From the IMG/VR virus record IMGVR_UViG_3300010392_000254, positions 1-51,345 of that record: 51,345 bases of DNA; one strand, given 5' to 3'. Shown in pieces: positions 1 through 51,345 of this stretch (position 1 is the first letter of the stretch; each line of letters starts with the position of its first letter). This stretch comes from a virus. The position numbers and the translations under genes were made by a program. The notes below the pieces were generated by a model. It ran no database searches and was not told the origin of the DNA. It was given only the letters and a program-made list of their open reading frames with translations.

Positions 1-127
1 CTCTTAAAGGATGGAACCCTTCAGTTATCTCTCTTTCCCAAGGATCCAAGAGTGCTGTAAAAGAAATCTCTTCTAACTTTGAATTCGTGGATTCCTTTGA
101 AAAAATAGTACTTTGCTTTGATATGGA
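1..127. repeat. Terminal direct repeat, left copy (127 bp)
   Basis: These 127 bases are identical to 51219-51345. The repeat lies inside the primase-helicase gene, which reads in frame across the join. The most likely meaning is that the sequence is a circular assembly with a k-mer-sized overlap, giving a unit genome of 51218 bp. A true packaged terminal redundancy is possible but less likely inside a coding region. Confidence 0.95.
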
Positions 128-1154
128 TACTCCAGGACAAGAGGCAGTATTAGAAGCATGTAAATTGTTATCAGGAAAGGCCTTCATAGCCTCTCTAAGC
201 GAGAAAGATGCTAATGCAATGGTAATGTCAGGGAAAGAAGAAGAGCTCTTCTGGGCTGTCATGAAGCGTTGTAAGCAGTATATGCCAGATGGCATAGTCA
301 ATGGAGCTGACACATGGGAAAGATACCAAGAAAGAAAGACACGTAAGTGTTACTCCTACCCTTCCGAATGGGAAGAACTTAACCACAAAACATATGGTGT
401 ACGACTAGGTACTGTCGTTACCATCACTTCTGGCACGGGCATGGGCAAGACCCAATTCCTCCGTGAACTCAAAAACCATTACTTTCAAACAACTGATTTT
501 AAATTAGCCGATATAGCTCTAGAAGAGGATGTAGGTGATACCGTTAGTGGTATGATGTCTCTATATCTTAACAAAAGAATTGAACTTCCTGACGTAGAAG
601 TGTCTGAAGAAGAAGAGAGGAAAGCTCATGACTATTATTTCGGTTCTAGAAGATTTAGCTTTTACGATCACTTTGGGGGCATGGATGACAATAACCTGTT
701 TAGCAAGATTCGTTTCTTCGCCGCCACTGGTCATAAGTTTATTTTCCTTGATCATCTTAGTATTGTAGTTAGTGAATATGCAGATCAAGGTGATGAACGT
801 AAACGTATAGATGCTATCATGACTAAGTTAGCAAAGCTAGCAAAGGAGTTAGAAGTTGTCATATTCTTGGTGGTCCATCTTAAAAAAGCTCCACAGGGAC
901 AATCTTTCGAACAAGGATTTATCCCTAGTCTTGATGATCTTAGAGGAAGCGGATCTCTTAAACAGCTCTCTTGGGACGTCATCGCACTCTCACGAAATCA
1001 ACAACACCCGAGCGAATTCTGTGCAAATACAACAAGAGTTACGGTCCTTAAATGCAGGTTTACAGGTAGAACAGGGGAAGCTGATTACTTACATTTTAGC
1101 GACTCTACAGGAAGAATGAAGAAAGTAGATAAACCTATGGGGTATGAAACATGA
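1..1154 (+). CDS. T7 gp4-like primase-helicase, C-terminal part (5' end lies at 50606-51218)
   Basis: Couples primer synthesis to replicative unwinding at the phage fork. Joining 50606-51218 to 1-1154 gives one 588-residue frame. This part holds the TOPRIM DxD (D245, D247 of the joined protein, in CFDMD), then a RecA-type helicase domain: Walker A GTGMGKT (residues 349-355), Walker B FIFLDHLS and a later DLRGSGSLKQ motif typical of T7-type hexameric helicases. T7 gp4 is 566 residues, so the length fits. The gene ends in an ATGA overlap with the next one and heads the replication module (polymerase, exonuclease, endonuclease I downstream). The break is only where the sequence was opened; nothing suggests a pseudogene. 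Confidence 0.95.
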   Translation, partial: LKGWNPSVISLSQGSKSAVKEISSNFEFVDSFEKIVLCFDMDTPGQEAVLEACKLLSGKAFIASLSEKDANAMVMSGKEEELFWAVMKRCKQYMPDGIVNGADTWERYQERKTRKCYSYPSEWEELNHKTYGVRLGTVVTITSGTGMGKTQFLRELKNHYFQTTDFKLADIALEEDVGDTVSGMMSLYLNKRIELPDVEVSEEEERKAHDYYFGSRRFSFYDHFGGMDDNNLFSKIRFFAATGHKFIFLDHLSIVVSEYADQGDERKRIDAIMTKLAKLAKELEVVIFLVVHLKKAPQGQSFEQGFIPSLDDLRGSGSLKQLSWDVIALSRNQQHPSEFCANTTRVTVLKCRFTGRTGEADYLHFSDSTGRMKKVDKPMGYET

Positions 1155-1348
1155 TCGACATAGATATCTCAGATACAGAACTACAAGAAAAAATAGCCTA
1201 CAGTTCAGGAAAGGCAGCAGCTATAAACAATATAGATAAGTGGGCATATCCTGAAGATTATGGCAGAAAACAAAACTTAATACAAAGCTGGTTTATGGGG
1301 TGGGAATATGGGAAATGGAATCTTACCGTGGGGAACGGATCACATTGA
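1151..1348 (+). CDS. Hypothetical protein, 65 aa
   Basis: Small protein of unknown function. Its ATG overlaps the primase-helicase stop (ATGA), which points to translational coupling and supports the start. The sequence is Trp- and Tyr-rich toward the C-terminus (SWFMGWEYGKW) with an acidic N-terminus; no catalytic motif or membrane segment is visible. It sits between helicase and polymerase, where T7-like phages often carry small accessory genes. I do not recognise the family. Confidence 0.7.
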   Translation: MIDIDISDTELQEKIAYSSGKAAAINNIDKWAYPEDYGRKQNLIQSWFMGWEYGKWNLTVGNGSH

Positions 1349-1559
1349 TAAAGATATTGGAGAAACCTATGCATCTTTATATGGAGAAGCATACGTAGCA
1401 AAAGACTATAAGGAAGCTAACTATTGGTTTAAGAGATTGTGGGACTATGGGATAACAATAGTTACAAGCCTTACTGAAGACGGACAGATAGTGATTAGAC
1501 CCTACACGAGGAGAGCACATGAAAGTTACCTTCGATCTCGAGGCAAATGGTCTTCTTGA
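1308..1559 (+). CDS. Hypothetical protein, 83 aa
   Basis: Short open frame overlapping the previous gene by 41 bases and the DNA polymerase start by 41 bases. A purine-rich stretch (GGGGTGGGAA) just upstream of the ATG can serve as ribosome binding site. The middle (YKEANYWFKRLWDYGI) looks helical and amphipathic. The double overlap makes it less certain than its neighbours, but without it the space between 1348 and 1519 would be empty in a tightly packed operon. Function unknown. Confidence 0.55.
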   Translation: MGNGILPWGTDHIDKDIGETYASLYGEAYVAKDYKEANYWFKRLWDYGITIVTSLTEDGQIVIRPYTRRAHESYLRSRGKWSS

Positions 1560-3417
1560 TACAGTCACACAGATGTGGATAGCTGTTCTACAGCCAGAAG
1601 GTGGCGAACGTTTAACCTTCACCTTTCACAATAACTTCAAAGGCCTATTCAAGGCACTAGATGACGCTACGGTCCTCGTAGGTCATAACATAATCGGATA
1701 CGATTTACCTTTATTAGAAAAATTATTTAATTGGAGACCAAAAGATGATGTCGAAATTGTGGACACACTTATCATGTCTCGCCTCCTCAATCCTGATAGG
1801 AAGCGCCCTGTTGGCTACCCTGGCTCTAGTGGTCCCCACTCTCTTGATTGTTGGGGTTATCGCGTGGGCAGGTATAAACCTTCACACGAAGAATGGCATG
1901 AGTATTCATCAGATATGCTACACAGATGTAGAGAAGACGTCGCGATCAATGTGCTATGTCATGACGCCTTACTCGAAGAATGGGGCGATCATCCTTGGGA
2001 CAGAGCATATCAGATAGAAACAGAAATAGCGAAGATAATAACTAAACAAGAACTAGACGGAGTACCTTTTGATAAACTTAAAGCAACTAAAGGACTTATT
2101 GATCTCACCTTGGAAGCTAATCTCTTGGAAGTGGAAATACTCCAAGACATGCCTCTTGTACCTTTACCTGAGAGTAAGGTGGTCTACTGCCCTAAGAAAC
2201 CTTATAAGAACGATGGGACGTACTCTGCAACGCTTATTCGGAAATGTGGATGGAAGCTTATTAGTGACCCCACATGGAGACCTGTTGCAGAAGAGCCGGT
2301 AGTAACTATGGCTCCTATGGATCTAGGTAATGCTAAGCAAGTCTCCGATTACCTTCTTTCTAAAGGGTGGCAACCTACAGAGTGGAACTTCAAGAAGGTT
2401 ACAGAGAAAGAGTCTAATGATCCTGAATCTCCATACTATGGACAGCAACCTAAGAAGGCAGCTAGAGATGAATATGGAGATGTCATTAGAACGTCCCCTA
2501 AGCTCACTGAAGACTCGTTTAATGAAGACCTTGGAGGTATAGCAGGGTTAATCATGAAACGCCGTACAAGGCTCCACAGACGCAATACGATCAAAGGTTG
2601 GTTAACATCTGTGAGACCTGATGGTAGGTTAGGAGCTGGTGCTAATAGCTTAGGAACTAATACTAGACGTATGACACATAGATGTGTGGTTAATGTTCCT
2701 AAGCCTAAGGACAAGATCTTCTATGGTAAAGAAATGAGATCTATGTTCTATTCAGATAATCCTGACTACGACTTTGTAGGTTATGATGCATCTGGTTTGG
2801 AAGCTAGAATGGAAGCTCATTACACATATAAGTATGACAATGGGGCATATGCAAAAGAAGTTCTTGAAGGTGATATACATACTAAGAATATGATTGCTTT
2901 TGGGATTGATGATAGAGACTTAGCAAAGAATGGTAAATATGCAATCACTTACGGATGTTCAAAGACAAAACTTGCAAGCACCTTACACCTCCCTGAGTCA
3001 GAGAGTACAGAACTCTTTGAATCCTTCTGGTCTGCCAATGAGTCCTTGGCAAGCTTTAGAGATGATTGTAAGCGTGAATGGAACAGTAACGGCGGGTGGG
3101 TATCTTCCATTGACGGAGGAAGAATTAATATCAGAAGCCAGCACTCAATTGTCAACGCTAAGTTCCAGTCAGCTGGATCAATTGTATGCAAACTAGGTGC
3201 CATTATTTTAGACAAAGCTGTAAAGAAAGCAGGGTTAGATTGCTGGAAAGCAATAGATATGCACGATGAGGGTCAGTATATCTGCCACAAGAACCATACT
3301 AAAAAACTTATGGAACTTATGGAAGATTGTATTGTCCAAGCAGGTATACAATTAAACTTAAATGTATCATTAGCAGCAGAGGCTCAGTATGGACGTAATT
3401 GGTCAGAAACGCACTAA
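1519..3417 (+). CDS. Family A DNA polymerase with 3'-5' exonuclease domain (T7 gp5-like)
   Basis: Replicative polymerase of the phage. The N-terminus carries the DnaQ-type proofreading motifs: Exo I D6/E8 (FDLEANG), Exo II D62 (GHNIIGYD) and Exo III D140 (HRCREDV). The polymerase motifs follow: A with D423 (VGYDASGLEAR), B with R466-K470-Y474 (RDLAKNGKYAITYG) and C with H582-D583-E584 (MHDEGQ). Tyr at the position equivalent to T7 Y526 suggests T7-like low discrimination against dideoxynucleotides. At 632 residues it is shorter than T7 polymerase (704). The Exo III tyrosine, normally four residues before the Asp, appears to be Arg136. The start has a GAGGAGAG site upstream. Whether host thioredoxin is used cannot be judged. 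Confidence 0.96.
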   Translation: MKVTFDLEANGLLDTVTQMWIAVLQPEGGERLTFTFHNNFKGLFKALDDATVLVGHNIIGYDLPLLEKLFNWRPKDDVEIVDTLIMSRLLNPDRKRPVGYPGSSGPHSLDCWGYRVGRYKPSHEEWHEYSSDMLHRCREDVAINVLCHDALLEEWGDHPWDRAYQIETEIAKIITKQELDGVPFDKLKATKGLIDLTLEANLLEVEILQDMPLVPLPESKVVYCPKKPYKNDGTYSATLIRKCGWKLISDPTWRPVAEEPVVTMAPMDLGNAKQVSDYLLSKGWQPTEWNFKKVTEKESNDPESPYYGQQPKKAARDEYGDVIRTSPKLTEDSFNEDLGGIAGLIMKRRTRLHRRNTIKGWLTSVRPDGRLGAGANSLGTNTRRMTHRCVVNVPKPKDKIFYGKEMRSMFYSDNPDYDFVGYDASGLEARMEAHYTYKYDNGAYAKEVLEGDIHTKNMIAFGIDDRDLAKNGKYAITYGCSKTKLASTLHLPESESTELFESFWSANESLASFRDDCKREWNSNGGWVSSIDGGRINIRSQHSIVNAKFQSAGSIVCKLGAIILDKAVKKAGLDCWKAIDMHDEGQYICHKNHTKKLMELMEDCIVQAGIQLNLNVSLAAEAQYGRNWSETH

Positions 3418-3658
3418 CTTAACACAAGAAGAATCAGCAGTATGGGCAGTAGGTACTGACTATGTTCTATCAGACAATAGTTCTCAAAATGTTAAAAGCT
3501 TCTCTATCGAAAACTATATAGAGAAACCTGTAATCCATCTAGATGTTCTTGGATCTTTCGGAGCTACACTGACAAAAGAAGATCTCAAGTCTATGTTAGA
3601 AGAGCTTATAGAAAAGGAACTAGAAATAGCCCCTTTCGCAAATTTAAGAGGAAAATAA
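3389..3658 (+). CDS. Hypothetical protein, 89 aa
   Basis: Begins 29 bases inside the polymerase gene, after a GCAGAGGCT purine stretch, and ends one base before the next gene, so it is probably translationally coupled. The C-terminal half (TKEDLKSMLEELIEKELE) is a charged amphipathic helix, perhaps an oligomerisation segment. No recognisable domain. Placement between DNA polymerase and the SSB-like gene suggests a replication accessory role, but that is inference. Confidence 0.65.
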   Translation: MDVIGQKRTNLTQEESAVWAVGTDYVLSDNSSQNVKSFSIENYIEKPVIHLDVLGSFGATLTKEDLKSMLEELIEKELEIAPFANLRGK

Positions 3659-3659
3659 A

Positions 3660-4265
3660 ATGCCATTAGGATCACAAGGTAGAAATAACTCAGTAAGAGA
3701 AATACGTAAGCAGCCAAACGACGCCATGCATAAATCACGTCTAGTAGGTGTAATTGACTTAGGTCATCAACCACCATTTGAAGCCAGAGGTAAGATGGTA
3801 GAGAGTTCTTATAAATATGAATTTATCTATGAACTATTGAATTTACCTGATGACTACTATGAGGAAGGAAGACCGTTCTGGCAGTCTGAGGAAGTTAAGG
3901 ATAAGTGGTACAAGTCAGATAAGGCTGGACTATCAGATTCTAAGCTTACTTCGAGAGTTGAAGTACTAGAAGCTTATGAGAATGTAGATAGTAATGAAGG
4001 TCAGAACTTTGAAGTGTTAATAGGACAAGCATGTGCTGTTAAGACTAAGGTAGATGCTAAAGGTTACGCTAAGATTATAGATGTAACTGAATTACTTCCT
4101 GGAACTGAAGTGCCAGAATTAATGAACCCACCACTAGTATTTGACTGGTCAGATCCTGATAAAGAAACTTGGGATAGACTCAGCCCACTTACTAAAAAGA
4201 AAATACAGCAAGCTCTAGACTATGATGAGAAGCTTAAAGACTGGGTTGATAGTCTGGAGGAATAA
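3660..4265 (+). CDS. Putative single-stranded DNA-binding protein-like, 201 aa
   Basis: The body (VGVIDLGHQPPFEARGK, then KYEFIYELLNLP) has the pattern I associate with phage SSB-like proteins encoded beside T7-type polymerases: a short conserved beta segment followed by a conserved E-L-P-D stretch. The C-terminus is strongly acidic (DEKLKDWVDSLEE), as is usual for SSB and T7 gp2.5-type tails that recruit replication partners. It follows the polymerase and precedes the exonuclease, the right neighbourhood for an SSB, and no other gene here is a better candidate. Assignment rests on pattern and context only. Confidence 0.55.
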   Translation: MPLGSQGRNNSVREIRKQPNDAMHKSRLVGVIDLGHQPPFEARGKMVESSYKYEFIYELLNLPDDYYEEGRPFWQSEEVKDKWYKSDKAGLSDSKLTSRVEVLEAYENVDSNEGQNFEVLIGQACAVKTKVDAKGYAKIIDVTELLPGTEVPELMNPPLVFDWSDPDKETWDRLSPLTKKKIQQALDYDEKLKDWVDSLEE

Positions 4266-4266
4266 T

Positions 4267-4368
4267 ATGTGTAATAAATACATATGTGATAACTGTGGAC
4301 GCCAATGTCATGTAGTTATAGACACTGGACAAGAACTTCTATGTATAAGGTGTGCTTCGGGTGGATAA
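4267..4368 (+). CDS. 33-residue zinc-ribbon miniprotein
   Basis: A very short gene with a strong GGAGG site 6 bases before the ATG, one base after the preceding stop. It encodes 33 residues with two CxxC knuckles (CDNCGRQC near residue 7, CIRC near residue 26), the minimal pattern of a zinc ribbon. It overlaps the next gene and is the first of three consecutive Cys-rich small proteins. Function unknown; nucleic-acid or protein binding is plausible. Confidence 0.7.
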   Translation: MCNKYICDNCGRQCHVVIDTGQELLCIRCASGG

Positions 4369-4558
4369 AATAATAACTCAAACAGTTAGAGATTCTGATA
4401 GATGTGAGAACTGCCAGTTCAGTAAAGAGAAGCCTGTTGTAGAGGCTAATGATACTGGACTGGAGTGTTATCTTGATCCTACTAGACCTTTAAGACGTAA
4501 GCTTACAGAGATCTGTAACATCTATAGAAGAGATAGGCTAGATTGGGAGAATGATTGA
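4361..4558 (+). CDS. Cys-rich small protein, 65 aa (paralogue of the next gene)
   Basis: I chose GTG at 4361 because AAGG at 4347-4350 lies 10 bases upstream; a GTG at 4352 is too close to it. Four cysteines are arranged CENC, then one Cys in LECYLD and one in EICNIYRRD. The gene downstream has the same plan, so the pair looks like a tandem duplication. Such C-x2-C-xn-C-xn-C proteins usually bind zinc or an iron-sulfur cluster. The stop overlaps the next start. Confidence 0.65.
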   Translation: MDKIITQTVRDSDRCENCQFSKEKPVVEANDTGLECYLDPTRPLRRKLTEICNIYRRDRLDWEND

Positions 4559-4758
4559 TGAGTAGTGAAAACCTTATAGAAAAACTTATAGAAGGATTAC
4601 ATCTTAGGAAATGTGACAGTTGCAGAGATTGTAAGTTTTCAAGTGTTTCTTCTGTTACGGATGAAAAAAGGTACACTTGTAGACTTGTTTCTAGTAGGTA
4701 CTTTGATGTTAAAGAGGATGACGTCTGTTCGGCTTATAGATATCGTGGAGATGATTAA
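4558..4758 (+). CDS. Cys-rich small protein, 66 aa (paralogue of the previous gene)
   Basis: The ATG shares one base with the upstream stop (TGATG), with GGGAGA 7 bases before it. The Cys pattern C-x2-C-x2-C (CDSCRDC) is followed by a Cys in YTCRLV and one in DVCSAYRYR. The ending C-x2-Y-R matches that of the upstream gene (CNIYRR), as does the spacing of the CxxC knuckle, so I read them as duplicates. A metal-binding fold is likely; the role is unknown. The stop overlaps the exonuclease start by one base. Confidence 0.7.
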   Translation: MSSENLIEKLIEGLHLRKCDSCRDCKFSSVSSVTDEKRYTCRLVSSRYFDVKEDDVCSAYRYRGDD

Positions 4759-5597
4759 TGCATGCTCTAATAGATTGTGACCTATTCTGTTATGAAATGG
4801 CACATGGGAGAGATGAAAATGACAAACCTCTTAGTTGGCCCTTGGTTAAAGCAAGAGTTGATAACAGAATTGAACAGATCTTATCAGCAGTTGACGCAGA
4901 TAGCTGGGAAGGATTTCTCACTGACTCTGGATCTAACTTTAGACTATCAGAAGCCACTATCAAGCCTTACAAAGGAAACAGGTCCTCTCCTAAGCCATTC
5001 CATTACCATAACATAAAGATGTATCTCGAAGGTATGCCTGAGATTACATTAGTGGAAGGTATGGAAGCTGACGACATGCTAGCTATTAAGCAGATGGAAA
5101 GACATAGTAAAGATGATTATTCCACTGTTATATGTACTAGAGATAAAGATCTTAAGATGGTTCCTGGAAACCACTATTGTTGGGGTAGTGGTAACCAGTC
5201 TGAAGTTCCTTTGTGGTTCCAATCAGAGAATGGTGGTTGGAAGTGGTTCTTCACACAGCTCCTTACAGGGGACTCTACAGACAATATACCAGGACTCTAT
5301 GGGGTAGGTCAAGTTAAAGCTGAAAAGCTCTTACAGCCTCCCACAGAGCCTCTAGAGATGTATATAGTATGTAAGAACTACTACATGAGATACTTTGGTA
5401 GTTACTGGATGAAATTCATGGATGAGAACGCTAGACTTCTATGGATGAAGAGAACTCTTGAAGATGATATCAGAGAGAGATTCAGGTTCTTTGATAAGAA
5501 GATAGAGATCATAGATTGTTCTAAACAAGATCCACTGAAAGCTTTCTTAGAATGGAAGAGAATGAAATATGAGAAGGAAACACAAGTCGACGTATAG
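4758..5597 (+). CDS. 5'-3' exonuclease (T7 gp6-like, FEN/PIN fold)
   Basis: Removes RNA primers and degrades DNA from 5' ends during replication and recombination. The 279-residue protein begins with the acidic ALIDCDLF strand, has EGMEADDML and CTRDKDLKMV (metal-binding Asp residues of the PIN-like domain) and the helix-three-turn-helix signature GDSTDNIPGLYGVG near residue 170. T7 gp6 is about 300 residues, so it is full length. It starts at a one-base overlap with the preceding stop and overlaps the endonuclease gene by 29 bases. Confidence 0.93.
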   Translation: MHALIDCDLFCYEMAHGRDENDKPLSWPLVKARVDNRIEQILSAVDADSWEGFLTDSGSNFRLSEATIKPYKGNRSSPKPFHYHNIKMYLEGMPEITLVEGMEADDMLAIKQMERHSKDDYSTVICTRDKDLKMVPGNHYCWGSGNQSEVPLWFQSENGGWKWFFTQLLTGDSTDNIPGLYGVGQVKAEKLLQPPTEPLEMYIVCKNYYMRYFGSYWMKFMDENARLLWMKRTLEDDIRERFRFFDKKIEIIDCSKQDPLKAFLEWKRMKYEKETQVDV

Positions 5598-5991
5598 ATC
5601 TGGATTAGAAGATAGGACAGCGGAACTATTAACTAAACGTGGTGTCAAATTTAAATACGAGCCTAAAGATGGCGTCATAACTTATAATGTTCCAGCTAAG
5701 ACTTGCAAGTACACTCCAGACTTCTATGTTACTACTAAGACTGGTAAAACAATAATCATTGAAACTAAAGGTATATGGGATCGTGAAGATAGAGTTAAGC
5801 ACTTACTTATCAAACAGCAAGCCCCGCATCTCGACATCCGTTTCGTTTTCTCGTCCAGTAGGTCAAGAATTAGAAAAGGAAGTAAGACAACTTACCGAGA
5901 CATTTGCGAAGGACGTGGAAGAGGCCCTTTTAAAGGGGTCGTATGGCGGTACGCAGACAAGACAATTCCGGAGGATTGGTTAGATGAGTAA
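5569..5991 (+). CDS. Endonuclease I, Holliday junction resolvase (T7 gp3-like)
   Basis: Resolves branched DNA before packaging. The 140-residue protein keeps the T7 endonuclease I active-site layout: E14 in SGLE, D51 in YTPDF, and E65 and K67 in IETKG, close to T7 E20, D55, E65, K67. The C-terminus (GVVWRYADKTIPEDWLDE) also fits the family. The gene begins inside the exonuclease gene and ends inside the next, in a densely overlapping replication operon. Confidence 0.94.
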   Translation: MRRKHKSTYRSGLEDRTAELLTKRGVKFKYEPKDGVITYNVPAKTCKYTPDFYVTTKTGKTIIIETKGIWDREDRVKHLLIKQQAPHLDIRFVFSSSRSRIRKGSKTTYRDICEGRGRGPFKGVVWRYADKTIPEDWLDE

Positions 5992-6274
5992 CTCTAAAGA
6001 TTTGGAAAAAGATCAGGCTACGGATAAGCTTGATGAAATTAAGGAAAAGTATAAGGATATATTCACAGAAGAGGTAATTCATGATTACCTTGTCAAGTTC
6101 TTCGATTTAGCTGAAGAAGGAAAAGCAGAGGAGGCTGTCGAGTTAACTAAGGAAGTCTTCAAGGACAGGGAAGATGCTTGTCATCTAGTAAAGCCTTATA
6201 TACAGGAAGAGCTATTAAGACGAGTTAAGCTAAGAGAAGAGAAAACTAAACCAACTATTATTACGGAGACATAA
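5984..6274 (+). CDS. Hypothetical acidic protein, 96 aa
   Basis: Overlaps the end of the endonuclease gene by 8 bases. The sequence is almost all charged helix (DKLDEIKEKYKDIFTEE and AEEGKAEEAVELTKEVF) and ends in a basic-acidic segment; no Cys cluster, membrane segment or enzyme motif is visible. Such small helical proteins near T7-like nucleases can be partners of replication or host proteins, but nothing here decides it. Confidence 0.75.
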   Translation: MSNSKDLEKDQATDKLDEIKEKYKDIFTEEVIHDYLVKFFDLAEEGKAEEAVELTKEVFKDREDACHLVKPYIQEELLRRVKLREEKTKPTIITET

Positions 6275-6275
6275 A

Positions 6276-6419
6276 ATGTCAGAAGTTACAGTAGAAGTAA
6301 TCGTAGCAGCAATCGCAGAGCATGGCATGGAAGAAGCCACTAAGTTGTATGGTGAACATGAATTGTTCTCATCTGCAGTTGAAGCAGCTCAAGGTACAGA
6401 AGCTCCAGTAGAAGCTTAA
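6276..6419 (+). CDS. Hypothetical small protein, 47 aa
   Basis: Last gene of the rightward arm. ACGGAG lies 8 bases before the ATG, which is one base after the preceding stop. The 47 residues form an Ala/Glu-rich helix (VIVAAIAEHGMEEATKLYG) with an acidic tail ending PVEA. It resembles short, highly expressed structural or decoration peptides in composition only. Function unknown. Confidence 0.65.
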   Translation: MSEVTVEVIVAAIAEHGMEEATKLYGEHELFSSAVEAAQGTEAPVEA

Positions 6420-6645
6420 TATTGGTATGAAACGGGAGTCAGGTTTGATCACTGACTATACCAAAACCACCTCTTCGGAGTTACCATGCCAAGACAGGTT
6501 ATAAAGCGTGCCCGATTTAGGTTATCATGCCTTCAGATGACAGCTGGAAAGATGGTCACTAGTGAAGGGGTGTAAACCTTCAAAAAGGTTAGCAGGACCT
6601 GGGGGTCTACATGAGAGGACCTCCGAATACTGCATTAATAGATAC
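6420..6645 (+). ncRNA. Structured non-coding stretch, candidate RNA
   Basis: No gene fits in these 226 bases. Several helices can be drawn: GGTAT (6424-6428) with ATACC (6458-6462) enclosing GTCAG (6438-6442) with CTGAC (6452-6456); a CTC-TTCG-GAG mini-hairpin just after; and repeated GGACCT/AGGTCC-type segments near 6595-6622. It is followed directly by a strong terminator, so it would form the 3' end of the rightward transcript: either a separate stable RNA or a structured 3' untranslated region. Confidence 0.45.
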
Positions 6646-6685
6646 AAAAAAGGGGAACTCCATCACTGGGGCTCCCCTTTCTTTC
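6646..6685. terminator. Bidirectional Rho-independent terminator between converging arms
   Basis: AAAGGGGA (6649-6656) pairs with TCCCCTTT (6673-6680), extended inward by CTCC (6658-6661) with GGGG (6668-6671). A T-rich tail follows on the + strand, and the A-run at 6646-6651 gives a U-tract on the - strand. It can therefore stop both the rightward early/replication transcript and the leftward late transcript. Confidence 0.85.
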
Positions 6686-6702
6686 GTCTATAGGAAATAT
6701 TT

Positions 6703-9700
6703 TTAGAGTGGTTCACCATTCTCATTAAATGGAGTACCATCTGACTTGATAACATATAAGTAACTACCAGACAGTGTCAATGCACCTGAGTCTAACACAA
6801 CATCTGTAATACTGGTGTCTGACCAAGATGTATCCTCTACTGGTAAAAGCTCTGTATGTGTACAAGCTGACCACGTAGAAGCATTACCCATCTCTACCCT
6901 GGCTGGTGTAGTAGCTATGTAGACATCTGTATAATCCGTTATAGCATTTGGAACACCTGAGTCATAATGACCTATTCTTACATCATCCCAACCTGTAGCG
7001 GGAGTATCATGTCCATCTCTTTGCCACTTACAAGCATCCAGATCTACCCCTTTCACATTATCTCTATAAAGATAGCCAAATCCATTTTCTACACCGATAT
7101 CATTCAGCTTAAAATGAGAATCCCATCTATGCCAGTCAGTGTCATCAGGTATTTTCCAACCTTCGGTGTTCTTAGCATTATAAACAGAAGAGCTCGTGGG
7201 ACCAACAGAGTTGCTAGTGTTGTCGTAGAAGCTCCAACTACTGCTTCCAGCCGGTACCATAAGAAGAACCTGAGGTGTCTCATTCAACCCTCCGTCAATA
7301 CCATCGCTAAAGACGTAGTATTGTTTCCAATTAGCACTGGCAACACTATAAGTGTCTGACTGAAATCTTCTCCAATAGCTTATAAAGAGCTCTGGATCAT
7401 GATTACTAGATGCATACCCAAAACCACCGTTTCTGTTGGTGCTTGTGGTAGAGTCATACCTCTTACGCCTTAAACTCGAAGTACGCCCTGTTCTCTGCTG
7501 TGTAGTATCAAATGTAAGGTGTTGGCCTGATGTATCGTCACCAATACCTATCACATAAGTGCTTAAGCTCTGAGTACCAAGCGAAGGAGTACCATAAGTT
7601 ATTGCCGTTCCATTTGCTGCTTCATCACCTTTAGTATACTGCCTTACCACACCACCGAATGTTCCAAAACCACCAGCTGTTGGTGACAAGGATACAGTAG
7701 CCCCTTCTGAAACAGAGCCTGTTATAGTAATATCGCCTGTCGTGGTATCGCTAATATTAACGCTGTCTGCATATGTTGCAGATGTTAGACTGTTTGTAAT
7801 AAGATCTGTATTACGTAAGATATCTACTGAACCAAGAGTTGTAGCTGAAGACATTTCGTTAATAATGAGCTTAGGAAGAACGATATCTGGAACACCAGCT
7901 TTTCTACCTATACCTTCCACTATTCTGAATGTTTCCCACTTGTCTCCTAAAGAACCTCCGTATCCTAGACTTTCTAACCACTCAAATGATAGATCATTAA
8001 AAGAGTTACCATCAAAACCCACAAAGTTTAAAAACTCTATCCAAAGGTCTCTAGAATTACCATCCTCTGCTAATCTGTCAACTATCCAAGTGTTGTCATT
8101 AGTACCGAAAAAGGTTCCTGTAAGAAGAGCCACAAAGATATTGATAGCGTCTATAAATGTTTGTGTAGCTGCCCCGTTGACTAAGAGTTGATGCTTAGCA
8201 GTTAATACTACATCATCTGCTAATGGGTTAGACACAGCATCATTAACTACAACGTTGTGATAACCTTTAAGAACAGGACTGTCTAAGCTAGTGCTAGAAG
8301 AGATGTCGTTAGCTGTAAGTGCTTTCCTAAGCGTTATTTCTAGAGAACCATCTATGGATGTAGATGACTCAATGTCGTTGACATCAGCTGCATGTGGAGC
8401 CATGGAATCTAGAAGTCTGATATCTCCAGCATTATCAGGATCGAAGAGAGCTATGATTCCTGATGGAGAAGGCTCTTCTGGTGGCTCTTCTGGTGGTGGT
8501 GGCTCTGTAATAGCACTAGTAAGTCTGATGTCACCAGCATTGTCAGCATCAAACATTTTAATACTAACATCACCAGATGGAATAACAACAGCACCCTGAA
8601 CTGCACCTATATCTGCAGTTGTACCAGTGTGTGGAATATTAATCCCATCACCATCACTCCAAGAAGTGGAGGTAGCTAGGGTTATAACGTTAGTGTTATA
8701 GTTTATAGAAGATATCTGAACAGACGTGTCTGCAAGACCTATCTGTATGTAATCTCCTGGAACTATACCAAAACCATCTGAGAAGTAACTAGCGTCATCT
8801 ACTGTCAGAGACGTACCTGATCCACTGCCATCAGCAGTAGTCAAGTTAACAGCTGCACCAGCACAAGGGCTACCTTCTTGCAGTGCAAAACCCGCTAGAT
8901 CAGCAGGAGTAGAACTAGCCCACTCTGGATCAGCTTGTATGTTGTCAGAGAATGTAGAGCTATAGCTACTCTCAGCAGCTGTTAAGCTTATTGCTGAAGT
9001 ACCTTTCTGAACTACCTGATCTGTAGCACCTGAATCGTAAGCTACACAGTTACCTTGTACCTTAGCTCCAGCAAACTCATTACCATAAAATGTGTTAAGG
9101 TTCTTATCAAATCGGAATTCTTCATCCCATTCGATACCAGACCCTTGACGCATCTTATAGATGATATTGTTCTTAAAGTGGTTATCTACTGGTTCCCCAA
9201 CAGCTGCAGTGTTAGAACTTAAGTTCCAAGCTGGACCGTAGCAGTTAAAGATGTTGTTGTGGTAGAACCTGTTATTTACACCAATAGTAGCATCATCACT
9301 ACCAACCACTGTACTGACTACAGCACCTTCTGTAGTATTGTCGTAGAAGAAGTTCTGTCTTAAGATGTTGGCAGTACCAAGCATCTTGATAGCACTACCT
9401 TTCTCGTTATCCACAGTTTCAGGGATAGCGCTTATCCAGTTGCCTTCGATAAGGTTTCTATTACTTACATTCTTAAGAGAGAATGCCCTGTTACCGACCT
9501 TATCTCCTGGATCTACATCACCACTCTTGAAGCTGAAAGCTGATCCAGAGTACGTCTCAAAAGTGTTACTCCAGATGTTATTTTTAATAACGTTGTAGTC
9601 AGATTCAATTCTCATCAAATCGTGACCACCTCTGGTAAAGGTGTTACCTTGGATCAGGTTATAATCACAACCATCTCCTAAGAAGAGCATACTACCAGTA

Positions 9701-10218
9701 TCATCATGTGAACCAGTAAAAGAGTATGTATCCCAATAACCTACAGCATCGAAACTAGAGTCTAGTATCTGGTTGTATTCAGATCCAGACTGGAATCTCC
9801 AAGCTGAATAACCTTTACAATATCTGAAATCTAGATTCTTAAAAATACAATGACTAGTATTGGAAAAATCACCCCAAGCTTCTATAGTAGCGTCAGTATA
9901 GAACCCTGGACCACCATTAGCATGGAAACCATCCACTGTAACATAGTCTCTATTAGAAAGGACAATAACATCTCTTCTTGTAGAGTGAGTTAATAGTGGT
10001 ATCTCACTTTGATAGGCTTTATATGTGATTCTGTTAGAGTCAGAAGTACCAGAATTAGAAGGAGCTATCTGCTGATTAGAATAAGTTCCACCACGTACTT
10101 CAACAGTATCACCAGCAGTAAGAGTCGAGTTAGCCTTAGTTATTGTCTTCCAAGGAGAACCAATACTAGTACCGGAGTTACTGTCGTTACCTGATGTTGA
10201 TACGTAATATATAGTCAT
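6703..10218 (-). CDS. Tailspike/fibre with N-terminal parallel beta-helix, 1171 aa
   Basis: Last gene of the late arm, probably the host-receptor or capsule-degrading protein. Residues 1 to about 400 form a pectate-lyase-like right-handed beta-helix (start IYYVSTSGNDSNSGTSIGSP, then repeated N-x-I/F turns such as NLIQGNTFTRGG). A Pro/Glu linker (PPPPEEPPEEPSPS) leads to tandem repeats of the xLTANDxxSxTSxD type and a segment with FEWLESLGYGGSLGDKW. The last 350 residues form an aromatic-rich beta domain (YWRRFQSDTYS) and end in GSYLYVIKSDGTP. The repeat plus SLGY module is shared with the 11093-12532 gene. The helix sits at the very N-terminus, with no separate anchor domain visible. Confidence 0.85.
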   Translation of the reverse strand: MTIYYVSTSGNDSNSGTSIGSPWKTITKANSTLTAGDTVEVRGGTYSNQQIAPSNSGTSDSNRITYKAYQSEIPLLTHSTRRDVIVLSNRDYVTVDGFHANGGPGFYTDATIEAWGDFSNTSHCIFKNLDFRYCKGYSAWRFQSGSEYNQILDSSFDAVGYWDTYSFTGSHDDTGSMLFLGDGCDYNLIQGNTFTRGGHDLMRIESDYNVIKNNIWSNTFETYSGSAFSFKSGDVDPGDKVGNRAFSLKNVSNRNLIEGNWISAIPETVDNEKGSAIKMLGTANILRQNFFYDNTTEGAVVSTVVGSDDATIGVNNRFYHNNIFNCYGPAWNLSSNTAAVGEPVDNHFKNNIIYKMRQGSGIEWDEEFRFDKNLNTFYGNEFAGAKVQGNCVAYDSGATDQVVQKGTSAISLTAAESSYSSTFSDNIQADPEWASSTPADLAGFALQEGSPCAGAAVNLTTADGSGSGTSLTVDDASYFSDGFGIVPGDYIQIGLADTSVQISSINYNTNVITLATSTSWSDGDGINIPHTGTTADIGAVQGAVVIPSGDVSIKMFDADNAGDIRLTSAITEPPPPEEPPEEPSPSGIIALFDPDNAGDIRLLDSMAPHAADVNDIESSTSIDGSLEITLRKALTANDISSSTSLDSPVLKGYHNVVVNDAVSNPLADDVVLTAKHQLLVNGAATQTFIDAINIFVALLTGTFFGTNDNTWIVDRLAEDGNSRDLWIEFLNFVGFDGNSFNDLSFEWLESLGYGGSLGDKWETFRIVEGIGRKAGVPDIVLPKLIINEMSSATTLGSVDILRNTDLITNSLTSATYADSVNISDTTTGDITITGSVSEGATVSLSPTAGGFGTFGGVVRQYTKGDEAANGTAITYGTPSLGTQSLSTYVIGIGDDTSGQHLTFDTTQQRTGRTSSLRRKRYDSTTSTNRNGGFGYASSNHDPELFISYWRRFQSDTYSVASANWKQYYVFSDGIDGGLNETPQVLLMVPAGSSSWSFYDNTSNSVGPTSSSVYNAKNTEGWKIPDDTDWHRWDSHFKLNDIGVENGFGYLYRDNVKGVDLDACKWQRDGHDTPATGWDDVRIGHYDSGVPNAITDYTDVYIATTPARVEMGNASTWSACTHTELLPVEDTSWSDTSITDVVLDSGALTLSGSYLYVIKSDGTPFNENGEPL

Positions 10219-10221
10219 AAT

Positions 10222-11088
10222 CTATACCACAGATACAGATTCTTTTATACCGTAAAGAGACCCATCTGATTTTCTGAATTGTAAATAATACGACCCTGTG
10301 TCTGCTACTGTACTTATTGCAGAAAAGTCCCCATTAACATCTGTAGATACCCCTGTACCGCTGTCAGTGACCGTTGTAGAGTCCCAAGAAGGTCTTAGTA
10401 TCCAATCTAGCCCTGTAACACTTGCAGTGTCTGTGGTGCCTGAGAAGCTATTAGAAGACAGTGGGTTGTCACTATCAAAAGAAGGAGAACCTGTTAAGGT
10501 CATAGCTGTTCCAGAATGATCTGAAAGTTCATCAGCTATAAGGTCCCAAGAATCTACTAGGTCAGTAACGTGACCTGTAGGCTTATCACCACCATTAATA
10601 TTACCTATTGTAGTATCACTAAGAACAACATCCCAAACACCTGCATAAGCAACTTTTCCTGGCCAATGACCACCTGGAGAACCACCACTAGTAGCGTGAC
10701 CTACAGCTACATCAGTAAAGGTAGCAGCACCAGGAGTACCAGAGTTAGTGACTTTAGCATCACCATCTAACCACATCTCTACATCACTAGTACCATCCCA
10801 CGTAACTGTACACGTGTACCATGTATCAGCAACTAAGGCATCAGTACTGACAGCAGCAACACTTGTAGTTGGACCTTTAATTACGGCTCTCAACTTGTCT
10901 GAAGAGTTAAGACCTATTCTGAAGTAGTTGTTACCTGCACCTGTATCTATAAGGCCAAAGATAGCATCGTCTGAAGACACTAGAGGGTTAGGTGTTTTGA
11001 ATCTACAACTAATAGTGGCTGGGGAACTATTAGCTAGAGAGTAAGCTCTACGAGCATACTGACTTGAACCATTTAAAACTAAAGCCAT
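10222..11088 (-). CDS. LamG/concanavalin-like virion protein, 288 aa
   Basis: Probable tail fibre or adhesin component. Residues 1-200 match the laminin-G/concanavalin-like jelly roll seen in many phage fibres: an opening LNGSSQYARR strand, then W-Y-T-x-T-V-T-W-D-G (TWYTCTVTWDG) and the closing GKVAYAGVWDVVLS. The C-terminal 70 residues form a separate beta module ending GSYYLQFRKSDGS, resembling the end of the 1171-residue tailspike. It lies between the two other fibre-like genes in a tight operon (3-4 base gaps). Confidence 0.8.
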   Translation of the reverse strand: MALVLNGSSQYARRAYSLANSSPATISCRFKTPNPLVSSDDAIFGLIDTGAGNNYFRIGLNSSDKLRAVIKGPTTSVAAVSTDALVADTWYTCTVTWDGTSDVEMWLDGDAKVTNSGTPGAATFTDVAVGHATSGGSPGGHWPGKVAYAGVWDVVLSDTTIGNINGGDKPTGHVTDLVDSWDLIADELSDHSGTAMTLTGSPSFDSDNPLSSNSFSGTTDTASVTGLDWILRPSWDSTTVTDSGTGVSTDVNGDFSAISTVADTGSYYLQFRKSDGSLYGIKESVSVV

Positions 11089-11092
11089 TTTA

Positions 11093-12532
11093 TTATATTC
11101 CTATATTTTCATCTTGTTCCCAAGCATCCCATCTGTCGTTGAGAGAGCCTGTATATCCTAGAGATCCTAACCACTGTGTAGCTAGATCATTAAATGAGTC
11201 ACCGCTTATACCGTCTGCACCTTGTGAGATGAACCAATCCACCCATAGGTCTCTGACATCTCCTTCGTACCCTAGTTGGTCAATTACCCACAAATCTCTA
11301 TGTAAGAAAGGACCACCAGCGCCTGTTATGGAGATATTAACATCGTCTATTAAAGTTGCGGATGTTGCATCATTAGTTACCAGAGGATGCTTAGCAGTTA
11401 GTACTAGACTTCCATCTATTAATGTAGTAGAAAGAGCGTCTCCTACTTCAAGATTAATATTACTATCAATATCAACATTGTCTATTGTTGTAGCACTAGA
11501 AGTATCGTTAACTAGTACTGAAGTCTTTAAAGTGAGATCTATACTGTCTATAGATATGTCAGAGAGTAACTCATTCGCTGTCAATCCGTGTCTTAGTAGT
11601 AATGCAGGGCTGTCTATAGATGTAGCGCTGGCTGTCTCATTAGTATCCAGATTATGTATTCTTGTTATATCTACACCATCTATAGATGTAGCTGATCCCG
11701 AGTCATTAATAAGTATTGGAGATCTTAGAAGAATGTTAGCACTGTCTACATAAGTGTTACTAAAGGTATCGTTAGCGGTGAGAGTATGAGTAGTAACACC
11801 AGAAGCTGGTGTAAAGGCAAAGATTTGGGCTGTAGGTTTTAAGAGTTGATAAGGATCTCTTTGAACCTCTTGAAGCTTATCAAGCTCTAAATCTTTATCA
11901 AAAAGAAGAAAGTACCCTAAGGTTCCTTCCGCTGATCGGGCTGCATCTGATGACCGATTTAGTAATTGGAGATCTGAGGTACCGGCAGGAGCGCTAAAGC
12001 TGCTATTTCTTAGCTGAGACTCCCCATCTACAATAACATTTCTATCATTATCTGAATCATTCCACGTTGCCGAGATTTTATGCCAACTTTGATCCCATAT
12101 GTCTGTAGCGAATGTAATTGGATCATTTGCCATAGATCCTATTTCTAGCTCTAACTTAGTATCTCCGTTAGACCTAAACATCTGAAACTCAGAACTGGCA
12201 GTATGAAAAAACTTTGCAAAGGTGGCAGGAGTTGTTCCGTTACTCTTGAAATTAAAAGCTACAGACCCGTTTGAATAACTGAGTCCAGAAGGACGTGCGT
12301 AAGTAATCTCTTCAGACCCTGTCTGATGGTACCCTTCAGATGTAAAAGATCCTGACAGTGTAGTAGGTTGTTCAGCATCTAGAAGGTTTCTATTATACCC
12401 ACTGAAAAATTTAGCAAAAATTAAGTGTCTTGCTAAAGGGTGTGCCCAATCGATCTCACAAGTAGTTACAGGTTTTGATTTTGGCTGGGTAAATCCTGGA
12501 GTCAAACCTCTAGGTAATTGTATAGCACCCAT
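11093..12532 (-). CDS. Fibre protein: LamG domain plus tandem ANDxxSxTxID repeats, 479 aa
   Basis: Residues about 50-230 look LamG-like (QSWHKISATWNDSD, TLGYFLLFDKDL) and end in the RDPYQLLKP motif common in phage LamG proteins. About seven repeats of roughly 20-24 residues follow, around a core L-x-x-N-D/E-x-x-S-x-T-x-I-D (for example LTANDTFSNTYVD). The C-terminus (ATQWLGSLGYTGSLNDRWDA) is a module shared with the tailspike at 6703-10218, suggesting common assembly or exchange of modules. Virion role inferred from position and domains. Confidence 0.8.
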   Translation of the reverse strand: MGAIQLPRGLTPGFTQPKSKPVTTCEIDWAHPLARHLIFAKFFSGYNRNLLDAEQPTTLSGSFTSEGYHQTGSEEITYARPSGLSYSNGSVAFNFKSNGTTPATFAKFFHTASSEFQMFRSNGDTKLELEIGSMANDPITFATDIWDQSWHKISATWNDSDNDRNVIVDGESQLRNSSFSAPAGTSDLQLLNRSSDAARSAEGTLGYFLLFDKDLELDKLQEVQRDPYQLLKPTAQIFAFTPASGVTTHTLTANDTFSNTYVDSANILLRSPILINDSGSATSIDGVDITRIHNLDTNETASATSIDSPALLLRHGLTANELLSDISIDSIDLTLKTSVLVNDTSSATTIDNVDIDSNINLEVGDALSTTLIDGSLVLTAKHPLVTNDATSATLIDDVNISITGAGGPFLHRDLWVIDQLGYEGDVRDLWVDWFISQGADGISGDSFNDLATQWLGSLGYTGSLNDRWDAWEQDENIGI

Positions 12533-12544
12533 AATATTTACCTC

Positions 12545-13000
12545 TTAAGCATGAGGTCCATATGAAACAGGAGTTACATGGATATCCCAACCAGCTGGTA
12601 AACTTTGACCTGACAAGTTCTCCACATAAAACTCATACTCTTGTGAAGTTTTAGTATTAGGGAGAGGTATTGTGATAGGGCAATACTGAGCTGTTGTTAC
12701 ATTGTTTAGTGGAAAAGCTCCCACAAAGACATGAGCAAAGTTGCCATCAGGTACATCTGCATCGTTAGTGCTCTCTATGTTGAGAAGTCTCAAATAAAGA
12801 TTAGCATAAGAGCTAGCATCAGGAGCTACTGAAAAGTTAGCTTCAAGAATAACTTGAGCCATAACAGCATCATCATCGTTAGTCCAAGTGCTTAGATCAC
12901 CAGCAACTGAGAAAGAACCATCTGACACTGCTGAGCTAGATGTTCCTAATGTGTCCTGTGTTCCGAACTTGTGGATCACATCATCTGTACCTATGGCCAT
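12545..13000 (-). CDS. Virion structural protein, 151 aa
   Basis: Beta-rich protein starting MAIGTDDVIHKFGTQD, an opening I associate with structural proteins of marine phages. It has no membrane segment or catalytic motif. The centre (YANLYLRLLNIESTNDADVPD) and end (LPAGWDIHVTPVSYGPH) look like a small jelly roll. It sits between the fibre genes and two other small structural genes. Likely a tail-tip or fibre-associated component; exact role unknown. Confidence 0.65.
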   Translation of the reverse strand: MAIGTDDVIHKFGTQDTLGTSSSAVSDGSFSVAGDLSTWTNDDDAVMAQVILEANFSVAPDASSYANLYLRLLNIESTNDADVPDGNFAHVFVGAFPLNNVTTAQYCPITIPLPNTKTSQEYEFYVENLSGQSLPAGWDIHVTPVSYGPHA

Positions 13001-13003
13001 AAC

Positions 13004-13306
13004 TTATACTCCTGCTAAAGCATCTACTAATGTCGATACAACTGTATTAACACCAGACTGAATGGCACTATCAGAAGCACCTTGTATTGCTGCTACACTT
13101 AAGGCATTGTTCTCTGCTAGAACAGCCATAACAGCTTGTTTACCTGCTATACCAGGACGGCTGAACACTTCAGCTGCCCAAGCTTTCTCAGCTGCTGTAG
13201 GAGTACCACTTAACAGGTTATTAGCTGCAATCACTACTGCAACCGTAACCTTGTTAAGTAGATCACTATCATTAAACAGCTGACGTACTTCTAAATACGT
13301 AGCCAT
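13004..13306 (-). CDS. Conserved phage protein of unknown function, 100 aa
   Basis: Ala-rich, helical 100-residue protein (LNKVTVAVVIAANNLLSGTP, then AAEKAWAAEVFSRPG). Sequences of this type are common next to phage structural genes, but I know of no assigned function. Its stop overlaps the flanking gene by a base, so it is co-translated with the structural genes. The weakly hydrophobic first helix is not a clear membrane span. Confidence 0.65.
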   Translation of the reverse strand: MATYLEVRQLFNDSDLLNKVTVAVVIAANNLLSGTPTAAEKAWAAEVFSRPGIAGKQAVMAVLAENNALSVAAIQGASDSAIQSGVNTVVSTLVDALAGV

Positions 13307-13677
13307 TATGAAGGATCTCCTACCTCGATATCGAATGCTGGGATATCAACTTCATCACCACTAGTGATTGCTTTAGTTGTACCGTCTGTAACTGCTAACA
13401 CTTTTGAACCTACAGTGTCTACTAGAGCTACGTGGTTATAGTTACCAGTAGCTGTTACTGATACAGCATTCTTAGCTGCAATAGTAACTTTTCTACCTGA
13501 AGTGTCACCATTAGCTTTAGTGAAGTCACCACCTGATAGTGAAACTTCTGCTAGCTTGTTAGTGTTGATAGTTGCATAGTCACTAGAGAATGTATCAAAG
13601 ATACGTAGCATATTTGCTGTCTCTACTCCATCCAATGCAGCGTCTAAAACGTCTGTATCATTTAAATACTTAGCCAT
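13306..13677 (-). CDS. Putative virion structural protein, 123 aa
   Basis: Short acidic, beta-rich protein (AKYLNDTDVLDAALDG, then GRKVTIAAKNAVSVTATG). The Thr/Val/Ala pattern suits a small decoration or fibre component. It abuts both neighbours with single-base overlaps in the internal virion protein to fibre stretch of the late operon. Function unknown. Confidence 0.62.
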   Translation of the reverse strand: MAKYLNDTDVLDAALDGVETANMLRIFDTFSSDYATINTNKLAEVSLSGGDFTKANGDTSGRKVTIAAKNAVSVTATGNYNHVALVDTVGSKVLAVTDGTTKAITSGDEVDIPAFDIEVGDPS

Positions 13678-15464
13678 TATTTATTACTCTCTTCGTTGTT
13701 TTGTGTTGTTGTTTCTTCGGCACCTTCCAACTTAAATTGGAAACCACCTTGGAGTTGTAACAGATCCATAGTCTCAGCAAATGAGGTCTTGTAATCTGTA
13801 TTTTTATTTATAGCATGAGCTCTTGATTTAACAACCCTAGAGAGCGGTCTGCCATACCTTCTATTCAAACTGTCAGCATGCTTTTGATAGTCTGAGTTCT
13901 TTGTTACAAATAGGAAATCACCGTTGTCAGAGACACTGGCTTTAATATTCATGGTTAGGGGAGCTACCCAAGAGATACCGACACCTTTAAGACCTACAGA
14001 CCCTTCAGGGTTGAATGTCTTACCTATATCCTGAACAATGTGTCCCATATAGTTTGTGGTAGCATTCTGATACCTAGAAGCTGACTTTTCCCAATCATTA
14101 GCTATTTCTACAAAATCTGGATTCTCTGTAGCACCTATGATCAATTCGAGATCACTAGTAGACAGACTCTCTGGATCTGACTCTAAAGCTGAGCTTAATG
14201 ATTTGAAAGAGTCTTTTAATACAGACTGTGCTTCCTTGTCACCTACAGTAGCTGTTACAAGATCAGATAAAACCTTCTGGCCATTCTCTACACCTTCAGC
14301 ATCAAGATTGAGATCGCTAGGATGCATAGCTCTTGCCTTACTATTAAAAGTATTCATTAACCAGTTTCTATAATCTCTCATCTCAGGATCAAATAGAATT
14401 TTAGCTCCTGCTGTATCTCCCATAGCTTTCTGAAAAACTTCACCCATAATCTTCATCTTACGTATTTCAGGAGTGAGTACTTCAGACCTAGCTTGCATCT
14501 CTGCAAGAAGATCTCTCTCTTGAGCTAGTTGAGCTAGAGACTTACCTTCTTTCAATCTTTCAATAGCATTATCAAAAACCTGCATACCTGGATCAATATA
14601 CTTCTTACCATCATCTGTAGCGAAGAAACCTCCAGATCTCTGAATCATTGAAGATTGGTATCTAGTCTTAGCATCTTCTAAAGCTAGGATAGCTGACTGT
14701 TTCTTATCCTCTTCAAGACCACCAGTGACATCCACACCTCTAAGAACATCCTGCCTAGTTTCAAAAGCTAACATCTGGATAGCTGGCATTGCAGCTGCAG
14801 CATGTGGAGCTAGTTGTTCAGGAGAAAGAGTCTTACCTACCACTCTCTGTTTCTCTATTAGGATATTGAAATAATCTAGTCTAGCCTTACTGCTATCAAT
14901 ATAGCTAAGCTCAGCCTGTTGAGTCTTTAAAGATTCACCTTTAAGATTATAGTCAACAAGAGCTTTATTCTGAATCTGCAATTCCTGATCTGCTATCTGT
15001 TCTACCAGACTAGCTCTACGAGTATCCACAATTTCATCAATAGTGGCACCAATATTTTCACCAGTCATTAGCTTGAAAGATTCAGCAGCTTCTTTTCTAA
15101 GAGAAGAATCCTTACTAACTATATCCTTATATCTCTGAACACTTAGAAGCTTAATCATTGCAGGGTTAGCACCCTGTCTAGCTGCCATTTCAAGCCTACT
15201 AGAACTCTTACCGATAGCATCTATCTCTGAATTGAATCTAGTACCGGCAGTGCTAGGCTGTATGTTACTTGAATTTCCTAACTGATCGTTGATAAGGTTG
15301 AGTTCAAAATCAGCTATAGACTTCTCATCTGCTGCTGCTTTCTCTCTCTGAGCTTTCTCTTGAGCAAGTTTCTGGAAACCTAGTCCAGCCTGCACACCAA
15401 AAGAAGCTAAATTCCCTATCGCCTCTGCATTGGCTACTATTGAAGAGTGTCCTGCTATAGCCAT
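13677..15464 (-). CDS. Putative internal virion (ejection) protein, 595 aa
   Basis: Mostly helical, with a long charged segment (residues 30-110, KAQREKAAADEKSIADFELN) and few aromatics, as is usual for T7-like core or ejection proteins. It lies directly after the giant 1637-residue virion gene and before the small structural genes, a position matching T7 gp15 in relative order. No transglycosylase motif is visible. The assignment comes from synteny and composition. Confidence 0.6.
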   Translation of the reverse strand: MAIAGHSSIVANAEAIGNLASFGVQAGLGFQKLAQEKAQREKAAADEKSIADFELNLINDQLGNSSNIQPSTAGTRFNSEIDAIGKSSSRLEMAARQGANPAMIKLLSVQRYKDIVSKDSSLRKEAAESFKLMTGENIGATIDEIVDTRRASLVEQIADQELQIQNKALVDYNLKGESLKTQQAELSYIDSSKARLDYFNILIEKQRVVGKTLSPEQLAPHAAAAMPAIQMLAFETRQDVLRGVDVTGGLEEDKKQSAILALEDAKTRYQSSMIQRSGGFFATDDGKKYIDPGMQVFDNAIERLKEGKSLAQLAQERDLLAEMQARSEVLTPEIRKMKIMGEVFQKAMGDTAGAKILFDPEMRDYRNWLMNTFNSKARAMHPSDLNLDAEGVENGQKVLSDLVTATVGDKEAQSVLKDSFKSLSSALESDPESLSTSDLELIIGATENPDFVEIANDWEKSASRYQNATTNYMGHIVQDIGKTFNPEGSVGLKGVGISWVAPLTMNIKASVSDNGDFLFVTKNSDYQKHADSLNRRYGRPLSRVVKSRAHAINKNTDYKTSFAETMDLLQLQGGFQFKLEGAEETTTQNNEESNK

Positions 15465-15467
15465 ATC

Positions 15468-18400
15468 TTAATACTCTCTCTCTATTAGTTGAATAAATTC
15501 CTGTTTTCCTTCAAAGTCAGGAGCATTCTTGAATTGTGTAAGTAGTGAATCCTTATCTGTTAACCATCCAGATGCATAAGCATTCTTAAGATTTTCTAAT
15601 AATCTCATTGTACCGCCTTCTGTACGGTCATCCTTCATCATCTTGTCAAACAGGTAGTCTTTAAGATACTCTAACTCTGGACCTTCATAACCCATATTAA
15701 CAGCCACAGACCAAGCTCTCATTTGTTCGTGGTAAGTCTTAATATCTATCTTACCTTCTGCTTTCCTTACAGCAAACTTGTTGTACATATCATATAGGAA
15801 TTTAGCATCAGCCTCTATATCACCACGTTTAGTATCATCGTTCTCTTCTCTCTCCTTCATCATGTCAAAAGAGATCTTATTCAGGTCAACGTTAGTTGCA
15901 TCCTGCATACCGAAGATTCTTAATCCCCAAGCTTCCATATCTGTTACTGGGAAAAGAGAGACACCATTCTTGGTAACCTTTCTACCCATTTTCTGGTAGA
16001 GGTTAGCTTTGAAGAGGTTAGATGCACCTGAGCTTATCAGTGAAGAAAGATCTTCCATAACAACTCTAAGGTCTTCAGGTTCTGCTTGATCAGCAGTATA
16101 TAGACTACCCACAAAATGGATTGTCTTAAAGAGGTCAGCTGACTGGCCAGCTAGGTTCTTAGCACTACCTAAGAGATCAGCATACTCCGGCCCTCTTCTG
16201 GTAAACTGTATTGCAGTATCTATTACAGAACCGTCTGAGACCATAGATCCTAAACCTGATACTGGTGCAGCAGATCTAGAGACTAGTAAGTGCTGTTCTT
16301 CACCAGTAACTGCTTCACCTATTTTATTAACTGCCACATCTATAAAACCACCTCTTAAAGCTCTATCTACTTCTGGTGGAGGTGTAGCCCCCACATGGTC
16401 TCTGACAGACGTGTAGAGCTCATTTAGACCTAACCCTGCACTTCCGTACATACCAGACATGATTAACGCTATGTTGCGCTTCTCACGTCCACTAAAGGCC
16501 TTACTAGACACCTTCCCAACGTTCTTACCTAAAAGTTTAGTTGGTAGCAATGCTTGAGCTGTTTTCTGTTGTATGGAGAAGAACTGGAAGAATGATGACA
16601 ATGCACCCTTCTGATATGCAAACTCACCAGACCTATTCATGTTAAAAGAGATCTCAGATGCTCTACCACTGATGTAGTCTAAAGCTTCTGCACTTCTCAA
16701 ACTCTTTCCTGGATTGTCTAGTTTATAAGAGTTACGAGATACTAGCCATGCTGCTGACACGTTCTTGTGTTCACCAGCTTGGAAACCTATCTTCTTAGAA
16801 TACTTAATAGGAGCTTTAACAAGGTATTCTTTCATCCATCTTGCATTCTGGAGTATCTTATTGTTAGCTAGAACACTGTCAGCTCTATCTGCTGCTATGG
16901 CATTCATGAACTGATGTTGATCTATATTTTGAGTCAAACCGCTAGATAAGTAGTCTTCAGTAAGATCATCTAGATCTTTCATAGTAATCTTTGATGACCC
17001 AGGTCTTGTAGAGTTTATAGCCTTAAGATAAGACTTTCTCCATCTAAGCTTATTAGCTTCATCAAAGTTCCTTGTGAATGTTCCAATATCTAACAAACCA
17101 GCTTGAGTTAAATATCCCTGATTACTCATATCAGACATGTACTTAAAACCACCCTTGACACCTGAGTAGACACCAATCTGGTTCATGTTTATAATAAACT
17201 GTCTTACAGGGTTTAGAGCAATAACTTTTATGAAGTTAGCACCTTTAAGGATGTCTATAGGAGATCTATTAACATTTATACCTAGAGCTTTAGAATCTGG
17301 ATCCAGAAGCTTACTAGATATCCATGATCTAGATCTTGCTAGTTTTGCACCATCATTTAGAGGTTCTACAGCTTCAGCTAGATTGACTATAGACTCTCTC
17401 CACAATCTAGAACCTATACCGGCTGTCTGACCACGTAAGTGATTAATCCTTTCAAGATGAGCTACTGCTTGTCCATACTTCTCATGCAGTCTAGTATCTT
17501 GTGGCTTAATAAGAGCTTTCTTAGATAGTGGAAATACTCCTTTATCCTTAAGCATCTCTCCATAAGACTTCATCCATCTCTTAACTTCATTATCTATCCA
17601 AGCATCTTGTGCATGGTGTCTAGACACGTTAGAGATCGCTCTGTGTAATGAGTCAGCTACATTTGATACTACACGCTGATCTGCCACATCATAAAGCTCA
17701 TCCCCTCTCTTAGAGAAGAAGAGTTGACCTGTTGATCTATGGAAATCATAAGCTGTATCGAAATCTTCCATCTGGTGAACTAGTTCCCTAGTTCTTTGTG
17801 GAGCATAGTCATCGCCAAGCTTGTTAGCTAACCTTTCAGCTTCTCCTCTAGTAGCTGCAAACTTCACTGCTTGTTCATAATTCTCTTGCTGAACACCATC
17901 TAGTACTATACCTTTATTGGTTTTTACAACCTTATAAGGAGCACTGTATATACGTGGGATATAACCTGGAGTATAGTTCAATACTTGAGATGGCAAGTCT
18001 TCAACATGTTCACCACGGTGTAGGATATTGAGAGTTCCTTCTCTAGTTCCGTTCTCTAAATCCTTAACAACAGTGTGCTTAGATCTTCCTATCCTAAAAC
18101 CTTCTTTCTCAAGTTGGTCTATAGACTTCCCATTCATCCTTAGGACGCCCTGTGAGTCCTTTTCTAGCTTAACTAGTGTGTCAGTAGCGGGATCATAAAC
18201 AACCTTCATGTTGGCCTTCTCAGCCGGTTTCATGGGACGTATGAGACCTGTGTACTCTCCACCTGTATCTAGATATTTAAAATCATCTTTTAGAAGAGTA
18301 CTTCTTAATCTTATATTGTTTTCAGTCCACAACATATCGGCTGTCTTTCTGAAAGAGATATAAGCTTTCTGCATTCTAACATTAGGCAATGCATCTCGTA

Positions 18401-20381
18401 GAGCTGCACCAGTAAAGACACGTCCTTCTTTTTCACCAAGATCTAAAAGATCAAGTACTCTTCTATGTTCATTAGGTCTCTTGAAGATCTTTTCAAAGGG
18501 TTTAGCTATGTTCTTGAGGTTTTCAGATAGACGTGCTATACGTGTTACTGAAGCTGCATCCTTACGGACTTGTTCTTGAGGCCACTGTGCAGAGGCATCG
18601 TTGACTCTGGATTTACTTCCTGTAACACCTACAAAGTCATCTTCTGCAAGACCTTGTAGGTCTCCGTCATTGTACGTGTGCTTCTGTTTAAGTTGGAAAT
18701 AGAACTCACCCTCTAGATCTTCACCAGCTTTGGTTATCTTAGTCTCTAACTTTCTCATTGAAGAGATGATTCTTTCAGAGTCTTTATTTAACCTGTCAAG
18801 ATCGGATTGAGTCTTTGCCTTAGGTATATCATTTACTGTCTTCTTTAATTGAAGATTTAGTTTTTCTAATTTTACCAAAGATTGTTTAATAAACTCTGGA
18901 GAAAACTCTGTTCCTTGGGGAGCGAATTCTTCTAAATTACCTGAAGGGCTTCTTTTAAGTATAACTACCCCATCTACTGACTCAGCAAACTCATCAGATT
19001 TATCTACAGCTTCTCCATATGTAGAGAAACCTGAGACATCTGTCTTACCTATTGTAGCGTGGTATATTACACCGTCATCTACTTTCTCTATCTTAGTCTT
19101 AGAGATATGAACAGCTGGTGTATCTTCTACAACCTTCTTAATATCTGCATCTATATCATCTATAACTTTCTGAAGTTCATTCTGCTTGTAGTTTACAAAC
19201 TCAGACTTATGACCCCATATTTGTTCATACTCAGCATCTGTAGGTCTATAGTCTGGACCAGTAGGGACCTTACCAGTTTTTGCTTTAGGCAATACGTGGT
19301 CAGATACTAATTCACCTTTACTCCCAACTCCAGCAGCCTTCAATGCTTCAGAACTTTCAGCCTCTATAAGACCTTCTAATTCTTCACCAGCCTCTCTAGG
19401 AGAAGTATTGGCTTTAGTTTTCCACCAAGAACCACGACTAACTTCGGTAGCATTAGTCCTAAATAATCTCTTGAATCCACGAACAAATGCAGCTGATGGT
19501 AAGACCGTATCTAGAGCTCCTAGAATATTCTCTCCAGCTACTTGTAGTGAAGACACATCTTCTGTAGGATCAAAGAGATCTAGAAAGTCTTTAGTCAAGA
19601 AGAGTTTCTGTACAGCATTGTCATCTGTAAAAGATCCTAAATGTTTTGGTATAGAGTTTAATATCTTTCTGAAGGCAGCGACTCTTTCATTAGGGTGCAT
19701 AGAGTTAAGCTTCTCTTTCACTTTCTTCTTAGCACTACCTACAGCTACATAGTCCACATTTCCAAGTAGGTCTGGAAAGACATCATCTATAATATTCTTA
19801 TAAGCTACAGTTCCTACTGCTGGAAGTAACAAACCTGCTGCATCTGCTGTAAGAGATAAAGAGCTTGGATCATTCTCTTTAGTGTACTCAAGCATGTCAG
19901 CATCTACCATATCGTGTAGAATAGACTGCTCTTGTTTCAAAGCTTCTATAGATCCTAGCTTACCTAAGACTTGTCTTTCTTCAGTAGCTCCTATAGTAGG
20001 TGCCTTCATTAAGCTGTCTTCTATAAAGATCTTCTCTATATCGGGAGCACTAGCATCAAACTCGTTCTGGAAGGAGTCTATAATCTTTATCTTATCTTCA
20101 GGTGAGATAGATCGATCAGCAAGAACAGCTGATACTGAATTAAGGTGCTGAGTTCTCATAGCTGACTTAGCCTGAACCCTGACATCCTCAATGAAAGAAC
20201 TTTTACCTGTGTTAAGAAGCTCTTCTCTTATCTTTAGATAATCTCCTGGAACATCTTCACCTTTGATCTCAGCTGCCATAGCAGAGTATCTTGTTATGTA
20301 CTCATCACCATAAGCTAGTTCAGGCTCTTTAGGCTCAAAAGCCTTAGAGTCATAACCTTGGTATTCTTCATTAAATGGCAT
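15468..20381 (-). CDS. Giant internal virion protein, 1637 aa (T7 gp16-position)
   Basis: The largest gene of the window. T7-like phages carry one very long internal protein here (gp16, 1318 residues) that is ejected with the DNA and spans the envelope. This one is mainly helical, with stretches of coiled coil (near residues 540-640) and a C-terminal hydrophobic segment (SSFFQFFSIQQKTAQALLP, about residue 1270) followed by a Gly-rich GMYGSAGLGLNEL. I see no lysozyme or transglycosylase active site at the N-terminus, unlike T7 gp16. Role inferred from size and position between the 349-residue and 595-residue virion genes. Confidence 0.65.
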   Translation of the reverse strand: MPFNEEYQGYDSKAFEPKEPELAYGDEYITRYSAMAAEIKGEDVPGDYLKIREELLNTGKSSFIEDVRVQAKSAMRTQHLNSVSAVLADRSISPEDKIKIIDSFQNEFDASAPDIEKIFIEDSLMKAPTIGATEERQVLGKLGSIEALKQEQSILHDMVDADMLEYTKENDPSSLSLTADAAGLLLPAVGTVAYKNIIDDVFPDLLGNVDYVAVGSAKKKVKEKLNSMHPNERVAAFRKILNSIPKHLGSFTDDNAVQKLFLTKDFLDLFDPTEDVSSLQVAGENILGALDTVLPSAAFVRGFKRLFRTNATEVSRGSWWKTKANTSPREAGEELEGLIEAESSEALKAAGVGSKGELVSDHVLPKAKTGKVPTGPDYRPTDAEYEQIWGHKSEFVNYKQNELQKVIDDIDADIKKVVEDTPAVHISKTKIEKVDDGVIYHATIGKTDVSGFSTYGEAVDKSDEFAESVDGVVILKRSPSGNLEEFAPQGTEFSPEFIKQSLVKLEKLNLQLKKTVNDIPKAKTQSDLDRLNKDSERIISSMRKLETKITKAGEDLEGEFYFQLKQKHTYNDGDLQGLAEDDFVGVTGSKSRVNDASAQWPQEQVRKDAASVTRIARLSENLKNIAKPFEKIFKRPNEHRRVLDLLDLGEKEGRVFTGAALRDALPNVRMQKAYISFRKTADMLWTENNIRLRSTLLKDDFKYLDTGGEYTGLIRPMKPAEKANMKVVYDPATDTLVKLEKDSQGVLRMNGKSIDQLEKEGFRIGRSKHTVVKDLENGTREGTLNILHRGEHVEDLPSQVLNYTPGYIPRIYSAPYKVVKTNKGIVLDGVQQENYEQAVKFAATRGEAERLANKLGDDYAPQRTRELVHQMEDFDTAYDFHRSTGQLFFSKRGDELYDVADQRVVSNVADSLHRAISNVSRHHAQDAWIDNEVKRWMKSYGEMLKDKGVFPLSKKALIKPQDTRLHEKYGQAVAHLERINHLRGQTAGIGSRLWRESIVNLAEAVEPLNDGAKLARSRSWISSKLLDPDSKALGINVNRSPIDILKGANFIKVIALNPVRQFIINMNQIGVYSGVKGGFKYMSDMSNQGYLTQAGLLDIGTFTRNFDEANKLRWRKSYLKAINSTRPGSSKITMKDLDDLTEDYLSSGLTQNIDQHQFMNAIAADRADSVLANNKILQNARWMKEYLVKAPIKYSKKIGFQAGEHKNVSAAWLVSRNSYKLDNPGKSLRSAEALDYISGRASEISFNMNRSGEFAYQKGALSSFFQFFSIQQKTAQALLPTKLLGKNVGKVSSKAFSGREKRNIALIMSGMYGSAGLGLNELYTSVRDHVGATPPPEVDRALRGGFIDVAVNKIGEAVTGEEQHLLVSRSAAPVSGLGSMVSDGSVIDTAIQFTRRGPEYADLLGSAKNLAGQSADLFKTIHFVGSLYTADQAEPEDLRVVMEDLSSLISSGASNLFKANLYQKMGRKVTKNGVSLFPVTDMEAWGLRIFGMQDATNVDLNKISFDMMKEREENDDTKRGDIEADAKFLYDMYNKFAVRKAEGKIDIKTYHEQMRAWSVAVNMGYEGPELEYLKDYLFDKMMKDDRTEGGTMRLLENLKNAYASGWLTDKDSLLTQFKNAPDFEGKQEFIQLIEREY

Positions 20382-20389
20382 AATTATTC

Positions 20390-21439
20390 CTAAAAGTTTA
20401 ATCCTGAGTTGAAGTTACCACCACCACCAGAAGCTGGTAAGCCACCTGCACCGAAGGCTGAGTTAAATCCGCCTGCTGTACCACCACCTAAGTTAAACCC
20501 ACTTAGAAGGCTTCCTGCTCCACCCGACAATAAACCTATACCTGTTGTTACTAATGATCCTGCTGCAACTATAGGAGCTATTGTTTGGTTACGTTTGCTT
20601 ATTCTATCTTCAACACCCTGAGTATGTCCTATCAATTCTCTATCTAGAGCTATATCTTCTCTCTGTAATCCAATAGTCTTTCTGCTTTCTGCAAGATCTC
20701 TTTCCTGTAAGTCCACACCAACAAGCTTGTTCTGTATAGCCTTGTTCTGTATAGAGAAGAGTTCTTGTTGAAATGAAAGATTGGTACGGGATATGTCTAA
20801 ATCATCAGAAGCTATATCTAAACGGCTTCTTTGGAGATTAGCTTGCTGTGTCTCTATAGATCTTAGATCTCCTCTATGCTTGACATCATCTAATGCTAGA
20901 GATCTAATTCCTTGCTGTTGTCCTTGAGAAGAGGTAGAACCCTGTGCACCAGCACTAGCTGCCCCAGCTCGTATCTTAGCACGTTCTATCTGATCTTGTG
21001 CTAGGGTCTGTCGGTTAGCTCTAGATGTTTGAATATCTCTAGCTTTCTCACCAAGATCGATCTCAGCACGACTTACATCCAAACCTCTGTCTTGTAGGTC
21101 AAGCCTATCAAAACCTAACTGAGACTGTTCTTTCTGTACTTGTAATGCTTGTGACTCTAGAGCTATGTTGCTTCTAGAAAGGCCTAAACCTTCTTGCTGA
21201 ATATCAAAACGATTCTCAGAGATATCTAAACCTCTGCCAGAAATGTCTAACTTCTTATTGCCAATTGCTGCCTGAACTGCTCTTAACTGTCCAGCCTCTA
21301 AAGCTGCTTTACGATCTGCCCTGTTTTTAAGCAAAGGCCCTGCTATGGCAGCATTACCTATAAAGCTTCCAGCAAGACCTAAGGTGGCCACACCAGCTAT
21401 AGCTTTAAAACCTTTCTTAATGAAACTTCCGAAACCCAT
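20390..21439 (-). CDS. Internal virion protein with regular heptad repeats, 349 aa
   Basis: The N-terminus has a hydrophobic Gly/Ala-rich span (residues 9-35) and the C-terminus a second one followed by a Gly-rich tail. Between them the protein is built from near-exact seven-residue units of the form (L/I)-D-(I/L)-S/Q-x-x-x: LDISGRG, LDISENR, FDIQQEG, later LDLQDRG, LDVSRAE, IDLGEKA. This is a long regular amphipathic helix, as expected for a T7 gp14-like ejection protein that forms a channel. Position after the tail tubular B gene agrees. Confidence 0.68.
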   Translation of the reverse strand: MGFGSFIKKGFKAIAGVATLGLAGSFIGNAAIAGPLLKNRADRKAALEAGQLRAVQAAIGNKKLDISGRGLDISENRFDIQQEGLGLSRSNIALESQALQVQKEQSQLGFDRLDLQDRGLDVSRAEIDLGEKARDIQTSRANRQTLAQDQIERAKIRAGAASAGAQGSTSSQGQQQGIRSLALDDVKHRGDLRSIETQQANLQRSRLDIASDDLDISRTNLSFQQELFSIQNKAIQNKLVGVDLQERDLAESRKTIGLQREDIALDRELIGHTQGVEDRISKRNQTIAPIVAAGSLVTTGIGLLSGGAGSLLSGFNLGGGTAGGFNSAFGAGGLPASGGGGNFNSGLNF

Positions 21440-21441
21440 AA

Positions 21442-23544
21442 TTACACCCTAACGTTTCCACTAATATCCATACTCCAACCCACTAATTGCATGTCGTATC
21501 CGGACTGACCAAGGAACTCGAACTGCATCGTAATGCCGCTCCCTCTGATTTTCGTCTTAGTAGTAACTATATTCTTACCGTAGTTGAAAGGACCAGCTGC
21601 TGGTATCCAAGTACCACGCAATCTGTATAGTTCTTGCTGTGGAGAGAATCGGTTATCTGATCCATCACTCCAATCAAAATAGACTTTACCTAAACAGCTT
21701 GATCTGTTAACTAGAGCATCAGATACAAAGGCTGTCTCTGTCCTGTTGAATGCTGTAGTCATATACAGAACATCTTTATCTCTAGCCATATCCCCAAAAT
21801 GCTTATAGCCTGTTAAGATCTTAGATGTATATGTACTTCCATCATGATCATCCACATCAAAATCACCAGTGAAGGTTCCCATAGTAAGATCAGTATCGTC
21901 TCTGAAGATAATCTTAACTGCTGGGTAAGAGTTCTGTACAGAGTTGACAAGAGTATTATCTACTTCTGCAATCTGTGGTATAGTCTTTCTTGGTACAGAA
22001 GCTACTGCTACTGGCCACTTACCCATAGAGGGCTGATCATCATTAATACTATACTGACTAAAAGCTTTAGTTTGAGTATCGTATATTAAAATTACAGGTT
22101 CATCTGTTCCAGTGAACTGATCATCCTTGTAGAACCACATGATCTTATTCTGTGTAGGATCATAAGTACCTTGTGCTGCTATCTGATTGTCTTCATCAAT
22201 AGTGTTGTACAAGGTGTTAATCTTCTCATTCGTAATTGAACTAGTAACAAACACGAAGTTCTCTGAATCATAAGCTATCTGATTAATACCTTCAGTAGAC
22301 CAGTAAAAAATACCGGCTGAACCAGCATCAACAACACTGGCTCCTGATATACAACCTTGGTTAGAGACCTTGTTAACTAGGAAGTTATCAGCAGTAAACG
22401 GAGCTCTACCACCAGAAACAGACCAGATACCATTCTCAGCAAAGATCAAGAGCGCTCCTTGGAATTGGATCATTGATCTTACATAACCAGTCTCAGGCAT
22501 AGGCACACTGCCTCCGTCTGTAGCTAACAACTGGTTAAAGGTATCAGATGTAGGGTCATTCTTCTGGTAGCAGGCTACAACCCTTTCAGGGATACTTGTC
22601 TCATAGCTAGTGTCTAGAAGCTGTGAGAAAAACAAACGTGGTGGTAGGTCTATCTTAGCATTACAGAAGTAAAAAGCCCTCGAGGCGTACGAGGCTACGG
22701 CTGAAGGGCTATCATATTCATCTGTATCTGATATTGTAGAAACACCTGATGCACTTTCCCTTTCTGCATTCATCTTTGAAACAGAGAGTATGTAGTGACC
22801 ACGTGGAGCTGGTGTAGTACCGAAGTTGAAGTTAGAGAGGTTTGTAGCCTCAGTAGCTCCGAAAGCATTAGTAGTAGCGTTCTTAGCTACATGCCATACT
22901 TCAGCATTTGATGGGTAATCACCAACTGTAGTGTTATATTGATTATACTTAGTTGAATCCCAACCTTGATTAAGCAAGTTGTATTCGTGGTTAACAGCTA
23001 GTGTAGCTGGATTGTCATCAACCGGCACACCCTCGTTTATACCATCAAAATCTCTTTGTTGTAAAAAGATAGTTTGGCTAGTAAAACTAGTACTACCATT
23101 GTATCGTATAAGATAAGCACTGTCTCCCATTTCTGGTTGAGTAACTATCAAGTGTCCAGCTACGTTAGCCATCTCAAATGGAGCTGTTTCGTCACCGTTA
23201 GTAGGAGAAGCTGTGTTTAAGAAGTCAACTTCTGAGTCTGTTCCATCTAACTTATAGAAGTTTAGTGTTGCTGCAGTACCAGCTACCAGGATATCCTGAC
23301 CAGCTATGTTACCAGCATTCTTCCAACGAAAGGTTCTCCAGTGGTTAGTAGAGAAGTTACCGATACTTCCTACTGCTGGATCATCAAGAACCAGACCACG
23401 TCTACGGTATACAACACCACTAGGATCTACGTTCATGTTAACCAGTTCAGTAGCGGCATTATCTGGGTAATTTGCACCACTAGCTTCAGTGTTTAGTCCA
23501 CCACTAAAGTTGAAAAAGTTTTCTACAGACTGAACTCTTGGCAT
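21442..23544 (-). CDS. Tail tubular protein B (tail nozzle, T7 gp12-like)
   Basis: 700-residue structural protein forming the tail nozzle. The N-terminus (FNFSGGLNTEASGANYPDN, then ELVNMNVDPSGVVYRRRGL) is the characteristic opening of podoviral gp12-type nozzle proteins. The remainder is beta-rich, consistent with a beta-propeller platform. T7 gp12 is 794 residues, so it is slightly short but complete. It lies downstream of the tail tubular A gene. Confidence 0.88.
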   Translation of the reverse strand: MPRVQSVENFFNFSGGLNTEASGANYPDNAATELVNMNVDPSGVVYRRRGLVLDDPAVGSIGNFSTNHWRTFRWKNAGNIAGQDILVAGTAATLNFYKLDGTDSEVDFLNTASPTNGDETAPFEMANVAGHLIVTQPEMGDSAYLIRYNGSTSFTSQTIFLQQRDFDGINEGVPVDDNPATLAVNHEYNLLNQGWDSTKYNQYNTTVGDYPSNAEVWHVAKNATTNAFGATEATNLSNFNFGTTPAPRGHYILSVSKMNAERESASGVSTISDTDEYDSPSAVASYASRAFYFCNAKIDLPPRLFFSQLLDTSYETSIPERVVACYQKNDPTSDTFNQLLATDGGSVPMPETGYVRSMIQFQGALLIFAENGIWSVSGGRAPFTADNFLVNKVSNQGCISGASVVDAGSAGIFYWSTEGINQIAYDSENFVFVTSSITNEKINTLYNTIDEDNQIAAQGTYDPTQNKIMWFYKDDQFTGTDEPVILIYDTQTKAFSQYSINDDQPSMGKWPVAVASVPRKTIPQIAEVDNTLVNSVQNSYPAVKIIFRDDTDLTMGTFTGDFDVDDHDGSTYTSKILTGYKHFGDMARDKDVLYMTTAFNRTETAFVSDALVNRSSCLGKVYFDWSDGSDNRFSPQQELYRLRGTWIPAAGPFNYGKNIVTTKTKIRGSGITMQFEFLGQSGYDMQLVGWSMDISGNVRV

Positions 23545-23549
23545 GATTC

Positions 23550-23861
23550 TTAACTCTCTGTGTATGCTTGAACTGCTCTGTTAGCTCCATCTAAGCTAAA
23601 GGTACCTTGTAGCATCTTAGGTAACATTCCACCAGTTGTGAACTCTAACTTATAGGTTCCTAGACCAGTAGCAACTACTTGAATTTCCTTACCCTTTTCA
23701 GTAGTACCTATCGTTTCTTTTCTTTTCTCACCACCTAACTGTGGTCTCTTACGCTTAGGCTTAACATCTTCCAAAGCCTGCTCGACTTGTTTTGTCTCTG
23801 TCTTGCAATTGCTTTCTTTCTTTGTTAAGTCTTGAGTGTTGTGCTCTTCTATCTCTTTCAT
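23550..23861 (-). CDS. Small basic protein with conserved C-terminal domain, 103 aa
   Basis: Starts 101 bases inside the tail tubular A gene, in another frame, with a GGAAGAAG site just before the ATG. The first 50 residues are highly charged and low in complexity. The last 45 (YKLEFTTGGMLPKMLQGTF, then ANRAVQAYTES) form a short domain, with a G-G-x-L-P-x-x-L-x-G core, that I associate with small proteins of other marine podoviruses. A later TTG start that avoids the overlap is possible. Function unknown. Confidence 0.62.
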   Translation of the reverse strand: MKEIEEHNTQDLTKKESNCKTETKQVEQALEDVKPKRKRPQLGGEKRKETIGTTEKGKEIQVVATGLGTYKLEFTTGGMLPKMLQGTFSLDGANRAVQAYTES

Positions 23862-24492
23862 CTTCTTCCGATACCATTTGTTTAAGTTTCTTAAAACTTG
23901 CAGCTTTAACTTCCGATATTAATAGAGATTCCATCTTCTTAGGAATCGGTATTGGTGTAGCGTCATCTACCACTAAAGTAGGGATTACATATGCATAAGT
24001 CAGTGCTTTAGTGCCAACTAACTTAGCCTCAGTAGCAGAGTCATAAGAATCGAATACGAGAAGTTCGTCATCGAAACTTGTAAAAAATTCTGGATCCTTA
24101 TCATTAAGGACTGTTATCTTCATTGGACCACCAGCGACATCTACGTCTTCTTGGTTAGATTCCAATGTTACGTCTGGATTGTGCATATATAAAGCTAAGA
24201 ACTTCTCAGGCTCTAAATATGTTTGGTCTACGTAGTTGTATTTTATGTGGTCAATCTTCTCAACCGTACTTGGTATAGATAGAGTTGTAGCTCCATCACC
24301 AGCGCCACTAGAACTAAGAACTATATAGTCTGCCTTAGTAGGCCAGTCTTTCTGATACATGAGTTGATAATACTTGTCTTCCAATATAGAAGATATCATT
24401 AACGACTCTTCAAGGTCAGAGATGCTGTTTACTGCAAAGCTTCCCATATCGCTTAAGACTTTTTGTACAACGTCTAGAACTGTAAGTGACAT
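23761..24492 (-). CDS. Tail tubular protein A (T7 gp11-like adaptor)
   Basis: 243 residues, compared with 196 for T7 gp11. The N-terminus (LTVLDVVQKVLSDMGSFAVNS) and the early helix EDKYYQLMYQKDWP are typical of gp11-type adaptors that dock to the portal. The C-terminus is a basic and acidic helix (EEDERDRRAQHSRLNKERK). It lies directly downstream of the capsid-region terminator and upstream of the nozzle gene, as in T7. Confidence 0.82.
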   Translation of the reverse strand: MSLTVLDVVQKVLSDMGSFAVNSISDLEESLMISSILEDKYYQLMYQKDWPTKADYIVLSSSGAGDGATTLSIPSTVEKIDHIKYNYVDQTYLEPEKFLALYMHNPDVTLESNQEDVDVAGGPMKITVLNDKDPEFFTSFDDELLVFDSYDSATEAKLVGTKALTYAYVIPTLVVDDATPIPIPKKMESLLISEVKAASFKKLKQMVSEEDERDRRAQHSRLNKERKQLQDRDKTSRAGFGRC

Positions 24493-24504
24493 ATTTTTCT
24501 CTCA

Positions 24505-24537
24505 TTAAAGAATTAAAGGGGACCATAAAGACCCCCT
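24505..24537 (-). terminator. Terminator downstream of capsid genes
   Basis: On the - strand AGGGGGTC pairs with GGTCCCCT around a TTTAT loop (24517-24524 with 24530-24537 on the + strand), followed by TTTAATTCTTT. It sits between the capsid-region gene and the tail genes, where T7 has its T-phi terminator. It probably acts as a partial stop that raises capsid message over tail message. Confidence 0.75.
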
Positions 24538-24544
24538 ATAACCG

Positions 24545-25039
24545 TTAGATATTGTCGAAGTAATCAACACCACCGATAAATTTCAGTAGTATATAACCTG
24601 CGGCAGTATCCGTACCAGCAGACATAGCTGCTGTCAACTTAGTACGACCTGATGTAGCAACACCGATTGAAGCACCAGAACCGTTTACGATTCCTGCTGT
24701 AGCCACTGAACCAGTAGCAACAAGTGCATCAACATCAGTAGTGAACGTGTCACCAGTACGAGCATTATCAGCTAAGATTAAGCCAACATCCATCGTTTCT
24801 GTTGCATCTACAGTTTCAACAATAAGATCAGCTGAAAGGAATACTGTTCCTTTGCCGAACTCAATTTGATCTATTGATGTAGAAGCTGGAACTACAAGTC
24901 CGCTAGCATCAAAAGGAATACGCATATATTCGATAAAACCGAAGTTAGCACGTTCCAATTGACGTTCTGTTTCAGCCGTAACTGAATATGGGCCTTGGAT
25001 CTGTTCTACACCAAGAGAGTTTACAAGAACACCTGACAT
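24545..25039 (-). CDS. Putative head decoration or capsid-associated protein, 164 aa
   Basis: Encoded immediately after the major capsid protein and before the terminator, so it should be made at high level with it. The sequence is Ala/Thr/Gly-rich and beta-prone (LSADLIVETVDATETMDVGL, GAGYILLKFIGG-type end), with no enzyme motif. Size and place suit a head decoration or head-fibre protein; the family is not recognised. Confidence 0.6.
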   Translation of the reverse strand: MSGVLVNSLGVEQIQGPYSVTAETERQLERANFGFIEYMRIPFDASGLVVPASTSIDQIEFGKGTVFLSADLIVETVDATETMDVGLILADNARTGDTFTTDVDALVATGSVATAGIVNGSGASIGVATSGRTKLTAAMSAGTDTAAGYILLKFIGGVDYFDNI

Positions 25040-25057
25040 AGTGTTATTCTCCTAGTC

Positions 25058-26029
25058 TTATTTATAATCAGTATCAGAAACGTTAGCAATAACTAAAGTC
25101 TCTTCACGTTGCTTACCAAAGCCGTAACGACCTGTTAACCAGAATACATCACGTTCTTTAGCTTCTTGACGTTCACCAGTGATACGTGGCTGACGTCTCC
25201 AAGCAGACATTACTGGCTTCTCGTTATCATTGCCAGCTACGAAAGCCATACATGGGATAACAGAAGAACCAGTTGAAGTACCTAGATCAGAAGCTTTAGC
25301 TATTCGTGGTAGACGTGGATTAACGAAGATATCGAATCCAGCGATGTTACGAATAAACTTCATAGACTTAGCAAAACCAGTATTGATAATACCGCTAAAC
25401 TCTGGAGTATTGTAAATAACAGCATCTGAACCAAGAAGGTTGTTCAACGTCATTTCACAGATAGTAGGTACGATAAGTACACGACCTTCTTCTGAAGCAC
25501 CAGCTTCATCCAAAGACCACTTCATTAAGTTAATATCTTCCAAAGTCAACTGACCGTTACCGCCTGTAGCAGCACGACGATGAGCTAAACCATCAAATGC
25601 GTTTGCATCGTTTGCAGTTTGAACTAAGTTAGTGTATGATAAGAAATCAGTTTCCCAAGCCTTACGAAGACCACGGAGTTGAGTTTCAGAGATACGAGCT
25701 ACCATTGAATCAGCAACTGCTTCTGAATCTTCTCTCCAGCTATCTTCAACCGCTGTACCAGCACCTTTAAATTTGGTGATAGCAAGAGTTACAGAACCTG
25801 TAGAAATGTTATCTATTGGTAGATCTGTTTCTGTTGGATCTACATCACGGATTACCGCTTCACCCATAGTTGGGATACGGAATAAGTCGCCTGACTTGTA
25901 TGCTGAAACATTACGAGTAAGACCTTCTGGAAGGTAACCTTGCTCTAATGAAGTGATCAATTCGTTAGAAAGGATCTCAGCGTCAATAGCAACATCCGCG
26001 TTGGTACGATTAAAACCTGCACGAGCCAT
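25058..26029 (-). CDS. Major capsid protein (T7 gp10-like, HK97 fold)
   Basis: 323 residues, close to T7 gp10A (345). The N-terminal segment (VAIDAEILSNELITSLEQ) and the following GDLFRIPTMGEAVIRDVDP are characteristic of podoviral capsid proteins. It is preceded by the scaffold gene and followed by a small structural gene and a terminator. Codons are cleaner and the start (ATG after a purine-rich site) is unambiguous. Confidence 0.9.
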   Translation of the reverse strand: MARAGFNRTNADVAIDAEILSNELITSLEQGYLPEGLTRNVSAYKSGDLFRIPTMGEAVIRDVDPTETDLPIDNISTGSVTLAITKFKGAGTAVEDSWREDSEAVADSMVARISETQLRGLRKAWETDFLSYTNLVQTANDANAFDGLAHRRAATGGNGQLTLEDINLMKWSLDEAGASEEGRVLIVPTICEMTLNNLLGSDAVIYNTPEFSGIINTGFAKSMKFIRNIAGFDIFVNPRLPRIAKASDLGTSTGSSVIPCMAFVAGNDNEKPVMSAWRRQPRITGERQEAKERDVFWLTGRYGFGKQREETLVIANVSDTDYK

Positions 26030-26039
26030 TGTTTTTATC

Positions 26040-26780
26040 CTATTGCATTAATTGTTTACGAATCTCGTCACGTCGTCTATTAAGCTCAGCTGCTGCTTCA
26101 TCACCTACCATCTCTCCTAATCTCTTAGATGGAGTATTGTCTGGCTGGTTCTGTAGCTGTCTGTCAGTGACAGAAGACTGAGTTACTGTAGTTGTACGTG
26201 AAGATTCTTCTTTTGGTAAAAATAGTTTCTTAAACAGTATTGGGTTGCTGCCTGCTAATTGCACAGCATCTTCCGCTGTCATACCGTTTTCACCAGCAAT
26301 CTTTGCAACATGTTCTGGAGCTTTCTCTGCGTAAGCACTGGTCAGTGCCGAGTTAGCCTCGTCAATCCTAGCTGTATAAGCTTTCTCAAGCTCTCTGCTA
26401 GTTAAGTATTGATCCAGATCAGCAGTTGTTAATTGATTGTGGTCTGAAGATGTTACAGTTTTCTCAGATTTAATAGCCTCTAATACTTCATTAGCTAAGT
26501 TCTGTTTCTCTATTACTTCTTCATATTTAGATTTCAGATCTTCGATCGTCGATCTATAATCAGCATTCTCTTGTTCTAATGTACCTATGTGTTTTTGACT
26601 ATGTGAATAAGCATTGAAGATTTCTTCGTCTGTCTTAAATGTTTTAGTCTTGTCACCTTCAGCGTACGTAAAAACTTTAGTTGGCTGAGTTTCCACAGGC
26701 TTATGGTCAGGCTCTGCAGTTTGCGTTTGGGTCACTTGGTCTGTTGTTCCAAATGCGTTTGTTGTTTCTTCTGTGGTCAT
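26040..26780 (-). CDS. Capsid assembly scaffolding protein (T7 gp9-like)
   Basis: 246 residues, acidic, with long heptad helices (NADYRSTIEDLKSKYEEVIE near residues 75-110) and a disordered Thr/Gln-rich N-terminus. The C-terminus is a charged helix with RRRDEIRKQLMQ, as in scaffolds that contact the capsid. It lies between portal and capsid genes exactly as T7 gene 9 does. It is expected to be lost from mature heads. Confidence 0.85.
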   Translation of the reverse strand: MTTEETTNAFGTTDQVTQTQTAEPDHKPVETQPTKVFTYAEGDKTKTFKTDEEIFNAYSHSQKHIGTLEQENADYRSTIEDLKSKYEEVIEKQNLANEVLEAIKSEKTVTSSDHNQLTTADLDQYLTSRELEKAYTARIDEANSALTSAYAEKAPEHVAKIAGENGMTAEDAVQLAGSNPILFKKLFLPKEESSRTTTVTQSSVTDRQLQNQPDNTPSKRLGEMVGDEAAAELNRRRDEIRKQLMQ

Positions 26781-26783
26781 GGT

Positions 26784-27092
26784 CTAACCTATTGGTTCTA
26801 TTAATTTCTCTAAATGCTTGTCAAGTTCAGTAAGAGCTTTTCGATATCCTATCTGATAAGCTTGGCTAAGCGCCCAATTCTCTTTGGTAAGCTGTGAAAC
26901 TTCCTCTGTAGCTGCCTGAGAAGCCGTATGAGCTTCTTTTAGCTGTTCTTGGATGGTATGTACCAACCACTCTGAACTTTCGCTTCTAGCGGCCTTAGAG
27001 AAGGCTTTACGATCATCTGCCTTAACAAAGTTTAAAATAGTTTTCATGTATGTCTCTAATCTTCTATTGTAGTGGTTGGATAGGTGATCCAT
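26784..27092 (-). CDS. Hypothetical coiled-coil protein, 102 aa
   Basis: Starts 29 bases inside the portal gene and ends 4 bases before the scaffold start. The middle (HTIQEQLKEAHTASQAATEE) is a helical coiled coil. An internal ATG at MKTILNFVKADDRKAF (about residue 16) is a possible alternative start that reduces the overlap. Probably a small capsid-assembly accessory; function unknown. Confidence 0.65.
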   Translation of the reverse strand: MDHLSNHYNRRLETYMKTILNFVKADDRKAFSKAARSESSEWLVHTIQEQLKEAHTASQAATEEVSQLTKENWALSQAYQIGYRKALTELDKHLEKLIEPIG

Positions 27093-28866
27093 CTGAAGGT
27101 ATAGCCGATTGTGCTGCTACCTCTTGTCTTGCAGTAGATAGCATCTGTTCAGCTTGCTGTCTTTCCACAATACGGATATAAGGTTCAAAAGCTTGGAAGT
27201 TATCTATATCGAAGGTCTTGTTCAACATCTCAGCAGTCTTCTCAGAAGAGAAGTGTAAAAGTACTTCTGGATCTTGTGCAAGAATTCCCATAAACTGTTG
27301 AGCTTCTTGTAAGAACTTACTTCTTTGTATGAAGTGTCTAGCGCCTACAGGAATAAGCTTTCCGTTGGTAGAGAGATCTTCAGCAGTAATGGTCATAAAT
27401 ACTTGAATCCCTAACTCTTTGTCTTGGAATTCTACTATCTCTCCTGAAGTAAGGTTTCGCTTACCTACCACAAGAAAATCATTCACTATCGGTTCTAAGA
27501 ACTCTTTCTGGAAGGAAAGGATCTTATTGTTGAACATTCTATAAGCTGCAGTTTGTAACTGATTAACTTCAAATGCTGTCTTCTCACCAGGGGTTCTCAT
27601 ACCACCTAACTCTCTGGGAGCTCCAGCGTATACTTCCATTTGGTTCTCCATAGCTTGGAGTCCAAAGTCAGCCTGCAGTATAGATGGGTCTGGTCTACTG
27701 AAATCTATTTTACCTTCACCATTAGATGAGGTATACTCAGTATTCAGCATTCCACCGAATTTATCATACCCTGTGGGTTCCATATCTCCAATAACAACTG
27801 TAGTTGGCATCAAAGACTCATCTAGAACATCTGCAAAGGCATTGTGCATATGGTTCAACATATACTGAATACCTACTAGATTCTCTAGAGGACCCATGCC
27901 CATAAGATTGTCTCTACGACGTCTCCACACTGCATGGTGTATCTTAACATTAGTGGGTTGACTACGAAGAACTATAGATCTATCTATGACAGTGATAACG
28001 TGATCTTTTAAGAACTCATCACCTAGCATCATATCACCATAGAACTCTAGAACCTCTACATAAGGAGATTTTAGATACTGAGATGCAGAGCCCATACCTA
28101 TTGCTTCTACATGGCTGAACTTATTAATATCTTCAGCTTTCATACCACCAGCTGCTATACGCTGCTGTCTAAGAAGTTCTAGAGCCTCTGCTGTATAACC
28201 TAACTCAGGATGGTCTTCTGAATCTCTATGAAGTTCAGCTACTGTCTTAATACTTCTAATGATCTTAGGAGTTCTCTTCCACGAAGGAGCAAAAGGGTTA
28301 AACACTATATCGCGTGGATTAATACGATACAGCTTAGGGCCTCTATATCCTGGTAAGAAAATATCTTCATCATCTGAAGGTTCAGACTCGTTAATGTAGT
28401 CCACAAATGCATATGAGTTCCCTGTGTCTATCCAGTCATCTAGTAACTGCTGTATAACTGTATCAGAATCACCTAACTGCCATTTCTGCTTAACATACTG
28501 TTCAGCTTGTTCTCTCTTCTCGATAGTTACAGCGTCTTGGTCAAAACCTTTATACTGTAGCCAGTCATCAGTAGAGAATAAAGCATCTGCATATTGTGCA
28601 GAGAGAAGGTCTCTAATATTTGTAATCTTAGGGAAATGTGTAGAATGTGACCAACCTTTTCTGTTAGCTTCTTCCGAAGAAAAACCACCAACTGTAGCAT
28701 TAGTTGTTTCACGTGTAGACGTAGCAAAAGAATACTCTTCTACTTCATCCCATCTCTGCCTTATTGGTCTTTGAGCTCCATACCACTCTTCCCACTGATT
28801 AGTGATCGAAGAGGCTGTCTCATCTATCTTGAATAGTTGTTCAAAATCTAAACTTTGAATTCCCAT
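27064..28866 (-). CDS. Head-tail connector (portal) protein, T7 gp8-like
   Basis: 600 residues (T7 gp8 is 536). Family features include the early NQWEEWYGAQRPIRQRWDEV, ITNIRDLLSAQYADALF, the central GMGPLENLVGIQYMLNHMHN and GGMRTPGEKTAFEVNQLQTA, as in podoviral portals. It forms the dodecameric ring for packaging and tail docking. It lies downstream of the terminase genes and upstream of the scaffold. Confidence 0.92.
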   Translation of the reverse strand: MGIQSLDFEQLFKIDETASSITNQWEEWYGAQRPIRQRWDEVEEYSFATSTRETTNATVGGFSSEEANRKGWSHSTHFPKITNIRDLLSAQYADALFSTDDWLQYKGFDQDAVTIEKREQAEQYVKQKWQLGDSDTVIQQLLDDWIDTGNSYAFVDYINESEPSDDEDIFLPGYRGPKLYRINPRDIVFNPFAPSWKRTPKIIRSIKTVAELHRDSEDHPELGYTAEALELLRQQRIAAGGMKAEDINKFSHVEAIGMGSASQYLKSPYVEVLEFYGDMMLGDEFLKDHVITVIDRSIVLRSQPTNVKIHHAVWRRRRDNLMGMGPLENLVGIQYMLNHMHNAFADVLDESLMPTTVVIGDMEPTGYDKFGGMLNTEYTSSNGEGKIDFSRPDPSILQADFGLQAMENQMEVYAGAPRELGGMRTPGEKTAFEVNQLQTAAYRMFNNKILSFQKEFLEPIVNDFLVVGKRNLTSGEIVEFQDKELGIQVFMTITAEDLSTNGKLIPVGARHFIQRSKFLQEAQQFMGILAQDPEVLLHFSSEKTAEMLNKTFDIDNFQAFEPYIRIVERQQAEQMLSTARQEVAAQSAIPSDGSPIQPLQ

Positions 28867-28868
28867 GA

Positions 28869-29069
28869 TTATTCCTGAATATATTCTTTCTTAGTAACAC
28901 GTTTCGTAGTCTTGAAAGTGTCATTAGCATTGCTAAACTCAGTTAGCTTATAAGAATGCGAAACTTTATCATAATAAAAAAGTCTTAGTGCAAATCTTAA
29001 CTTAAATTTTCTAAAGGTATAGTCAAACTTTACTTTAAACTTACCTAATCTTCTTAGTTTCTTGAACAT
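28869..29069 (-). CDS. Small basic protein, 66 aa
   Basis: Very Lys/Arg/Phe-rich N-terminus (FKKLRRLGKFKVKF, then RKFKLRFALRLFYYDK), alternating basic and aromatic residues, with a polar C-terminus. It overlaps the terminase stop by one base and ends two bases before the portal start. A nucleic-acid or membrane-surface binding role is possible. No family recognised. Confidence 0.62.
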   Translation of the reverse strand: MFKKLRRLGKFKVKFDYTFRKFKLRFALRLFYYDKVSHSYKLTEFSNANDTFKTTKRVTKKEYIQE

Positions 29070-30649
29070 TAGAATACTCTTCCTCCAAACCTTGGATGCA
29101 TAGAGAGTTTCCGGACTTTATTATCAAAAGAGTTCTTTCTACCAGGAGAGTAAGATATCTCTAGAGCTCCACACACAGCATCTGCTAAATCATCGTGTGG
29201 TGGTCTTTCTAGCATAACTTCCTCTTCAAGTATCTGAAACAAACCGCCTTTACGTAACCACATACTTTGGTTCTGGAAGCGTGCTTCTAAGAGAGCTGCG
29301 TGTCTTTCTTGTTTCTTAAGATCATGCGACGTAGACGCCTTAGGATCCACAATAAGAGAATCACCATTCTGTCTAACTAACCTCTTAATCTCTTCAGCTA
29401 TAATCTTACCAGCTGAGTTAGATTCAACTCTAAGTTTCTTGAACCCCCACTTCCTGTGAAGATCTATGACTGCATTGTAATATTTAGAGTATTCAGTACC
29501 ACGTACTTTGAATCTTTCTAAATCTAATACATATACATATCCTTCGAAGTCCACACCTATAACCGCTATTGCTGTATAGTCAGATCGGGATCCATCAGTC
29601 CAGGCCATATCCATGCCTGCAAATATATTAAGCTTCCTTTCTTTATAAAACCAAGACCAATCGTCGGTGCTTAGATGCTTAGCATCATAATAAAGGATAC
29701 TGTCTCTTGTAATTCTATGAGAATCTGGGTCATTCGGATCGTTATAGTACTGGGCATAAAACTGTGCATGTTCTCCATTAGAGAAATATGAAGCTCTTTT
29801 ACTTGCCCATACATTAGGATCAAAACCTTCCCAACGTCTCGTTTCAGGGTGTTGGCCTCTTGGCCATAGGAAATTCCCTGTTCCATCACCTCTATCTTCA
29901 ATTACATATTCTTTTACATCCCATTGCTCTCTTTCCCCTTCGAAGACACCTGTAGCGTCATCATATAGTGGAACTGTAGCTTCTTTCATGTAACGATATG
30001 CATCATCTGGGTGATACCTTGTACCTACTGCTTTAACCTGACCTGCTGGATTAAGGATAGAAGCAAACTGAGAAATAGCTCTCTTTACTTCTGATCTACC
30101 AATCTCTGAGTAGGCATATCTTGGTACAACAACATCATCATATATCAGATGAGAACAGTGAAGGCCTATAGCATTAGCACCTACTGTCTTGATGATCAAG
30201 GAGTGATCTCGTATACCCATCCTTTTACGGAGTGGGTGATCTACGTTAATACAGTCTGAAGTCCACTTAGACCTCTTCCCTTCTTCAGGATTAACCATAT
30301 TAGGCCATAGAAGAGTATATTCATCACTAGTGAACATACCTTTAATACTGTTCATCTGGGCTTTAGCCAGATCTTCACCAGCTGATAGATAAACTATAGT
30401 GGTGGTAGGGTCACGAGTTAACTGCCAACAGCAATAACCGGCAACAATGTGAGACTTAAGATGAGCCCGAGGCATAAGCAATAACTGATGATCACTACAG
30501 TCTTCACTGCCAAACCACCTACAAACTTCTTCATGTATATCTCCATATATGTAGTGTGGATTAACGAACCTCATAAACTCCCAGAAGTCGTTCTCACACC
30601 TTTCTCTCATACTGTCTAGGTCACTAGCTGTGATCTTTATCTTGGCCAT
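29069..30649 (-). CDS. Terminase large subunit (T7 gp19-like)
   Basis: ATPase-nuclease of the packaging motor, 526 residues. The ATPase domain has the deviant Walker A LMPRAHLKSH (about residues 58-67) and Walker B LIYDD (168-172). The nuclease domain has GMDMAWTDGSRSDYTA with the first acidic residues and ends with ERPPHDDLADAVCGAL, the final metal-binding Asp pair. It overlaps the spanin-like gene by 26 bases and lies downstream of TerS, as in T7. Confidence 0.94.
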   Translation of the reverse strand: MAKIKITASDLDSMRERCENDFWEFMRFVNPHYIYGDIHEEVCRWFGSEDCSDHQLLLMPRAHLKSHIVAGYCCWQLTRDPTTTIVYLSAGEDLAKAQMNSIKGMFTSDEYTLLWPNMVNPEEGKRSKWTSDCINVDHPLRKRMGIRDHSLIIKTVGANAIGLHCSHLIYDDVVVPRYAYSEIGRSEVKRAISQFASILNPAGQVKAVGTRYHPDDAYRYMKEATVPLYDDATGVFEGEREQWDVKEYVIEDRGDGTGNFLWPRGQHPETRRWEGFDPNVWASKRASYFSNGEHAQFYAQYYNDPNDPDSHRITRDSILYYDAKHLSTDDWSWFYKERKLNIFAGMDMAWTDGSRSDYTAIAVIGVDFEGYVYVLDLERFKVRGTEYSKYYNAVIDLHRKWGFKKLRVESNSAGKIIAEEIKRLVRQNGDSLIVDPKASTSHDLKKQERHAALLEARFQNQSMWLRKGGLFQILEEEVMLERPPHDDLADAVCGALEISYSPGRKNSFDNKVRKLSMHPRFGGRVF

Positions 30650-30911
30650 CGCGTCTTCCTAACTCCCTAGCTATTAACAACTCTAATTCACGAAACTGTG
30701 TACTTAAATCTTCAACACCTTTTCGAGTATGTTGTACATCATTTTTTATAGGATCTATATAAAGACCGATCATTTTCTCTACTTCGTCTTTCAGAAGTAC
30801 ATCTCTTTCCACACCGTTTAGCTCCTTTCTTATTGCAGATTGGCCATTAAACAACATTCCAAGAGGTATTGCCAAAAGTGTAATCAAAGCACCTATGGAT
30901 AATATATCCAT
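30624..30911 (-). CDS. Putative inner-membrane spanin (Rz-like) or holin-like protein, 95 aa
   Basis: A single N-terminal membrane segment (LSIGALITLLAIPLGMLF, residues 4-21) is followed by a charged coiled coil to the end. That topology fits an i-spanin with a periplasmic helix. In T7, the Rz homologue (gene 18.5) lies between TerS and TerL, exactly as here. I could not find an embedded out-of-frame lipoprotein partner. A class II or III holin remains possible. Confidence 0.6.
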   Translation of the reverse strand: MDILSIGALITLLAIPLGMLFNGQSAIRKELNGVERDVLLKDEVEKMIGLYIDPIKNDVQHTRKGVEDLSTQFRELELLIARELGRRDGQDKDHS

Positions 30912-30913
30912 GA

Positions 30914-31417
30914 TTAGGTCCTCTTCTTACTATTAAAACTGACAATGTGGTTTTGTAAATGTTCTGGGATAGCCTGTGTTTCTTCTTTCTTCTTCTTAGG
31001 TCTACCTTTCGAATTTCTATCTTCTGAGTAAGCTAGGAGAGCTCTAGCAGCCGAAGTATCGTCATTTTTAGTCTTTTCAATTAACGTCTTCTTAGCTGTT
31101 GATGCATCTCTTCGCTTAATATCTTCTCTCCATGACTTTAAGCCACGGTGTACTCCATCACGTCCTTCCATAAACCACTTAAGACCACAAAGCTTTTCCC
31201 AATGAGCCATAGAACCTAGAAGTTTCATAGCTGCTTCATACTCATCTGTACTTTCCATATAGATTTTATATGCAGATGGAAGACCCATATACTCAAATTC
31301 TTTGAGAGTATAGAATGGTTTATACTTCTTAGCCATGTTTCCATGAAGAGTTTCATAGAATAGTGACTCTGTTTTCATAATACCATTAGAGCTTCTCATC
31401 TCTTCGTAGTTTATCAT
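30914..31417 (-). CDS. Terminase small subunit-like (DNA maturase A)
   Basis: 167 residues, helical, with a Lys-rich tail (KGRPKKKKEE). The core (KPFYTLKEFEYMGLPSAYKI, then KSWREDIKRRDASTAKKTL) matches the pattern of TerS-type maturase proteins of T7-like phages. It precedes the spanin-like and TerL genes in the T7 order 18, 18.5, 19. An internal ATG (MKTESLFYE, residue 14) could be the real start. Confidence 0.72.
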   Translation of the reverse strand: MINYEEMRSSNGIMKTESLFYETLHGNMAKKYKPFYTLKEFEYMGLPSAYKIYMESTDEYEAAMKLLGSMAHWEKLCGLKWFMEGRDGVHRGLKSWREDIKRRDASTAKKTLIEKTKNDDTSAARALLAYSEDRNSKGRPKKKKEETQAIPEHLQNHIVSFNSKKRT

Positions 31418-31420
31418 CTC

Positions 31421-31870
31421 TTACTTCCCTCTTCTTATTGATGGTACATCTGACCACACAACATTATCAGGGTTAGCAAAAGTCTGTGGTATATCTCTTA
31501 ACTCATTACGATAAGCTATAACTTGTTGTCTCTGTGGAATAGATAAACCAGCATCATCCAGTAACATCCAGTCAGTGTTTTCAAGCTTAGCATTTCGCAA
31601 GCGTCTTATATCTTTCCACTTCTCTTCAGAAGACCTGTTGTCAGTACTTCTTAAGATTTTTTGATCATCGTAGGCTGTAAGTAAATGTTCGAAATCCTTT
31701 AAACTTTTTATCTCTTCATTCTCACGAAGAGAGTCTTCATATTCAATCTCACCACTAGTACCATCCCAGTGTATAGCCCATACACCTTCTGGCCACACGG
31801 CATCATCTACAAACAACCACTGATCATCTACAGCCATTATCTTGTCTTGAATTACTGCATCAAACTTCAT
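31421..31870 (-). CDS. Tail fibre assembly chaperone-like protein, 149 aa
   Basis: The C-terminal region (RNAKLENTDWMLLDDAGLS, then QQVIAYRNELRDIPQTF and NPDNVVWSDVP) is the signature of the phage tail-assembly chaperone family, in which the last 60 residues recur next to tail fibre genes of many phages. The N-terminal part (DDQWLFVDDAVWPEGVWAIH) also recurs in that family. It directly follows the collar/His-rich fibre gene, its likely client. Confidence 0.82.
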   Translation of the reverse strand: MKFDAVIQDKIMAVDDQWLFVDDAVWPEGVWAIHWDGTSGEIEYEDSLRENEEIKSLKDFEHLLTAYDDQKILRSTDNRSSEEKWKDIRRLRNAKLENTDWMLLDDAGLSIPQRQQVIAYRNELRDIPQTFANPDNVVWSDVPSIRRGK

Positions 31871-31871
31871 C

Positions 31872-33077
31872 TTAAGCTGTCCTCATTATAAAGGCTAATG
31901 CCCAGTATGGTGGAGTGTAGGTGTGTGTATGTGTTCCTGGATCATCTGTACTGTGGGTATGTGCACCCTGACTGTCTGTACTGTGGGTGTGTGCACCACC
32001 AGAAGCAACTGTAGGAGTACTGTGGGTATGTGAACCTGCTGACCCACTGGAGCCTGTATGGTTGTGGCTAGCACCACCACCAGTACTATTACTCGTGAAA
32101 GTATTTGGAGTGTTATCGGTTGCTGTACTTGCGTTTAAAACATTAGGCGAAGAAGCAACAACAGTGTCTAGAATATTGACATCGTGTGTGTGTGATGGCA
32201 TCTGACTTTCAGTCAGAGTATGGTTATTTACTGTAACTGTATGGCTATGTGAACCACCAGAACCTGTAGTACCACCAGAGTGTGTATGTGAACCACCAGA
32301 TTGTGCTGTATGTGTATGTGCACCGTTGCTAGCTGCTGTATGTGTATGTGCACCACCACCATCAGTAACCAAAGCACCACTGTTGTCATCAACAGAGTAC
32401 GTAGTACCAGCACCTACCACAAACCTATCTCGTAGATCTGGAGTACCACCTGTACCATCACAGAGAGCCCAGTTAGTAGGTATAGACCCTATAGACCCTG
32501 ACCACATACAAATGATGCCAACAGGTACTGGATAGTCCCAGTCATCTACTGTACCATCTGTTGTCAGAACTTGTCCACCAGTGTGACCTGTTTGACTAGG
32601 AACACCTTCTAGAGCTCCAGCACTAGCTGCTGCCTTAGCAGCCCAGTGTAATGCACTATACTGGTTAGGACCAGTCTCAACTGGAGTATCTTCTACTTCT
32701 TCAGCCCACTGTGCAGCTTTAGCTTCACTAGCTGCTGCATTAGTCTCTGAAGTACCTGCATTAGTCTCACTTACTGCTGCTGCTGCTTCACTAGCTGCTG
32801 CTGCTACAGCTGACGCCTCTGCTGCTGAAGACTGATCTACAGCTGCTACTGAATCCACATAAGACTTAGTAACTGCATCTGTAGGTTGAGTTCCAGTACC
32901 TACATTAGTTATCTTGTTAGTACCCATATCAAGGACAACTTCCATAGCATTATCTGTAGAAGCTGTTCTATCTAAAGCTTTGTCCATAGCTGCTTCTATA
33001 AGTACATTGTTATTATTATAAGCAATGTTACTTAAGAACTCAGATACGACATCTGTTAATGTAAGCTGTACACCCAT
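31872..33077 (-). CDS. Tail fibre with collar domain and ten HxH motifs, 401 aa
   Basis: N-terminal attachment part, an Ala/Ser/Glu-rich coiled coil (residues 75-135) and then a tail-collar domain with the signature VPVGIICMWSGSIGSIPTNW and DLRDRFVVGAG. The final 170 residues hold ten HxH motifs spaced by Gly/Ser (GAHTHT, GSHSHT, PSHTHD and similar), ending TYTPPYWALAFIMRTA. In T4 gp37 and related fibres such histidines line up in a trimer and coordinate iron. Ten is a high number. The chaperone gene follows. Confidence 0.85.
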   Translation of the reverse strand: MGVQLTLTDVVSEFLSNIAYNNNNVLIEAAMDKALDRTASTDNAMEVVLDMGTNKITNVGTGTQPTDAVTKSYVDSVAAVDQSSAAEASAVAAAASEAAAAVSETNAGTSETNAAASEAKAAQWAEEVEDTPVETGPNQYSALHWAAKAAASAGALEGVPSQTGHTGGQVLTTDGTVDDWDYPVPVGIICMWSGSIGSIPTNWALCDGTGGTPDLRDRFVVGAGTTYSVDDNSGALVTDGGGAHTHTAASNGAHTHTAQSGGSHTHSGGTTGSGGSHSHTVTVNNHTLTESQMPSHTHDVNILDTVVASSPNVLNASTATDNTPNTFTSNSTGGGASHNHTGSSGSAGSHTHSTPTVASGGAHTHSTDSQGAHTHSTDDPGTHTHTYTPPYWALAFIMRTA

Positions 33078-33092
33078 TACAAGGATCTCTTA

Positions 33093-33290
33093 TTAAGCTA
33101 AGGCTTTCTTCAATTCTTCTAAGATCTCATCATCGAACTTAGTCTTAGTATTCTTAACTAAATGTTCACCAACATGGATAATAACTTTAGTTAGAACTTT
33201 TTTCATAAATGACTGTGTCAATGCTTTAGCAAAGATAGACAGTAACATGTTAGGTATAGATGCAACCATACCTGCTATAATTGGTATCAT
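33093..33290 (-). CDS. Small hydrophobic protein, holin-like candidate, 65 aa
   Basis: Opens with a hydrophobic segment (PIIAGMVASIPNMLLSIFA) and continues with an amphipathic stretch and an acidic/basic tail (DDEILEELKKALA). Its start overlaps the upstream stop (ATGA). The place, beside the fibre genes and near TerS and TerL, corresponds to T7 gene 17.5 (holin). The weak, short segment makes this tentative. Confidence 0.5.
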   Translation of the reverse strand: MIPIIAGMVASIPNMLLSIFAKALTQSFMKKVLTKVIIHVGEHLVKNTKTKFDDEILEELKKALA

Positions 33291-33433
33291 AAGTATTTCT
33301 CTTTATCGTTTTCATCAATGTCATCATCATCGCACATATCTTCGTCTTCATAACCACCAAACTTCTTAATGAAGAACTGACCGATAAGGCTTATAGATAA
33401 CATAAATATTAAGAATATTAAAAGGTTAGACAT
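33287..33433 (-). CDS. 48-residue membrane protein with acidic tail
   Basis: One strong membrane segment (LLIFLIFMLSISLIGQFF, residues 4-21), a basic KK, then a very acidic tail (YEDEDMCDDDDIDENDKEK). The stop overlaps the next gene (ATGA) and the start touches the previous stop. Small one-span proteins in this place often act in lysis, as a holin or antiholin partner, but no family is recognised. Confidence 0.62.
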   Translation of the reverse strand: MSNLLIFLIFMLSISLIGQFFIKKFGGYEDEDMCDDDDIDENDKEKYL

Positions 33434-33615
33434 TATTCGAATACCTTCTTACCGTGTTCTAGAAGATATTCAGTATCTATTTCCTGAGCCTTCTGTAATT
33501 TATAGTTAGCCGTCTGAACCAGTGTCCAGCCATCCATATCTCTCCAGTCTACTCCAATATCATCAAGATAAGCTATTGCCTCTTTACACCCATCACCAGT
33601 GTATTCAAACATCAT
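33433..33615 (-). CDS. Hypothetical protein, 60 aa
   Basis: Short acidic globular protein (FEYTGDGCKEAIAYLDDIGV, then DWRDMDGWTLVQTANYKLQK). It overlaps the HNH-like gene end by 4 bases and the following gene by one base. No motif recognised. It belongs to the run of small genes at the front of the late operon. Confidence 0.6.
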   Translation of the reverse strand: MMFEYTGDGCKEAIAYLDDIGVDWRDMDGWTLVQTANYKLQKAQEIDTEYLLEHGKKVFE

Positions 33616-33923
33616 CTCTTCCCCTTTCTTCCACCGGCTGCCTTCCCTTTCCGATTACCCGACTTACCACCAGCAGACCTATTAGCAGAAACAGAACGAA
33701 CCCGAAGATTAGACTTAGAGTTAGATCCACCACTTTTAAGAGACTTCTTGTGATCCACGTCTTTACCTTTGACAGCTGCTTTCCCACGAGTCTTCTCCAC
33801 TTTACGTCTTGCACGATGCCTAGTAGCATCTCCAGACTTAGAACCTTGTCCAGTCTCACCACGCTTCTTAGCAGTCTTGTTCTCTTGCTTATAGTCTCTC
33901 TTATAGTTGGGGGAACTAGGCAT
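33612..33923 (-). CDS. Small HNH-like basic protein, 103 aa
   Basis: Extremely Lys/Arg/Gly-rich. The core (DVDHKKSLKSGG, then NSKSNLRVRSV and ANRSAGGK) follows the HNH nuclease layout D-H, G-G, N-L, N-R-S-x-x-K, but lacks the zinc cysteines. HNH endonucleases near the terminase aid DNA cleavage in some packaging systems. This protein may be such a nuclease or only a DNA-binding relative. Front of the late arm. Confidence 0.62.
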   Translation of the reverse strand: MPSSPNYKRDYKQENKTAKKRGETGQGSKSGDATRHRARRKVEKTRGKAAVKGKDVDHKKSLKSGGSNSKSNLRVRSVSANRSAGGKSGNRKGKAAGGRKGKR

Positions 33924-33937
33924 GATCTCTTATTCTC

Positions 33938-34126
33938 TTACTGTTGATTTAACAGAGCCAACATCTCTATCAACTCTTTCTTTGTTATAGGTAACATAGT
34001 CTCTGGTTGTCGTAGACTCTGTACAATAATACGATCATCTATCGTACCATCTAAAAATTCTTTTCTACCCCAGTATTCATTCTTAGTGAAATAAATACCA
34101 GACTTACTTTCTAAAAACTTAGGCAT
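33938..34126 (-). CDS. Hypothetical protein, 62 aa
   Basis: I place the start at the ATG at 34126 (PKFLESKSGIYF) because AAGGAAG lies 8 bases before it; the longer frame has no site. It is a mixed charged protein, ending with a helical segment (ITKKELIEMLALLNQQ). Overlaps nothing of importance and is followed by the HNH-like gene. Function unknown. Confidence 0.6.
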   Translation of the reverse strand: MPKFLESKSGIYFTKNEYWGRKEFLDGTIDDRIIVQSLRQPETMLPITKKELIEMLALLNQQ

Positions 34127-34130
34127 ACAA

Positions 34131-34310
34131 TTACTTCCTTTTAAATGGTAGCTTCTTATCAAAAGCCTTACTGGCAACTCTATCTGCCATCTTACCTACA
34201 TTAGCTGTAGACTTCTTTACTTTCTTAGCTGAAGTTACTTTCTTAGCTACACTCTTAGATTTAGCTGTAGCTTTCTTAAGAACTAAGTCATTCTCTTTTT
34301 TAGTGGCCAT
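34131..34310 (-). CDS. Histone H1-like Lys/Ala-rich protein, 59 aa
   Basis: 59 residues with many AKK/SKK units (KKATAKSKSVAKKVTSAKKV, KKSTANVGK). Composition and repeats resemble the bacterial histone-like C-terminal tails that bind DNA without specificity. The start ATG shares a base with the preceding stop (TAATG). It could compact phage DNA or act on the host chromosome; this is inference. Confidence 0.62.
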   Translation of the reverse strand: MATKKENDLVLKKATAKSKSVAKKVTSAKKVKKSTANVGKMADRVASKAFDKKLPFKRK

Positions 34311-34486
34311 TAGTAACCTTCTTGCTCATGTTCATATATTCTTATAACATTCTGTTTAAGTCTGTCTATAACCTCTAAAGCTTCTTCTAATTGCATATCT
34401 TTAGTAAGAGCTCTATTCATAGATATTCCTATATCTTTTTGAAAGTCTGCATCACTTTTAAAAATAGTACACCTTATCCATCTCAT
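34310..34486 (-). CDS. Hypothetical protein, 58 aa (first gene of the late arm)
   Basis: The ATG at 34486 has AAGGAGAAG upstream; a longer frame would need a TTG at 34513. The protein (RWIRCTIFKSDADFQK, then LEEALEVIDRLKQNVIR) is helical at the C-terminus. It is the first leftward gene, about 0.7 kb downstream of the leftward sigma-54-like element. Function unknown. Confidence 0.55.
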   Translation of the reverse strand: MRWIRCTIFKSDADFQKDIGISMNRALTKDMQLEEALEVIDRLKQNVIRIYEHEQEGY

Positions 34487-34986
34487 CCTTCTTCTCCTTG
34501 GTATGTCGTTCAATCCTACTTAACTCAAATATACATAAAGTTTATATCAACTTTCCTTCTATAACCCTTTCGTTAATTATCCTTTCCGTCTATTTACCTT
34601 TACTTAAGAATAATAACTCTCTTAGACACCAAGGTTTTAAGAAAGTTCAATTTATTTTTAAATTATTTTTACTAGCGAAGAAACTGAATTAAGTTGCGAA
34701 GCGCCCTTCGTGGTCAATACAGGCTTGGATGAGGTGACTTAGCCATTTTCTGCTAGATATTTTTTAGGGGTTGATTGCATTAATAGAGTACCCCCCTCCC
34801 CCCTTCTACCCCTTTAGTTTATCTACTGTTAATATAGGGGTATTATACTTTTATATAACGTTAAAAGTGCTCTGCTACTAACGTAAAAAATCATTGTTTA
34901 ACGACAGAACTCATTGTTACCACTACATGCTTATATAACTATATTACTACTTAATTATATAATAATACTACCTATACACTGTATAG

Positions 34987-35005
34987 TTGGCATGATCCTT
35001 GCTTA
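34987..35005 (+). promoter_or_regulatory. Sigma-54-like promoter element 1
   Basis: TTGGCATGATCCTTGCTTA. GG (34989-34990) and GC (35001-35002) are exactly 10 bases apart, the strict -24/-12 geometry, and the bases fit the consensus TGGCAY-N5-TTGCW. Confidence 0.7.
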
Positions 35006-35040
35006 CTCAATCTACTGCAACCCTTATGCCACAAGGGTTC

Positions 35041-35058
35041 TGGCTTAGTTCTTGCTTG
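35041..35058 (+). promoter_or_regulatory. Sigma-54-like promoter element 2
   Basis: TGGCTTAGTTCTTGCTTG. GG at 35042-35043 and GC at 35054-35055 with 10 bases between; only the CA after GGC departs from consensus. Confidence 0.55.
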
Positions 35059-35105
35059 TTACTGGCTCTTACTCCTTGTTATACTATATGTCAACCATTA
35101 TCTTA

Positions 35106-35121
35106 TGTATGCTAGACTACA
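35106..35121. promoter_or_regulatory. Degenerate copy of the 16-bp palindrome
   Basis: TGTATGCTAGACTACA differs at two positions from the perfect TGTATGCTAGCATACA found at 38513. It lies seven bases before sigma-54-like element 3, so a factor bound here could influence it. Confidence 0.45.
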
Positions 35122-35125
35122 TGTA

Positions 35126-35143
35126 TTGGCATGGTTATTGCAT
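35126..35143 (+). promoter_or_regulatory. Sigma-54-like promoter element 3
   Basis: TTGGCATGGTTATTGCAT. GG at 35128-35129 and GC at 35140-35141. Nearly identical to elements 4 and 6, which share TTGGCAT-x-GTTATTGC. Confidence 0.7.
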
Positions 35144-35179
35144 TAGCAATTATGATACCACTATTATACATACTGATAA

Positions 35180-35197
35180 TTGGCATAGTTATTGCAT
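35180..35197 (+). promoter_or_regulatory. Sigma-54-like promoter element 4
   Basis: TTGGCATAGTTATTGCAT. GG at 35182-35183 and GC at 35194-35195. One base different from element 3. Confidence 0.7.
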
Positions 35198-35198
35198 G

Positions 35199-35216
35199 TT
35201 GGTATATATCTTGCAT
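35199..35216 (+). promoter_or_regulatory. Sigma-54-like promoter element 5
   Basis: TTGGTATATATCTTGCAT. GG at 35201-35202 and GC at 35213-35214, starting 19 bases after element 4, so the two could not be occupied together. Confidence 0.55.
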
Positions 35217-35219
35217 AAC

Positions 35220-35237
35220 CTGCATAGTTTATGCCAT
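35220..35237 (-). promoter_or_regulatory. Leftward sigma-54-like promoter element
   Basis: On the - strand the sequence reads TGGCATAAACTATGCAGG with GG and GC 10 bases apart (+ strand CC 35234-35235, GC 35222-35223). It is the only one found pointing to the late operon, whose first gene starts at 34486. Confidence 0.5.
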
Positions 35238-35299
35238 GTCATAATGTATGCCATGTCCTTATATCAATATGATATAGATTGTGGGTATTGCATATAACC

Positions 35300-35470
35300 T
35301 TGATATGTGTTAGTCAAGATCTGACTACTATAATATATAAGTACAATAATCATCTAAGTTATTGATTAATAAAGATAAAGTATTAATTAGTGTCAACATT
35401 CTTTACACTTAAATAAATTTATTATTATTAGTTATCAATAGCTTATGATATGTACCTTAAATAGTGTCAG
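35300..35470. other. Very AT-rich segment, possible replication origin
   Basis: This 170-base stretch is almost entirely A/T (runs such as AATAAATTTATTATTATTAG) and lies between the divergent arms beside the dyads. Easily melted DNA here could serve as origin or as a promoter-opening region. There is no direct evidence for replication initiation. Confidence 0.3.
35389..35409. promoter_or_regulatory. Dyad 1, AGTGT-N11-ACACT
   Basis: AGTGT (35389-35393) and ACACT (35405-35409) are inverted, 11 bases apart, inside a longer repeat beginning GTGTCA and containing CTTTACA. Geometry suits a dimeric activator or repressor, for example the enhancer-binding protein that sigma-54 promoters need. Confidence 0.5.
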
Positions 35471-35483
35471 GTTACTATACACT
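35463..35483. promoter_or_regulatory. Dyad 2, AGTGT-N11-ACACT
   Basis: Same half-sites and same 11-base spacing as dyad 1, 74 bases further on. The match extends one base on each side (TAGTGT and ACACTA). Confidence 0.52.
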
Positions 35484-35520
35484 AGACATTACCTTATAAA
35501 TCAATGACTTAACTGTTTTG

Positions 35521-35541
35521 TGTGTCAGGTTTCTTTACAGT
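35521..35541. promoter_or_regulatory. Dyad 3, degenerate copy
   Basis: TGTGT-N11-ACAGT, eight of ten half-site bases kept, 58 bases after dyad 2. The inner sequence CAGGTTTCTTT resembles that of dyads 1 and 2. Confidence 0.42.
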
Positions 35542-35560
35542 ATAGCTATCCAGTTATGAA

Positions 35561-35574
35561 TTACTACTATGATG
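35561..35574 (+). repeat. Recurrent element TTACTACTATGATG, copy 1
   Basis: The same 14 bases occur at 37761-37774. Close relatives are at 39695 and 42156 (GTACTACTATGAG) and 44312 (TTACTACTACGACG). No clear -35 sequence accompanies them, so function is unknown. Confidence 0.5.
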
Positions 35575-35617
35575 TTTCTACGTGTAACCTACTGTTTTAT
35601 ATACATTTTCTCAATAG

Positions 35618-35635
35618 TTGGCACTGTCAATGCAA
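35618..35635 (+). promoter_or_regulatory. Sigma-54-like promoter element 6
   Basis: TTGGCACTGTCAATGCAA. GG at 35620-35621 and GC at 35632-35633, with the full consensus TGGCAC at -24. Confidence 0.65.
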
Positions 35636-35675
35636 TAGTCTAAGTGTGTCTCGGGGCACTAGCCAAAACCCGAAA

Positions 35676-35687
35676 AGTTCTTTAACA
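35676..35687 (+). promoter_or_regulatory. boxA-like antitermination site 1
   Basis: AGTTCTTTAACA matches 10 of 12 bases of the enterobacterial rrn boxA (TGCTCTTTAACA), the RNA site bound by NusB-NusE. It lies downstream of most of the sigma-54-like elements, where it would be transcribed rightward. Confidence 0.5.
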
Positions 35688-35727
35688 GTTATGCGAATGC
35701 CTTATAAGTTGGTTATGGTTTTGATAG

Positions 35728-35745
35728 TTGGCATAGTTATTGCCA
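35728..35745 (+). promoter_or_regulatory. Sigma-54-like promoter element 7
   Basis: TTGGCATAGTTATTGCCA. GG at 35730-35731 and GC at 35742-35743. The most downstream of the array, 145 bases ahead of the better boxA. Confidence 0.7.
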
Positions 35746-35887
35746 CTAGCAAGATCCATGCCAATAGGTACTGGAGCCAGTGTTGCTGTATCCAGTGGTC
35801 AAGTAGGCTCTTTTGGGTGCAAGGATTGCGTTACTAATGGGAGAGTTGAAAGGCTGATACCCGCCATGAAATACATGGTTTTAGGGA

Positions 35888-35901
35888 CGCTCTTTAACAA
35901 T
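35888..35901 (+). promoter_or_regulatory. boxA-like antitermination site 2
   Basis: CGCTCTTTAACA matches 11 of 12 bases of the rrn boxA and continues with ATTT as E. coli rrn leaders do. Transcripts from all seven rightward sigma-54-like elements would contain it. It should load NusB-NusE and help host polymerase read through the structured leader. Confidence 0.62.
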
Positions 35902-36006
35902 TTGGTGAAGTCTGCATGTTTGGTGATACCTATAAATGGGTATATATCACACACCAACCTAGCAAGTATGCACTACCTATGGGATAATTCTCTTTTAAAT
36001 CCCTGA

Positions 36007-36022
36007 TGTATTCTAGCATACA
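36007..36022. promoter_or_regulatory. 16-bp palindrome TGTATTCTAGCATACA, copy in the control region
   Basis: One base away from the perfect palindrome at 38513 and identical to 36931. It lies between the boxA and the long RNA stem, with no gene start nearby. Candidate operator or promoter core. Confidence 0.55.
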
Positions 36023-36214
36023 TTGTTACATCACGGAGTGATGGCAAGATGGGAACATGTAGCAATAGCGGTGATGAAGGGTCTAGAATGACGCTGGTTC
36101 ACAAAGTAGAATACCTTGGGATTAATCCGTGTGATTTAATAGACATGGGGTAACGATTGGTTGAGACTACACCAGTGCTAGACGGTAATCATTAGCTATC
36201 AAAAAACTCATATC

Positions 36215-36365
36215 AATAGGGTGGATAGTTTACTATAGGTATACTGGCAGATATAGCTTGTGCCTATGGTATAACAAGCAAGAACTCCCAAACTGGGGGA
36301 TAAACAGGCAGTCTATAGATTAGCCTAACTTGCTAGTGTATCTATAGTAAACTGTCCATCCTATT
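36215..36365 (+). ncRNA. Structured RNA closed by a 31-bp stem
   Basis: Arm 36215-36245 pairs with 36335-36365 over 31 positions. The only four non-Watson-Crick pairs are G-U wobbles, so the RNA helix is uninterrupted. The 89-base interior has its own hairpins (GCTTGT with ACAAGC; CTCCC with GGGGG; GGC with GCC). A stem like this is a classic RNase III substrate, like those around rRNAs or between T7 early genes. It ends 51 bases before the first early gene. Confidence 0.72.
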
Positions 36366-36416
36366 ACTTATTCTTAAATAGTATTACTTCTTTAAATTTA
36401 ATTGTGGAGGTGTATT

Positions 36417-36587
36417 ATGTGGATAATTATAGAGTCTGCTATGGGGTGGCCTGACGAGCCACTAAACTATGGATTCTTTAACAAGTTTGAAGTAGACAAG
36501 GAGATAGTCAAGTTAGAAAGAGAGCAAAAAGGTTTAAGTGTCTCTAGACGTGTAAGATATAAGTCTATGTATATTAAGAGAGGGTGA
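36417..36587 (+). CDS. Hypothetical protein, 56 aa (first early gene)
   Basis: The start ATG has GGAGGTG 7 bases upstream; a longer frame from a TTG lacks a site. The protein (MWIIIESAMGWPDEPLNY) continues with a basic C-terminal helix (VSRRVRYKSMYIKRG). As the first rightward gene after the leader RNA it may be a host-takeover protein. No family recognised. A boxA-like TTCTTTAACA occurs by chance or design at 36474-36483. Confidence 0.65.
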   Translation: MWIIIESAMGWPDEPLNYGFFNKFEVDKEIVKLEREQKGLSVSRRVRYKSMYIKRG

Positions 36588-36591
36588 TATC

Positions 36592-36690
36592 ATGTTTAAT
36601 GATGACATTCTATACGTCCCTGAAACTGGAGGGGCAATCCTTTTTAATCTTAATGGAGATGTAGTCTATCTCTATCATTGGAGTATGTGA
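36592..36690 (+). CDS. 32-residue hypothetical peptide
   Basis: AGAGAGGGTG precedes the ATG by 6 bases, and the stop is followed two bases later by the next ATG. The peptide (FNDDILYVPETGGAILFN) has alternating hydrophobic residues, perhaps a small beta hairpin. Function unknown. Confidence 0.5.
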   Translation: MFNDDILYVPETGGAILFNLNGDVVYLYHWSM

Positions 36691-36692
36691 TT

Positions 36693-36845
36693 ATGAAGAA
36701 AGAGTTTTATCATATAAGTGTGGCAAAGTTTAGTAAAGAAGGAGTAATATCCTTTACTTTTACAGTACCTACCTTCTATTCAATGATAGAAATTGTAGAG
36801 CGATACTCTGTCAGGGGATGGTCGGTAGCTACAGGCAAGTGGTAA
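36693..36845 (+). CDS. Hypothetical protein, 50 aa
   Basis: Begins two bases after the preceding stop, so probably translated by coupling. The protein (KKEFYHISVAKFSKEGVISF, then RYSVRGWSVATGKW) looks like a small beta-alpha domain. It is followed by a small spacer and the palindrome at 36931. Function unknown. Confidence 0.55.
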   Translation: MKKEFYHISVAKFSKEGVISFTFTVPTFYSMIEIVERYSVRGWSVATGKW

Positions 36846-36930
36846 CATGTGTACTAAAGGAGTAGTACTATTTAAGAGTAAGTATGAAGTTTACTGACTA
36901 CCTTAAGGGGTGGTCGGTTTAAATTGTGGA

Positions 36931-36946
36931 TGTATTCTAGCATACA
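36931..36946. promoter_or_regulatory. 16-bp palindrome TGTATTCTAGCATACA upstream of the 36984 gene
   Basis: Ends 37 bases before the ATG at 36984, almost the same distance as at 38513/38565 (36 bases). The constant spacing suggests that it marks a promoter or operator for early genes. Confidence 0.6.
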
Positions 36947-36983
36947 TTCACTTAACATTAAGCAGAAAGAAGAGGACAACATC

Positions 36984-37697
36984 ATGTCTGAAATAAACGA
37001 GTATGCAGTAATTGACGATGACAAAGAAGTTGTTGTCAAATTCACTGACTATACAAAAGTAAAAGATCACAGCTTCTTAACTATCTTAAAGCTGGCATAC
37101 CAGCAAGATGAAGCAGCCAAGGTAACAAGGGAAGCAGGGACAGGAATCAGTGGGCTTATAGCAGATAAAGCTATCGCTGACTTCTACCTATGCACTGGAA
37201 AAGATCTCCGATTCCCTAATGAAGTAGTTGCTATTGGCGCTTTCCTTGCTGCAATGGGCAATGACGAGGCACGTTTCAAAGCCTCAACTGGTGTAGATGC
37301 CTTGCCTCGTTGCTGGACACAAGCCAAGTCTAACATCGTAGCTTGCTGGGAAGCGGGCGGTAAACTTGACGAGTTAGGCACAGTTAGCAAGATGAAGGCT
37401 TGGTCTAAGGCTGAGAAAGAGAGAGTTAAGCAAGCTAAACTAGCGGAACAAATGGAAGCGTTCGGCCAACACAACAAGGAAGAGATCACCACTATAGATG
37501 GTGACGGCAACACTGATGCTGGTAAACCTGAGTTCGACGACGACGTAGGCAAGGCTATCTCTCACATTGAAGAGATGATCACGGAACTACGCGAACTAGG
37601 TCGAGAAGGTCAGGTGTTGGTATCATTGACCAAGGCCGAGGGAGCTATCGAGAACGTACTTAATAGCTTGATCCAGTCAGCGGCTAAGGCAAGTTAA
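36984..37697 (+). CDS. Hypothetical early protein, 237 aa
   Basis: Preceded by the palindrome and an AGAGGA site and followed at once by a strong terminator, so it is a single-gene unit and probably strongly expressed. The N-terminal half is compact (TILKLAYQQDEAAKVTREAG, GISGLIADKAIADFYLC). The C-terminal half is charged helix (KAWSKAEKERVKQAKLAEQM, then HIEEMITELRELGRE). No nuclease or kinase motif visible. Function unknown. Confidence 0.8.
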   Translation: MSEINEYAVIDDDKEVVVKFTDYTKVKDHSFLTILKLAYQQDEAAKVTREAGTGISGLIADKAIADFYLCTGKDLRFPNEVVAIGAFLAAMGNDEARFKASTGVDALPRCWTQAKSNIVACWEAGGKLDELGTVSKMKAWSKAEKERVKQAKLAEQMEAFGQHNKEEITTIDGDGNTDAGKPEFDDDVGKAISHIEEMITELRELGREGQVLVSLTKAEGAIENVLNSLIQSAAKAS

Positions 37698-37718
37698 TCT
37701 GGTTGATGGTATGTGGAT

Positions 37719-37762
37719 GGGGGCACGAGGCTGTGAAGTCTCAGCCCCCTGTTTTTTTTTTT
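37719..37762 (+). terminator. Strong Rho-independent terminator
   Basis: GGGGGC (37719-37724) pairs with GCCCCC (37744-37749), with an inner GAG/CTC, followed by eleven T residues (37752-37762). It closes the 36984 unit. Confidence 0.92.
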
Positions 37763-37774
37763 ACTACTATGATG
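37761..37774 (+). repeat. Recurrent element TTACTACTATGATG, copy 2
   Basis: Identical to 35561-35574, placed at the end of the terminator T-run. Another relative (GTACTACTATGAG) follows the terminator at 39649-39692, so the element is tied to terminators at two of its places. Confidence 0.5.
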
Positions 37775-38052
37775 CGCTGGATTGGGTCGGGGCGCAGGAT
37801 AGTGACGGGGTTATACACTACAGTTCTACATTAGTGCTGTAGTGCATACCTCCTCCTTAAAGTATGGATGTATGGCACAGGATTCAAGAAGGCGGGTAAG
37901 CCTGTGTTAAACTACCTAAGAGCCGCTCTATCTATACCTAACAGTGGATAGAGAGATGGGCAGTGACGTCTTCAGATTACGCTGAACAAGTATACCCACA
38001 GGTCATCGCACTGTTAGGTGTGGGTATCCTAGACAAAAAGGAGGTACAGAGT
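37763..38052 (+). other. Untranslated leader with a hairpin
   Basis: Between the terminator and the next gene. CACTACAG (37816-37823) pairs with CTGTAGTG (37837-37844) around a 13-base loop, and a GGATAGAG-type repeat occurs near 37945. No palindrome promoter copy here. A frame opening at GTG 37963 extends the next gene but has no ribosome site. Confidence 0.4.
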
Positions 38053-38313
38053 ATGCCTAAATGTAAACGAAGACAGGATGTATTAATCTGTGTGCACTGG
38101 ACAGGACAGAACTTCAGAGCTATAGATGCATTCTGTAAGAAGATAGGACAGTTCTGTCACTATACTACGGATGGAGCAACAAGGGTGGTCTCTATCTATG
38201 GGAACAGTCAAAGAATTAAAGTTCCTGTAGATCACTGGGTAACTTATGAAGCAGGTGCAATGTATGTATTTGAAGACAGTGCATTCAATAGACTGTATGA
38301 GGTGATACCATGA
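38053..38313 (+). CDS. Hypothetical protein, 86 aa (possible PGDYG-type fold)
   Basis: AAAGGAGG lies 8 bases before this ATG, so I prefer it to the longer GTG frame. The N-terminus is basic with several Cys/His residues (PKCKRRQDVLICVHWTG). The C-terminal half (IKVPVDHWVTYEAGAMYVF, then FNRLYEVIP) resembles small phage domains in which W-V-x-Y-E is followed by a conserved F-x-x-x-Y-E. It overlaps the next start as ATGA. Function unknown. Confidence 0.68.
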   Translation: MPKCKRRQDVLICVHWTGQNFRAIDAFCKKIGQFCHYTTDGATRVVSIYGNSQRIKVPVDHWVTYEAGAMYVFEDSAFNRLYEVIP

Positions 38314-38486
38314 ATAAACAAAAAGCGTTGAGAATCATAGATAGTTATGAGAACAGTGCAGCTATCAGGCATAGGTTCGAATATCTAACTATGCATATGA
38401 ATGACGATGATGACTTCGAAGATATTCTTTGGGAGTCTACCGTTGACGTTCTATGTACTGAAATCGAAAGTCCTACTGACTCCTAA
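38310..38486 (+). CDS. Hypothetical acidic protein, 58 aa
   Basis: Coupled to the preceding gene (ATGA). It has an N-terminal helix (NKQKALRIIDSYENSAAIRH) and an acidic C-terminal half (MNDDDDFEDILWESTVDVL). The stop lies in a hairpin (GACTCCTAAC with GTTAGTGGGTC) that may be a weak terminator ending near 38500. No family recognised. Confidence 0.62.
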   Translation: MNKQKALRIIDSYENSAAIRHRFEYLTMHMNDDDDFEDILWESTVDVLCTEIESPTDS

Positions 38487-38512
38487 CGGGGTTAGTGGGT
38501 CTTAATTCTAGA

Positions 38513-38528
38513 TGTATGCTAGCATACA
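38513..38528. promoter_or_regulatory. Perfect 16-bp palindrome TGTATGCTAGCATACA
   Basis: Perfect two-fold symmetric site ending 36 bases before the ATG at 38565. It is the only exact palindrome among the copies at 35106, 36007, 36931 and 40655, and probably shows the ideal binding site of a dimeric regulator. Confidence 0.65.
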
Positions 38529-38564
38529 TTGTGTTAATTACTTACTAACTAAGAGGAAAGAGTT

Positions 38565-38717
38565 ATGGAAGTCTTAATAGTTTTGGCTTTGGTGGTTGGA
38601 GGTATAGCTGCCCTTATGTTGCTAGCTTATGTAGTTATTGCTGTCCTTGCAATTATAGCTAGTGTGAAGATTGCTAACAAGGTTTCTGAGAAGCAGAGAC
38701 AAGATAATAAGGAGTGA
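38565..38717 (+). CDS. 50-residue single-span membrane protein
   Basis: AAGAGGAAAG precedes the ATG. The first 33 residues are one long hydrophobic stretch (EVLIVLALVVGGIAALMLLA, then YVVIAVLAIIA), enough for one long or two short spans, followed by a basic and polar tail (KIANKVSEKQRQDNKE). It stands first behind the palindrome, so it is expressed early. A small toxic or superinfection-related membrane protein is possible. Confidence 0.68.
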   Translation: MEVLIVLALVVGGIAALMLLAYVVIAVLAIIASVKIANKVSEKQRQDNKE

Positions 38718-38722
38718 CTACT

Positions 38723-39061
38723 ATGACACATTCCGCCAGTGGTAAGCAGAAATCACAGAGCGGGGGTTCCATTCCTAATGGGCTCCCTTCGAAGACACCT
38801 AACATGCCCACAGGTATAGACCAGTACCGTCAAGAAGTTAGGAGAATGAAGAGGGAGTCTATTAGAAATGGACATATTAAGTGGCACTACCAGTGTCATG
38901 ATATGGAGGGATATCTTATCCATGATAAAGACAATGGCTTCAAAACTATGGAGTTTTGGAGTAGCGGCCAGTTGCCCATAGGTATAGAATTTAAGAAGAA
39001 TAATTACCTGTGGAGAGTGACTGGCCAACATTCATGTAGAATTTGTGGAACAATCGCTTAA
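38723..39061 (+). CDS. Hypothetical protein, 112 aa
   Basis: AAGGAG lies 8 bases before this ATG, so the GTG at 38714 is not needed. The first 35 residues are polar and likely disordered. The rest has conserved-looking aromatic, His and Cys residues (HIKWHYQCHDMEGYLIHDKD, then QHSCRICGTIA), the final CRIC making a possible metal knuckle. No family recognised. Confidence 0.65.
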   Translation: MTHSASGKQKSQSGGSIPNGLPSKTPNMPTGIDQYRQEVRRMKRESIRNGHIKWHYQCHDMEGYLIHDKDNGFKTMEFWSSGQLPIGIEFKKNNYLWRVTGQHSCRICGTIA

Positions 39062-39075
39062 TTAGGAGTAGATGT

Positions 39076-39303
39076 ATGCAGACCAACAACGAAAAACACA
39101 CGAGTGATGCAATAGTTGTATGGCTTTGCATCTTAGGTTTCATAATCACTGTGTTATTGTCAGGGTGTGGTACTGTCTTGTCTAGAGTACATGGTGATTG
39201 TGGTAGAATTTATGACGAAGAGTATGCACCTGAGTCTAAAGTAGATGAAGGTGTTGATCTTCTTATGTGTACTTTTGATATAAAAGGAGATCATCATGCC
39301 TGA
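39076..39303 (+). CDS. Small lipoprotein, YceK-like, 75 aa
   Basis: ATG at 39076 follows AGGAG by 8 bases. A short polar N-terminus leads to a hydrophobic signal (IVVWLCILGFIITVL) and the lipobox LLSGC, so Cys30 should be lipidated. The following CGTVLSRVHGDCGRIYD resembles the start of YceK-type outer-membrane lipoproteins. It might serve as an outer-membrane spanin subunit or in superinfection exclusion. It overlaps the next gene by 8 bases. Confidence 0.68.
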   Translation: MQTNNEKHTSDAIVVWLCILGFIITVLLSGCGTVLSRVHGDCGRIYDEEYAPESKVDEGVDLLMCTFDIKGDHHA

Positions 39304-39571
39304 ACAATATTGGGATGGAATATCACCTAAGACTTTAAAACCTGGGGATTGGTTACAAATAAAAGTTGAAGGTGAAGATGGAGTACGACCATTCTGGGCT
39401 GATTCTCAATACATAGGCCCAGACTTCAAGTGTGGACATGTCTTTGAACATCAGGATATGAAGGAAGGTATTCCTTTATACTTTCTAGACAGTTACTTGG
39501 AGAACTTCTTCACTGGTAGCAGGGTTAGAACCATAAGCAAACTGACTTACCGACATGACGAACCTCATTAA
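39296..39571 (+). CDS. Hypothetical protein, 91 aa
   Basis: AAAAGGAG precedes the ATG. A beta-rich domain (PKTLKPGDWLQIKVEGEDG, then FLDSYLENFFTGSRVRTISK), perhaps an SH3- or OB-like barrel by pattern only. It overlaps the lipoprotein gene by 8 bases and is followed by the attenuator-like element at 39591-39692. Function unknown. Confidence 0.65.
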   Translation: MPEQYWDGISPKTLKPGDWLQIKVEGEDGVRPFWADSQYIGPDFKCGHVFEHQDMKEGIPLYFLDSYLENFFTGSRVRTISKLTYRHDEPH

Positions 39572-39590
39572 CTTAGAAAGGAGATGTATT

Positions 39591-39608
39591 ATGCTAACCG
39601 GCAACTAA
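39591..39608 (+). promoter_or_regulatory. Five-codon leader ORF with strong ribosome site
   Basis: AAAGGAG stands 7 bases before ATG CTA ACC GGC AAC TAA (MLTGN). Its codons contain AACCGGCA (39596-39603), which can pair with TGCCGGTT (39670-39677) in the loop of the terminator downstream. A ribosome on this ORF would cover that arm, so translation could control which structure forms. Confidence 0.45.
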
Positions 39609-39648
39609 AGACTGCCACCTTTACGTTAATTCCATTTACTACCCTTTT

Positions 39649-39692
39649 GACCTTCCTTCCGATAGACGATGCCGGTTGGGAGGTCTTTTTTT
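39649..39692 (+). terminator. Rho-independent terminator, possibly an attenuator
   Basis: GACCTTCC (39649-39656) pairs with GGGAGGTC (39678-39685) with one mismatch, followed by seven T residues. Its loop carries TGCCGGTT, complementary to the leader ORF. Confidence 0.72.
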
Positions 39693-39694
39693 AT

Positions 39695-39708
39695 GTACTA
39701 CTATGAGG
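39695..39708 (+). repeat. Recurrent element GTACTACTATGAGG, copy 3
   Basis: Thirteen bases are shared with 42156-42168 and eleven with 35561/37761. Lies three bases after the terminator T-run. Confidence 0.45.
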
Positions 39709-39717
39709 TGCATATTT

Positions 39718-40053
39718 ATGCGCTATATAAATATGGTCTGTAAAGGCCTCTTATGGCTACTGTACGCCGCTCTACAAGCTTTTATCTGCTTGTTAATGCT
39801 AGCACTACAGGGAGTAGAAATCCTCCTGTATGGCTACGTGAAGAGCGATATTCAACTCAACGATCTTATCTTTGGAGGCAATGATGTCGAAGATAAAACC
39901 TACGATGAAGAGCTTTGTGACAGAGAAGACATTGTCCAGCGCTTTTCGACTAGTAAACAAGGTGGAGACCCTGACTCATTTGGAATCCTTATTCCCGAAG
40001 AAGTCAGATATATCTCTGAAGTTGTTCAAGGAACTGACGAGAAAGATACATAG
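39718..40053 (+). CDS. Membrane protein with acidic tail, 111 aa
   Basis: GAGGTG lies 7 bases before the ATG at 39718. One long hydrophobic region (CKGLLWLLYAALQAFICLLM, LALQGVEILL) at residues 8-38 is followed by a soluble acidic tail (VEDKTYDEELCDREDIVQRF). The last 170 bases overlap the 39884 gene in another frame. Both have ribosome sites, so both may be made. Function unknown. Confidence 0.55.
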   Translation: MRYINMVCKGLLWLLYAALQAFICLLMLALQGVEILLYGYVKSDIQLNDLIFGGNDVEDKTYDEELCDREDIVQRFSTSKQGGDPDSFGILIPEEVRYISEVVQGTDEKDT

Positions 40054-40246
40054 TCTCTTAAACACACGTGTCAGTACTTCAGGTGATCCCTGGAAGGACG
40101 GCTATTATGCTGGATACAATGGGTTCAGCGTTAACGCTTGTAGTGAAGAGTATTCAAACATCGATTCCCACTCTCGATGGATCTGTGGATACAATTCAGG
40201 CTGGGAAAATGCTAGGCTTGATGCACTTAGGGTATCAGCCTCTTAA
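39884..40246 (+). CDS. Protein with ribosome-modulation-factor-like C-terminus, 120 aa
   Basis: GGAGG lies 5 bases before the ATG (a second ATG lies 3 bases earlier). The last 45 residues (DGYYAGYNGFSVNACSEEYS, then SHSRWICGYNSGWENAR) follow the plan G-Y-x-A-G-x-x-G, a Cys, R-x-W-x-x-G-Y/W of the ribosome modulation factor RMF, which dimerises and silences 70S ribosomes. The first 70 residues are basic and not recognised. Similarity is by eye; a phage control of host translation would be an inference. Confidence 0.55.
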   Translation: MSKIKPTMKSFVTEKTLSSAFRLVNKVETLTHLESLFPKKSDISLKLFKELTRKIHSLLNTRVSTSGDPWKDGYYAGYNGFSVNACSEEYSNIDSHSRWICGYNSGWENARLDALRVSAS

Positions 40247-40427
40247 CCAGTATTGCATAGTCGAAGCATATACACGTCATACTGTATTTACTTGGGCTCA
40301 ATCTAACATCTCCGCTTTAATCCACAGAAATGATCTGTTGGCTGTAAGCGAAATCATTCATTGTAAGGAGGTAATACCGTGTACAACCATAAAGCACAAA
40401 TATTCGTGGTCGTCCTTGGCATACTAA
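40221..40427 (+). CDS. Hypothetical protein, 68 aa
   Basis: Starts inside the preceding gene at 40221, after a modest AGG. The protein (CIVEAYTRHTVFTWAQSN, then HRNDLLAVSEIIHCKEV) has the character of a real globular domain, unlike a shadow frame. The end overlaps the small 40379 gene. Start uncertain; a longer frame begins at 40068. Confidence 0.42.
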   Translation: MHLGYQPLNQYCIVEAYTRHTVFTWAQSNISALIHRNDLLAVSEIIHCKEVIPCTTIKHKYSWSSLAY

Positions 40428-40468
40428 TATTCTGTGCACATTTAGCCCATCAATATGGGTTATTGTAG
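40379..40468 (+). CDS. 29-residue hydrophobic peptide (GTG start)
   Basis: A near-perfect TAAGGAGGT sits 5 bases before the GTG. The peptide (QIFVVVLGILIFCAHLA) is one membrane span with short polar ends. The ribosome site is far too good to be chance in this position. Role unknown. Confidence 0.5.
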   Translation: MYNHKAQIFVVVLGILIFCAHLAHQYGLL

Positions 40469-40494
40469 AGAAGAGTAAGTAGGTTTTAGTGTGT

Positions 40495-40590
40495 ATGTTA
40501 GGGTATACGTTACTGTTTCTAAGAAGACGACACTTGTTCAGTGGAGGAATCTTAGACAGAGCGGCTAAGAAAGGTGCAAGCAATCTCTAG
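40495..40590 (+). CDS. 31-residue basic peptide (tentative)
   Basis: ATG after AGTAGG at a long spacing. The peptide (MLGYTLLFLRRRHLFSGG) has a short hydrophobic start and an RRR turn. The weak ribosome site and small size make it doubtful. Confidence 0.3.
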   Translation: MLGYTLLFLRRRHLFSGGILDRAAKKGASNL

Positions 40591-40654
40591 CAATAATGTA
40601 CAACCATCCCTCTAGTAGAGCCCGATTCTAGAAAAGGTTTGAATGACAGATGGA

Positions 40655-40670
40655 CGTATTCTAGCATACA
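40655..40670. promoter_or_regulatory. Copy of the 16-bp palindrome upstream of the regulator gene
   Basis: CGTATTCTAGCATACA, two bases from the perfect palindrome, 124 bases before the HTH regulator gene. If the regulator binds this site it would control itself. Confidence 0.52.
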
Positions 40671-40706
40671 CTCTAAAGCCTACTTGCTTGATGGCTTAAC
40701 AAACAT

Positions 40707-40771
40707 AGCATCACGGTCACCAACGGTCAATAGTTATGCGTACGGTGTGGATATTGATGGGCTGTGATGCT
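40707..40771 (+). promoter_or_regulatory. Leader stem ahead of the HTH regulator gene
   Basis: AGCATCAC (40707-40714) pairs with GTGATGCT (40764-40771); the interior has small repeats (ACGGTCA). The stem ends 10 bases before the ribosome site (TGGAGG), so it could affect translation of the regulator. Confidence 0.42.
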
Positions 40772-40793
40772 TCTTATCTTTGGAGGCTTCTCG

Positions 40794-41471
40794 ATGGAAA
40801 CTAGAGGAAGACCGATCTCAGACAGTAAACTTGCAGGGGGTGTAAAGATACCTAAGGAGGTTGCAACCAAGATCTTCAGATTCTTGATGGAAAAAGCTGA
40901 GTTAAGTAATTCTGAAATCTCTAGAGTAACAGGATTGCCGTACCATACTGTAATCAATCTGATATACCGTAGTGGTTTTAGGCGTAATAAGAACTCTCAT
41001 TTAGGTAAAGATCTAGACCTCCTGAGAGCTTTAGGAAAAACCATGACAAGGTATGAAATATCTCAGCATCTGAATAAGTCCTATTCGTGGGTATCTTACA
41101 GATGTAGACATTTTCTAATAGAAACTGTTCAGACGGATCTGTCAGAAAGGAATGCCAAACCTATTAAGAATGGATTGGGTGTAGATAATAAGACAGTAAT
41201 AAGGCTTTATAGATTACTCAGGATAGTTTGTAATTTTAGAGTCAAAAGTATTTGCCCAGTGCTAGGTATCTCTCGTTACTCAGCACTCTCGATGAATCAG
41301 AGACATGTTAGGGAAAATTATAATTACTCTCCCTTATCAGACGAGGAGAAGAAGGAGATAATAGCTTCTCAACTGTTTCACAGGTACAAGAAGTCTATGA
41401 GATATTATTCTCATAAATACAATCGTCCACTAAGAATGATAGAATTATTCTGTCAAGGAGAAAAATCATGA
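40794..41471 (+). CDS. Multi-helix-turn-helix DNA-binding protein, 225 aa
   Basis: Likely phage transcription regulator. The ATG at 40794 follows TGGAGG by 7 bases. Three helix-turn-helix-like segments can be seen: LSNSEISRVTGLPYHTVINL (about residues 38-57), MTRYEISQHLNKSYSWVSYR (about 83-102), and VKSICPVLGISRYSALS (about 150-166). Tandem HTH units of this kind occur in sigma-like and homeodomain-like DNA binders. With no phage RNA polymerase, this is the best candidate to direct host polymerase, perhaps through the TGTATGCTAGCATACA sites. It overlaps the next gene as ATGA. Confidence 0.72.
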   Translation: METRGRPISDSKLAGGVKIPKEVATKIFRFLMEKAELSNSEISRVTGLPYHTVINLIYRSGFRRNKNSHLGKDLDLLRALGKTMTRYEISQHLNKSYSWVSYRCRHFLIETVQTDLSERNAKPIKNGLGVDNKTVIRLYRLLRIVCNFRVKSICPVLGISRYSALSMNQRHVRENYNYSPLSDEEKKEIIASQLFHRYKKSMRYYSHKYNRPLRMIELFCQGEKS

Positions 41472-41983
41472 TTACTTTTCATAAACCTTCCAACCAAAGT
41501 GCTGCTAACAATCGACGTAATACACGTAAGCATATTGCAGCCACTATCAAACGCCTTAATAAAAGTAAGGCCTCCTTCACTAAACATCCCTGCTTACCTA
41601 AGAAAACCCGTGCTAAACTTCGTAAAGTGTATACAAACAAGCTTCAAGGCAAGCAACTACGTCTATATCGTGAAGAAAGAATGATTAAACGTATTGTCGA
41701 TTGCGTTATGATTAAAGAAAACAAGCCTGAACCTCTCTACCGTAAGTCAAAGAAACTAATCTTTGTCCCTTACACAGGCAAGAAAGGTGTTCAGTTAGCT
41801 GAAGTACGTTATACCACACCTCCTCCTGGTAGCGGTTTTGCTTCTACTAAGGACAGTTCTTTGCCTAAGGTTAGTGTGGATGGACGCAGTAAACGTGCTT
41901 GTAAACGTCCTCGTTCAGGTGAAAAGAGACCTTTCGTTACACGTAATAAACGAATCTTGAAAAAGATAGCAGAAGCATCTTAA
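41468..41983 (+). CDS. Hypothetical very basic protein, 171 aa
   Basis: Translationally coupled to the HTH gene (ATGA). Rich in Lys and Arg throughout (NNRRNTRKHIAATIKRLNKS, KKTRAKLRKVYTNKLQGKQL), with a Pro/Ser/Gly-rich C-terminus and RSKRACKRPRSGEKRP. Binding to nucleic acid or to host polymerase or ribosome is likely. Its codons are richer in CGT, AAA and CCT than its neighbours, perhaps a sign of high expression or a different origin. Family not recognised. Confidence 0.7.
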   Translation: MITFHKPSNQSAANNRRNTRKHIAATIKRLNKSKASFTKHPCLPKKTRAKLRKVYTNKLQGKQLRLYREERMIKRIVDCVMIKENKPEPLYRKSKKLIFVPYTGKKGVQLAEVRYTTPPPGSGFASTKDSSLPKVSVDGRSKRACKRPRSGEKRPFVTRNKRILKKIAEAS

Positions 41984-42201
41984 CCTTGTAGTCGCTATAG
42001 AGTCTCCTAACGGGGGCTCTATGTCGATAGCAAGTATGAGCCTCTACTCATATGTCTATTGTAATTACAATACAATAAATAACGTTATCGTTCGTAAGTA
42101 TACGTCCAGCTTAAATGCCAGTCTCTACTACTACCCTAGTGCAGACGTACATGACGTACTACTATGAGACATTACAACAACACGCACACAGGAGATAATC
42201 T
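41984..42201 (+). other. Non-coding spacer with two hairpins
   Basis: ATAGAG with CTCTAT, extended by CTCC with GGGG and outer GCTAT/ATAGC, forms a hairpin at about 41991-42029 directly after the gene. TATGAG/CTCATA forms another just after. They have no T-run, so they look like mRNA end-protecting or processing structures. The recurrent element GTACTACTATGAG (copy 4) is at 42156-42168. Confidence 0.5.
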
Positions 42202-42447
42202 ATGTTTAAAGTTAACCGTGATGGAAAACTTATCCGTGTATTCCCAAGGTCCTACTTCCCAGCAATACATATTATTGGGTTGTTGAATTCTAATCAGATG
42301 GGACATGCTGTGGATCATTTCAATACCATTCGAGATGGGAGTGTCAAATGCTTCGTATATGGATATATGACAGGGTTACTCAATCACACTGTGTCCAGTA
42401 AAGCAAGACTTAGACAGTTTAAGTTCTTGATTCGAAATCCTGTATAA
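42202..42447 (+). CDS. Hypothetical protein, 81 aa
   Basis: CAGGAGA stands 7 bases before the ATG. The protein (FKVNRDGKLIRVFPRSYFPA, then KARLRQFKFLIRNPV) is basic with a hydrophobic centre (IHIIGLLNSNQMGHAVDHFN). No recognised motif. Both sides are untranslated spacers, so it is probably an isolated early gene. Confidence 0.68.
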   Translation: MFKVNRDGKLIRVFPRSYFPAIHIIGLLNSNQMGHAVDHFNTIRDGSVKCFVYGYMTGLLNHTVSSKARLRQFKFLIRNPV

Positions 42448-42594
42448 GGGGATTGTAGATTAGGGATATCTGGTCGTGAAGACAATGGAGCCCGAAATCA
42501 ATTCACTATGAAATATAGGCCGGCTTGCCCTGCGTTAAGCAACCTAGTCGGGACTGTAAGAGAACCTTTTATTAATTTCAATAAGGAATAGGAT

Positions 42595-44226
42595 ATGAAA
42601 CTCCGTAAGGCTGAACTCAGCCATTATGTACTGAATATCCCATCCATAAAAAAGGTCTCGGGTAAGAAACAAACTCAGATGTATTTAGGGTTTGAAAAGG
42701 AGCGTCTTCGGCACGAGCTGAAGGAACAAAATGACACTTTGCTTGCTGCTACACTGGTTTCGACTAAGCAGAAGTATAGCAAACATATGGACAAGAACTA
42801 TGGAGAAGGTTGCCAGTCTTCCGAGGCTGCTCTCAATCTATGGCTTCAAGAACATTCTGTCATTCCGAAGACAGTTGTATGTAAGATACCTTGTACTGGT
42901 TTTGGATGGATAAGAGACCTTACAAAAGCTAGGGAAGATCGCATTCGTGCGAACAAGTGTTCCTACTTACAACACAAGAAACAACGGGAAAATTCCAATC
43001 CTTGTGAGAAAGAGTTGACTCGTAAGTTCAAAAATTCTGGTTTAGCTGAAGAGACTCGGGCTTCTGTCCATCTCCAAGCTATGGAGTTCTACAACATCTT
43101 CCGAGGTGATGTAGCCAGAAACAAGCAGCTGCCACAAATCGATATCGAAGAACCATCTAGCGAACTGCAATGCCAGGGCAAGGAAACCATTACTCCCCAA
43201 CCTGACACACTAGCTAGAGATGCAGCCTCTCATTTGGGAGCTGTAGTTAAAGAAGTAGAAGACAGGTTCGTGGTTCTTGATAAGAGCGTCCATCCGGAAA
43301 CGGGGAATACGTATTCTACCATCTTGAATCTCAGAACAGCCCACGTGATGTACGTGGAAAATTACATCAACTCAGGACAAGTCAGATATGGCTTGCAGAA
43401 ATCTTCACCGTTGCCGGACGCATTGCCAGTGAAGACTCTGTCCGATGAAGTAAGGCGGTTCAGAGACCACTCTCCTACAGTTAAGAGTGTGGAAGAATCT
43501 ATTAACTTCATTAGATCATTGAAAGGTGATCCCTCTAAGCCTGACCCCACAAGATTAGGCCTAATCCTGAAGTATCAGGATATTATGGGAAGAGCGGTCA
43601 CTAAGAAAGGTAGTACCTCTCTCAAGAAAAGAGTAGCGCATCATCTGGTTCGCCTCCAATCATTGAGAAAACCTCCTTGTATGGATCCTAAGGAGATTCA
43701 GAAGACTAAGATGCAGCTTAGACAGGAAATGATACGTAATCCTGCATACGACCGTGTCATGAAGAGTAAGGAAGTGGAGAATGACGCTGTGCGTTATCAA
43801 TACTTCAGTGGTAAGTCTTACGTTGAAGGGTATAGAATTCCCAAAGCTATTAAAAAGTTTGGGAGGATATATTCCAGAATGCTTGAGAATAAATTAAGGC
43901 CAGACAGAGATCAATTGTCAGGTGGTGCTTCATACACCTGGGAATCGAAGAAGCCATTCGATACTAGATCTGAGAAGTCAGCAAATGATGCTAACAACAT
44001 GTTTGTTGGTCCTCTTCCAAAGGACACAGATACTAGGTTAATTCTTCCTGAAGGGGTCATTGACCTCTCGGCAGTTCGATCTCGTAAGGTAATTGTTAAT
44101 AGTAAAGGCTTGTTAGTCCCTAAAACCTATAATGGGGAGAACCTCTATAAGGCTGATGGTGATCTAAACCTTGAAGCGTTTACTGAGTTAGATAAGGATA
44201 TGCATGGCATTAAGGACGACGAGTAG
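42595..44226 (+). CDS. Large early protein of unknown function, 543 aa
   Basis: The largest early gene and one of the few large genes with no recognisable domain. Basic N-terminal two-thirds (KKQTQMYLGFEKERLRHELK, EEHS-type helices, and Cys-containing VVCKIPCTGFGWIRD), a middle region with VVKEVEDRFVVLDKSVHPET, and an acidic C-terminus. I see no nuclease, helicase, kinase or polymerase motif and it does not resemble an RNA polymerase. It is flanked by long structured non-coding blocks. An AATAAGGA site precedes the ATG. Confidence 0.78.
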   Translation: MKLRKAELSHYVLNIPSIKKVSGKKQTQMYLGFEKERLRHELKEQNDTLLAATLVSTKQKYSKHMDKNYGEGCQSSEAALNLWLQEHSVIPKTVVCKIPCTGFGWIRDLTKAREDRIRANKCSYLQHKKQRENSNPCEKELTRKFKNSGLAEETRASVHLQAMEFYNIFRGDVARNKQLPQIDIEEPSSELQCQGKETITPQPDTLARDAASHLGAVVKEVEDRFVVLDKSVHPETGNTYSTILNLRTAHVMYVENYINSGQVRYGLQKSSPLPDALPVKTLSDEVRRFRDHSPTVKSVEESINFIRSLKGDPSKPDPTRLGLILKYQDIMGRAVTKKGSTSLKKRVAHHLVRLQSLRKPPCMDPKEIQKTKMQLRQEMIRNPAYDRVMKSKEVENDAVRYQYFSGKSYVEGYRIPKAIKKFGRIYSRMLENKLRPDRDQLSGGASYTWESKKPFDTRSEKSANDANNMFVGPLPKDTDTRLILPEGVIDLSAVRSRKVIVNSKGLLVPKTYNGENLYKADGDLNLEAFTELDKDMHGIKDDE

Positions 44227-44888
44227 GCAGCATGGCCATGCACTTACGTGTAGATAGTCATCGTGTACGTTGCAGCAATCTCAGTGTGCTGCACATGCAA
44301 CTGTAAGAATGTTACTACTACGACGTTACACACTACCCGATTAGGGGACCGAAAGCCAGGTTAAACTAGAACCACTTCAACCAACCAGTGCAAGTGTTTG
44401 GGGTAAACGCCGGTAGCCTTTTAATCTAGGGCCGGACTTGTGAACCACTGTAAAAGTACGTCTGTGTGAAAAACAGAGTATTGGTTTCTAGTTCCATAGA
44501 GTAATACCTGACCGATGCATGAGGCCCATGCACGATTCGTGACTAGGTGAATTCGGGTACACAGTTAAGCAACCAGATTACTGTGGTCGGAAAAGATTGA
44601 TCTGGAGAAAAAGTGTTTAGTCTTTGTACACTTTAAATGAAGACTCGTCTAGCTATACAACCTGCATACTGTCAATATGTAGGCCAGGACTAGGGAGTAG
44701 ACGTCACTTACCTAATAGTCTCGTCATAGAGGCTTGTCCCAAATAGGCTATAGAACTAAGCAGGCATGAAAGCCAATAGACCTGATGTCCGGTTGAGGAA
44801 CCCGCTATGTGTGGTGTTAAAAGCAGTAAGTAAGTCCTGCAACGTGCAATTTAATTCATCCACCAGAGAGGTGGACAAGGAGCTTTAT
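44227..44888 (+). ncRNA. Long non-coding structured stretch (662 bases)
   Basis: A frame begins at 44766, but the real start of the next gene is at 44889, so this block is untranslated. Helices: palindrome GCATGGCCATGC (44230-44241); TGCAGCA with TGCTGCA (44271-44277, 44287-44293); AACTAGAACCA (44364-44374) with TGGTTTCTAGTT (44482-44493, one bulged T) enclosing CCGG repeats and a TCTGT/ACAGA hairpin; and TGCATG with CATGCA near 44515-44533. It also has the recurrent element variant at 44312. Candidate large RNA or 5' leader. Confidence 0.5.
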
Positions 44889-45428
44889 ATGGCAACTTAT
44901 CGATACATTCACCTTAATGGTGATGGCTTGATATTGCAGAAAAGATTCCTCTGGTTCTTTTGGCTGGACTTCTATCCAGTTGAAAATGATAAGGATTTAC
45001 TTATCAAGAAAATGAATGACTGCTGCGAGAAGATCGATGATCTTGATTCAGACTATAAAAAGCTGGTGACAGAACAAGACTCTCTATGCAAATCGATCAA
45101 AGGACGAGCTGGAGAACCTTTCAGAGGCCCTAGTTGGCCACGCAATAGAAAAATGAAGAAACCAATTGTTGGCCCACAAGGCAACAAGTATATGGATTAC
45201 GTCCAACACTCAATGATCTGCGGTAGAAGAGGTATTCAAATCTATACCAACGAAGCACATGTGAAGGACGGAAAGGAATCAGGGATTACTTACGACAACC
45301 TTGTCCAGGTGATACCAGAAAAGAACAATCGTAACAACAAAAACGGCGGTGATAATATGACGAAGCAACAACGTCGTCAGCAACACCGTGAAAATTACTT
45401 CAATAAACATGGACATTATCCAGAATAA
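44889..45428 (+). CDS. Hypothetical protein, 179 aa
   Basis: The ATG at 44889 has AAGGAGC 7 bases upstream; I reject the longer frame from 44766. The N-terminus is beta-rich (ATYRYIHLNGDGLILQK), followed by a Trp/Phe-rich patch (FLWFFWLDFYPVENDKDL), a coiled coil (EKIDDLDSDYKKLVTEQDSL) and a very basic Asn/Gln-rich tail (KQQRRQQHRENYFNK). An internal ATG (45358) with GGCGGTG may start a separate 23-residue peptide from the tail. Function unknown. Confidence 0.65.
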   Translation: MATYRYIHLNGDGLILQKRFLWFFWLDFYPVENDKDLLIKKMNDCCEKIDDLDSDYKKLVTEQDSLCKSIKGRAGEPFRGPSWPRNRKMKKPIVGPQGNKYMDYVQHSMICGRRGIQIYTNEAHVKDGKESGITYDNLVQVIPEKNNRNNKNGGDNMTKQQRRQQHRENYFNKHGHYPE

Positions 45429-45867
45429 TTATGCGAGTGTGGACCGCCACACAACTTCAAACCATACACACGGATAATTTCAGAGCTTTGAGAACTCTGT
45501 TAGGACTCTAGGGCTAACAACCTCTAGGTTGTGTCAAATACACTGACACGTAATCGGGAATAGTGGAGGAGCCACGTTAATGTTAGTCTGCCCCGACATA
45601 AGAAGCAATTCCAATGCTTAAGATAATTTCAATATCTGACTCTTATGAAATGGGATAAGAACTCGTTAGTTGATGTATGGGCCATATAAGGAGATACTTT
45701 GGTCGAGTTACCACTTAGGGGGATAGTAAACCTCTAAGGAGTTATCTTATGGGATTCTCATGACAAAGAGAATGCTACAGATGATCTAGTGGATATATTC
45801 AAGCCTACCTTAGTCCCACAAGGATGGGGTAGGCTTCTGTGTGTCTATTAATAAAGGAGGGCACAAT
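45429..45867 (+). ncRNA. Non-coding structured stretch (439 bases)
   Basis: Hairpins are dense: GTGTGG-ACCG-CCACAC (45437-45452), CAGAG with CTCTG near 45481-45499, ACAACCT-CT-AGGTTGT (45517-45532), GTGTC with GACAC near 45531-45549. A nine-pair stem AAGCCTACC/GGTAGGCTT (45801-45809 with 45828-45836) ends the region before the endolysin ribosome site. The last stem could be a weak terminator. Candidate RNA or leader of the lysis genes. Confidence 0.48.
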
Positions 45868-46350
45868 ATGGTTAGAATGTTTTTAATAGGTCTGGTCTTT
45901 CTTTTTTCATGTAACATTGTGAAAGGGGAAGAAGTACGTCCAGAGTGGGAGATCATGTACAATTTTACTGCACTTCAGATGAACATTTATCATGAAGCTC
46001 GTGGTGAAACTGTGGATGGTCAAGCAGCAGTAGCTTGGGTCACTCTTAACAGAGTTGATTCTGACTGTTGGCCGGATAGTATTCTGAAAGTTGTCTATGA
46101 ACCTTTCCAATTCTCTTGGACAGTGGACGACTATTCAGATGCCCCACAAGATGTAGAAGCATGGACAAGAGCAGGGCTAGTAGCCTATGCAGTCATACTT
46201 CAATATACTACTGGACAACCAGACCCAACCAACGGTTCTATGTGGTATCACCGACATGATACTCCGTGGAAGTATAGTGATGATCATGAGGTCTCTATGA
46301 CTATTGGCCATCATGTTTTCTACAATAAAGCTAAAGTACGGGAGTGCTAA
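45868..46350 (+). CDS. SleB-type cell wall hydrolase (endolysin) with signal peptide, 160 aa
   Basis: Peptidoglycan-degrading lysis enzyme. AAGGAGG precedes the ATG at 45868 by 8 bases. An N-terminal signal (VRMFLIGLVFLFSCNIVKG) leads to the Hydrolase_2/SleB core: IYHEARGETVDGQAAVAWVT with catalytic-type E43, LNRV, then PFQFSW. T7 uses an amidase instead, so this is a different endolysin. The signal suggests Sec export, perhaps with release controlled by the holin. It lies in the early arm, away from the late structural operon. Confidence 0.85.
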   Translation: MVRMFLIGLVFLFSCNIVKGEEVRPEWEIMYNFTALQMNIYHEARGETVDGQAAVAWVTLNRVDSDCWPDSILKVVYEPFQFSWTVDDYSDAPQDVEAWTRAGLVAYAVILQYTTGQPDPTNGSMWYHRHDTPWKYSDDHEVSMTIGHHVFYNKAKVREC

Positions 46351-46355
46351 CTACT

Positions 46356-46748
46356 ATGAAAACAATTAAAGAGTATGGGATTTTCTTCATTGAATTTCTC
46401 AAGAATCTTTTCAAATCAGGATACACATGGGTGGCATTATTCATACTTCTTGTCACTATGGTATTCTTAAGTTTTGGGAAGTATTGTGACAGTCATCCAG
46501 AAGTAGGCTGGTGTGATGCCTTTAAAGCTCCTGTGGAGCTCTCTCAGGATGATTCAACAGTATCCTTGAAGAACGTACCACCAACCTTTGACTACCCCAC
46601 AGAGCCTATCAGGCTTAATACAGAGGCCGTAGCTGATATTCTTCAGTGGCTATATCAGGAAGAAACTCCTGGTGCTTTGAAACTGTGTGGTGATTGGAAT
46701 CATGACTTACAGCTTTACGAGCTCTATGTTTGTAAGGAAGGAGGTTGA
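46356..46748 (+). CDS. One-span membrane protein, 130 aa
   Basis: A membrane segment at about residues 25-42 (WVALFILLVTMVFLSF) follows a basic N-terminus (KTIKEYGIFFIEFLKNLFKS). The rest is a soluble domain with paired cysteines (YCDSHPEVGWCDAF, then LKLCGDWN and LYVCKEGG), likely periplasmic with disulfides. Directly follows the endolysin, so a lysis-helper or spanin-like role is possible. Start uncertain between ATG 46356 and GTG 46344. Confidence 0.62.
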   Translation: MKTIKEYGIFFIEFLKNLFKSGYTWVALFILLVTMVFLSFGKYCDSHPEVGWCDAFKAPVELSQDDSTVSLKNVPPTFDYPTEPIRLNTEAVADILQWLYQEETPGALKLCGDWNHDLQLYELYVCKEGG

Positions 46749-46749
46749 T

Positions 46750-47127
46750 ATGCGTTTTCTTGGATGGTTTAGATCTAAACCTGTTGTCAGAGATAGCGTG
46801 GTTTGGATATATCTTCAACCCTTAACATCTCTTAATGATGTCCAATCAGAGGTAAAAAAACTTCTAGGTAAGAAGTATCCCATTTCTTGGGAAAAAGTTC
46901 CAAGTAACCTTAAAAATTATTGGGATCAAAATTGTTGTAGTCGTGGAAGAATGATGCTTATCTGCTCTAAAGATGAAGTTGGAAAAATCGAGAATGGTGG
47001 TTTATCAGAAAAGGTGATCTATAGAAGCACCTATCATTCTTTTGATAGTCCATACCGTGCTTTCAAATACTACAGCAATGAAACAGATTTGAATGATGAA
47101 GAGTTAGCTTTTACTGAACCAACTTGA
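46750..47127 (+). CDS. Hypothetical protein, 125 aa
   Basis: AAGGAGG precedes the ATG at 46750; the longer frame from 46687 overlaps the previous gene without a site. Basic N-terminus (RFLGWFRSKPVVRDSVVWIY), then an alpha/beta region (DVQSEVKKLLGKKYPISWEK) and a CCSRGRMMLICSK segment with Cys residues. Function unknown; position within the lysis group. Confidence 0.6.
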   Translation: MRFLGWFRSKPVVRDSVVWIYLQPLTSLNDVQSEVKKLLGKKYPISWEKVPSNLKNYWDQNCCSRGRMMLICSKDEVGKIENGGLSEKVIYRSTYHSFDSPYRAFKYYSNETDLNDEELAFTEPT

Positions 47128-47143
47128 AAGGGAGACACAGAAA

Positions 47144-47563
47144 GTGAAAACAATGAAGATGATAGTGATTGTAATGATGTTCGGGTTTCTAGTACAGCCC
47201 ACGTGCGCCGAGGTGTTGGACGAGGTTCTTTCAGAACCGAACCAGTCACAATCGACGAATTCATCAGATCACGACTCTCCGAACCAGACAACTGGTGAAG
47301 AAGAGGTAACAGGGTGGAAAGGGAAGATCATCCAATTTAAAGAAGGCACTACTGAAAAATGGAATGATTTCAGGGCGTCTAAGAAAGCTTTAGAGAGCAA
47401 GGAGAAAGAGATAGAGCGTCTTCGCTATGAACTTGAATCATTGCAAGATAAGTTTGTTATATATCAAAATGGCGGTAGAGCATTTACAGATCATATGGAT
47501 GCTGTGTGTGCCTTCTATCGGAACGGAGGTCTAAGAGATTCGTTAAGGGGGGACAATGAGTAA
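47144..47563 (+). CDS. Secreted coiled-coil protein, 139 aa
   Basis: GTG start with AAGGGAG about 9 bases upstream. Signal peptide (MKMIVIVMMFGFLVQPTCA, cleavage before EV), then a Ser/Asn/Gln/Glu-rich linker and a long coiled coil (KKALESKEKEIERLRYELES). Exported coiled-coil proteins beside a holin often act as spanins. The stop overlaps the holin-like gene. Partner not identified. Confidence 0.65.
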   Translation: MKTMKMIVIVMMFGFLVQPTCAEVLDEVLSEPNQSQSTNSSDHDSPNQTTGEEEVTGWKGKIIQFKEGTTEKWNDFRASKKALESKEKEIERLRYELESLQDKFVIYQNGGRAFTDHMDAVCAFYRNGGLRDSLRGDNE

Positions 47564-47831
47564 CCAACGTAACGGTCAAGAAACACGAACAAAGGTGGTT
47601 CAACGTGGACTGTCAGACGGGCAATTAGGAACTGTCCAGACAATGATTATTGTAACTATGGTTTTTGTTTTCCTTCTTCAGACTGGATTTGCAACTAATG
47701 TTGTAGCTTCCATTACTGGCCTGTTTAACAGTCCACAAGCTGAAGGGTGGTTTGATGCGATCATGCATCTCACTCCACAAGGAATACTCTTAGCCATTTT
47801 CATGACTTTACATTTTGCTAAAACGAGATAG
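47556..47831 (+). CDS. Holin-like protein with two membrane segments, 91 aa
   Basis: AAGGGGGG precedes the ATG. After a polar N-terminus, two hydrophobic spans (MIIVTMVFVFLLQTGFA, residues 30-46, and GILLAIFMTLHFA, about 76-88) suggest a class II holin topology. It overlaps the secreted coiled-coil gene and lies 1.2 kb after the endolysin. The holin role is an inference from size, spans and neighbours. Confidence 0.62.
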   Translation: MSNQRNGQETRTKVVQRGLSDGQLGTVQTMIIVTMVFVFLLQTGFATNVVASITGLFNSPQAEGWFDAIMHLTPQGILLAIFMTLHFAKTR

Positions 47832-47833
47832 TT

Positions 47834-48007
47834 ATGACGAAGACATCTGAACAAAATTTTTACGATCTTGGTGTTAAAGCTGGTATTGAAGCTTTAGAAA
47901 GGCACAATGAAGATCCTAAATTCAACCCATCAACTGTAAAAATGCGATATAACGGAGAAAGGCGAAAAATGTTTAGCTCAGGTTTTAAATCTGTAGTTGG
48001 CAAATAG
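47834..48007 (+). CDS. Hypothetical protein, 57 aa (possible RMF-like)
   Basis: Starts two bases after the preceding stop. The protein (YDLGVKAGIEALERHNEDPK, then RRKMFSSGFKSVVG) follows a loose plan G-x-x-A-G, N-P, R-R, F-x-x-G-F, reminiscent of ribosome-modulation-factor-like proteins, weaker than in the 39884 gene. Closed by a terminator. Function unknown. Confidence 0.55.
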   Translation: MTKTSEQNFYDLGVKAGIEALERHNEDPKFNPSTVKMRYNGERRKMFSSGFKSVVGK

Positions 48008-48032
48008 CTTTTTGATAAACTAGTGTGCTACT

Positions 48033-48072
48033 AAAAGATCCTCTTTCTTAGCGGGTGGAGGGTCTTTTGTTG
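48033..48072 (+). terminator. Rho-independent terminator after the lysis group
   Basis: AAAAGATCCTC (48033-48043) pairs with GAGGGTCTTTT (48058-48068), 11 pairs with one wobble, ending in TTTT. The adjoining bases are T/A-rich. Confidence 0.8.
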
Positions 48073-48103
48073 GTTACATTTTAATTTTTATTAGGAGATC
48101 ATT

Positions 48104-48286
48104 ATGGAAATGTTATACATAATACGAGTGGTCCTACTACCAATAATGCATGGGCTAGTAGAGACAAGGGGCCAGCCTCCTACATGCAGAGCTGTGTTTG
48201 ATTACTACTATGCCAGCCTGACATGTGTCCATGCGAAATGCAAGGCGAAGATATTCAGGGGGGATTTTATTGGTCCAGGCATATAA
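48104..48286 (+). CDS. Hypothetical protein, 60 aa
   Basis: TTAGGAGA lies 8 bases before the ATG. Hydrophobic opening (MEMLYIIRVVLLPIMHGLV), then Cys-rich centre (PPTCRAVFDYYYASLTCVHA) and a basic tail. A recurrent-element relative (TTACTACTATGCC) is within the gene. Possibly a real small gene, possibly only the leader of the downstream RNA. Confidence 0.45.
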   Translation: MEMLYIIRVVLLPIMHGLVETRGQPPTCRAVFDYYYASLTCVHAKCKAKIFRGDFIGPGI

Positions 48287-49037
48287 TAAAGCTCTCCTTA
48301 ATCTGCCAAACCGGATGGTGAGTCCGGCGACCTGGAATAGCAGGCGGTTAAAAGAGATGAGAGAGCTTACGTCAACAAGTCTATGGAAAAACTGAGAAAG
48401 AAAATATCATCAAGGTAATTCCCTTTACCCACAGTGAGTACCCAGTGAAAGCTGAAAGGGTAAGTCCTTGACATCGAAGTCTCAGTGGTCCGGTACAAGA
48501 TAGCAGATCCTGTTCGGAAAGACAAGAGAACGGTTAAGACACTTGCGAAACCGGCGTAGAATAAGACTGCAGGACATTACCTTATTAAGACCCTCCCCAC
48601 TTGCTTAAACGGATCGGCAAATGCCGTTTTTCCGCTATATCGTTTGCGGAATTGTCACATAGCTGAAATAAAGGTGACGGAGTGGGATATGTTTTGATAA
48701 GAAGAATCTTTTGTATGGGTAGATACAGATGATTAAACAGAATATAAGAGATAAGCAACGCAGAGACTCTGACAAATAATAGGCTTCATGGAGTTTATTA
48801 TGGGGTTAGCGACCCACAGATATACGGAGATCATGTCATAAATGGCTAGGGCAGCTATGCTATGTTGTGATTTTGAAACATCACAAAGTAAGCAGTTTAT
48901 CTCTATCTGTAGAAGTTTGAACTAGTGGACAGCTGAGTTAGGTCTAGTAAGGGTATTTGGTTTCCTCCAAACTAATCAAGTATTCTTTCCTTACCTAACT
49001 TAGCTGTCTTTCGTGGATAGCTAAGTAGGAACTAATT
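48287..49037 (+). ncRNA. Large ornate non-coding RNA candidate (about 750 bases)
   Basis: No credible gene. Nested helices: domain 1, AAGCTCTC (48289-48296) with GAGAGCTT (48361-48368), enclosing CTGCC with GGCGG and CCGGA (48311-48315) with TCCGG (48323-48327). Domain 2, AAGGTAAT (48412-48419) with ATTACCTT (48576-48583), enclosing CCCTTT with AAAGGG, GTCCT (48464-48468) with AGGAC (48571-48575), and CCGGT (48490-48494) with ACCGG (48550-48554). A CGGC-AAAT-GCCG-T5 terminator-like hairpin (48615-48631) and a 15-pair hairpin (next entry) follow. The architecture is like phage large ornate RNAs (GOLLD, ROOL), but I cannot assign it to either. Confidence 0.6.
48928..49008 (+). terminator. Long hairpin at the end of the RNA candidate
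   Basis: GACAGCTGAGTTAGG (48928-48942) pairs with CCTAACTTAGCTGTC (48994-49008), 15 pairs with one G-U, extended by TAAGG with CCTTA across a five-base bulge; TTTCGT follows. Either a weak terminator or a processing stem. Confidence 0.55.
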
Positions 49038-49277
49038 ATGGAATATTTAAAGCAAATGTGTGCCTGCGCTTTAGGTACATTTCTCGGGATAATGGTGTAT
49101 ATGTGTCTATTCACCACTAACCTGGCAAGCCCGTCTGGGGCCGGAGTTCCTGCAGTAAGTCATACTTTAATGTATGAGGTACAAGATCAGTATATGTATC
49201 GGGAGATTAAACCTCGTCTCCCCAAGGAACCTCCTAAGCACATAGGAAATAAAAATACCGGTGTCATGCGAATTTAA
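49038..49277 (+). CDS. Small membrane-anchored protein, 79 aa
   Basis: AGTAGGA lies 9 bases before the ATG. One membrane segment (ALGTFLGIMVYMCLF, about residues 11-25), then a Pro/Lys-rich C-terminus (IKPRLPKEPPKHIGNKNTGV). Could be exported with an envelope-facing tail. Function unknown. Confidence 0.62.
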   Translation: MEYLKQMCACALGTFLGIMVYMCLFTTNLASPSGAGVPAVSHTLMYEVQDQYMYREIKPRLPKEPPKHIGNKNTGVMRI

Positions 49278-49303
49278 AACTGCAACCGTTAGGAGATTCT
49301 AAT

Positions 49304-49471
49304 ATGATGAATCGTAGTTTTGAAAAGTTTAAGTCTGAAGCATTACTTCGTCTCGATGCTCTCGAGAAAGTTCACACTTCAGTCTCGGGTGAAGCACGTA
49401 CTGCTGCTTTTGAACAGGTTTGCGACATCCACGGTATTATTCCACCCCTATATTTCGATGAAAGTGAATAA
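49304..49471 (+). CDS. Hypothetical protein, 55 aa
   Basis: TTAGGAG stands 9 bases before the ATG. A helical protein (NRSFEKFKSEALLRLDALEK, then TAAFEQVCDIHGIIPP) with a short acidic end. No family recognised; the stop is followed by an untranslated spacer. Confidence 0.6.
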   Translation: MMNRSFEKFKSEALLRLDALEKVHTSVSGEARTAAFEQVCDIHGIIPPLYFDESE

Positions 49472-49540
49472 CAACGGAAAGCCTGTGTAGTGGTCCTATA
49501 CGGGTTAGTACTTGCACCTAATCAGTAACAGGAGAAAGAT

Positions 49541-49585
49541 ATGAACAAGATTCGAGGAGATCCATCATGCCACCACGGTGAATAG
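49541..49585 (+). CDS. 14-codon open frame (tentative)
   Basis: AACAGGAGA precedes the ATG at good spacing and gives MNKIRGDPSCHHGE. Too short for confidence, but the ribosome site is strong, so it may be a leader peptide for the gene at 49662. Confidence 0.25.
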   Translation: MNKIRGDPSCHHGE

Positions 49586-49661
49586 TTATATCTAATTCCC
49601 ATCACTATTAACTCCAATAATAGTTAACGTAATATTAATTCGTCAACTGTCTGGAGGGTTT

Positions 49662-49796
49662 ATGGGTATAACTTTATCCGAACTCATTTGTGGCGTTAAG
49701 CTTCTAGCTAATTACACTGGCATTGGAGCTTTTGTCATAGACGGTACAGTAGACGTTAACCACGTGGTTTCGACCATGTCAAACATAAAGGTGTGA
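49662..49796 (+). CDS. Hypothetical protein, 44 aa
   Basis: GGAGGG lies 4 bases before the ATG. A hydrophobic 44-residue protein (ITLSELICGVKLLANYTGI, then GAFVIDGTVDVNHVVSTM). It ends two bases before the next start, so the two are probably translated together. Function unknown. Confidence 0.55.
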   Translation: MGITLSELICGVKLLANYTGIGAFVIDGTVDVNHVVSTMSNIKV

Positions 49797-49798
49797 TT

Positions 49799-50095
49799 AT
49801 GCAAACTTTATTATGGTTAACCAGTCTGCAACCTGCCCAAATTCTACTTGGAATCGTAGTCTTACTAGGTCTCTTATGGAGTGTCTGGGATATCGTAAAA
49901 TGGCCAGCTAAAAAGGTCAAACAATTTTACGATTGGCTGCCATCTGACAAATGGTACCAACGTTGGACTAAGAGGGTTGTAGCTGCCGTCATCATTTGGC
50001 CCGTAGGGCCTACTATCGCGGTTGCGGAACTATACCGTAACAATCCAGAGGAAGCTAAAGCTCTTCTGGAACTCGCCCTTAACTACATCCAATAG
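49799..50095 (+). CDS. Two-span membrane protein, 98 aa
   Basis: AAAGGTG precedes the ATG; a GTG at 49793 is a rival start. A membrane segment at residues 14-30 (ILLGIVVLLGLLWSVWDI) and another near 61-78 (VVAAVIIWPVGPTIAVA) surround a Trp-rich basic loop (WPAKKVKQFYDWLPSDKWYQ). The C-terminal helix is acidic. Possible holin or envelope protein; unrecognised. Confidence 0.65.
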   Translation: MQTLLWLTSLQPAQILLGIVVLLGLLWSVWDIVKWPAKKVKQFYDWLPSDKWYQRWTKRVVAAVIIWPVGPTIAVAELYRNNPEEAKALLELALNYIQ

Positions 50096-50272
50096 GGTGT
50101 AGCTGATCTGTGTGTCTGTTGAAGGGGCTATGCTTTATAATGAACATTCTGTAGGTTAGAGTGTCTATTGTACAGCATAGTCCACTAGTTCAACACATAT
50201 TGTAGTTATACAACATGAAGCCTTAGGGCAAATATACACCGTACGCATAACAAGGCGAGAGGAGAAAATCTC
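50096..50272 (+). other. Spacer with a possible long hairpin
   Basis: CTATGCT and AGCATAG (near 50128 and 50174) can pair across about 40 bases. GAGA (before the ribosome site) can pair with TCTC just before the next ATG. No gene fits. Confidence 0.35.
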
Positions 50273-50461
50273 ATGATTTTTGATCCACATACAGATCAGG
50301 TAAATGCAACAGTTAAGTATCTTGTAGATAAATACTCTGATACTTTTGCAACAATCGAAGTTACGTGGGATGAAATAAAAGATCACCACGGAAATGTTTT
50401 ACAAGCCCTACCAAAATACACGTTAGTTGCGAAGGGGTACCAGTCTTACACGGGTAAGTAA
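50273..50461 (+). CDS. Hypothetical protein, 62 aa
   Basis: GAGAGGAG lies 9 bases before the ATG. A mixed alpha/beta protein (IFDPHTDQVNATVKYLVDKY, then IEVTWDEIKDHHGNVLQA). The stop codon lies in a GGTAAG/CTTACC hairpin (50454-50471) that may protect or end the message. Last small early gene before the primase-helicase. Function unknown. Confidence 0.65.
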   Translation: MIFDPHTDQVNATVKYLVDKYSDTFATIEVTWDEIKDHHGNVLQALPKYTLVAKGYQSYTGK

Positions 50462-50605
50462 GAGCTTACCACGATAGGACATCTTCATGGAAGAAGAACT
50501 TACAAAGGGATTGAACTTTCGTACAATACGGGTGTCTAAAACCTTACTTTTAACATGAGTACTAGAAAGTATACTTAGTCTAGACTCTAAAGTAGGAGAT
50601 TAGTT

Positions 50606-51345
50606 GTGGGAACATTTGTGAAACATAATCCCTGTTTCTCTTGTGGATCTCGAGACAACCTTAGTGTTTATCGAGATGAAGCAGGGAACTTCAATGCTAC
50701 ATGTGAATCCTGTGGTTCGTATGTGCCTAGTCTCTACAGAGACCCTTCAGGAGTCTTTCGACCAGAAGAAGGATGCAGTCCAGATACCAAGAATGGTGAT
50801 GGAGAAAGCAGGCACATACTTGCCTCTGAGAGTGCTAGAACCACAGGAAGATCAAGACATATTATGATAGAAAAAAAGAATAATCAAGAGATCTTAAATG
50901 ATTTCTTAACCTACCCAATACGATCTATAGATGATCGCCATATCTCTAAAGAAGCATGTGAACATTTTGGTGTTCGTGTTTCTCTTTCCGAAGACGATGG
51001 GTCCTCCATCATATCTCATAAATACCCCCAATACAAAAAAGGTAAACTTAGTGGATATAAAGAACGTCTTGTTGCAAATAAAAGCTTCTTCGCTAAAGGA
51101 GACTGTAGAGATACTGACTTCTTTGGACAAGCTCAATCTTCAGGAGGCAAAACTCTCTATATTACTGAAGGAGAGATCGATGCCCTATCCTTATGGGATG
51201 TATTGCAGAAAAGGTCGTCTCTTAAAGGATGGAACCCTTCAGTTATCTCTCTTTCCCAAGGATCCAAGAGTGCTGTAAAAGAAATCTCTTCTAACTTTGA
51301 ATTCGTGGATTCCTTTGAAAAAATAGTACTTTGCTTTGATATGGA
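50606..51345 (+). CDS. T7 gp4-like primase-helicase, N-terminal part (continues at 1..1154)
   Basis: GTG start at 50606 with AGTAGGAG 7 bases upstream. The zinc-binding domain has C10, C13 (CFSCGS), C33 and C36 (CESCG), as in T7 primase, which recognises primase sites. The TOPRIM domain follows: YITEGEIDALS with E188 and D192. The frame continues across the join to the helicase domain at 1..1154. The full product is 588 residues. It opens the replication module after the early small genes. Confidence 0.94.
   Translation, partial: MGTFVKHNPCFSCGSRDNLSVYRDEAGNFNATCESCGSYVPSLYRDPSGVFRPEEGCSPDTKNGDGESRHILASESARTTGRSRHIMIEKKNNQEILNDFLTYPIRSIDDRHISKEACEHFGVRVSLSEDDGSSIISHKYPQYKKGKLSGYKERLVANKSFFAKGDCRDTDFFGQAQSSGGKTLYITEGEIDALSLWDVLQKRSSLKGWNPSVISLSQGSKSAVKEISSNFEFVDSFEKIVLCFDM
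51219..51345. repeat. Terminal direct repeat, right copy (127 bp)
   Basis: Identical to 1-127. See the left copy for interpretation. Confidence 0.95.

Follow-up and report, generated by a model that had tools for sequence, protein, structure and literature searches.

In transcripts of bacterial rRNA operons, 16S and 23S rRNA are flanked by leader-trailer helices of 25-40 bp, which carry the site where RNase III cuts them (PMC10250234, PMC4807359). NusB and NusE, seated on boxA, are tethered to RNA polymerase via SuhB, an arrangement thought to aid the pairing of distant strands (PMC10250234, PMC4807359). This combination of boxA with leader-trailer processing is mostly seen as reserved for making ribosomes. 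The nut sites of lambdoid phages and the put sites of phage HK022 are RNA elements of early leaders; nut includes a boxA and depends on an N-type protein together with a short boxB hairpin, put consists of two short hairpins, and to our knowledge neither has helices of 30 bp. The RNase III sites of phage T7 are local hairpins between genes. An account of the nut antitermination site is given in PMC11893012.

Here we compare these systems with a locus in the window, by which we mean the whole 51,345-nt stretch analysed, an IMG/VR virus record (IMGVR_UViG_3300010392_000254). Its feature of interest, a very long stem in the leader of the early genes, would work like an rRNA operon leader and is not itself an rRNA operon. 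We put at roughly 55% the probability that early transcripts of this phage borrow rRNA-style boxA-Nus tethering together with RNase III leader-trailer processing, and that the stem, helix 1, is one such processing hairpin.

Stems in the early leader of the window

Matches of the portal and terminase to those of Zobellviridae (ICP2, CW02, PA11, cobaviruses and oyster-virome phages) mark the phage as Zobellviridae-like. Structural genes run leftward up to 34.5 kb and early genes rightward from 36.4 kb, with a non-coding leader of 1.7 kb between them. The gamma-proteobacterial boxA consensus GYTCTTTAANA (PMC5725501) is matched at just two places in the window, both in this leader and on the + strand (Table 1), against 0.39 expected by chance on both strands; two were reached in 6 of 100 shuffles.

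When every helix on either strand of the 51-kb window was ranked, helix 1 came out at the top by length as well as by score. Its 36 bp, six of them G-U, run without interruption and score 39.0; when the whole window was dinucleotide-shuffled 24 times, no uninterrupted helix was longer than 22 bp and no score exceeded 22.3. The region 36215-36365 is predicted to fold into a single 36-bp stem with a three-hairpin multiloop. Its minimum free energy on the sense strand is -76.8 kcal/mol (z -10), equalled by none of 200 shuffles, and the antisense strand folds much worse (-50.5 kcal/mol, z -5.2). The first-pass annotation had described a 31-bp stem with four G-U pairs around a structured core of 89 nt. 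Its arms and end points are correct, and the outer 31 pairs indeed contain exactly four G-U and no other mismatch. It nevertheless understated the stem: five further pairs extend the helix to 36 bp and leave a core of 79 nt.

Table 1. Coordinates of boxA sites, stems and enclosed reading frames in the early arm of the window
Feature	Coordinates	Strand	Evidence
boxA 1, GTTCTTTAACA	35677..35687	+	match to GYTCTTTAANA
boxA 2, GCTCTTTAACA, continues AATTTGG	35889..35899	+	match to GYTCTTTAANA
helix 1, 5' arm	36215..36250	+	helix scan, fold
helix 1, core of 79 nt, non-coding, three predicted hairpins	36251..36329	+	fold; ATG frames
helix 1, 3' arm	36330..36365	+	helix scan, fold
helix 2, 5' arm, abutting helix 1	36365..36394	+	helix scan
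small ORF of 56 aa inside helix 2	36417..36587	+	ORF list; PHROG-negative
small ORF of 32 aa inside helix 2	36592..36690	+	ORF list; PHROG-negative
small ORF of 50 aa inside helix 2	36693..36845	+	ORF list; PHROG-negative
helix 2, 3' arm	36855..36884	+	helix scan
third stem, arms 40473-40506/40656-40689, loop 149	40473..40689	+	-79.3 kcal/mol
fourth, weaker stem; 17-bp outer helix, inner part bulged	48927..49009	+	z -4.8

Helix 1 encloses no gene, the longest ATG frame of its core being two codons. Searches of the region with the Rfam 15 covariance models gave no family match. A terminator is ruled out, as a T-run is absent after the 3' arm, and a tRNA or tmRNA is ruled out by a tRNA/tmRNA search that found none in the region. 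Folded alone, the core does form three predicted hairpins, but at -23.1 kcal/mol and z -2.4 (equalled by 4 of 200 shuffles) this predicted structure is only moderately above chance. The first-pass annotation had proposed that the core could be a stable small RNA released by RNase III; taken further, such an RNA would act in trans, either on the host or on the phage. The hairpins are consistent with such a role, as are the similar non-coding cores of two units in contig L293 (see below). However, besides the modest fold and the lack of an Rfam match, no conserved copy of the core sequence was found, and the non-coding cores of look-alike stems range in length from 48 to 260 nt; we therefore consider a dedicated small RNA improbable.

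The second-best helix of the window, helix 2, begins at the very base where helix 1 ends. It comprises 30 bp with three G-U pairs and is free of mismatches, and its loop contains exactly three small ORFs. A Shine-Dalgarno-like GGAGG lies 11 nt past the 5' arm, just upstream of the first of these ORFs, and the stop codon of the last is 9 nt ahead of the 3' arm. A PHROG search with the three encoded proteins returned no match. Third in rank is a 34-nt stem just ahead of a D5-like HTH gene at about 40794. The fourth stem sits 28 nt 5' of an ORF at 49038; its helix score of 20.2 is inside the window-shuffle range, though its fold stands out from shuffles. All four stems lie in the early arm, on its + strand.

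On any one strand, a DNA inverted repeat in decay should accumulate as many G-T as A-C mismatches. We used a mismatch scan that scored G-U and A-C alike, and tallied the results by hand. On the + strand, which is the early sense, the three longest stems of the window hold 15 transition-type mismatches, 14 of them G-U and one A-C (p = 0.001). Among non-redundant stems of relatives and window together, the early strand has 53 G-U and 8 A-C (p = 3e-9). This preponderance of G-U over A-C in the transcript sense argues that pairing has been selected in RNA.

Comparison among relatives points the same way. In PA11, K4 and HHBS51_1, every change within the 20 bp that their stems have in common keeps the pair, and two changes are two-sided (T-A to G-U, G-C to C-G). 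The differences in the second stem of PA11, PP21 and DMTU_1 are likewise all pair-keeping. Among ICP2 variants, two of three changes keep or improve pairs, and three variants have lost the terminal pair. Contigs L266 and L270, of e14-like E. coli prophages, are set apart in their boxA-anchored stem by two changes, both two-sided. Together with the mismatch bias, these patterns support the earlier claim that selection acts on RNA, not on DNA.

For the window's own stem, searches of phage records with the region (blastn) and with 21 kb (megablast) found nothing, and a 14-mer from the arm gave chance matches alone. The neighbouring 237-aa protein has no relative in IMG/VR, the D5-like protein was unmatched in 31 related records, and a search with the CTAG palindrome described below hit one unrelated contig. 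The sole near-identical contig, L007, whose terminase and tail protein are 100% identical, ends before the leader. Of the covariation that the first-pass annotation had named as a check, what is seen are solely pair-preserving changes in the related PA11-type stems, two of them two-sided; the searches gave no homologue of the window stem and hence no direct covariation for helix 1 or its core.

An inverted repeat acting at the DNA level, as transposon-like terminal repeats or as a recombination or replication site, would also fold on both strands, and the leader contains other repeats. Yet the 14:1 bias belongs to one strand, helix 1 has no second copy in the genome or in phage records, and helix 2 is placed exactly around the ORFs and their ribosome-binding site. 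We regard a DNA-level role as very improbable, and reject its specific form as a miniature inverted-repeat or transposon-like element on the single copy and the strand-specific G-U.

boxA and long stems in other phages

Early-region stems of 20-44 nt were found in the relatives PA11, K4, ICP2, PQ867844 and contig L174. Pseudomonas phage PA11 has two units in its leader, at a place equivalent to that in the window: one boxA leads directly into a stem of 24 bp with a 73-aa ORF inside, and a second boxA into a stem of 26 bp that encloses a 49-aa ORF (z -4.7 and -7.0 for the boxA-anchored pairing); K4, PP21 and DMTU_1 retain this arrangement. ICP2 also has two boxAs, the first of them with a bulged, boxA-anchored stem immediately behind it (z -2.9), and its gene 26 is preceded by a hairpin of 23 bp. 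In PQ867844, the first four early ORFs are consecutive and each is bracketed by a stem of 23-27 nt, and in L174 a 44-nt stem around a non-coding core of 259 nt ends 16 nt before an ATG. Six further Zobellviridae sampled (PQ867842, PS32B.11, 1.264.O, 521E56-1, VP41s3 and PQ867843) have no long early stem; the trait is therefore patchy and not a family-wide necessity. Rfam searches in the relatives gave tRNAs only. In CW02, a 19-bp stem (L145 44035-44194) ends exactly at the start of an annotated tRNA-Arg and is possibly a tRNA-processing stem.

Units of the PA11 kind extend to unrelated phages. The PA11 boxA and 5' arm are 85-86% identical in the T7-like phage phiPLS27 and in the 76-kb HHBS51_1. 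HHBS51_1 closes a 20-bp stem, and the phiPLS27 record is too short for a stem test. The T7-like Pectobacterium phage DU_PP_II has a boxA, a 22-nt stem around a 75-aa ORF and a second boxA after this unit, and the 104-kb phage contig L289 has a boxA and a 20-nt stem with a 104-aa ORF inside. A boxA directly before a stem that brackets a small ORF is thus found in PA11 and K4 and, outside their lineage, in HHBS51_1, DU_PP_II and the 104-kb phage. We found the units of PA11, K4 and DU_PP_II in the present analysis; they are unannotated in their records. L293 carries two tandem units, each with a boxA and a 22-30-nt stem around a non-coding core of about 80 nt, and is the closest look-alike of the 36-bp stem of the window.

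A boxA pattern scan of IMG/VR yielded 81 sites, of which 9 precede a stem scoring at least 16 (99th percentile of 162 random positions, 15.1). These 9 include DU_PP_II, the 104-kb phage and L293, but also several close copies of a single prophage type. An extended-boxA scan of genome contigs found four loci. In an E. coli e14-like prophage (L377 5022-5595) and also in L266, L270 and L300, a boxA and a 13-19-bp stem lie between ymfK and yfdP, and this stem encloses a gene on the opposite strand. Close to a contig end, L183 (103-174) has a hairpin of 34 bp that is almost perfect and has a loop of 4 nt.

Set beside an rRNA operon leader, the window has a gamma-proteobacterial boxA upstream on the same strand, and the same presumed transcript, as its helices. 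These are made by complementary flanks, exceed the roughly 17-25 bp expected of rRNA-type helices and, at 30 and 36 bp, fall within or near the 25-40 bp of rRNA operons (PMC10250234); helix 2, moreover, closes a long loop around a product. Unlike rRNA leaders, the stems enclose a non-coding core and small ORFs, not rRNA or tRNA. Nor is a boxA near a 5' arm: the two sites are 316 and 528 nt upstream of helix 1, and an anchored-stem test found no significant stem right after either, whereas boxA adjoins the stem in PA11, K4, HHBS51_1, DU_PP_II, L289 and L293. The boxAs and stems of the window are linked solely by sharing one presumed transcript. The rRNA likeness proposed in the first-pass annotation therefore holds for the two upstream boxAs, and is strengthened by the phages, related and unrelated, with boxA directly before a long stem, but it does not extend to a boxA-stem junction in the window itself.

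The PA11/K4 and DU_PP_II units share with the window their place in the early region, a long RNA stem that brackets a small ORF, and a tandem arrangement; they differ in having boxA immediately before the 5' arm and in lacking a separate 36-bp non-coding hairpin. The T7 early leader, too, resembles the window in its boxA (at 814, about 110 nt 5' of gene 0.3), its early polycistronic transcript and a structure just before the first early gene, but it has no long-range stem there. T7 thus illustrates another reading, in which the stem, as in T7 early mRNAs, does no more than trim the mRNA 5' end as a site for RNase III or protect it as a stabilising hairpin, boxA serves independently in general early-operon antitermination, and the rRNA likeness is superficial. 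The gap of more than 300 nt between boxA and stem in the window, a helix 1 without an enclosed gene, and the recurrence of hairpins directly 5' of a gene (ICP2, L174, and the window at 40473 and 48927) all fit this reading. It leaves unexplained the long-range helix 2 with its three ORFs, the four gene-bracketing stems of PQ867844 and the abutment of boxA and stem in the six phages and contigs named above. We judge it unlikely, although it is the strongest of the competing explanations.

As an RNA element of an early leader, the locus also invites comparison with put, and the folded core might itself modify RNA polymerase in cis. The locus lies where the early operon begins and has a multi-hairpin core, both of which would suit such an antiterminator, as would the fact that no phage RNA polymerase gene was seen among the window proteins scanned. 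However, a 36-bp stem is foreign to put anatomy, the helix 1 fold does not consist of two short adjacent hairpins of the kind that binds RNA polymerase, and the boxA sites already provide a route to host factors. A put-like role is, to our mind, less probable still than a small RNA.

Proposed processing of the early transcript

The phage units share the parts of an rRNA leader in the same order, and it is for this reason that we propose use of the rRNA pathway by early phage transcripts. Host RNA polymerase would transcribe the non-coding leader, and the two rRNA-type boxAs in the transcript could recruit NusB-NusE(S10)-SuhB. The transcript is predicted to fold into the 36-bp stem with its non-coding core and the adjoining 30-bp long-range stem, which would tie together both ends of a three-gene mini-operon and might close co-transcriptionally after boxA has loaded the Nus complex. 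RNase III would then cut the leader-trailer helices, as in pre-16S and pre-23S rRNA. The leader would be removed and the first early mRNA set free, its ends base-paired and resistant to exonucleases, which may stabilise it. Helix 1 would act as a non-coding unit between the leader and the first mRNA; its core would be freed, either as a by-product or as a small RNA that might persist. The step from likeness to mechanism is one that we infer, and its weak point in the window is that the boxAs do not adjoin the stems.

We advance a wider proposal more tentatively, at somewhat less than even odds: several unrelated phage lineages may package individual early genes as rRNA-like cassettes of boxA, long leader-trailer helix and small ORF, routing their first mRNAs through host Nus/SuhB transcription of rRNA and RNase III maturation, and the window would have a derived version to which a non-coding cassette of 36 bp has been added. 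Each part is already known; on their combination in phage early mRNAs, a literature search of limited reach, with most subscription journals outside it, gave no account of boxA joined to a long stem in the early leader of a phage, nor any of transcription in Zobellviridae. If the proposal is true, phages have copied for their first genes the most active transcription and maturation pathway of the cell. Their transcripts of 200-500 nt would then be models for how boxA tethering brings together the strands of a long-range helix, which is hard to study on 1.5-kb rRNA, and the signature would offer a computable means of spotting short, poorly annotated early phage genes.

Further motifs of the early arm

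The palindrome TGTATNCTAGNATACA occurs at five sites in the window (35105, 36007, 36931, 38513 and 40655), giving 10 strand hits where 0.3 are expected. It lies about 50 nt 5' of the genes at 36984 and 38565 and also before the D5-like HTH gene at 40794; from this placement it is probably an operator of the D5-like HTH regulator. Two of the sites fall within a 64-nt repeat (36892-36955 and 38474-38537, 73% identical), in which a terminator-like hairpin is followed by the CTAG palindrome, 5' of two early genes. PQ867844 carries TGTTGTCTAGACAACA in a similar role, and its 38-nt stem with a 47-nt loop (L143 42238-42360), just before ORF59, overlaps a CTAG palindrome and resembles the window at 40473-40689.

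Motifs of the sigma-54 -24/-12 type (TGGCAYR-N4-TTGCW) cluster at 34988-35763, where all five exact matches of the window are found; with one mismatch allowed, 9 of 11 lie there, against 1.3 expected. Similar TTGGCAYG motifs are present in the leaders of PQ867844, L174 and PA11, and the phiPLS27 record annotates rpoN-type promoters.
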